33,636 nt of DNA from Fibrobacter sp. Lineage in GTDB: Bacteria > Fibrobacterota > Fibrobacteria > Fibrobacterales > Fibrobacteraceae. Made by a program: the position numbers and the translations under genes. This document shows positions 1-33,636 of this stretch, in pieces; the stretch's first letter is position 1; every line of letters starts with the position of its first letter. The notes below the pieces were generated by a model that made no database searches, had not been told where the DNA came from, and saw only the letters and a list, made by a program, of their open reading frames with translations. The stretch is from the NCBI GenBank assembly GCA_031271785.1, contig JAISUZ010000005.1:1-33636 (forward strand). Reading direction: 5' to 3'.

Positions 1-34
1 CTGTCACTGCGAGCCGAAGGCGCGGCAGTCCAGG

Positions 35-114
35 CGAGAGCATAGCCCGCGGCCATCCGGACCCTGTATTATTCCTTACCGGATCGCCACACGCGTCCCG
101 CGTTCGCGATGACA
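35..114 (+). repeat. Dispersed repeat R1, copy A
   Basis: This 80-bp stretch is repeated in the same orientation at 11759-11838. By eye the two copies differ at four positions. It runs from CGAGAGCATAGCCCGCGGCC to TTCGCGATGACA. The bases before it (from about 3) begin TGTCACTGCGAG and the element closes with GATGACA, giving short inverted ends of the kind seen in palindromic intergenic repeats. No reading frame of interest crosses it. Confidence 0.85.
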
Positions 115-151
115 AAAATGAACGTTCTAATAAAGCAAAAAAAATCGGCGC

Positions 152-305
152 CGCTACTAGTCCTTTATCCCATGTCTCCGTTTTCCATACCCGAAGATCA
201 TGCCTTGTGGGGGTAGCGGAAGACCAGCCGCGCGTCCCGGCGACGGGTGAAGCCGATAAAGGACGCGCGGACAAGCAGGGCTGAAGCGAGGGGGAGACTT
301 CCCCC
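152..305 (-). repeat. Dispersed repeat R2, copy A (inverted)
   Basis: Its reverse complement matches 11583-11727 closely, including the shared words CCCTGCTTGTCCGCGCGTCC and ATCTTCGGGTATGGAAAACG. The outer end carries a G-run/C-run hairpin (GGGGGAGA..TCCCCC type). The copies differ by small indels near 205-215. A short open frame crosses it, but it has no recognisable product and is not called as a gene. Confidence 0.85.
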
Positions 306-313
306 TTTCTATT

Positions 314-345
314 TAAAACAAAAAACCACCCGCGAGCGAGTGGTT
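314..345 (-). terminator. Rho-independent terminator of the porin gene
   Basis: On the minus strand the stem AACCACTCGC pairs with GCGGGTGGTT around a 2-nt loop (with one G-T pair) and is followed by a T-rich tract (TTTTTTG). It lies about 20 bp past the porin stop codon. Confidence 0.8.
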
Positions 346-365
346 CCTTGGATTCTTATAAATTC

Positions 366-1409
366 TTACTTGATCGTAGTGGTGAAACGGAGACCCATAG
401 CCACATCGCCTAAGCCGTCTTCGCTGAAGAAGCTGAGCTGAGCTTTGGTTCTCGAACCGATGTTCTTGACAAGAGCGACAGCCCAGGCAAGGTCTTCAAT
501 GTCATCGGCGGTGTTTCCGGGTACTTTGGTTTTGGTGAGTTCACTGCGGTCTTTGATGTATTCGACTTCTACCAGGAGGTTGTTCAAGAGACCCATGGTC
601 GGAATGTCGATACCGCCGTAAACCGGGAAGTATTTCGTGTCTTGTCCGTATTCCGGGAGAACAGCGTTTGCCACGTTATCATTCACATTGTCGTCTTTAC
701 CGGTGATGATCAAGCCGCCTTCAGCGTAAACGCGGAAGTTCGGAAGGATTTTGTAGTCGAGCTTAAGAGCGGCGCGGTGAGTGAGTACCGCCGTGTGAGC
801 AATCGGGTCGATCGCATTCACGCGGTAACCGATGGTCGCTTCGAGCGGAAATTCGAACTTGAGTTTTTCTTCCACACGGATGTAACCTGTGGAGAATCCG
901 CCGGTGTTATCGTTTGTGGCAACCATCACGAGGAGGTTGGAGATACCCGCTTTCCAGCCGAGTTCGAAACCGTCATGCGCAAAATCGCGAGCGAGGTAGC
1001 CGCGAGTGCCGAGATTCGGATCAAGGTAGGTTCCGAAGTTTCCGCCTACGCTCCAGTCGGTTTTCCAGTGACCGAGTTTCAGGCTGAGAACCTGATCGTC
1101 GAGTTTCCATTTGTAGTTACCCCAGTAGGTATCTGCCTGGAATCTGTCCGATCCTTTGTTGGAGTTCGGAGCATAGAGGCGAATGACCATTTGAGCGTCA
1201 AAATTGTCGGAACTGTATTTTCCGCCGAAGTTGCCGCGGAACCAGAAATTATCCAGCGGATTATCGCTTTCGTTATCGTAGAATTTTTTTTCACCTTGCG
1301 TTTGAATGTTTCCGGTCAAAGCAAAGTCTCCGTCAGCGGCGAAAGCGCTGCTCAAGAGAGAGAGGCCTGCAAAAACCGAAACGACGGATTTTTTGAAAGT
1401 GTTGTTCAT
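366..1409 (-). CDS. Outer-membrane beta-barrel (porin-like) protein
   Basis: The 347-residue product starts with a clear signal peptide (MNNTFKKSVVSVFAGLSLLS, cleavage after SAFA near residue 24). The rest alternates polar and hydrophobic residues with many aromatics, Gly and Asn, as in beta-barrels; strands such as FELGWKAGISNLLVMVATND fit a porin. It probably sits in the outer membrane as a channel or structural barrel; no substrate can be read. The start at 1409 is preferred over an upstream in-frame codon at 1445 because AGGAG lies 7 nt before it and the signal peptide begins there. It is monocistronic, transcribed away from the OmpA-domain gene, and ends at a strong terminator. The exact porin family is not assigned. 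Confidence 0.8.
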   Translation of the reverse strand: MNNTFKKSVVSVFAGLSLLSSAFAADGDFALTGNIQTQGEKKFYDNESDNPLDNFWFRGNFGGKYSSDNFDAQMVIRLYAPNSNKGSDRFQADTYWGNYKWKLDDQVLSLKLGHWKTDWSVGGNFGTYLDPNLGTRGYLARDFAHDGFELGWKAGISNLLVMVATNDNTGGFSTGYIRVEEKLKFEFPLEATIGYRVNAIDPIAHTAVLTHRAALKLDYKILPNFRVYAEGGLIITGKDDNVNDNVANAVLPEYGQDTKYFPVYGGIDIPTMGLLNNLLVEVEYIKDRSELTKTKVPGNTADDIEDLAWAVALVKNIGSRTKAQLSFFSEDGLGDVAMGLRFTTTIK

Positions 1410-1530
1410 TCGGATTCTCCTGTAAAAATGTTCGTAATAAAACAACTGCGGAAAAATTATTTACTTTACAATCGTTTTTAAAGAGCAAAAAGCAGGAAAA
1501 GGAAAGATTTTTCTTGCACTTTACACGGGT

Positions 1531-1559
1531 TTTACATTCAAAAGGTTTTGCCTTATATA
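1531..1559 (+). promoter_or_regulatory. Candidate sigma-70 promoter for the OmpA-domain gene
   Basis: TTTACA (1531-1536) is followed by a 17-bp spacer and TATATA (1554-1559). A perfect TATAAT also occurs at 1581-1586, closer to the gene but with no good -35 box at the right distance, so either could be the -10 in use. Confidence 0.45.
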
Positions 1560-1609
1560 GAATAAAAAACAGGAATTTTCTATAATGGGTGCAAAAATCC
1601 GGAGTATCT

Positions 1610-2308
1610 ATGCAAGCGATTGTATCTGTTTTCTGTATTCTGTTGTTTTCGGCGGTTTCTCTCTTCGCGCTGGACCTCGCGCCGAATAAAACTCATGCGC
1701 TTCTGAACGTCACTTATACGAACTATGAAGACCAGCCGCACCGCAATAAAACGCTCACTTTTGTCGGGCAGAACAATCCCAAGAAAAAGATAACGGTGAA
1801 AACCGATTCCGAAGGCGAAGTTTCTTTCCTGATTCCCCGGGAAGATACCTACACGATTTTGTGCGAGAGTCTCACAGGGCCTTTTGAATGCGGTACCACG
1901 CCCTATGTTTCTCTGAAAGCTTCCACCGGCGGCATTTCCGTTGTTTTTGACGATACGCGCGCCGAACTCACAGGGGTTACTTTTGAAGCCGGTAAATCGA
2001 CTCTCGTGCCGAGTTCCCTTAGAACGCTTGATCAGGCGATCGACGGATTGAAACGCAACGGGAATCTCCGTATTGAAGTGGAAGGACACACGAGTTCCGA
2101 AGGCGGGGAAGAGTTTAATCAAAAACTTTCCGAGGACCGTGCAAACAGCGTCCGCGATTACATGATTTCCAAAGGAATCGCCGCCGACCGCGTGGTTGCC
2201 GCCGGTTACGGTTATTCCAAGCCGCGGGCAAGCAACGACACCGAATCCGGGCGCGCTCAAAATCGCCGTATTGAAATTCGGTTGCTCGAAGATGCGCCGA
2301 AGAAATAA
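1610..2308 (+). CDS. OmpA-family peptidoglycan-associated protein
   Basis: The 232-residue product has an N-terminal signal sequence (residues 1-20, ending SLFA), a carboxypeptidase-regulatory/Ig-like middle (about 25-115) and a C-terminal OmpA domain (about 120-228). The last shows the peptidoglycan-binding consensus: LSEDRANSVRDYMISKGI, then VVAAGYGYSKPRASN and GRAQNRRIEIRL. It should bind peptidoglycan through the conserved Asp/Arg residues of that motif and anchor the envelope. The ATG at 1610 is preferred to the in-frame GTG at 1589, since GGAG lies 5 nt before it and the signal peptide starts there. The large lipoprotein gene begins 20 bp downstream, so the two are probably cotranscribed. 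Confidence 0.88.
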   Translation: MQAIVSVFCILLFSAVSLFALDLAPNKTHALLNVTYTNYEDQPHRNKTLTFVGQNNPKKKITVKTDSEGEVSFLIPREDTYTILCESLTGPFECGTTPYVSLKASTGGISVVFDDTRAELTGVTFEAGKSTLVPSSLRTLDQAIDGLKRNGNLRIEVEGHTSSEGGEEFNQKLSEDRANSVRDYMISKGIAADRVVAAGYGYSKPRASNDTESGRAQNRRIEIRLLEDAPKK

Positions 2309-2327
2309 TTTGTATAATGGAGCGGGT

Positions 2328-5300
2328 ATGAAAAAGTTAAAACCGATCCCTTTTTTGGGGCTTCTCCTGCTCGCCCTTTCCTCTTGTACCAAATCCGGGA
2401 GTCCGATCCCGTCGGTGGAGCCTTCTAATCATTCTTCGGCGCCGAATGCCGGAGTTTCCGCTTTCCGTATTTCCGATCTACCTTCCGAAAGTGAAGAAGT
2501 ATTTGCGTTTCACCGTAACGCCTTCTCTTTTAAAGTCGAAGACCTTTCCTGGAAAAGCGTCGGGGATAATGCCGATACGCTCGCTCCTCTCGAATTTTAT
2601 CAGGAAAAAAACGGACTCCGGGCGGTGATCAATGCCGTGAAGCTTTCCGGGAACGATGATATTTCTTTAGTGGAGCTCGCCCGCGCCGAAATGCAGGCGT
2701 ATGAATCTTCGGTAGAAGATATGAAACACTCGGAAGTGGTTCCCCGGGAACTTTTCGGCGTTCTCGGTGTTTGGTGGGAGACTTCCGGAAAGAATACCGG
2801 CGGGGTAACGCAAGCGGCGGGTTTTGTTTTTTCCGCCGGCGATGAACTTTTTTATTTAACGCTTTCTACTTCGGATTCTTTGCGGAGTACCGAAATTTTT
2901 GCGGCAATCTGGAAAGATTTTTTTGCGGCGTTTGAACTGAAGGCTTCTTTAAGAACGCCGCCGTCTTCGGAACTTTCCAAAGAGATCGTGACTTTATTCC
3001 GTTCGGCGGATTACGCTTACCGCTGGAGTGTTAAGGATTCGCTTTGGTATCATTGGAAGAGTGTCGCGCATCAGAATCAAGATCCGGATTTAATTCTTTC
3101 CGATAAATCGGAAGAGGCGGCGTTTGCCGTTTACGGCGTTTATGTTTCTCCGGATGAAGTTTCTTCGCAGGATCTTTTCAAGGTGTTCCTGATTCGCCTT
3201 GGGATAGACCCCAATGATTCGCGCTTGAAAACGAACCGTTTGCGCGGCGGCACGCCGCAGCAATATACTCAGGATTTTGAGATTGTTTTTGATATCAGCG
3301 GTTTTGATTTTCATTATCAGGGGCGTTATTTCTGGGACAACGGGAGAGGTGTTTTGGCTGCCGGTTGGACGCAGGCGGTTCTTTATTCCAAATACCGGAA
3401 AGCAATTCAAAATGCGGTGCAGGGAGTGGTTCTTGAAACGGCGGTGTCGGCGGCGGAAACCAAAAAACAGCAGAAATTCGGCGCTGTGGTGCTGAATCAA
3501 ATCGGACTTTTGCGGCTCGTGGAGGGCGAACCTCTCGTGGCTTTGAGTTATTTTGAAAAGGCAAATCGTTTGGACCCGGAAGAACCTTTGTACTTAATCA
3601 ACTGCGGTTTTGTTTATCAGCAAAAAATGCTTTACGGCCCGGGTATCAGTCATTTTCAGGCGCAAATCGAACTGGTGAAAAAAAGCGCGCATCTCCTGTA
3701 TATTTTAGGCGCGATGTATGAAGTGATTCACGATTACGGAAACGCCCGGAAGTACGCCGAAGCGGCTCTCGAATTTATACCGAACGCACCCGAATACACC
3801 ATCAATTTAAGCGATGCGCTTTGGGGGCTCGGGCAGCGGAACAGTTCACTTCTTGTGGTGAGGAATTTATATCAAAAGCAACCCTCCGCCCGTCTCGGTA
3901 TTTATTTGGCGAAAACCTATATGGGTCTTGACCATTATGCGGAAGGCGTGGAAGTATTGTACGATGTGCGCCGCCGGTTTTCCATGAGTACGGATTTGGG
4001 GCTCACGCTTATGTCCGCTCTCGTTTTTCTAGGGCGTTACGAAGAAGCGCTCGCGGCGAGTGAAGAAACAATCCGGATGGCGCCGAAAGATTACCGCGTA
4101 CTCAGTTTGCGCGGAAAAATTCAGTTTTACCTGAAAAATTTCAAGGAAGCCGAAAAAACGTTAACGCGTGCTCTCGATTTAAAACCCGATGATGAAACCG
4201 CGAGAAGTTTTCTCTCCGCTTCGCAGGCGTTTCTCGGGAAAGCCGATAACCGGGCGATTCAAAAACCCATTACTCCGGTAGAAGCCGCTCCGGAAAATTT
4301 GAAATCGCTTCTTTCTAAAAATACCGCCGCCGAGGCGCGTCAAAAAGGGTATCCGGCGGCGGTGCATTGGACACGCGAAGCGCTTCGCGCGGAAAAAGGA
4401 AAGCCCTGGGTGCGCTCCGAACAACTTCTCATGGAAGTTTTAGATGAGCGCGGAGCCGCTATTTACAGCGAGTTCGGTTTTACTTTCCTGCCGGGGTTTG
4501 ACCGTATTTATTTGAACGCGCTGAACGTTTACGATTCTACCCTGAAACTCAAACATTCCTTTTCTCTGCAAAACGCTTACATTACTTATGCAACGGAACT
4601 CGGGACAAGCAACGAATCGCAGAGAGCGCATTTCCCGCTCCCGGCGCTTGCTCCCGGAGATTTCATTTATCTGCATCTTTCGAGAACCAATTTGGACGGC
4701 CGCGATGTGATTCCGTTTACGGATTATGTTTCAAGCCGGGAAATTCCGGTGGGCGTTTCTTCGTTCCGGATTTACGCGGACACATCCCGCTTTGTCGCCG
4801 AAGAATACGGGCCTTTGGAACGCACTGTTTTTGAAAACGGAAAAGAATGGCGCATTGAAAATCCGGTGGTGATCCGCAATGAATTGTTTATGCCGGTTTA
4901 CCGGGATTTCGGCGCGGGGCTTATGCTCACCGGAAAGGAAAAATGGGCGGAAGTCGGGCGCGATTATGAAAATCTGATTCGCCACCAGTTCAAAAATGCG
5001 GTCGCCGTGCGTGAAAAAGCTTTTGAAGTGAGCGGGAATAAAATCGGGAAAGAAGCGGTTCTCGTAGTGGTGCGCTGGGTGCGTGAGAATATTCGTTACC
5101 GGGATGTTCCGTTCGGAGGGCATTCCCTGATTCCTCAGCTTTCCGAAGTGACGCTCAAAGAGTATCGCGGCGATTGTAAAGATCAAAGTTTGCTTTTGAA
5201 AGAAATGCTTGCAACGATCGGCGTGCCGAGTTATTTGGCGGCGATTCATTTGTCGGAAATGGGATATGAAAATCTGCCTACTATTCAGCAGTTCAATCAC

Positions 5301-6080
5301 ATGCTTGTTTATATCCCGGCCGGAAAAAATTATCCGGAAATGTGGGTGGATCCAACCGATAAAGCGGGCAATGACCGCCCGGTGCCGCTCGATATGGAAG
5401 GGAAATACGCGTTGATTATTGACGGCGATCAAAGCCGCATTGTCGAAACTCCGATTTTGGAAGATAATCAGGAGCACCAGGCGCATTTCCATCATCAGCT
5501 CTTTATCGGTGAAAACGGAGTCGCGGAATTCAGAGATTCTCTCACGCTGAAAGGAAAATTCGCATCGGCGTTCCGCAATCAGTTTCTCGGGAAAGATCAA
5601 AAAGAGCAGGAGGTTTTGCTTGCCGGCCTTCTCTCGCAAGGGATTCCCGATGTTTCCATTTCGCTTGTGAAAACCGAAAATCTCCGCGATTTCAATAAAC
5701 CTTTTATTGTGGTGGTTACTTTCTCAAGCAGTCTTTATTTCGGGCAGAGTACGCAAAACGTGAAAGGGAATTTTCCGAATGTGTGGGAACGCTCTTTGAT
5801 GCGGCTCCCGCAAGTCAATGAACGCCATCATCCGATCCGGATGCCGCACGAGGCGCAGTTTGAAAGTATCCTCACGGTTTCTTCTCAAACGGGAACTCCG
5901 CAGGTGGAATATCCGCCGGCATTTTCCCGCGAAATGGATTATGTGAGTTACGAGAAAAAAGGAAATCGGATTCGCTGGACTACTTTCGCGCTGTATGCCG
6001 ATCCTTCCGAATACGAAAAAATCAGAGAGGAATGGGATTATTTAATTCGGCTCACCTCTCCGCAGATTACGATGGAGTAA
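2328..6080 (+). CDS. TPR and transglutaminase-like (DUF3857-type) lipoprotein
   Basis: This 1,250-residue lipoprotein has a lipobox ending LSSC (Cys20). The N-terminal region (about 40-245) has an unassigned mixed alpha/beta fold. TPR-like helical repeats run from about 375 to 640. A beta-rich DUF3857-like region (about 700-900) leads into a transglutaminase-like core with the triad Cys950 (RGDCKDQS), His991 (FNHMLVYI) and Asp1008 (WVDPTD). The triad is complete, so a cysteine-peptidase or amidase/cross-linking activity is possible; most family members have no known substrate. It is probably anchored in the envelope. The start at 2328 has GGAG (2319-2322) and the signal sequence; the frame is open further upstream inside the OmpA-domain gene, but that part is a shadow. 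The gene ends just before a strong terminator. Confidence 0.85.
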   Translation: MKKLKPIPFLGLLLLALSSCTKSGSPIPSVEPSNHSSAPNAGVSAFRISDLPSESEEVFAFHRNAFSFKVEDLSWKSVGDNADTLAPLEFYQEKNGLRAVINAVKLSGNDDISLVELARAEMQAYESSVEDMKHSEVVPRELFGVLGVWWETSGKNTGGVTQAAGFVFSAGDELFYLTLSTSDSLRSTEIFAAIWKDFFAAFELKASLRTPPSSELSKEIVTLFRSADYAYRWSVKDSLWYHWKSVAHQNQDPDLILSDKSEEAAFAVYGVYVSPDEVSSQDLFKVFLIRLGIDPNDSRLKTNRLRGGTPQQYTQDFEIVFDISGFDFHYQGRYFWDNGRGVLAAGWTQAVLYSKYRKAIQNAVQGVVLETAVSAAETKKQQKFGAVVLNQIGLLRLVEGEPLVALSYFEKANRLDPEEPLYLINCGFVYQQKMLYGPGISHFQAQIELVKKSAHLLYILGAMYEVIHDYGNARKYAEAALEFIPNAPEYTINLSDALWGLGQRNSSLLVVRNLYQKQPSARLGIYLAKTYMGLDHYAEGVEVLYDVRRRFSMSTDLGLTLMSALVFLGRYEEALAASEETIRMAPKDYRVLSLRGKIQFYLKNFKEAEKTLTRALDLKPDDETARSFLSASQAFLGKADNRAIQKPITPVEAAPENLKSLLSKNTAAEARQKGYPAAVHWTREALRAEKGKPWVRSEQLLMEVLDERGAAIYSEFGFTFLPGFDRIYLNALNVYDSTLKLKHSFSLQNAYITYATELGTSNESQRAHFPLPALAPGDFIYLHLSRTNLDGRDVIPFTDYVSSREIPVGVSSFRIYADTSRFVAEEYGPLERTVFENGKEWRIENPVVIRNELFMPVYRDFGAGLMLTGKEKWAEVGRDYENLIRHQFKNAVAVREKAFEVSGNKIGKEAVLVVVRWVRENIRYRDVPFGGHSLIPQLSEVTLKEYRGDCKDQSLLLKEMLATIGVPSYLAAIHLSEMGYENLPTIQQFNHMLVYIPAGKNYPEMWVDPTDKAGNDRPVPLDMEGKYALIIDGDQSRIVETPILEDNQEHQAHFHHQLFIGENGVAEFRDSLTLKGKFASAFRNQFLGKDQKEQEVLLAGLLSQGIPDVSISLVKTENLRDFNKPFIVVVTFSSSLYFGQSTQNVKGNFPNVWERSLMRLPQVNERHHPIRMPHEAQFESILTVSSQTGTPQVEYPPAFSREMDYVSYEKKGNRIRWTTFALYADPSEYEKIREEWDYLIRLTSPQITME

Positions 6081-6090
6081 TACTCCACAA

Positions 6091-6120
6091 AAAAGCCGTT
6101 TCTAAAAAGAAACGGCTTTT
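6091..6120. terminator. Bidirectional terminator
   Basis: A perfect 13-bp stem (AAAAGCCGTTTCT pairing with AGAAACGGCTTTT) with an AAAA loop lies 10 bp past the lipoprotein stop. A-runs and T-runs on both sides let it end transcription of the lipoprotein gene (+) and of the tRNA (-). Confidence 0.9.
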
Positions 6121-6124
6121 GAAG

Positions 6125-6198
<74 letters not shown>

Positions 6199-6280
6199 AG
6201 TTTGCAGGCAAAATCTAATAAAAAAAGAAGAAAAAAGGAAGAGCCCGCTTGGGAAACATTTTTTTTCTTATCATTGAAGT

Positions 6281-6793
6281 ATGAAAAAGTGCATCCTTCT
6301 TTTAAGTTTTGTTCTTCTTTCCCCGGTGATTGCCGAAGAAGCGAAAGAAAAATCGCTTTGGGATTCTTTTGTGAGTTTTTTTACGCCGAAGTCCAAACCG
6401 GAGGGAGAAGGGGCGCTTCATGAAGAACTTCGCGCTTTGGACAATCAAATCCGGTCGGAAAAGCTCGCCTATAACCGGGAGCGCCGTCCGCAGAAAAAAT
6501 CAAGAATCCGGATGAATTTGGACAACTTGGAAATACGCCGTGAAGCGCTTGTGATCGAAATTCAAAAACAGGCGATGCTTTCTTCCTCTTCGAGTTCGGT
6601 TACCGTAGTCGTAAGTTCTTCCGCCGCAGCGCCTGTGAAACAGCCTGAAATCGCGCTGGTTTACCGCGATACGGTTTTGATCCGGGACACCGTTTGGCTC
6701 CGCGATACGGTTTGGATGTGCGCGCCCGATTCCGCGGTTACGGATTCAAGTAGTAATTCGGGCGCAGTCCCAGAAGTTCCTCATCGCGAGTAA
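6281..6793 (+). CDS. Small secreted protein with coiled coil, Ser-rich linker and RDTV repeats
   Basis: The 170-residue product has a signal peptide (MKKCILLLSFVLLSPVIA). A charged, probably coiled-coil segment (about 45-105) contains ALDNQIRSEKLAYNRERRPQ. A Ser run follows (about 106-122), and then three tandem 6-residue units, RDTVLI, RDTVWL and RDTVWM. No known family is recognised; Ser-rich linkers are common in secreted proteins of fibrolytic bacteria. The ribosome-binding site is weak. The last 56 bp overlap the 3' end of the HAD gene on the opposite strand, so the C-terminus is constrained by two genes. The function is unknown. Confidence 0.65.
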   Translation: MKKCILLLSFVLLSPVIAEEAKEKSLWDSFVSFFTPKSKPEGEGALHEELRALDNQIRSEKLAYNRERRPQKKSRIRMNLDNLEIRREALVIEIQKQAMLSSSSSSVTVVVSSSAAAPVKQPEIALVYRDTVLIRDTVWLRDTVWMCAPDSAVTDSSSNSGAVPEVPHRE

Positions 6794-7595
6794 GTACCGC
6801 CGTTTCCATATTTCTTCCGGGAATCAGGCAAGAATCGATGCCCGCCGCTTGCGCTCCGAGAATATCCGTTCCGAGGGTATCGCCGATCATAAGGGTACGG
6901 GAACCGGCGGGGAGGCTTGCGAGCGCGTTTTGAAAAAGTTTCGGGAATGGTTTTCCGCCGTAAGAAATACGGCAACCGGTTTCCAGATGAAGTTTATACG
7001 CATAAGTCCCGGTCACGGGCACGCGTTCGCTTCCGATGCGCGGCGCATAAGCATCCGGGTTTAACACAATCAGGTGCGCATTCGGCCGGCTCAAAATTTT
7101 GAGAATTGTTTCGCGTAAAGAATCTTCTCCCGGGAGTGAAGTAATCACAACCGCATTTTCCCGGTCTGAAAAATCCGTAATTCCCGCCGCTCTCAAATAA
7201 GATTTGCCGGATTCGTTTCCGATAAAAACCGCGCTTTTGTAATTCCATTCGTGATTCAGGTCTTTGAAAACCTCGCCCGAGGAAAAGATTTCTTCGAGGG
7301 AAAAATCAAACCCCATGCTATTCACTTCCTGCAAGAGTTCTTCTTTGGCTTTGGTGGCGGCATTGGTAATCAGGCGAATTTGTTTTTTTTGTTCTCTGAA
7401 AAACCGGAACATCGAAAGCGCGCCCGGATACACTTTGTTTTGATAAGCATACAAAGTACCGAACGCATCGAAGAAAATCGCATCGTAACGCTTTGCGATT
7501 TTCGCAACAGAGATTTCAACAGGAGTTTCGCAAGAAAGCGGGCGAGCGATATTTTGCGCGTAAGACTTGTAGATTTCAATTTCAATGGGAGTCAT
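6738..7595 (-). CDS. HAD-superfamily hydrolase, subfamily IIA (NagD-like)
   Basis: The 285-residue product has all HAD motifs: motif I DAFGT with nucleophile Asp43, motif II ITNAAT (Thr77), motif III Lys215 (GGKPFPK) and motif IV GDTLGTD (Asp239, Asp244). A C2-type cap domain lies between II and III. Members usually dephosphorylate small metabolites in the cytoplasm. The usual general acid Asp two residues after the nucleophile is Phe45 here, so ordinary phosphatase activity is uncertain. An N-terminal extension of about 35 residues precedes motif I. This is the last gene of a minus-strand operon: its ATG lies 1 nt past the stop of the preceding gene, with GGAG inside that gene. Confidence 0.85.
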   Translation of the reverse strand: MTPIEIEIYKSYAQNIARPLSCETPVEISVAKIAKRYDAIFFDAFGTLYAYQNKVYPGALSMFRFFREQKKQIRLITNAATKAKEELLQEVNSMGFDFSLEEIFSSGEVFKDLNHEWNYKSAVFIGNESGKSYLRAAGITDFSDRENAVVITSLPGEDSLRETILKILSRPNAHLIVLNPDAYAPRIGSERVPVTGTYAYKLHLETGCRISYGGKPFPKLFQNALASLPAGSRTLMIGDTLGTDILGAQAAGIDSCLIPGRNMETAVLTRDEELLGLRPNYYLNP

Positions 7596-7596
7596 A

Positions 7597-8841
7597 TCAA
7601 CGGTGCTGAACTCCCCAGGTTTGCGGCGGCGGTTCCCGGTGAAAAATAACGTTTCCGTCGTACAGAATAGCGACGGAATATTTAACGATATAAATTCCGG
7701 TAGCGACCGCGCGCTTTTCAGCAGACATTAAATTCCAGCGGAGAAACAGTTTTTGCGCTTGCCGGAGGCAATCTCCTTTGCCCTGGCTCGAAAACCGTTT
7801 GTCGGTACAGGAAATATCAAAATGCGTTTGAGCGGCGTATCCGCCTAAGTTGGTAAACGCTTGGAAACTTATGGAAAATTTGATTTTAGCGGGGTCAATC
7901 GCTGCGGATTTGATTTGATTTTGAATCGCTTTTTCAAGGGCGGCTCCCCGGACGGCAAGCGAGATTCCCATTTCTTGGATATTCGGAACTTCCGAATCGA
8001 TGGGAGTCACGAAAAATTGAAACACAGGGAGAGACTTGTGCGCCGCACTTGCGGTAAATTCGGCTTTGGAAACGGTGTGAATCAAAAACGGAGTGGTTCC
8101 GGTAACGGCAATGAAAGGAGTAACTGCTATGGCCGCATTCTTGAGAGAATCTTTAAACATTTGAGGCAAGAGGCGCAGGGAATCTCCGGGATGAAGCGAA
8201 TGAGAAACTTTACGGTGGATCGTCAGGCGCGCGTGATTTTCCGAGAGCCATTCCAAAGAACCCGGGCAAAGTTCATGCACGGTTTTTTCCCCGAACGGCT
8301 TAAACTCGAGAGGACAGGGAGAGAGCGGCGTTTCCGAAATACCTTCGGTAAAGAATAATGCGAGCGTATCGAAAAGCGTTTCGGAAGAAGTTAATACCGC
8401 GGTAAGGACTGCCGGCGGTATCGCGTCTTGCATTTGTATTTCGACCGGTTTTCCGCCGGCGGCATAAAGGTGTACTTTCCCGTAAGAAAAAGGAAACTGC
8501 GCCGACCGGAGGGAAGTGAGCCCCTGGAGCGTATTCACCGGTTCCGGGAGGCGGTAAAGCAATGTTTTGGCAGAAGCCGGGTCTATTTGCAAATCATGAG
8601 AAAGGGCTTTGAACAAAATGGGATGCCCAATCGAATTGACCCAAGAAACGGTGAGGCTGTCGATTTCGGCGAGAGTTTCCGGAGAGAGTGAGCCGAGAAA
8701 CGTAATTTGAACTTCATCCATCCGGGAATCGCCGTCGGTATCGCGAAAATAATTTTTAAGCGAAGACGGCGGTATGGGTGTTTGAATAAACGCTTCTGCT
8801 AAGGAGAGCAACATACAAACGAATAGCGGCAGCGTTTTCAT
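7597..8841 (-). CDS. Secreted protein of unknown function with a calcium-loop-like motif
   Basis: The 414-residue product starts with a signal peptide (residues 1-18, MKTLPLFVCMLLSLAEAF). Soon after comes DTDGDSRMDEVQI, with Asp34, 36, 38 and 42 spaced like a calcium loop of the thrombospondin-3/dockerin kind. The middle is beta-rich, with paired Cys. The C-terminus (LRWNLMSAEKRAVATGIYIV) resembles the last strands of FlgD-like Ig domains often found at the end of secreted proteins. I do not recognise a full-length family. It is probably surface-exposed or secreted. It lies 8 bp after the preceding operon gene and 1 nt before the HAD gene. Confidence 0.7.
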   Translation of the reverse strand: MKTLPLFVCMLLSLAEAFIQTPIPPSSLKNYFRDTDGDSRMDEVQITFLGSLSPETLAEIDSLTVSWVNSIGHPILFKALSHDLQIDPASAKTLLYRLPEPVNTLQGLTSLRSAQFPFSYGKVHLYAAGGKPVEIQMQDAIPPAVLTAVLTSSETLFDTLALFFTEGISETPLSPCPLEFKPFGEKTVHELCPGSLEWLSENHARLTIHRKVSHSLHPGDSLRLLPQMFKDSLKNAAIAVTPFIAVTGTTPFLIHTVSKAEFTASAAHKSLPVFQFFVTPIDSEVPNIQEMGISLAVRGAALEKAIQNQIKSAAIDPAKIKFSISFQAFTNLGGYAAQTHFDISCTDKRFSSQGKGDCLRQAQKLFLRWNLMSAEKRAVATGIYIVKYSVAILYDGNVIFHREPPPQTWGVQHR

Positions 8842-8849
8842 AAGTTTTC

Positions 8850-9446
8850 TCAGTTTTTCAAAAAACCGTAATCGCGCCCTTCCACCGGAATCACAAGCCC
8901 CATTTCCGAAAGGAGCGGAATCCTTTTTTCAAGGCTAGCTCGGAAGTTTTCCCCGAGTTCTTCCTCTTCATCGTGATCCAGATTATAAGCGTAATAGCTC
9001 CCGTCCTGGAAAATCGAAATACAGCAATCCCAGTCAATCTTTGAATTTTGATCGTCCACACTTTCGAGCATCAAAAGAGGTTTCGGCGCCGGGATCGGTT
9101 CGGCGTGCCCGTTTTCAAAGATAAAGTAATTGCGGCTGATCAGCAAATGTTCGAGCGCCATGGAAGCGGAGTTTTCAAATTCATCGCGCAGGCGGCGAAT
9201 GTTCCCTAAATCGTCTTCGTAAGGGTCTTGAAAATCATCGGGGAGAACGATTTGATGATAATCGAATTTGTTCGGGTTATCCCCAAAGCGAGCTTTCCAA
9301 GCGGCCGGCGGCTCCGGTTTATGCAGCATAAAATCTTCAAACGCATCTAAAATGGCATGAAAACGAGGAGTCCAGGGAACGCTTTTCTGTTCTTCGATCA
9401 GCTTCAAAAAATTTTGAATATTCTTATTTGATTTTTCGGCGGGCAT
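8850..9446 (-). CDS. Conserved hypothetical cytoplasmic protein
   Basis: The 198-residue acidic soluble protein has no signal peptide or membrane segment and no family I recognise. Features are an N-terminal helical part (NKNIQNFLKLIEEQ), a Trp-containing stretch (WDCCISIFQDGSYYAYNLD) and a DEEEELGE acidic patch. The start is taken at the ATG at 9446, which overlaps the aspartoacylase stop as TAATG; a TTG two codons upstream is possible. This overlap points to translational coupling with the aspartoacylase. Confidence 0.72.
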   Translation of the reverse strand: MPAEKSNKNIQNFLKLIEEQKSVPWTPRFHAILDAFEDFMLHKPEPPAAWKARFGDNPNKFDYHQIVLPDDFQDPYEDDLGNIRRLRDEFENSASMALEHLLISRNYFIFENGHAEPIPAPKPLLMLESVDDQNSKIDWDCCISIFQDGSYYAYNLDHDEEEELGENFRASLEKRIPLLSEMGLVIPVEGRDYGFLKN

Positions 9447-10336
9447 TACCAAAGCTCTTCTGTTTTTAGGGTGAGGCTCATGGCGATTCCTTTTTCATAA
9501 TAAGCGGCTTCGTTAATGAAAATCGGAAAAACGCTTTGAGCGCCTTCATAGGGAATGTCTTCGCCGTCAAAGGTGCGGAACAGGGGCATTCCCGGGCGAA
9601 GTTCTTCAAAATCGCGGTTCTGTAAAGCCGGGTGAATCATGGTACGAATACTCCCGGCGGCATCGCGGATAAAATCCACATCCCGGAATTGCGTATAAAC
9701 ATCTACTTTCCTGAGCGGCATGGATTGCAGCGTACCCTGATTCCACAGTTCGGCAAGTTCCAGATAACGCCGGAGAATTTTTTCCGTGGTTTCAAAAATT
9801 TCCGCTTGAATCGTACCGTGGCTTTGCGGTCCCGTTTCCAAACAAATATCCGCCTTGGCAATGGTTCCGAGGTAAGGAGACGCGGCGCGCGGTTCGGGCT
9901 GAAAATAAATGCGGGTTTTCGGAAATTCGTGCGTGAGTTCCGCCGAAGCCCGCATGGCAAAAGGATCGCGCGCTGAAAGAATCAAACAAAACCCCATATT
10001 CGATTCGGTATTGTGAATATCGAAAATAAAGTCGGTTTTGGTTTTTTCGCCTTTTTCACCGTAAAGCGTGTTGATTTCCTGCGCTCTCTGAGTTTCGTAG
10101 AGAGACTCGGCGGAGGCGAGCGAATCTTCGGAAAAACTGCGGTTTAAATCTCTGTCTTTATAGCGGCGGCCAAGCAAAACCGCCTTGGGGTTTGCAAGTA
10201 AAAGCTTCACTTGCGCGCTCGGGCACAAGTCTCGGATTTTTTCGGAACGTTTTTCCCACTTTTCTATGAGCTTCACACCGGTCAGTTCATTCCCGTGGGT
10301 TCCGCCGACAATCAAGATGTTTTTTAGAACCTGCAT
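9446..10336 (-). CDS. Aspartoacylase / succinylglutamate desuccinylase-family zinc hydrolase
   Basis: The 296-residue product has the aspartoacylase pattern: GGTHGNELTGV with zinc ligands His14 and Glu17, the substrate-binding DRDLNRSF (Arg66), FDIHNTESNMG with zinc ligand His108, and LETGPQSHG with the probable catalytic Glu167. This matches N-acetylaspartate (or N-acyl amino acid) deacylases more closely than the arginine-catabolism enzyme AstE, because of the TESNMG and GPQ motifs. It should hydrolyse an N-acyl amino acid to a free acid and amino acid in the cytoplasm. It is the first gene of a four-gene minus-strand operon and is divergent from dusA, only 35 bp away. Confidence 0.88.
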   Translation of the reverse strand: MQVLKNILIVGGTHGNELTGVKLIEKWEKRSEKIRDLCPSAQVKLLLANPKAVLLGRRYKDRDLNRSFSEDSLASAESLYETQRAQEINTLYGEKGEKTKTDFIFDIHNTESNMGFCLILSARDPFAMRASAELTHEFPKTRIYFQPEPRAASPYLGTIAKADICLETGPQSHGTIQAEIFETTEKILRRYLELAELWNQGTLQSMPLRKVDVYTQFRDVDFIRDAAGSIRTMIHPALQNRDFEELRPGMPLFRTFDGEDIPYEGAQSVFPIFINEAAYYEKGIAMSLTLKTEELW

Positions 10337-10371
10337 GCCTTATATATAACTACAAAATTTACTTTTGGCTC
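10337..10371. promoter_or_regulatory. Short divergent intergenic region
   Basis: Only 35 bp separate the aspartoacylase and dusA starts. The region is AT-rich, with TTATATATAACT beside the aspartoacylase ATG. No complete -35/-10 pair can be assigned to either gene, so at least one promoter must extend into a coding region. dusA has no clear Shine-Dalgarno sequence. Confidence 0.3.
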
Positions 10372-11361
10372 ATGGAAGATCTTCATTTTTACCGCAGGCT
10401 CTCCATAGCGCCGATGCTCGATTATACGGACAGACACGAACGCTATTTTTTGAGAATGCTTTCGCGGAATATTTTACTTTATTCCGAAATGATCACCGCT
10501 CCGGCGCTTTTGCACGGAGAACCGGAACGGTTTTTACGGCATCATCCGGCGGAACATCCGGTAGCGTTGCAGCTCGGAGGGAGCCACCCTCAAAACCTTG
10601 CCCTTTGCGCCAAAATGGGGGAAGACGCGGGCTATTCGGAAATCAACCTGAATTGCGGCTGCCCCTCCGACCGCGTTCAAAGCGGTTCTTTCGGCGCGTG
10701 TCTTATGAAAGAAGCCGCTCTTGTCGGGGAGTGTATCTCCGCCATGCAGGCCGCCGTCAAAATTCCGGTAACGATTAAAACCCGCATCGGAATCGATCAC
10801 GACGACTCATGGGAGTTTTTTCTGGACTTTATCGAAACCACCGGGCGCGCCGGCTGCGACACCTATATCATTCACGCGCGCAAAGCGTGGCTCAAAGGGC
10901 TTTCTCCCAAAGAAAACCGCGAAGTCCCGCCGCTGAATTATGAATTTGTGTTTCGCCTCAAAGCGTTGAAACCGCATCTGAATATTTCGATTAACGGCGG
11001 CGTTCGAACCTTAGCGCAGACAAAAGAACTGCTTCAAAAACTCGACGGGGTGATGATCGGGCGCGAAGCCTATGAAAACCCGTGGATGCTCCGCGAAGCG
11101 GACGCCGAAATATACGGTAAGGAAAACCCGGGATGGAAAACCCGTAAACAACTCCTCGAAGCCTTTTTCCCTTATGTGGAAGAACAATTGAAAGACGGCT
11201 GCCCGCTGAATATCATCACGCGGCATCTGTTCGGACTATTTAACGGACTCCCGGGCGCGCGCACTTACCGCAGGATCCTGAGCGAAAAGGCCTCCAAAGC
11301 AGGCGCGGACCTCCGCGTTTTAAAAGAAGCCATGAACGCGGTAGAAGAGCAGGTCTTGTAG
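10372..11361 (+). CDS. dusA: tRNA-dihydrouridine(20/20a) synthase DusA
   Basis: The 329-residue product matches the usual DusA length. Features in order: SIAPMLDYTDRHERYFLRML (FMN-binding N-terminus), LLYSEMITAPALLHG, HPVALQLGGSHPQNLALCAK, INLNCGCPSDRVQSGSFGAC with the catalytic Cys97, KTRIGID, YIIHARKAWLKGLSPKENR, and INGGVRT and VMIGREAYENPW (phosphate-binding part of the TIM barrel). HARKAWLKGLSPKENR is typical of DusA rather than DusB or DusC. It uses FMN and NADPH to reduce U20/U20a in the tRNA D-loop. It is monocistronic; no clear terminator follows. Confidence 0.96.
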   Translation: MEDLHFYRRLSIAPMLDYTDRHERYFLRMLSRNILLYSEMITAPALLHGEPERFLRHHPAEHPVALQLGGSHPQNLALCAKMGEDAGYSEINLNCGCPSDRVQSGSFGACLMKEAALVGECISAMQAAVKIPVTIKTRIGIDHDDSWEFFLDFIETTGRAGCDTYIIHARKAWLKGLSPKENREVPPLNYEFVFRLKALKPHLNISINGGVRTLAQTKELLQKLDGVMIGREAYENPWMLREADAEIYGKENPGWKTRKQLLEAFFPYVEEQLKDGCPLNIITRHLFGLFNGLPGARTYRRILSEKASKAGADLRVLKEAMNAVEEQVL

Positions 11362-11412
11362 TCATTCATCGAAATGTTCAGGTTTTGAAATGGATTTTGT
11401 GTCGGACAAGGC

Positions 11413-11452
11413 AAATTTTCGCAGGAATACCGGTGGTATTTCAAGAAAATTT
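11413..11452. repeat. Nested hairpin element
   Basis: The outer stem AAATTTTC pairs with GAAAATTT. Inside it AATACC pairs with GGTATT around GGT. The arms are separated by GCAGG and TCAA bulges. It lies about 50 bp past dusA, but the sequence after it has no U-tract, so it is not a simple terminator. Confidence 0.65.
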
Positions 11453-11582
11453 AACGACGTATGGCGCAACCAAGGTGGCGGTGCACACTTGAAAAGTTTT
11501 ATATGCCGGATTGAACTGCATTAATGCGCCGAATCCATTAAAAGATGGGCGTTGAGCGTGAATGACCGCAAGACCTAAGGTG

Positions 11583-11727
11583 GGGGAGAATCCCCCTCGC
11601 TTCAGCCCTGCTTGTCCGCGCGTCCTTTATCGGCTTCACCCGTCGCCGGGACGCGCGGCAGGTCTTCCGCTACCCCCTTAAATACATGATCTTCGGGTAT
11701 GGAAAACGGGGACACGGGATAAGGGAT
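11583..11727 (+). repeat. Dispersed repeat R2, copy B
   Basis: This is the reverse complement partner of 152-305. It begins with a GGGGGAGAATCCCCCTC hairpin and contains CTTTATCGGCTTCACCCGTC. The copies are near-identical over the first 90 bp and diverge slightly afterwards. Confidence 0.85.
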
Positions 11728-11758
11728 GCGGGACCAGGTAGCGATGAACTTGTCATGC

Positions 11759-11838
11759 CGAGGGCATAGCCCGCGGCCATCCGGACCCTGTATTATCCCT
11801 TACCGGATCGCCGCACGCGTTCCGCGTTCGCGATGACA
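11759..11838 (+). repeat. Dispersed repeat R1, copy B
   Basis: This is the direct-repeat partner of 35-114, 80 bp with four mismatches. It follows R2 here, whereas at the window start it precedes an inverted R2. Confidence 0.85.
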
Positions 11839-12017
11839 TTATATACAAGCGCGAACTAATCGGTGTGTAAAATGAATTCAGCATGACAGAAAAAGAATGT
11901 TGTATTAAGCTGTACTTTCATGTAAACTTTCCAAGTCTGCACCGCAGCTTAGTGCGCCCCTGCATTTTATACCTAAAGAGAAACTCAATGCAATTTTTTA
12001 CCCATGAGCGCGGTTCT

Positions 12018-12075
12018 CAATGCTCCGAGACAAATTTTTAGGCTGGAAGCCGCTCCAATTTGTCCCGGAGCCTTG
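12018..12075. repeat. Long inverted repeat (19-bp imperfect stem)
   Basis: CAATGCTCCGAGACAAATT (12018-12036) pairs with AATTTGTCCCGGAGCCTTG (12057-12075) with two mismatches. The loop contains a smaller GGCTGGAAGCC hairpin. There is no U-run after it. It could be a palindromic repeat or a structured RNA. Confidence 0.7.
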
Positions 12076-12132
12076 GAATTGCGCGGGAGTGGCATTTTAC
12101 ATTTTTAAGGCGTTTGTATATGCCTTTTCTTC

Positions 12133-12283
12133 GCGTGAGGGATCGTGACCCGAAGGGCGGAGACGCGCGGATTCATCGAGGATTCCGGTTCCTGTTGGTT
12201 CCGCGCGGCTCCGTTTTTGCCGGCAACTTGTTGCCGCAAAAATACAGCCCGACCCGCCCGTTGAAAACGGGCGCGGGCACGCC
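12133..12283 (-). repeat. Dispersed repeat R3, copy C
   Basis: On the minus strand it starts GGCGTGCCCGCGCCC and ends CCCTCACGC. Shared blocks with 16281-16411 are CGGGCTGTATTTTTGCGGCA, GCAAAAACGGAGCCGCGCGG, CCGGAATC, TCCGCCC and GGGTCAC. The blocks are conserved and the linkers vary. It lies 75 bp before the TonB-system operon. Confidence 0.85.
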
Positions 12284-12357
12284 AAGTATCTCTAAAGAAC
12301 ACGCCTGACGGACTTTGTTCCCTCGCCTGCAGTGTCTTTTCTTTGTATTTTTAGCCC

Positions 12358-13137
12358 ATGAAAAAATGGATTGTATTCTTTTGTTTTGGCGCTGCTTTTC
12401 TGTGGGCGCAGGAAACTCCCGAAAGTGTTCGCCGGCAAATCAAAGCGGTGGAAGCGGAAACGGCGCGGGAAAAACAATTGCATGACGCGGAAAAAAAGCG
12501 TCATCAGGAATTTGTGGAAACCGGGCGGAAAAAAGTTTCCATGTTAAACGAGCAGCGGGGTGTTCTTTCAAAGGAACTTGATTCTTTGAAGGCAGAACTT
12601 TCCCGGTATTCCGATGCGCGCGCCAAAGCGGTTTCCACGGCACGCTGGTATGAGTCGCGGAAAGTGAAATATCAGGAAGCGCTCGCTTCGGTGATCGATT
12701 CTCTCGTGCCTTTCTTAAATGCGGATTATCCTTACCGGAATACCGAAGCGGCGGAAAACATGACGGAGATCGCCGCGCAGCTCAGGAAAGGCGTGATTCA
12801 TGCCGACGATGCGCTCTCCCGAGCGCTCGAAGTGCTTCGGGAACGGCTTCAAATGGGTTATTCCGCCGAAGTATGGTCGGGATTTTTGGATGCGGAAGGC
12901 AAATCCTATTCCGGAAAGTTTTTGCGTTACGGCGCTGTTGCCGGGATTTTCGTGAGCGCAGACGGTAACGATGTGTTTTGGCTTTCCCGCAATGAAAAAG
13001 GGGATTTCCATTGGGTCAGCGCCGGTGAGAATTTCCTGATGCGGAATACTTTGAAAGAGTCGCTCCGGGTGGCCGAAGGGAAGTCCGCCCCGCGTCTTGT
13101 AAAAGTTCCGGTTTCCGTGCCGAAGGAGGGAAAGTAA
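12358..13137 (+). CDS. DUF3450 periplasmic coiled-coil protein of a TonB2-type system
   Basis: The 259-residue product has a signal peptide (MKKWIVFFCFGAAFLWAQ), a long coiled coil (about 22-105, rich in Glu/Lys/Arg, e.g. AEKKRHQEFVETGRKKVSML) and a globular beta-rich C-terminal part (YGAVAGIFVSADGNDVFWLS). This pattern, and its place directly before a long ExbB, match the DUF3450 family that accompanies TonB2/TtpC systems. It probably acts in the periplasm beside the inner-membrane motor. It is the first gene of the operon; the next gene starts 1 nt after its stop. No convincing ribosome-binding site lies before its ATG. Confidence 0.82.
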   Translation: MKKWIVFFCFGAAFLWAQETPESVRRQIKAVEAETAREKQLHDAEKKRHQEFVETGRKKVSMLNEQRGVLSKELDSLKAELSRYSDARAKAVSTARWYESRKVKYQEALASVIDSLVPFLNADYPYRNTEAAENMTEIAAQLRKGVIHADDALSRALEVLRERLQMGYSAEVWSGFLDAEGKSYSGKFLRYGAVAGIFVSADGNDVFWLSRNEKGDFHWVSAGENFLMRNTLKESLRVAEGKSAPRLVKVPVSVPKEGK

Positions 13138-13138
13138 A

Positions 13139-14602
13139 ATGAAAATACTTTCGGCTCTTTTCTTTCTTTTGATCGCCTGTTCCGGTGTTTTTGCCCAGCA
13201 GAATTCCGGAGATGCTTTGGTGAAAGCCCGCGCTGAATTGAACAGCGCCAAGGCGGATTTGGAAGATGCGCGCAAAAAACGGGATATGGCGGTCGCGGCT
13301 CGCTGGAAAGACCGTGAAACGGCGAACCAGGAACGCGAACTTTTTAACGAACGTTACAGCGAAAACAAAGAAAAGCTGGACGCTCTTATGGCGGAACGTT
13401 CGCGCCTTCAGGAAGAAGTACGCATGGGGCGTGAAGATTTGTCGCAGCTTCGGGAAGCCGCCGATCGGTCGCGCGCGGAATTTCTCGCTCTCTCTTCGCA
13501 GCAGGAACGCCTTAATTTTTTAACGCAGGCGCAGGACCAGGGGATTCCGTTCCGCATTCCGGAACGCCTCGAACGTGTGAATCAGGTCAAAAAAGATATC
13601 GAACGCTACGGAGATGATCCGCTCAAAGTCGCGCAGGAAATTTTCACGCTTACTCAAGAAGAAATCCGGTTTACCCGGGCGGTGGAATTTGAAACCGGCG
13701 AACTCCTTTTCGATCATTCTTTGCTTTACGGCAAACGCCTTCGCTTAGGGGGTATTTTTGCAGTTCAGGAAGCCGATAACGCCGGACCGGTGGCGCTCAT
13801 GCTCCCGACCGCAGGTGAAAAAGGGCGGAAGTTTGTTTGGCAGGTGAACGCGGCTCCGGAAATCCGTGAAGCGGTGGAAACGGCTTTTCGCTCTTATGCG
13901 GATTCCGCCTGGGTCATGGTGCCGGTGGACGCGCTTTTAAGTACGGCGCTTTCTTCGGAAATGGCGCAGACGACCGTTTCCTGGAAACAGAATCTGCGCG
14001 ACTTTTTCCGTAACGGCGGGCTTTTAATGTACCCGATCGCGTTTCTTTTCGTTGTGGGGCTTCTCATTGTGGCGGAACGCTACGCGCGGCTCTCGGCGAA
14101 AAACAGAACCGGCCGTTACCGTGAAGTGCTTATGCTTTGCGAAGCCGGAGACATTGCGGCCGCGAAAGAGCGGGCAAAGAATCTTCGCGGTTCGGTGGGG
14201 CTCCTCATTCAAAAAACGCTTTCCAAAGATTATCCGAACCGTGCGGCCGCGGAAAAAGCCATGGAAGAAGTCTTTGCCTCGGAAGTTCCCGCCATTGAGC
14301 GCGGGCTCTCCACGATTTCCGTCTTTGCCACCACGGCCCCTTTACTCGGGCTTCTCGGCACCGTCATGGGAATGGTGGAACTCTTTGAAGTCATCACCAT
14401 GCACGGCACTTCCGACCCGAAACTCCTCGCTTCCGGTATTTCAATCGCTCTTATCACCACCGAAGCGGGTTTGATGGTCGCGATTCCGCTCCAGTTTTTG
14501 CATACGTTCCTCACGAATAAAGCGGACAGGCTCGTGGCGAAAATGGAAAAAACCGGACTTGCCTTATTGAACGCCTTATGGATCAAGGACTCCAATGATT
14601 GA
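13139..14602 (+). CDS. TtpC-like long ExbB (MotA/TolQ/ExbB family)
   Basis: The 487-residue product has a signal peptide (MKILSALFFLLIACSGVFA), a periplasmic coiled coil (about 20-140, e.g. RAELNSAKADLEDARKKRDM), a beta-rich segment to about 280, and then a MotA/TolQ/ExbB module with membrane segments near 292-315, 391-418 and 429-458 (LLGLLGTVMGMVELF and TTEAGLMVAIPLQ are family signatures). In Vibrio TonB2 systems the equivalent TtpC is required for energy transfer to TonB; the same role is inferred here. GGAGGG lies 10 nt before the start, inside the preceding gene. The stop overlaps the next start. Confidence 0.9.
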   Translation: MKILSALFFLLIACSGVFAQQNSGDALVKARAELNSAKADLEDARKKRDMAVAARWKDRETANQERELFNERYSENKEKLDALMAERSRLQEEVRMGREDLSQLREAADRSRAEFLALSSQQERLNFLTQAQDQGIPFRIPERLERVNQVKKDIERYGDDPLKVAQEIFTLTQEEIRFTRAVEFETGELLFDHSLLYGKRLRLGGIFAVQEADNAGPVALMLPTAGEKGRKFVWQVNAAPEIREAVETAFRSYADSAWVMVPVDALLSTALSSEMAQTTVSWKQNLRDFFRNGGLLMYPIAFLFVVGLLIVAERYARLSAKNRTGRYREVLMLCEAGDIAAAKERAKNLRGSVGLLIQKTLSKDYPNRAAAEKAMEEVFASEVPAIERGLSTISVFATTAPLLGLLGTVMGMVELFEVITMHGTSDPKLLASGISIALITTEAGLMVAIPLQFLHTFLTNKADRLVAKMEKTGLALLNALWIKDSND

Positions 14603-15224
14603 AATGTCCGTTCTTGAAACGACTTTGGATCTCACGCGCCGCGGCGGCTGGGTCATGATCCCGATTTTTTTTCTGGGATGGTTTGCCTGGACGCTATTGT
14701 TCGAACGTTACTTTTTTTACCGAAAACTGCGCGGCGCCTCTTTCTCCAGGTTTCTTCAGAAATGGAACGGTTCCGGCGAAACGGAAGCCCTCCTTTATTT
14801 GGGCAGCCGCCGGTCTTCGTTTTTAAAAAGGCTGGTGGAAGGCATCGTTCTTCACCGGCATCAGGGAGCGCAAGCCGTGAGAAACGCCATGGATGAAATC
14901 CGCTATGATGTGGAAGATTCGCTCTCCCGGTCGCTGAAACTCATCGCGGTTTGCACGGCCATCGCGCCGATGCTCGGGCTTCTCGGCACCGTATCGGGCA
15001 TGGTTACGACTTTCGAAACGATCCGCGGGTTCGGTTTCGGAAACCCGGTGCTTCTCGCCGACGGCATCTCCGAAGCGCTCCTCACCACGCAGGCGGGGCT
15101 TCTCGTAGCGTTCCCGCTCATGCTCGCTTACAATCATTTGGTGAGTTCCATGGAAAAAATGAAAGACAGGGTTTGGAGCGATGCCATTCGCTTTGAATCC
15201 ATGATTTTTGAGGAGCCGGTATGA
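14595..15224 (+). CDS. exbB: ExbB proton-channel subunit
   Basis: The 209-residue product is of normal ExbB2 length with three membrane segments (about 17-40, 115-142, 157-182). IAPMLGLLGTVSGMVTTFET and LLTTQAGLLVAFPLML are the typical pore-lining motifs. With ExbD it forms the proton-driven motor that energises TonB in the inner membrane. The start at 14595 overlaps the TtpC-like stop by 8 bp and has AAGGAC before it; an in-frame ATG at 14604 is also possible. ExbD begins in an ATGA overlap. Confidence 0.92.
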   Translation: MIEMSVLETTLDLTRRGGWVMIPIFFLGWFAWTLLFERYFFYRKLRGASFSRFLQKWNGSGETEALLYLGSRRSSFLKRLVEGIVLHRHQGAQAVRNAMDEIRYDVEDSLSRSLKLIAVCTAIAPMLGLLGTVSGMVTTFETIRGFGFGNPVLLADGISEALLTTQAGLLVAFPLMLAYNHLVSSMEKMKDRVWSDAIRFESMIFEEPV

Positions 15225-15625
15225 GTTTTATCCGAAAGCGCAAACGACATACGAGCTTTATCGACGTATCTCCCATGATGGACATGGTGTTCATCTTGCT
15301 CATCTTCTTTATCGTGACCTCCACATTCACGCGGGAAACCGGCATCGACGTCACCAAACCCAAAGCGAGCACCTCCAAAGAACTCGCGCGGGAAAGCATA
15401 ATGATCGGCATTTCGCGGCAGGGGACCATTCACATCAACGAAACGCAAGTGAATTTATCTTCACTTCAAACCATCTTAAAACAAATGATGGCGGAATCTC
15501 CGGATCGCCCGGTCGTGATCGTCTCCGACCGTGACGCCCCCTCCGGCCGCATTGTCGATGTGCTCGACGAATGTAACCAGGCCAAAGTGCGGAAAGTATC
15601 GGTATCTGCGTTGAGGGACGATTGA
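15221..15625 (+). CDS. exbD: ExbD/TolR-family motor subunit
   Basis: The 134-residue product has a short basic cytoplasmic N-terminus, a single membrane segment (SPMMDMVFILLIFFIVTSTF) with the essential proton-carrying Asp21, and a periplasmic TolR/ExbD domain ending SDRDAPSGRIVDVLDE. Its start overlaps ExbB as ATGA with AGGAG 8 nt before it, which indicates translational coupling. It works with the upstream ExbB to harvest the proton motive force. Confidence 0.94.
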   Translation: MSFIRKRKRHTSFIDVSPMMDMVFILLIFFIVTSTFTRETGIDVTKPKASTSKELARESIMIGISRQGTIHINETQVNLSSLQTILKQMMAESPDRPVVIVSDRDAPSGRIVDVLDECNQAKVRKVSVSALRDD

Positions 15626-16257
15626 AAATTCTGACGGCAGCTCGGTTTCCGGCGGTACTCGTACTTGCGTTTTTGGTGAACGCCGCTTTTTTTCTCGCGG
15701 TGCCTGTCGTAAACGCGCTCTTTTTTTCGCAGAAAACGGAAAAGAAAACGGTTACGGTCGAACTCACGGAAACAGAAGTCGTGGTTCAGGAAAAAAAACA
15801 GGAACAACCTCAAAAAGTGATCCGCCAAATCTCGCAGCCGAACCGTTTTAGAGCGAATCAAAGCATGGGAAACACGCGCTCCCGCGGGTTCCAAATGGAT
15901 CTCTCCCTCGCCCGCGGCGATTTCGGAGACGGTGTGGCGGTGGGCGGCGGCGGACTTGAAAATGTGATTTACGACGTAGGCGAAGTCGATGAAGACGCCC
16001 GCGTACTCAAAGAAGTCAACCCCAATTACCCGGATCGCGCCAAAAAAATGGGCGTCTCGGGCTATGTCAAAATTTACCTCGTAATCGACGTCTATGGAAA
16101 TATTTCGCAAGCGGAAGTCATTCAAGTCGATCCGCCCGGTTACGGCTTTGAAACCGAAGCGCTCGCCGCCATCCGGCAATGGAAATTCGAACCCGCAAAA
16201 CTCGGGAACCTCCCGGTAGCTCAAAAAGCCACAAAGGAGTTCCGTTTTGTACAATAA
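15622..16257 (+). CDS. tonB: TonB energy transducer
   Basis: The 211-residue product has an N-terminal membrane anchor (about 8-35), a short charged Glu/Lys/Gln/Pro linker (VVVQEKKQEQPQKVIRQ) and a C-terminal TonB domain (about 125-211): NPNYPDRAKKMGVSGYVKI, VDPPGYGFETEALAAIRQWK and FEPAK. The linker is shorter than in enterobacterial TonB, as in TonB2 proteins. It should carry energy to outer-membrane TonB-dependent receptors, none of which is encoded here. The start is a TTG overlapping the ExbD stop (TTGA), with GAGGG 4 nt before it. Confidence 0.92.
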   Translation: MKILTAARFPAVLVLAFLVNAAFFLAVPVVNALFFSQKTEKKTVTVELTETEVVVQEKKQEQPQKVIRQISQPNRFRANQSMGNTRSRGFQMDLSLARGDFGDGVAVGGGGLENVIYDVGEVDEDARVLKEVNPNYPDRAKKMGVSGYVKIYLVIDVYGNISQAEVIQVDPPGYGFETEALAAIRQWKFEPAKLGNLPVAQKATKEFRFVQ

Positions 16258-17635
16258 AATCCGGAAATTTTTTGATTTGGGGCGTGTCCGCCTTGCGGCG
16301 GCCGGGCTGTATTTTTGCGGCAGCAAGCGGCCTGCAAAAACGGAGCCGCGCGGCTCTTCACCGGAATCTGCTTTCCGCGCCTCCGCCCGTACGGGTCACC
16401 ATCCCTCACGCATACTTCGGAAAACCAGGAATGGTAAACAGGGAATAGGGATTTGGGAATGGGGAATGGACAAAGGGCAAGACGATTCGGTTTACCAGGA
16501 ATTCCTGTCCGGTCCTGTACAAAGATATACCGGCATGGTCGAGTTTTCCAAGCAGGTACAGCAACCTGATCGGGAACAGTACTGCTCCCGCCGTTCTGAA
16601 CGCACTTGTCATCCTGAACTTGTTTCAGGATCAACATCCAGACTCCAAACCAAATCCTGTACCTTATCCCTTGTCCCAAGCGTACTACTCTGCCTTCTTT
16701 TTGCCGTATCGTCATTCGCCGAAGACTATTTTAAAAAAGCAAACGAACTCTACGACCGGGGGAATTTCCGGGAAGCGGTCGCCTTTTACCGGGCAGCCAT
16801 CCGTGAAGAACAATACGAACCCTTCGCGTGGTTTAATTTAGGCAACACACTCGTACACCTCGGGCGCAATGAAGTTGCGCTCACGGCTTACAAACGCGCC
16901 GCGGAACTCATGCCGGACCTCACCAAAGCGTGGCAGCTCATGGGAGACATCTATTATTTGGGCGGCAATCTCGGAGAAGCGATGGTCGCTTACCACCGGG
17001 CGCTCGAACTCGGCGAAGACTCGGACCACCTGCACTTTGCGCTCGCGGAATGTTATTTAAAAGGGCGTGACTTTACGCTCGCGCAAAAGCATTTTGAGCG
17101 CGCCGTTTACCTGAACCCCGACAGAATGGACGCCTGGTATGGACTTGCGGAAGTTTACGAGAAACTCGGGTATTACGAATACGCATTGAAAACCCTGAAA
17201 AACGCGCTTCAACTCACGGTAAGCGCGGGCGCGGATGTGTATTTCACCATTTCCCACTATTACACAAAAATGGATTCCACGCGGAAAGCCTTAAACGCCA
17301 TGGAAGACGGCCTCTTGATTCAACCGGAAAACGCCGATGCCCGCCGTTATTTGGCGCAAATGTACTTGCGTGCGGAATCGCCGTGGATGGCTATTTTTGT
17401 ATTGGAAGAAGGTTTAAACTATAAAAAAAACGTGCGTGAACTCGAAGTTGATTTAGGCTTGATTTACTTTGAGCAAAAGCGTTACGATGAAGCCTTTGAA
17501 TATTTCCTTTCCGCTTACCGAAAAGGGAGTGCGGAAGGCCGGCTCGGCGCGGAAAATGTCGGCAATATTTGGTATAACGCCGGCGATTTGGAACGCGCCG
17601 AACGGGTCTATCAACGGATTCGAGAAAAAAAGTAG
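16247..17635 (+). CDS. TPR protein of the TonB2-type operon, with repeat-derived N-terminal extension
   Basis: Residues 159-462 contain TPR repeats (AFYRAAIREEQYEPFAWFNL, VALTAYKRAAELMPDLTKAW and further units), as in the TPR partner that closes TonB2/TtpC operons. A signal-like hydrophobic stretch covers residues 139-158 (TLSLVPSVLLCLLFAVSSFA), so the TPR part is probably periplasmic. The TTG at 16247 overlaps tonB by 11 bp and has AAAGGAG 7 nt before it, but between it and the signal lie about 130 residues encoded by repeat R3 copy D, low-complexity DNA and a palindrome. An in-frame ATG at 16535 could start a shorter form; no ATG, GTG or TTG lies closer to the signal. Confidence 0.78.
   Translation: MYNKIRKFFDLGRVRLAAAGLYFCGSKRPAKTEPRGSSPESAFRASARTGHHPSRILRKTRNGKQGIGIWEWGMDKGQDDSVYQEFLSGPVQRYTGMVEFSKQVQQPDREQYCSRRSERTCHPELVSGSTSRLQTKSCTLSLVPSVLLCLLFAVSSFAEDYFKKANELYDRGNFREAVAFYRAAIREEQYEPFAWFNLGNTLVHLGRNEVALTAYKRAAELMPDLTKAWQLMGDIYYLGGNLGEAMVAYHRALELGEDSDHLHFALAECYLKGRDFTLAQKHFERAVYLNPDRMDAWYGLAEVYEKLGYYEYALKTLKNALQLTVSAGADVYFTISHYYTKMDSTRKALNAMEDGLLIQPENADARRYLAQMYLRAESPWMAIFVLEEGLNYKKNVRELEVDLGLIYFEQKRYDEAFEYFLSAYRKGSAEGRLGAENVGNIWYNAGDLERAERVYQRIREKK
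16281..16411 (+). repeat. Dispersed repeat R3, copy D
   Basis: This is the inverted partner of 12133-12283. It starts GGCGTGTCCGCC and ends ATCCCTCACGC. It lies within the open frame of the TPR gene just past the tonB stop, and is read without a stop codon in that frame. Confidence 0.85.
16608..16632. repeat. Palindromic repeat unit (CCTGAA/TTCAGG hairpin)
   Basis: A 25-bp palindrome-like unit has arms GTCATCCTGAA and TTCAGGATC around a short loop. This resembles widely dispersed intergenic palindromes of many bacteria. In the TPR frame it encodes HPELVSGS (from residue 122). Confidence 0.7.
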
Positions 17636-17643
17636 GGACGAAC

Positions 17644-18759
17644 ATGAAAAAAAAGAAATCATGGAAAACACCGGCAATACAAACCGCTAATCTATTTGCG
17701 GAAGACACCATTCACGCCGTATTGGAATCCATCGCTCAAGGGAAACACCCGGGCATGAAAAAACCGGATGTGCTGTACGAAGCTTTGGATGAACAATTAA
17801 ACAAAATAGAGAATGTAAAAAACGCCGAAACGCAGTTAAAATTACTCGCCCTTCTTCTCGGCACGGACGCCGTTCTCAAAACGCTGGATGACGACGATTA
17901 CGATGATTTTTTAGAACTTTATACCGACACATCCGCTTTCTTTATCGAACTCGCGAAAGAGTTTGAAGATAAAAAAACGGTAATGGATCTTATCTTTGAT
18001 TTGATCATGAACCATTCCGGAGAGGACGGAAGATCGGCTGTATTTCTATCGCTATCCGAAATGTTCGATGAAAAGCAAAACCTCGGCTTTTTGCAATCCC
18101 TCTTTCAGGTTTTCGAATCGGGAAAGACACCGGAAAATTCTCATTCCATATTGGAAGCGATCCGCGACGTCGCCGATGGCTTGAACATCCCCGAGGAATA
18201 CGCGCGCGCGAGCTTTATGCAAAATCCGGAACGCTCGAATCACATGCTTTTAGATGTAGCGAATGCTTATTTCACCTCCGGAAATCTCTCCGAAACCAAA
18301 CGCCTCTTGGACGAAGTTAAAAACCCGGATCCGGAAGACGAAAGAGAGTTTTTAGACCTTTCCGCCGGTTATTATTATAAAACCGGGAATGTCGCCCGGG
18401 CAATCGAACTTGCCGAACGTTTGTACGAAAGATACCCGGAACTTTTTAACCTGGCGCGCTTAACGCAAATAGTCCCGGCTCCGCGCCGTAAAGAATTATT
18501 GGATAACTACGAAAATCGAATGCTTCCCGAAAATGACGATGCTGTTCTCCCTTACATTGATCTTTTGATCTCCGTAGAAGATTTTGAACGGCTTTCTCAA
18601 ATTTTAGACCGTTACGCACAAACGCTCACTATTTTTCCGGCGGAAATACTGAATGAGTATTCGGAACGCCTGGAAAATTGCGGAAAAACGGAACTTGCCC
18701 GAAAAATCAGGGATTGGACGGTGGAAGAACCCGAAGAAGTAGAAACGGACGAGGAATAA
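17644..18759 (+). CDS. Helical-repeat protein of unknown function
   Basis: The 371-residue acidic cytoplasmic protein has no signal peptide. It is almost wholly helical: residues 60-150 are Asp/Glu/Leu-rich (TLDDDDYDDFLELYTDTSAF) and residues 195-300 contain TPR-like pairs (LLDVANAYFTSGNLSETKRL, LSAGYYYKTGNVARAIELAE). The C-terminus is EEPEEVETDEE. It may act as a scaffold; resemblance to DUF6880-type proteins is possible but not established. It starts 8 bp after the TPR gene with AGGGA before the ATG, so it is probably the last gene of the TonB operon, although no such gene is a standard part of those systems. Confidence 0.7.
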   Translation: MKKKKSWKTPAIQTANLFAEDTIHAVLESIAQGKHPGMKKPDVLYEALDEQLNKIENVKNAETQLKLLALLLGTDAVLKTLDDDDYDDFLELYTDTSAFFIELAKEFEDKKTVMDLIFDLIMNHSGEDGRSAVFLSLSEMFDEKQNLGFLQSLFQVFESGKTPENSHSILEAIRDVADGLNIPEEYARASFMQNPERSNHMLLDVANAYFTSGNLSETKRLLDEVKNPDPEDEREFLDLSAGYYYKTGNVARAIELAERLYERYPELFNLARLTQIVPAPRRKELLDNYENRMLPENDDAVLPYIDLLISVEDFERLSQILDRYAQTLTIFPAEILNEYSERLENCGKTELARKIRDWTVEEPEEVETDEE

Positions 18760-18779
18760 TTATATTTGGTGCGGTGAAA

Positions 18780-20309
18780 ATGACGGCCAACTCCGAAAAT
18801 AATAAACGCATCGCCAAGAATACACTATTCTTGTATTTCCGGATGCTGCTCACCATGGGGATCAGTCTTTATACTTCCCGTGTGGTATTAAGCACGCTCG
18901 GAGTGGAAGATTTCGGTATTTACGGAGTGGTCGGCGGCGTTGTAGCCATGTTTTCATTCATCAATTCTTCTTTGAGCAGCGCCACTTCCCGGTTTTTAAC
19001 TTTTTCTCTGAGTAAAGGTGATACGGAAGATTTAAAGAAAACATTTTCTTCGGCATTGACCATTCATATCCTTATCGCGTTCGTTATCTTGATTTTAGCG
19101 GAAACCATCGGATTATGGTTTTTAGAAAATAAATTGGTGATCCCCGAGTATCGAATGTCTGCCGCGCGATGGGTGTATCAGTTTTCCGTTTTAAGTACGC
19201 TTATTGCCATTACGCAGGTTCCCTATAATGCCGTTATTATTTCTCATGAACGGATGCATATTTATGCTTATGTGGAAATCTTAAACGTGAGCCTGAAATT
19301 GGGCGTTGTATATTTATTGGTTATCGGGAATTTTGATAAGCTGATTTTATACGCGGCGTTAATATTCGTTGTATCCGTATTGATTGCGATGATCTACCGG
19401 ATTTATTGTTTGAAAAAATTTACGGTTTGTAAATATAAATTCGAATGGAATAAAAAATACATTTATCCCATGCTTTCCTTTTCCGGCTGGGATCTATACG
19501 GAAATATGAGCGTTGTTGCCAGAACTCAAGGCGTGAATGTGCTTTTAAATCTCTTTTTCGGCGCGGTATTAAATGCGGCGAACGGCATTGCGGTTCAGGT
19601 TCAGGGGGCGGTAATGGCGTTTGCCAATAATATTATTACCGCCGTTCGCCCGCAAATCGTAAAAAGCTATGCCGCACGGAATTATTCTTATACCATCAAA
19701 TTAGTATTGAACGCGGCAAAATACATTTACTTGTTGTTATTGGTTTTGTCACTGCCGTTGATACTTGAAATGAATTTTATTTTGAATCTTTGGCTGAAAA
19801 ATGTGCCGCCTCATGCGGTTTCTTTTTGCCGGTTAACCTTGCTGTTTAATTTTTTTGCCACGATGTCATTTGTGGTAGTGAGCGCCATACACGCCACCGG
19901 AAACATTAAAAGACCGAGTTTGATTAACGGTTCTTTATATTTGGCGGTAATCCCTGTTTCGTATGCAGCATTTAAGTTCAACGGAATCCCCGAATTTCCT
20001 TACCTTTGCAATGTGTTGTTTATATTTATCGGGATGTTGTCCAACGTTTATACCTTGAAATTATACTTACCGGAATTTTCGATTAGAAAATTTATTTTAA
20101 ACGTATTAAGCGTTTGTTTATTGATCTCATTTGTTTCTTTTCTTGCTTCTTACGGCATCAGGGAAAAACTTCCGGAAGGTTTTTTACGGTTTTTTACTGT
20201 TTCGGCAGTTTCAACGATTATAATTGCCGGGATGACCTACTTTATCGCTATAGATAAGCAAACCAAACAATTGGTAAAGGAAAAGATTGCTCGAAAATGG
20301 AAAAATTAG
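18780..20309 (+). CDS. Wzx-type polysaccharide flippase, copy 1
   Basis: The 509-residue product has about 12-14 hydrophobic membrane segments in the pattern of the MATE/MVF-like oligosaccharide flippases (e.g. FSFINSSLSSATSRFLTFSL, VPYNAVIISHERM). It should move lipid-linked repeat units from cytoplasm to periplasm for O-antigen or capsule assembly. It starts 20 bp after the helical-repeat gene; the ATG at 18780 is chosen because it matches the start of the paralogue at 22482 (MTxxSENNKRIAKNT). The glycosyltransferase start overlaps its end. The AT-rich composition contrasts with the genes upstream and suggests a transferred locus. Confidence 0.9.
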   Translation: MTANSENNKRIAKNTLFLYFRMLLTMGISLYTSRVVLSTLGVEDFGIYGVVGGVVAMFSFINSSLSSATSRFLTFSLSKGDTEDLKKTFSSALTIHILIAFVILILAETIGLWFLENKLVIPEYRMSAARWVYQFSVLSTLIAITQVPYNAVIISHERMHIYAYVEILNVSLKLGVVYLLVIGNFDKLILYAALIFVVSVLIAMIYRIYCLKKFTVCKYKFEWNKKYIYPMLSFSGWDLYGNMSVVARTQGVNVLLNLFFGAVLNAANGIAVQVQGAVMAFANNIITAVRPQIVKSYAARNYSYTIKLVLNAAKYIYLLLLVLSLPLILEMNFILNLWLKNVPPHAVSFCRLTLLFNFFATMSFVVVSAIHATGNIKRPSLINGSLYLAVIPVSYAAFKFNGIPEFPYLCNVLFIFIGMLSNVYTLKLYLPEFSIRKFILNVLSVCLLISFVSFLASYGIREKLPEGFLRFFTVSAVSTIIIAGMTYFIAIDKQTKQLVKEKIARKWKN

Positions 20310-21277
20310 TCAGCATACTCACCCCTTGTTACAATGGTGAAAAACTTATATGGCGTTTATTGGATTCCATTCTCGCTCAAACTTATCCCCGTATTGAAAT
20401 GTTTATCATTGACGACGGCTCTATGGACCGTTCGGCGGAAGTCATTCAATCTTATATTCCCCGGTTTGAAAGCAGGGGATATTCTCTGACTTATATTTAT
20501 CAGAAAAATTCGGGACAATCGGTAGCGATCAATAACGGATTAAAACTCATTACCGGAGATTATTTCGTGTGGCCGGATAGCGATGATTGGTATGCCGTGA
20601 GCGATGCCATACAGCAGATGGTTGGTGTTCTTGAGGCAAGTGATGATTCCGTAAGTATGGTTCGGTGCGAATACTGTATTTTGGATGAAAATACATTGGA
20701 AAAACTCGGAACTTATGAAGTAAACGAGCAAACAAAAGGAAAAACTGATTTATTTACCGATTGCTTGTTTGAGCAAAACGGATATTGGTTTGCTCCTGGC
20801 GGATATATGGCGAAGGCAAAAAAAATAGAGGAGACGATTCCCGGTAAAGAAATTTATACGGATCAGAATGCCGGGCAAAACTGGCAGTTGATGCTGCCTT
20901 TACTCTATGGAAATAAATGTTTAACGATAGAAAATTTTTTATATAATTATTTAGTGAGAACCGATTCTCATTCTCGGGGACAGTACTCGTCATTGGAACA
21001 GCTATTGTTAAAATATAATACTCATGAAAATACGATCCTCGCTACGATTGATAAAATTGAGAATATGCCGGTTACCGAAAGAAGAAGATATCAACGTGTG
21101 ATTCGGTTGAAATATGCGAAGCTGCGGTTTGAGACCGGCGTACATTTTAGAGATGCAAAAACAATAAAAGAAAATGCTAATATTGGAGTCTTGAAGATTT
21201 TTTTAATTCAAACTTTAAAGAAAAAACTGCCCCTGATTCGGAAAAAAATCTTTGCTCAATCACAGGTGAAAAGATGA
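20297..21277 (+). CDS. Family 2 glycosyltransferase
   Basis: The 326-residue product has a GT-A fold: VSILTPCYNGEKLIWRLLDS, the nucleotide-binding DDGS (39-42) and the metal-binding DSDD (94-97). It should transfer a sugar from a nucleotide donor to the growing repeat unit at the inner membrane; donor and acceptor cannot be read. The C-terminal 130 residues have no recognisable motif. It overlaps the flippase by 13 bp and the following FrhB-like gene as ATGA. Confidence 0.9.
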   Translation: MEKLVSILTPCYNGEKLIWRLLDSILAQTYPRIEMFIIDDGSMDRSAEVIQSYIPRFESRGYSLTYIYQKNSGQSVAINNGLKLITGDYFVWPDSDDWYAVSDAIQQMVGVLEASDDSVSMVRCEYCILDENTLEKLGTYEVNEQTKGKTDLFTDCLFEQNGYWFAPGGYMAKAKKIEETIPGKEIYTDQNAGQNWQLMLPLLYGNKCLTIENFLYNYLVRTDSHSRGQYSSLEQLLLKYNTHENTILATIDKIENMPVTERRRYQRVIRLKYAKLRFETGVHFRDAKTIKENANIGVLKIFLIQTLKKKLPLIRKKIFAQSQVKR

Positions 21278-22449
21278 ATATCAATCAAGCGGGTTATAAT
21301 CTCTGTTCCGGTTGCGGCGTGTGTGTCACGGCGTGTCCTTACGGCGCCATTACTTTTGATCTTAATACGGATGGTTTTTATGAACCGGTTGTAAATGCTG
21401 AAAAATGCATTGATTGCGGTATTTGCACGAAAGTTTGTTATAAATATTTGCCTGCTAAAGAACCGTTTGAAAATACGTTTCAAGAAAAACCGGTTTACGG
21501 CGCGTGGAGTAAGAATATTGAAACGGTCAAAACTTCAAGCTCCGGCGGAGTCGGTTATGAATTAACGGCTTATTTTTCCGAAAAGGGTTACAAAGTATGC
21601 GGATGTATTTTTGATGCGCCCTGTGACAATTGTAAACATATTATTGTGGAAACGGTAGGAGATTTGGAAAAAATAAAAACCTCCAAATATCTGCAAAGCA
21701 ATACCGTTGAAGCATTTTCCGGATTCAAAAAAAATGAAAAATATCTTGTGATTGGAACGCCGTGTCAAATTTACGGGTTACGGAAATATATCCGGCTGAA
21801 AAAGTGGGAAGAAAATTTTATTTTAGTGGATTTCTTCTGCCACGGAACGCCGAGTTTTAACTTGTGGAAAAAGTATAAAGAATATCTTCATCGAAAACAC
21901 GGACTTTCGTTAACGTTAAAAAATGTGAATTTCAGAGAAAAAAACGTGGAATCGAAATGGCAAAACAATGCGATTTTAACTCAAGATTCTTCGGATAAGG
22001 AATGGGTGCAAAACCGGGCTTTTTCCGAAAATTTATTCTTTAAGTTTTTTCTCAATGAATCGTGCCAGAATAAAGCCTGCTATGAGTGTAAATTACGGTT
22101 GGATCATTGTGCCTCCGATATTCGTATCGCCGATTTTTGGGGAAAGAAATATGCCGGAAACGAATGGGGCGTAAGTCTTGTTATTACGAATACCGAAAAA
22201 GGGGAACAAACTTTTGATGAGATTAAGCCTAAGTTAGAAATAGAAGCCGCAAATTTTGATGATTTACAGAATTCTCAAGGGAAACGTTTCAATGTACCCA
22301 ACCAGAAACGAGAAGCGATTTTAAAAGAATTGCAAGGCGAGAAAACATTGGAAAAAATATATCGAAAACATTTTGCATTGAAAGAATGGTATAGAAAATC
22401 GATAATCGGGAGAGGGGTTTCGTTTATAAAAAGGAGAGCGCTAAAATGA
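21274..22449 (+). CDS. FrhB-like two-[4Fe-4S] protein of the polysaccharide locus, copy 1
   Basis: The 391-residue product has two ferredoxin motifs at the N-terminus: Cys11-14-17-21 (CSGCGVCVTACP) and Cys45-48-51-55. The FrhB/FdhB-like domains follow (GTPCQIYGLRKY, FFCHGTPS, CYECK and IRIADFWG). This family is related to the beta subunit of F420-reducing hydrogenase and is common in capsule loci beside pyruvyl-transferase-family genes; its reaction there is not settled. Flavin-dependent redox modification of a sugar is an inference. ATG overlaps the preceding stop as ATGA with AGGTGA before it. Confidence 0.88.
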   Translation: MNINQAGYNLCSGCGVCVTACPYGAITFDLNTDGFYEPVVNAEKCIDCGICTKVCYKYLPAKEPFENTFQEKPVYGAWSKNIETVKTSSSGGVGYELTAYFSEKGYKVCGCIFDAPCDNCKHIIVETVGDLEKIKTSKYLQSNTVEAFSGFKKNEKYLVIGTPCQIYGLRKYIRLKKWEENFILVDFFCHGTPSFNLWKKYKEYLHRKHGLSLTLKNVNFREKNVESKWQNNAILTQDSSDKEWVQNRAFSENLFFKFFLNESCQNKACYECKLRLDHCASDIRIADFWGKKYAGNEWGVSLVITNTEKGEQTFDEIKPKLEIEAANFDDLQNSQGKRFNVPNQKREAILKELQGEKTLEKIYRKHFALKEWYRKSIIGRGVSFIKRRALK

Positions 22450-22478
22450 AAATAGGGATAATGGTAAAAAGTAAATAA
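22446..22478 (+). pseudogene. Ten-codon relic resembling the start of a pyruvyl-transferase gene
   Basis: ATG (22446) overlaps the FrhB-like stop as ATGA. AAGGAG at 22431-22436 is a strong ribosome-binding site 9 nt before it. The peptide is MKIGIMVKSK then stop. The intact pyruvyl-transferase-family gene at 27100 begins MKIGIL in the same kind of ATGA overlap. A 5' relic left by deletion is the best explanation; a coupling leader for the flippase (start 4 nt later) is the alternative. Confidence 0.45.
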
Positions 22479-22481
22479 TTC

Positions 22482-24014
22482 ATGACAACAACTTCCGAAA
22501 ACAATAAACGCATCGCCAAGAATACCATGTTCCTGTATTTCCGGACACTTCTGGTGATGTTTGTAACTCTTTACACCTCGCGTGTAGTGCTTAACACGCT
22601 TGGGGTTGAAGATTTTGGTATTTATAATGTGGTGGGGGGAGTGGTTATGATGTTATCCTTCCTTAACTCATCAATGGCATCGGCTTCCACCCGGTTTATC
22701 ACTTTCGAGTTGGGAACCGGAAATCAGGAATTATTAAAAAAAGTGTTTTCGGTTAGCTGTACCTTACATTTTTTGATTGCCATAATATGTGTTTTGTTAT
22801 TGGAAATTATTGGCGTATGGTTTTTGAATTATAAAATGAATATTACTCCCGATCGAATGGGGGCAGCCAACTGGGTATTTCAATTCGCCATATTTAGTTT
22901 TTTTGTTACGATTATTTCGGTACCCTATAATGCCGCTATTATTGCGCATGAAAAAATGAGCGCATTTGCCTACATCTCTATTTTGGAAGTTTCATTAAAG
23001 TTGTTTATTGTTTTTCTGTTGAACTGGATTGATTTTGATAAATTAAAACTCTATGCGGTTTTGATGTGTTTGGTTTCGGTGCTTTTACGTTTGATTTACA
23101 GCAGGTATTGTAAAAAACATTTTGAAGAATGCCGGAAACATCAATTTTTGTTTGACGGCGATTTGTTTAAAAAAATGTTCGGTTATGTTGGCTGGAGTTT
23201 ATATATCCAGTTATCTTACACCTCTTATCTGCAAGGGATCGGTATTTTATTAAATCTGTTTTTCGGAGTGGTAGCCAATGCGGCTAGAGGAATTGCGGTA
23301 CAGATTCAGCATGCGGTGTTGCAGTTTATTACCAATTTTCAAATGGCTGCCAATCCGCAAATTATCAAATACTATTCGCAAAAGCGGAACGAAGAAATGT
23401 TTAACTTGGTATTCCGGAGTTGTAAATTTTCTTTTTTCCTGCTGCTGATGCTGTGTATTCCTCTTCAATTTTATATGGATGTGGTACTGCGGCTTTGGTT
23501 AAAAAATGTGCCTGATTATGCGGTTCTTTTTTCCCGGTTGGCTTTAGTGATTTCTTTAATTAATATCATCACGCTCCCCTTACAAACCATTGTGCAAGCT
23601 ACCGGAAAATTAAAAATAAACAGTCTGTTGATCGGTACTTGCAATTTAATGATTTTGCCGTTTTCTTACCTTTTTCTCCGGATGGGGAATCCTCCCCAAA
23701 CCGTTTATTATGTGTGTATTTTCTTTTATGTGCTAGTATTGGTTATCCGGTTATACATAGGGAAACGTTTGGTAGATCTCCCTGTAATTCGATTTTTACT
23801 GAAAGTTCTCTTTCCGTGCATGGGTATCACACTGGTCTCTGTCATTATTTGTTATTTTGTGAACATACACATGGAAAGAGATTTTATTGGTTTGTTGTGT
23901 TTTTCGGCCGTTTCAACATTGCTGATCGGTACTTTAGTCTTTGGGGTTGGATTTAATAAAAATGAAAGAAAAGTGATCATTAGAAAAATATCTGGTAAAT
24001 TGAGGAAACAATGA
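22482..24014 (+). CDS. Wzx-type polysaccharide flippase, copy 2
   Basis: The 510-residue paralogue of 18780-20309 shares the N-terminus (SENNKRIAKNT, then FLYFR, LYTSRVV, TLGVEDFGIY, VPYNA) and the same multi-spanning layout. It should flip lipid-linked oligosaccharide. No ribosome-binding site precedes it beyond that of the 10-codon frame ending 3 bp before its ATG, so it may be translated by reinitiation. It overlaps the acyltransferase gene as ATGA. Confidence 0.9.
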   Translation: MTTTSENNKRIAKNTMFLYFRTLLVMFVTLYTSRVVLNTLGVEDFGIYNVVGGVVMMLSFLNSSMASASTRFITFELGTGNQELLKKVFSVSCTLHFLIAIICVLLLEIIGVWFLNYKMNITPDRMGAANWVFQFAIFSFFVTIISVPYNAAIIAHEKMSAFAYISILEVSLKLFIVFLLNWIDFDKLKLYAVLMCLVSVLLRLIYSRYCKKHFEECRKHQFLFDGDLFKKMFGYVGWSLYIQLSYTSYLQGIGILLNLFFGVVANAARGIAVQIQHAVLQFITNFQMAANPQIIKYYSQKRNEEMFNLVFRSCKFSFFLLLMLCIPLQFYMDVVLRLWLKNVPDYAVLFSRLALVISLINIITLPLQTIVQATGKLKINSLLIGTCNLMILPFSYLFLRMGNPPQTVYYVCIFFYVLVLVIRLYIGKRLVDLPVIRFLLKVLFPCMGITLVSVIICYFVNIHMERDFIGLLCFSAVSTLLIGTLVFGVGFNKNERKVIIRKISGKLRKQ

Positions 24015-24757
24015 AACAGAAAATAAAAAGGACTTTAGCTGTTTTAAGGTATCTGCCGTGGAGTATTTATTTCAATTTTCATTACTTACCTTTGAAGCAG
24101 GCTTTAAAATTGCCTGTTTTACTGTATAAGCCCGAATTAAGGCGCTGCAAAGGAACTGTTATCATAGAGTCCGACTATATTCGGCGCGGTATGATTCGTT
24201 TGGGTTTCAGACAAGGCGCATTGTTCCCCGATAGTGGGATTACTTGGGATAATTACGGAGGAAAAGTGGTGTTTAGAGGGAGGTGTACTATCGGTAATGC
24301 TTCTGCGATTGTAGTTCGAAAAACCGGGAATATTGTTTTTGGAAATCGTTTTATGGCTACCTGTTCATTTAAACTTTATTCTTGTTATCAAATTGTATTT
24401 GAAGAAAAAGTACGTTTTGGTTGGGATAGTATTGTGGTGGATTCTTCGCTTCATAAGATAAAGGATATGAATAACCAGCAAGTCGGCAAAGGATTTGCTC
24501 CCATTTTATTCGGTAAAAATAATTGGATATCCAGTCGTTGTTTTGTTTTACAAGGGACAAAAACGCCTGATTATTGTATTTTTGGAGCAGGCTCTATTTT
24601 GAATAAGGATTATAGCTCCAATCCGACTCATATTTTAATGGCAGGGAATCCGTTAACCGTAAAAAAACAGGGAATATGGCGGGATCTTGCCGATGATGCG
24701 CTTGAATATGAATATGTAGAAGATATTTTGGAGAAAGATGATTCGAATTACCGATAA
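24011..24757 (+). CDS. Left-handed beta-helix acyltransferase, copy 1
   Basis: The 248-residue product has hexapeptide-type repeats (RCTIGNASAIVVRKTGNIVF, NNWISSRCFVLQGTKTPDYC, IFGAGSILNKDYSSN) preceded by a conserved N-terminal helix-loop section. His154 in VDSSLHKIKD sits where the family has its likely catalytic His. It probably O- or N-acetylates a sugar of the repeat unit using acetyl-CoA. It overlaps the flippase as ATGA and the FrhB-like gene by 20 bp. It is a paralogue of 32287-33024. Confidence 0.85.
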   Translation: MKQKIKRTLAVLRYLPWSIYFNFHYLPLKQALKLPVLLYKPELRRCKGTVIIESDYIRRGMIRLGFRQGALFPDSGITWDNYGGKVVFRGRCTIGNASAIVVRKTGNIVFGNRFMATCSFKLYSCYQIVFEEKVRFGWDSIVVDSSLHKIKDMNNQQVGKGFAPILFGKNNWISSRCFVLQGTKTPDYCIFGAGSILNKDYSSNPTHILMAGNPLTVKKQGIWRDLADDALEYEYVEDILEKDDSNYR

Positions 24758-25892
24758 ATCAAAATGCTGCGGCTGTTCGGCTTGCGCTTCGGTATGCATT
24801 CGTAATGCCATCCGCATGCAACCGGATGATTTAGGGTTTCCATATCCTACGGTGGATACGGAAAAGTGTAATGATTGCGGTTTGTGTGAAAAAGTATGCA
24901 CTTTTCACCCCGGTTATTCCAAAAAAGAAAATTTGGAAACGTCGCTTGTTTATGCGGTACGGCATAAAAAGATTAAGGAAATTGAAACGAGCCGTTCCGG
25001 AGCCATGTTTATCGCGCTCTCCGATTGGATTTTAGATCATGGCGGTGTGGTTTACGGTGCGGGATATGCGGATCATTTTCGTGTGGTACATAAACGAGCA
25101 ACAACGAAAGAAGAACGCAACGAGTTCAAAGGTTCGAAGTATGTGCAAAGCGATATGAATGATGTTTTCAAGCGGATAAAAGTCGACTTGAAAGCGGGTT
25201 TGAAAGTTTTATTTTCCGGAACGCCTTGCCAAACTTCCGGTTTACGGGCGAGTTTATTGAAAACAGATATGACGAATTTATATCTTTGCGACATTGTTTG
25301 TCATGGTGTACCCAGTCCACGATTTTGGAAAGATTATTTGGCATTGATTGAGAAAAAACAAAAGAATACGGTGATTAAAGTGGATTTCCGTGATAAGAAC
25401 CGTTTTGGTTGGAAAGCCCATAAAGAATCGTTTACCTTTACTAATAATCAATCATATACATATGATTATAAATTCTATAAAGACCTCATGTTCCGTAATT
25501 CTTGTGCGGTGTGCCCTTTTACCAATTTTCAACGCCCTTCGGATATTACTATTGGTGATTTTTGGGGTTGGCAAAAGGCAGTTGGCGAAGAATTTGGCAA
25601 AGATGATAAAGGCGTTTCGTTGATATTAGTGAATTCTGAAAAAGGTAAGGCGTGGTTTGAGACCGTTAAGAGTGACATCAACTATATAGAAACCAATACC
25701 GAAAGTTGTTTACAACCGAATTTACAACACCCTTCTGTGATACACCCTGAGAGGAATAATTTTGAACGCGATTACTGTGAAAAAGGATTTGAGTATGTTC
25801 TGAACAAGTATTGTAAAGATCCAAGCAAAACGTTTTTGGTTAGAGTGAAAAAAAGTATGAAAAATCGGATTAAAAAGTTGATAGGAAAATAA
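24738..25892 (+). CDS. FrhB-like two-[4Fe-4S] protein, copy 2
   Basis: The 384-residue product has Cys10-13-16-20 and Cys44-47-50-54 for two [4Fe-4S] clusters, then GTPCQTSGLRASL, DIVCHGVPSPRFWKDYL, CAVCPFTNFQRPSD and ITIGDFWGW, as in copy 1. The electron donor and substrate are unknown. GGAG lies 4 nt before the ATG, inside the acyltransferase gene. The 20-bp overlap with the acyltransferase is matched exactly by the pair at 32287-33636. Confidence 0.88.
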   Translation: MIRITDKSKCCGCSACASVCIRNAIRMQPDDLGFPYPTVDTEKCNDCGLCEKVCTFHPGYSKKENLETSLVYAVRHKKIKEIETSRSGAMFIALSDWILDHGGVVYGAGYADHFRVVHKRATTKEERNEFKGSKYVQSDMNDVFKRIKVDLKAGLKVLFSGTPCQTSGLRASLLKTDMTNLYLCDIVCHGVPSPRFWKDYLALIEKKQKNTVIKVDFRDKNRFGWKAHKESFTFTNNQSYTYDYKFYKDLMFRNSCAVCPFTNFQRPSDITIGDFWGWQKAVGEEFGKDDKGVSLILVNSEKGKAWFETVKSDINYIETNTESCLQPNLQHPSVIHPERNNFERDYCEKGFEYVLNKYCKDPSKTFLVRVKKSMKNRIKKLIGK

Positions 25893-25897
25893 AGGAA

Positions 25898-27103
25898 ATG
25901 GGTTTATCAAACTTAAAAATCAATCTATCAAAAAATGTTATACTAGTCACTTTGTATGTACTTGTATTGTTTCAATTCTTTAAAATATTTTCTCTCAAAT
26001 ATCCATATTTTATATTTTTAGCTCTTTTATTCTTGTTTACTGTTGTTGAAATACCTAAGTCGCTAAAATTTAAAAGACTGATTATTTTAATGTGTTTAGG
26101 AATTTGCGTCAGCTTTGTATCCAGTTTATATTTTCGTAATCAGCCGGTTGTTGAAACATTTAAGGCTTCCATCGCATTTTTTTCAATTTTATTTTACTTC
26201 TTTTTAACGAATCGGAAATTTTCAATCTTAACCATTGAAAAAACTATTTTGATTTTAGGTATTTTGGCAAGTTGTATTTATATTTTACAAACACTTTTGC
26301 TTCCGTTAGGTATAAGAATCATTCCTGTTTCGGAAATAACGGAGTTTGGTAGCAGTCGATTCCGGATTGCGGGTAGCGGAGTGATTTCATTGGTCTTTTT
26401 TTTAGCGTTAAATAAAGTCATTCTAGGGAAATCGATTCTAATTCATCGTATTGGACTTTTTTTAACCGGTGGTACGATTGTTTTAATGGGTTTTAGAACT
26501 CTTTTGGCGGGGCTTATTCTTTTTAGTATTTTATTATTTTTACGTTGTGGAGTTACTTTAAAAAAGAGTTTTAAAGTGGTAGTGATTTCATTTGCGATTG
26601 CTGCTGTTTTGCTTTGCATTCCTCAAGTTAATGACAGGCTCTTTTATATGGTCCAAAAACAACAACTAAGCGACCAAACTTTTGTTAATGCAGATTATGC
26701 TCGTTGGAGAGAATGGGACCATTTTATGCATTATCATTTTAAAAGTAATTGGGAAATGCTTTTAGGTTCGGGGATGCCTGGAGGCGGTACTGATTATGGA
26801 AAATATGATAAAAATTTGCAAGAATCTTGGATATTTTGGGTCGATTGGGGATTAATTGGACTTTCCTGGATGATTGGTATTTTCCCTGTTTTATGTATGA
26901 TTGGTTATTCGTTACTTGCGTTTGTGACCAAAGTTCCTAAGTCTTATTTGTATGCTGGAGTTTGGTTTTTATTTTTAGTTGCCATATCGGTTACTACTAT
27001 GGAATTTTATAGATTTGGTAATTTTGCGGTTCAAGCATTGGCTTTATATTTAGTTGTTCAAGTAAATAAGTCTTATCAATTAAAATTGAGGTGCAAATCA
27101 TGA
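25898..27103 (+). CDS. Wzy-like O-antigen/capsule polymerase
   Basis: The 401-residue integral membrane protein has about 10-12 hydrophobic segments and one large hydrophilic loop (about 245-310: RLFYMVQKQQLSDQTFVNAD, LGSGMPGGGTDYGKYDK), the layout of Wzy polymerases, which are poorly conserved in sequence. It would join repeat units at the periplasmic face. It starts 5 bp after the FrhB-like stop and overlaps the pyruvyl-transferase-family gene as ATGA. It is much more AT-rich than the genes before 25,890. O-antigen ligase is the alternative reading. Confidence 0.75.
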   Translation: MGLSNLKINLSKNVILVTLYVLVLFQFFKIFSLKYPYFIFLALLFLFTVVEIPKSLKFKRLIILMCLGICVSFVSSLYFRNQPVVETFKASIAFFSILFYFFLTNRKFSILTIEKTILILGILASCIYILQTLLLPLGIRIIPVSEITEFGSSRFRIAGSGVISLVFFLALNKVILGKSILIHRIGLFLTGGTIVLMGFRTLLAGLILFSILLFLRCGVTLKKSFKVVVISFAIAAVLLCIPQVNDRLFYMVQKQQLSDQTFVNADYARWREWDHFMHYHFKSNWEMLLGSGMPGGGTDYGKYDKNLQESWIFWVDWGLIGLSWMIGIFPVLCMIGYSLLAFVTKVPKSYLYAGVWFLFLVAISVTTMEFYRFGNFAVQALALYLVVQVNKSYQLKLRCKS

Positions 27104-28164
27104 AAATAGGAATACTAACCTTTTATAAGGTTTTGAATTATGGTGCTGTGCTTCAAGCTTATGCATTACAAAAAACGTTGCAGAAAATGGGGCATGATGT
27201 TTTCCTTATAAATTATCAACCTAAAGAACTAATAAAGCCATATAAAACAATAAAAATAAAATATTTGCGAAAGATTGATTATTTGTTAAAGTGGTATCGC
27301 CGTTTTTTCCTTTTTAGGCCATTCAAATGCTTTATTGGGAATTATTTAAACGAGGGGATTGTTTATACATCATTACAGCAATTAATTGATAATCCTCCTG
27401 CCGCAGATGCTTACGTAGTAGGCAGTGATCAAGTATGGAACCTTAGACTTTCAGGAAATAGTGATACATTTTTTCTTTCTTTTGGGGGTGGAAGGATAAT
27501 GAAAATAGCTTATGCGGCAAGTTGTGGCGGAAATTATTCTTTTTTAAACGATGAAAATAAACTTCGTTTATTACGGGATTTTAATTCAGTTTCAGTTCGG
27601 GAAAAATCGTTGAGGGATGAATTGAGTAAAAAGGATTTCAACTCAGAAGTAGTACTGGATCCAACATTCTTGTGGAGTAATTATTCGGAATTTATAAGAG
27701 AGAATAATAATGGAAATTATATTTTGGTTTACTATGTGGTAAATAACTCGAATTTTAGAAATAAATTGAAATATTTAAAGAAAATTTTGAAACTTTCGGT
27801 AATTAATATTGGTCCCGACTATATTGGCGATGCTGATAAAAATTTAAGAGGAGTAAGCCCTTCGGAATGGGTGAATTTATTACATCATGCCGAATGTGTT
27901 TATACAAATTCATTTCATGGAGTTGCTTTTTCCATTAATTTAGGAAAAAAATTTCTATATATTCCAAATGGTAAAGCCGGTGATTCCAGGGTATTGGACT
28001 TACTTTTTGAAATAGGACTGCAATCAAGAGTTATTAACGAATACCATGATATTGATAAGTGTATCAATGCAAAAGAATTTCCGATTGCAAATGATGTATT
28101 AACTCAAATGAGAGAACATTCTTTACAGTTTTTAAGTCAGATCAATCAGAGATTTGAAAAATGA
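27100..28164 (+). CDS. Polysaccharide pyruvyl transferase family protein
   Basis: The 354-residue product has MKIGILTFYKVLNYGAVLQA, VVGSDQVWN, AYAASCGG, VSVREKSLRDEL, VVLDPTFLW and TNSFHGVAFSINLGKKFLYI, which are diagnostic for this family (WcaK/CsaB-like fold). Proven members add ketal-linked pyruvate from PEP to sugars; many capsule-locus members are unproven. The ATG at 27100 overlaps the polymerase stop (ATGA) and has GAGG 7 nt before it, so it is preferred to the in-frame GTG at 27091. The end overlaps the next glycosyltransferase as ATGA. Confidence 0.9.
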   Translation: MKIGILTFYKVLNYGAVLQAYALQKTLQKMGHDVFLINYQPKELIKPYKTIKIKYLRKIDYLLKWYRRFFLFRPFKCFIGNYLNEGIVYTSLQQLIDNPPAADAYVVGSDQVWNLRLSGNSDTFFLSFGGGRIMKIAYAASCGGNYSFLNDENKLRLLRDFNSVSVREKSLRDELSKKDFNSEVVLDPTFLWSNYSEFIRENNNGNYILVYYVVNNSNFRNKLKYLKKILKLSVINIGPDYIGDADKNLRGVSPSEWVNLLHHAECVYTNSFHGVAFSINLGKKFLYIPNGKAGDSRVLDLLFEIGLQSRVINEYHDIDKCINAKEFPIANDVLTQMREHSLQFLSQINQRFEK

Positions 28165-29024
28165 TTCGATTTTCAGTGATAATGCCACTTTATAACAAAG
28201 CTAATTTTGTCCGAAAAACTATTGAAAGTGTATTAAGTCAAACTTTTAAGGATTTTGAAATTATTATTGTTAATGATGGTTCTACCGATAACAGTTTAGA
28301 GGTTGTTCGTGAAATAAGTGACCCTCGTATTCATATTTTCACAAAAGAAAATGAAGGTGTTTCCTCGGCTCGAAATTTTGGTATTGAAAAAGCACAATAT
28401 GAATATATTGCTTTCCTTGATGCCGATGATATTTGGTTGCCTGATTATTTGGAAACCATAAAAGAAATGATACAGCAATATCCGCAAGTCGGTATTTTTG
28501 GAACCGGATATACAAGTATATATCCTAATAAAAAATATGATAGAATTCTTTCACGTTTTCCTAGAGGGGAAATAATTTTAATTGAGAATTATTGTAAATC
28601 TCTTTTAAAAAAGGAAATAAGGCAATTATGGACGGGTACAGTATGTATAAAGAAAGAATTATTTAGTAAGACCGGTGGATTCAGAATTGGAGTTAAAAGA
28701 GGAGAAGATTTAGATATGTGGTTAAGATTAAGTTTAATTACACTAATTGTTTGGAAAAATGAATCGAAAGCATTATATTTGGTGGAAACAGAAAATAATG
28801 TTATGGCTGGGTATAATGGTGAATATTTTTCTTATAAGACATCTTTTCCTTACTGGGAATGGTATTCAATCAATAATTTTTTTGTAAAATTATATGCAAG
28901 TAGAATATTATGGTCGAGTGTTAAAAAAGCATTCCGGTTTAAGCAGTATAAAGAGATGAAACAACTTATATTAAAAACAAATTGGTTGTATGTTTTATTG
29001 GGAAAAATAAGTAATAAAATTTAA
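28161..29024 (+). CDS. Family 2 glycosyltransferase
   Basis: The 287-residue product has a GT-A fold: FSVIMPLYNKANFVRKTIES, NDGS (38-41) for nucleotide binding, DADD (87-90) for metal binding, and RGEDLDMWLRL, carrying the probable catalytic Asp/Glu region. It should add a sugar to the repeat unit; donor unknown. It overlaps the pyruvyl-transferase-family gene as ATGA. The 114 bp after its stop are very AT-rich and hold no gene or clear terminator. Confidence 0.9.
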   Translation: MIRFSVIMPLYNKANFVRKTIESVLSQTFKDFEIIIVNDGSTDNSLEVVREISDPRIHIFTKENEGVSSARNFGIEKAQYEYIAFLDADDIWLPDYLETIKEMIQQYPQVGIFGTGYTSIYPNKKYDRILSRFPRGEIILIENYCKSLLKKEIRQLWTGTVCIKKELFSKTGGFRIGVKRGEDLDMWLRLSLITLIVWKNESKALYLVETENNVMAGYNGEYFSYKTSFPYWEWYSINNFFVKLYASRILWSSVKKAFRFKQYKEMKQLILKTNWLYVLLGKISNKI

Positions 29025-29138
29025 TATGAGTTTTATATTGTTAATAATTAATTGTATTTGTGTTGTCATTGAGTGTTGAATTTTAACAAAAATGTTATTA
29101 ATTTGGTGGTTGTAACTTTTTAATTAAGAATTAAATTT

Positions 29139-29840
29139 ATGATAAAAAAATATTTTAATAAATTTTTGGAATATTGGCATAAAAGAAGTGTTTCTGCTTA
29201 TATCAATTATCTTCGAAAAAAAGGAATACGAATAGGTTCTAACTGTACAATGAGGCATTTTCGTACGGTCAGAATAGATATTTCTCGGCCTTCGCTTATA
29301 ACCATAGGTAATGATGTAAGTTTTAACAAAGACTTTGAGTTACTTACTCACGATTTTGCAGGAGGTGTTTTTATTAGAAAATATAATGATTTTATCCCTG
29401 CACATAAACGAGTAGAAATAGGGAATAATGTTCGTTTTGGGGCAAAATGTATTGTGTTATCCGGAGCAAAAATTGGAGATAATTGTTTTATCGGAGCTTA
29501 TTCGCTGGTAAATAAAGAGATTCCTTCCAATTCGATTGCTGTCGGTATTCCGGCGAAAGTGATTTGTACCATTGATGAATATTATGCCAAAAGAAAAACA
29601 CAGTACATTGAAGAAATCATGGATTATGCTCGCAGTATTCAAGAACGGTTTGGTAGAAAACCTTTAGTCCAAGAGTTTTATGACGATTATCCTGCTTTTG
29701 TGGATGGTAGTAATTTTGAGCAATATGACTTTCCGTATCACAGAGTATTTAATAAAGAGCAATTTGAAATTTGGAAACAAAATCATAAGGCCCCTTTCAA
29801 AAGTTTTGATGAATTTTTAAAAGCCGCTGGAATAAAGTAA
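29139..29840 (+). CDS. Left-handed beta-helix acyltransferase, copy 2 (C-terminally extended)
   Basis: The 233-residue product has hexapeptide repeats (ISRPSLITIGNDVSFNKDFE, RVEIGNNVRFGAKCIVLSGA, KIGDNCFIGAYSLVNKEIPS, NSIAVGIPAKV) and a probable catalytic His in LLTHDF. A C-terminal extension of about 85 residues (from YYAKRKTQYIEEIMDYARSI) follows the helix; its role is unknown. It probably acetylates a sugar of the polysaccharide. It is not closely similar to the acyltransferases at 24011 and 32287. It has a weak ribosome-binding site, and a 114-bp gap precedes it. Confidence 0.85.
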   Translation: MIKKYFNKFLEYWHKRSVSAYINYLRKKGIRIGSNCTMRHFRTVRIDISRPSLITIGNDVSFNKDFELLTHDFAGGVFIRKYNDFIPAHKRVEIGNNVRFGAKCIVLSGAKIGDNCFIGAYSLVNKEIPSNSIAVGIPAKVICTIDEYYAKRKTQYIEEIMDYARSIQERFGRKPLVQEFYDDYPAFVDGSNFEQYDFPYHRVFNKEQFEIWKQNHKAPFKSFDEFLKAAGIK

Positions 29841-29872
29841 GTGGTATGAATCTTATTTTATCCGGTAAATAA

Positions 29873-31027
29873 TCAAGGAGTGAGAGAAGGTGAATTCGGA
29901 AGAAGAGCTTTTAGAACCGGTTGATACCATTTCCCGGTTGTTTTGTTATAAGCCTCAAATCCGCCGGCCCCTTTGAAACCCCAATAATGCCAACTCATAC
30001 CGGCCCCTTCGACCATTTCCATAACGGCCTGTATCCACTTGGCTTTTTCTTTGTCGGAAGGGAGTACTTGCCCTTGATCGCAATGGGTGGCGCTGTTATT
30101 GTTACTGACTCCAAATTCGCCGGTATTGAGCGGAATATGCCCGCCGTCTAAACTTGGAAAGTATTTTTTGGCCGTATCTACAAATGCCTGATAATTTTTT
30201 TTGAGTGTCAATTTATCGGGTGGAGTTCCCCAAGTAGTATCTCCGCATGGATTGCCGTGCCCCTGATGAGTGAAGGAGTGGGGTTGATAATAGTGTCCGG
30301 TGATAATCAGGTTACCGTCTTTGGGGAGTTTCATTTTATTCATGTTATTAAATGAACCGTAACCATTGGGGTTAAATGTAATGGTTTTCCCCGGGTTTTT
30401 CTCGCGGATAATGTTATAAACGGTAGCGAATAGTTCATTTAAAATATCATCGGTGATCTGATCGTGGGGTTCGTTGAAGACTTCAAATACAAGCATATCA
30501 TCCGGAAAATCCTTGAAAGCATCCGCGATTTGTATCCAAATCCCGGTAAATTTTAATTCTTGGAAAGCCTGTTGAAAGCCGGTGGAAGTATCCAACTCAG
30601 TATCGTGATGGACATTTATAATCACCGGCATACCGAGGTCAATCGCCATTTGTGCGTGACGTTTGACTCCTTCCATCCGTGCCGGTTCAATGGTGAAGGG
30701 GTATTCATTGCTGGCGGTTAAGGCCCAGCGAACCGGAAGGCGAATGGAATTAAACCCAGCGGCTTTTACAATGAGAAAATCTTCATCCCGAATAGGGTTG
30801 TTCAAACAACTGTCAAGACAACCACGTCCGGTTTGGTCCGGAGATTCCCAGGAATTTGAGAAGTTAATCCCTTTACCGAGTCGTTTATTCATAGCTTCCG
30901 CTTTAGAATAATCTATCGGTTCGATTTCGGAAGAAGCGCTATGTGGGGTAGTTCCTTCACAACCGGCAATTAAACCAATAGATAAAAGCAAAAAGAAAAC
31001 CAGCCAAATCTCTTTTTGAATATTCAT
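29873..31027 (-). CDS. GH5 endo-glucanase-like lipoprotein
   Basis: The 384-residue product has a lipobox ending LIAGC (Cys23), then a short linker and a GH5 TIM barrel. FNSIRLPVRW, INVHHDT, FEVFNEP with the acid/base Glu186, HYYQPHSFTHQGH, NTGEFGVSN with the nucleophile Glu304 and a late WHYWG are the family marks. It should cleave beta-1,4-glucan (cellulose or a related mixed polymer) at the outer surface. It is the only minus-strand gene in the polysaccharide locus and looks less AT-rich than its neighbours. AAGGA precedes its ATG. It could serve fibre degradation, or trim the product of the locus; only its position suggests the latter. Confidence 0.9.
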   Translation of the reverse strand: MNIQKEIWLVFFLLLSIGLIAGCEGTTPHSASSEIEPIDYSKAEAMNKRLGKGINFSNSWESPDQTGRGCLDSCLNNPIRDEDFLIVKAAGFNSIRLPVRWALTASNEYPFTIEPARMEGVKRHAQMAIDLGMPVIINVHHDTELDTSTGFQQAFQELKFTGIWIQIADAFKDFPDDMLVFEVFNEPHDQITDDILNELFATVYNIIREKNPGKTITFNPNGYGSFNNMNKMKLPKDGNLIITGHYYQPHSFTHQGHGNPCGDTTWGTPPDKLTLKKNYQAFVDTAKKYFPSLDGGHIPLNTGEFGVSNNNSATHCDQGQVLPSDKEKAKWIQAVMEMVEGAGMSWHYWGFKGAGGFEAYNKTTGKWYQPVLKALLPNSPSLTP

Positions 31028-31248
31028 GGTTTTTCCTTGGTAAAAGGATGATTAAATTAATATTAACTAATGTTGGAGAAATGTAAGCAAACTAATGCAA
31101 GCAAAGTTATTAATGATTCGAGGTATTGCTAAAATACGTTTTGTGTGACTACGGAAATAAATTGAATGACGATTCAATCATAGACAGGTGGATATTTACA
31201 TACTATTTTTAAGGATGTTTTAGAAAGTTTTCACTATAAGATAGAATT
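31028..31248. promoter_or_regulatory. Divergent intergenic region between the GH5 gene and a glycosyltransferase
   Basis: These 221 AT-rich bp separate two divergent starts and must hold both promoters. For the GH5 gene a TTGCTT followed about 19 bp later by TAATAT is a weak candidate. For the plus-strand gene TATAAG (31235-31240) is near the ATG, without a clear -35 box. No operator or riboswitch structure was recognised. Confidence 0.35.
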
Positions 31249-32283
31249 ATGAATCAACCCAAAGTTAGTATAATTGTCCCGATTTATAATGTGGAAAAAT
31301 ATCTCCCGCGTTGTATGGATTCATTATTAAATCAAACATTGAAAGATATTGAAATTATTATGGTGGATGACGGATCACCGGACAATTGTCCTGCCATGTG
31401 CGATGAATATGCAAAGCAAGATAACCGAATTAAAGTAATTCATAAAAAAAACGGCGGACTTGGTTTTGCCCGTAATAGCGGTTTAGAAATCGCTACAGGA
31501 AAATATATTGCATTTCTTGATTCCGATGATTTTATTGATATCAGGATGTATGAAACATTACTCAATTATGCGGAGGAAAATCAATTAGACACTTGTTATT
31601 GCCGTACACAAAAATATTATCCTTCCGGTAAAGTTGAACAAATTACGGAACTTGCAGAAAATAGAGTATTTGAAGGAAGAAATGAAGTTGATATTTTTCT
31701 TATGGAAATGATCGGTGGTAAGGAGTATGCATTTGGTGTAATGAAATATGCTGTTTCCGTTTGGAAATCAATTTATTCAATGAATTTAATCAAAAAAAAT
31801 AATATTTTATTTATATCTGAAAAAGAAATGGCTTCCGAAGATTTATTTTTTCATATCGATTACTTGAGTTGTGCAAGTAAAGTTGGTTGGTTGAATGAAA
31901 AAATGCATTTTTATTTTTTTAATACGAATAGTATTTCAAAGAATTATTCTAAAGAAAAATATAATCGAATTAAATTAGCGATGAAAAATTTGAAATCTTA
32001 TTTGGAAAAATATTATTCTTTTGATTTCTACAAAGATTATTATTATGGACAATTATTGCGATTTCAAAAAGTTATTTTTATGCATGAAATTAGTCGGGTT
32101 GATGTTTCTTATTGTTCAATTCGACGTATCTTAAAAGAAGAATGCCGTAAGCCGATTTTATCTTTTCTTAAAAATGATTATTTTACAAAACATTTGTCAT
32201 GGCGAAAAAAAGCTTATATTTTTGCAGTTAAATATCGATTGGTTGATATTTTATTTTGTTTAGTTAAGTTGAAGGGATCCTGA
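31249..32283 (+). CDS. Family 2 glycosyltransferase
   Basis: The 344-residue product has VSIIVPIYNVEKYLPRCMDS, DDGS (40-43), NGGLGFARNSGLEIATGKYI and DSDD (91-94), which mark a GT-A family 2 enzyme of the kind found in capsule loci. The C-terminal 200 residues are Lys/Tyr/Phe-rich and without motif, ending in a hydrophobic stretch that may touch the membrane. It starts a new transcription unit after the GH5 gene, with the acyltransferase following 3 bp after its stop. Confidence 0.9.
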   Translation: MNQPKVSIIVPIYNVEKYLPRCMDSLLNQTLKDIEIIMVDDGSPDNCPAMCDEYAKQDNRIKVIHKKNGGLGFARNSGLEIATGKYIAFLDSDDFIDIRMYETLLNYAEENQLDTCYCRTQKYYPSGKVEQITELAENRVFEGRNEVDIFLMEMIGGKEYAFGVMKYAVSVWKSIYSMNLIKKNNILFISEKEMASEDLFFHIDYLSCASKVGWLNEKMHFYFFNTNSISKNYSKEKYNRIKLAMKNLKSYLEKYYSFDFYKDYYYGQLLRFQKVIFMHEISRVDVSYCSIRRILKEECRKPILSFLKNDYFTKHLSWRKKAYIFAVKYRLVDILFCLVKLKGS

Positions 32284-32286
32284 TTT

Positions 32287-33024
32287 ATGAAATTAAAAAA
32301 ACTTTTGAAATTTACGAATATTTCTATTTTCAAAACACTTTATGTCAACTTCAAAAAATTGCCTTTTTCTCAGGCAATAAAACTTCCTATTATTATTTAT
32401 CATAGAACGGAGATCGCAAGTTTGCAAGGGATCATCAAAATTTTAGGTAAAGTCAAAACTGGAATGATACAATTCAACAACAATTCGGAAAATCATCTTG
32501 GGCGGTATCATTGGCGGCGTATTGAAATTAGAGGTGAGGCTATCTTTACAGGTAAGGTAGATTTTGGTGTTGGATCTGTATTATATGTTCGTGAATGCGC
32601 TAAAATTATTTTGGGTGATAATGTTAAAGTTATGGGCAAAGCTCGAGTATTATGTGAAGAGAATATTGTTATTGGTAATAATGTAAGACTTACGCACGAG
32701 TGCCAGTTAACCGATTCGAATTTTCATTATATCAGAAATATAATGGACGGAAGTGTTGAAAAATGTACGAAACCTATTCGCATAGGGAATAATAATTGGA
32801 TAGGAAATCGTACTACTATCGCAAAAGGAACTGTGACTCCCGATTTTACAATAGTCGGCAGCAATAGTTTGTTGAATAAAGATTATTCTTCTTTAGGGAA
32901 CTATTCCCTTTTGGCAGGGATTCCTGCCAAAAAAATAGCGGATGGTTTTGAGCGGATTTTTGATGAAATAATAGAACATGAATATAATGTAAAATTCGGA
33001 AGATATGACTATTTCAGAAAATAA
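32287..33024 (+). CDS. Left-handed beta-helix acyltransferase, copy 3
   Basis: The 245-residue paralogue of 24011-24757 shares the N-terminal LPxxQAxKLPxxxY section, TDSNFHYIRN with the conserved His, GNNNWIGNRTTIAKGTVTPD and SLLNKDYSS. The beta-helix repeats are intact (ILGDNVKVMGKARVLCEENI). It probably acetylates a sugar of the polysaccharide. AGGGA lies in the preceding gene's end. It overlaps the next FrhB-like gene by 20 bp. Confidence 0.87.
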   Translation: MKLKKLLKFTNISIFKTLYVNFKKLPFSQAIKLPIIIYHRTEIASLQGIIKILGKVKTGMIQFNNNSENHLGRYHWRRIEIRGEAIFTGKVDFGVGSVLYVRECAKIILGDNVKVMGKARVLCEENIVIGNNVRLTHECQLTDSNFHYIRNIMDGSVEKCTKPIRIGNNNWIGNRTTIAKGTVTPDFTIVGSNSLLNKDYSSLGNYSLLAGIPAKKIADGFERIFDEIIEHEYNVKFGRYDYFRK

Positions 33025-33636
33025 TAAACCTAACATAAGCTATACCATCCGTCATAACCTCTGTCTCGGTTGCGGCGTTTGTGAAGGCACTTGCCCTACA
33101 AAATCAATAATAACGATTGTGCAAAACGGACAATTTGTACCTGTGATTAACGAGGCCACTTGTACCAATAAAAAAGGTTGTCACCGTTGCTTTGATGCTT
33201 GCCCCGGTATAGGCATTTCCTTGAATGAAATTGCCAATGAATCTTTCAATGCACCGGAAACCAAAACAAATGAAAAAATCGGGCGGTATTTGGAATGCTT
33301 CACCGGATTCAGTACCGATTATGAGATTCGTTATCACTCGGCTTCCGGCGGAATGCTATCGCAGTTTTTGATTTGGTTGTTGGATAAAAAATATATTGAT
33401 GGTGCAGTGGTAACAAAGTTTTCCCAAAATGGTGAATTATTGGTAGAATCTTTTATTGCGACCACCAAAGAAGAAATCTTATCGGCAAAAAGTTCCAAAT
33501 ATGCACCGGTAACACTTAATCATGCTATTCAGGAAATTAAAAAACGCAAAGGGAAATTTGTGATTGTCGGCTTACCTTGTCATATTCATGGTTTTCGCAA
33601 GTATGAAAAACTGGATAAAAAATTCAAAGAAAAAAT
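33005..33636 (+). CDS. FrhB-like two-[4Fe-4S] protein, copy 3 (cut by window end)
   Basis: The first 210 residues are present and the frame is open at the window end. Cys20-23-26-30 (CLGCGVCEGTCP) gives one [4Fe-4S] cluster. The second motif has wider first spacing, Cys53-59-62-66. GLPCHIHGFRKY replaces GTPCQ of copies 1 and 2, so this is a more distant member. GGAAG lies just before the ATG. The overlap with the acyltransferase is 20 bp, as in the 24011-25892 pair. The first ten residues contain SENNK, also seen at the flippase starts, perhaps by chance. Confidence 0.85.
   Translation, partial: MTISENNKPNISYTIRHNLCLGCGVCEGTCPTKSIITIVQNGQFVPVINEATCTNKKGCHRCFDACPGIGISLNEIANESFNAPETKTNEKIGRYLECFTGFSTDYEIRYHSASGGMLSQFLIWLLDKKYIDGAVVTKFSQNGELLVESFIATTKEEILSAKSSKYAPVTLNHAIQEIKKRKGKFVIVGLPCHIHGFRKYEKLDKKFKEK

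Follow-up and report, generated by a model that had tools for sequence, protein, structure and literature searches.

Dispersed repeats appear to insert in frame between the overlapping TTG start and the signal peptide of a TPR gene in Fibrobacteraceae

The window, as we call the whole 33,636-nt stretch of DNA analysed, lies on contig C90 of a 112-contig Fibrobacteraceae assembly (genome G000). Between 12358 and 17635 it carries an operon in which Pfam matches (DUF3450, MotA_ExbB twice, ExbD, TonB_C and TPR) give the order DUF3450, DUF3450-MotA/ExbB, ExbB, ExbD, TonB, TPR. Presumably this is an operon of the TonB2/TtpC type, whose gene content and order are the same. We know of no in-frame repeat insertion in such operons, and none was found in the literature searched. 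The operon's second secreted gene, DUF3450-MotA/ExbB (13139–14602; this and all other features are on the plus strand unless stated), was recognized through Pfam, and its window copy is free of inserts. A tRNA gene (6125–6197, minus strand; RF00005, 70.8 bits) is the only match to a known RNA family that Rfam returned when the window and other stretches were searched.

The tonB gene (15622–16257; TonB_C, 1.4e-16) ends with a stop codon at 16255–16257. Within its last codons lies a Shine–Dalgarno sequence, AAGGAG (16234–16239), 7 nt before a TTG (16247–16249) that overlaps the tonB end and is conserved across the family as the start codon of the TPR gene. The frame is open from this TTG to the stop at 17635 (462 aa), and the mature TPR domain with its stop occupies 16721–17635 (Pfam TPR models; pLDDT mostly >94). 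The initial annotation had described just such a frame, leaving the TTG with a strong ribosome-binding site and passing through a dispersed repeat, low-complexity DNA and a palindrome into a hydrophobic signal-like stretch and TPR repeats; Pfam, hydropathy and a structure model agree with that description.

The insert between start and signal is longer in the window than in any other member of the orthologue set, and is made up of a copy of the dispersed repeat R3, low-complexity DNA and a palindrome. R3 (16267–16424; query positions 11–168) is in frame as residues about 8–59 and matches about 48 places in the genome, one of them also inside the window (12133–12254, minus strand). It is followed by a G+A-rich low-complexity repeat, likewise in frame (16428–16465; query 172–209) and matching other loci of the genome, then by a segment for which the search of G000 gave no match (16466–16609), and finally by the 23-nt palindrome CATCCTGAACTTGTTTCAGGATC (16610–16632), which reads in frame as HPELVSGS. 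The palindrome has 45 copies in the genome at up to 3 mismatches, against 0 for a reversed-pattern control, and folds as a hairpin (z −2.73); among the 30 copies examined in G000, the window copy alone lies inside a conserved gene. The evidence of a palindromic nature concerns the CATCCTGAACTTGTTTCAGGATC unit, as distinct from R3 and the low-complexity parts. A further low-complexity repeat, TTATCCCTTGTCCC (16664–16677; 19 copies in G000 at up to 1 mismatch), forms the front of the signal. The signal peptide region (16670–16720, residues 142–158), supported by hydropathy, the model and orthologues, consists of a hydrophobic core (residues 142–155) and an AxA-like SFA cleavage motif followed by the TPR domain, and the model places a helix at residues 143–154. 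In-frame ATG, GTG or TTG codons ahead of the core occur only at 16247, 16277, 16466 and 16535, the last of them 45 residues before it. As first noticed in the initial annotation, the stretch from the palindrome to the core holds no such codon, and a shorter form from ATG 16535 would also contain HPELVSGS.

Taken alone, the open interval of the window has a P of about 0.005 (dinucleotide-block shuffles), and of the 18 other R3 copies, a third (6) are likewise open in that frame, for which reason R3 openness was rejected as evidence by itself. The window is therefore only suggestive on its own, and the comparative data supply the strength. An antisense gene as the cause of openness was also rejected, since the reverse frames of the inserts contain many stops at most loci. 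Two other R3 copies in this genome, L024 (contig C61) and L008 (contig C107), have frames open into an outer-membrane-protein-like and a ZIP-transporter-like gene, respectively, and these are possible further pre-signal inserts.

Orthologous tonB–TPR junctions were gathered from 96 family genomes. AAGGAG at 7 nt from the TTG is present in all 90 distinct orthologous starts, and the Glu codon within it reads GAG in 94 of 96, though tonB otherwise uses GAA for 72% of Glu; the internal starts of the window have SD matches of 3 nt only. In insert-free orthologues, the TTG overlapping the tonB stop runs straight into the signal peptide. A direct junction of start and signal in orthologues, the check proposed in advance for an insertion, was found as MFHKSSLLFLIICVCGIGSSASFA-DDFF in L040/L222 and as MLSRLLAVITLGAVASFA-AEDYF in L062/L223. 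In other species this TTG is separated from the signal by at least 12 kinds of insert, sorted by eye, which encode, for example, CHSRLDRES, CHCEPRRGVAI, CHSEPILRHSEPKAKN, RHSEANAEES, GHSRGTKCRRES, CHPGHRAG, CHSESKN, RLDERT..RRKTK, RGSRYEVALLAQG, SRSQVIGFRSQV and CGRGPSSELRRPHGPLPAPSPSLADA. Some kinds are common to many species, they are absent from many, and their sequences are unrelated between species. A 39-nt insert distinguishes L165 from L166/L151, a nearly clean empty/filled pair; among the genomes compared, none closely related to that of the window has the site empty.

At all 94 tonB–TPR loci the frame, followed from the mature domain upstream into tonB, stays open, and the distance is 1 mod 3 in every one. 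The 40 distinct intervals of at least 60 nt are all open, against 6.2 expected from shuffling, with 0, 86 and 86 stops in the coding, +1 and +2 frames, counts that come from loci of shared ancestry and hence are not phylogenetically independent. The original proposal that repeats inserted between start and signal and were kept in frame is supported by these open loci with their varied inserts, and the comparison refines it, since the sequences point to a recurrent insertion site rather than a one-off event and to a second operon gene affected in the same way. At the junction between DUF3450 and DUF3450-MotA, where an overlapping start also precedes a signal peptide, all 69 intervals are open (0, 155 and 107 stops in the coding, +1 and +2 frames) and the inserts form an assortment of their own, e.g., CHPERSAKRGVEGSS, HPERSEGSS and VILSEVEGS. 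The exbD–tonB junction, on the other hand, has inserts of similar size of which only 1 of 42 is open, with 113 in-frame stops; these inserts evidently precede the tonB start, and the junction offers, at the sequence level, a strong internal control. The contrast is drawn between junctions of the same genomes and so stands despite the shared ancestry of the counts. Inserts of comparable size are absent from the exbB–exbB and exbB–exbD junctions in most genomes. The exbD–tonB gaps of L166 (892 nt) and L192 (592 nt) are far longer than the rest.

Where two loci share the same type of insert, the insert DNA often shows much higher identity than the flanking genes: it is 100% identical in L210/L229 against 86–94% in the flanks. 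Across L210/L229 and L163/L174, insert DNA is 99–100% identical while flanking tonB and TPR differ by 6–15%. This likeness could reflect local recombination, recent spread or a constraint on the DNA as such, and the inserts may have moved or been converted as blocks.

Downstream of the inserts, the orthologues conserve (A/S/H)-x-A before E/D-D/Y-[FY], and the window protein has a hydrophobic core and an AxA-type cleavage site ahead of the mature protein, as expected of a Sec signal. The short positively charged n-region that insert-free orthologues have at the N-terminus is missing from that of the window protein, where 141 residues precede the core, and the signal peptide would thus be an internal one. 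Residues 11–139 are predicted to be disordered (pLDDT <50) with the TPR fold intact (mostly >94), and pN/pS is 0.69 for the insert peptide against 0.02 for the mature part. A leader of about 158 residues would presumably be made from the TTG, exported by Sec and cut off. A pre-signal leader of 158 residues far exceeds the usual length of a Sec signal, which counts against this explanation.

The reading that we favour, with a probability of about 0.85 on comparative grounds, is in-frame insertion of repeats between the overlapping TTG start and the signal of the TPR gene. The conserved start, the in-frame selection, the repeat nature of the inserts and the insert-free orthologues are direct support from the data; that the inserts are translated we infer from conservation, and how the repeats move is likewise a matter of interpretation. 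The TPR gene would be translated from a TTG lying, with its ribosome-binding site, within the tonB end, in translational overlap. Because of this placement, dispersed repeats landing just past the tonB stop would fall inside the TPR coding sequence, between start and signal. A stop within an insert, or a wrong insert length, would uncouple or destroy the gene, leaving in-frame inserts as the only survivors. Tolerance of these would follow from the nature of the added residues, which are disordered, weakly constrained and probably lost along with the signal peptide, so that the mature TPR protein stays the same.

A different account of the openness is possible, though we find it rather doubtful: the inserts would be open since ribosomes must cross them, for translational coupling, for mRNA stability or through effects of hairpins on operon expression, and the peptide would be irrelevant. 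RNA folding gives hairpins for the palindromes (z −2.7 and −3.1), and the low amino-acid constraint on the insert peptide relative to the mature part fits this account; the GC-rich element considered below, however, has no excess folding, and ribosome traverse is compatible with in-frame insertion.

The main rival, which we regard as unlikely, takes the insert as 5′ untranslated or leader DNA, with the TPR start downstream (ATG 16535 or 16466) and the long frame as an artefact of the annotation type. Internal ATG, GTG or TTG codons are present in most inserted loci, 10 of 37 long inserted loci have an internal start with an SD of at least 5 matches, and ATG 16535 could serve in the window. A downstream start was also the conclusion reached for P. 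putida, C. koseri and S. maltophilia (PMC3733652). It does not explain why the frame is open upstream of the internal starts in 94/94 loci while exbD–tonB inserts are open in 1/42. Moreover, the repeat-encoded CHSRLDRES of L188/L198/L199 lies 3′ of the last start, L156 is without any internal start and the window palindrome would be translated even from ATG 16535.

Far less probable still is a function of the insert peptides themselves, in targeting or membrane association, with the leader selected as protein: the inserts are always in frame and some types are common to many species, but insert sequences of different species are unrelated, many species lack them, and the peptides are predicted to be disordered and are weakly constrained at the amino-acid level. 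An assembly or chance artefact, which the 112 contigs and the P value of about 0.005 for the lone interval might invite, is refuted by the family comparison, where the pattern recurs in about 94 independent genomes, near-complete ones included.

In-frame palindromes extend beyond this operon. The Fibrobacter relative G033 has 76 copies of GTCATCCTGAGCGAAG, and of 30 examined, 6 besides that in the DUF3450-MotA gene are in frame within genes, a rate that comes from sampled copies and not from a genome-wide census. The genes, at loci L270, L271, L272, L279, L281 and L295, encode GluQRS, a membrane protein, a CehA-like protein, TilS, HemC and an RlmL-like protein, and alignments show the HemC and GluQRS inserts to be missing from other relatives; the phenomenon is therefore not limited to the TonB/TPR operon. 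The element encoding CHCEP folds as a hairpin (z −3.05). In L184, also of G033, a 69-nt GC-rich element, GGGCCCCAGCTCGGAGTTG...CCTTGGCCGACGC (5073–5141 of that stretch), belongs to a kind present in 48 of 111 family genomes, usually at 1–11 copies per genome, and almost invariant between species and copies. The L184 element has 11 near-identical copies in its own genome; Rfam gave no match to the element, its RNA folding shows no excess (z +0.7), and no clear intragenic insertion was seen among its other G033 copies.

Rickettsia is the best-known source of protein-coding palindromes; N-terminal examples from other bacteria have usually been dismissed as start-site artefacts. The Rickettsia palindromic elements (RPE) were reportedly described by Ogata et al. 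in 2000 and 2002. By their features, the TPR-leader inserts may be regarded as a Fibrobacter counterpart of these elements: both involve dispersed short palindromic repeats in frame in genes of conserved proteins, outside the folded core, with insert-free orthologues, and in Fibrobacter a unit of the insert folds as a hairpin. The likeness drawn here to the RPE, which are reviewed in PMC10969869, is one of features, and the phylum is a different one, Fibrobacterota. Unlike the RPE, many unrelated kinds of repeat, including non-palindromic and low-complexity ones, hit the start-to-signal interval repeatedly. Another resemblance is to intragenic REP elements, short palindromic repeats tagged with GTAG/CGTC, some of which lie within ORFs, many at N-termini; most N-terminal REPs were judged untranslated in the non-rickettsial species aligned there (PMC3733652). 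The window palindrome with its flanks, CTTGTCATCC...GGATCAAC, has neither a GTAG nor a CGTC tag, and palindrome copies of some relatives begin CGTCATCC. In contrast to those REPs, the conserved overlapping starts and the exbD–tonB control of Fibrobacter, together with the second gene, argue for translation in what amounts to a strong sequence-based test. In the literature searched, nothing relevant turned up on coding palindromes in Fibrobacter, on HPELVSGS or on repeats inserted ahead of a signal, an absence that is weak evidence.

Gene callers may trim the starts described here. The natural long leaders of these signal peptides are material for studying Sec export, and cultured Fibrobacter strains make translation of the inserts directly testable. 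Repeated in-frame insertion at the same secreted protein in these gut relatives of Fibrobacter suggests that selfish DNA can land safely inside genes at this leader region, and insertions seem to cluster in genes whose start codon overlaps the gene before it and whose added peptide should leave with the signal. We hypothesize, giving the idea even odds, that the interval from a translationally coupled start to the signal generally serves selfish DNA in Fibrobacteraceae as a safe harbour, where many repeat families would invade in frame, leaders of up to about 158 residues would be made, exported and cut off, and long "disposable" N-termini would be gained and lost with the mature protein unchanged.
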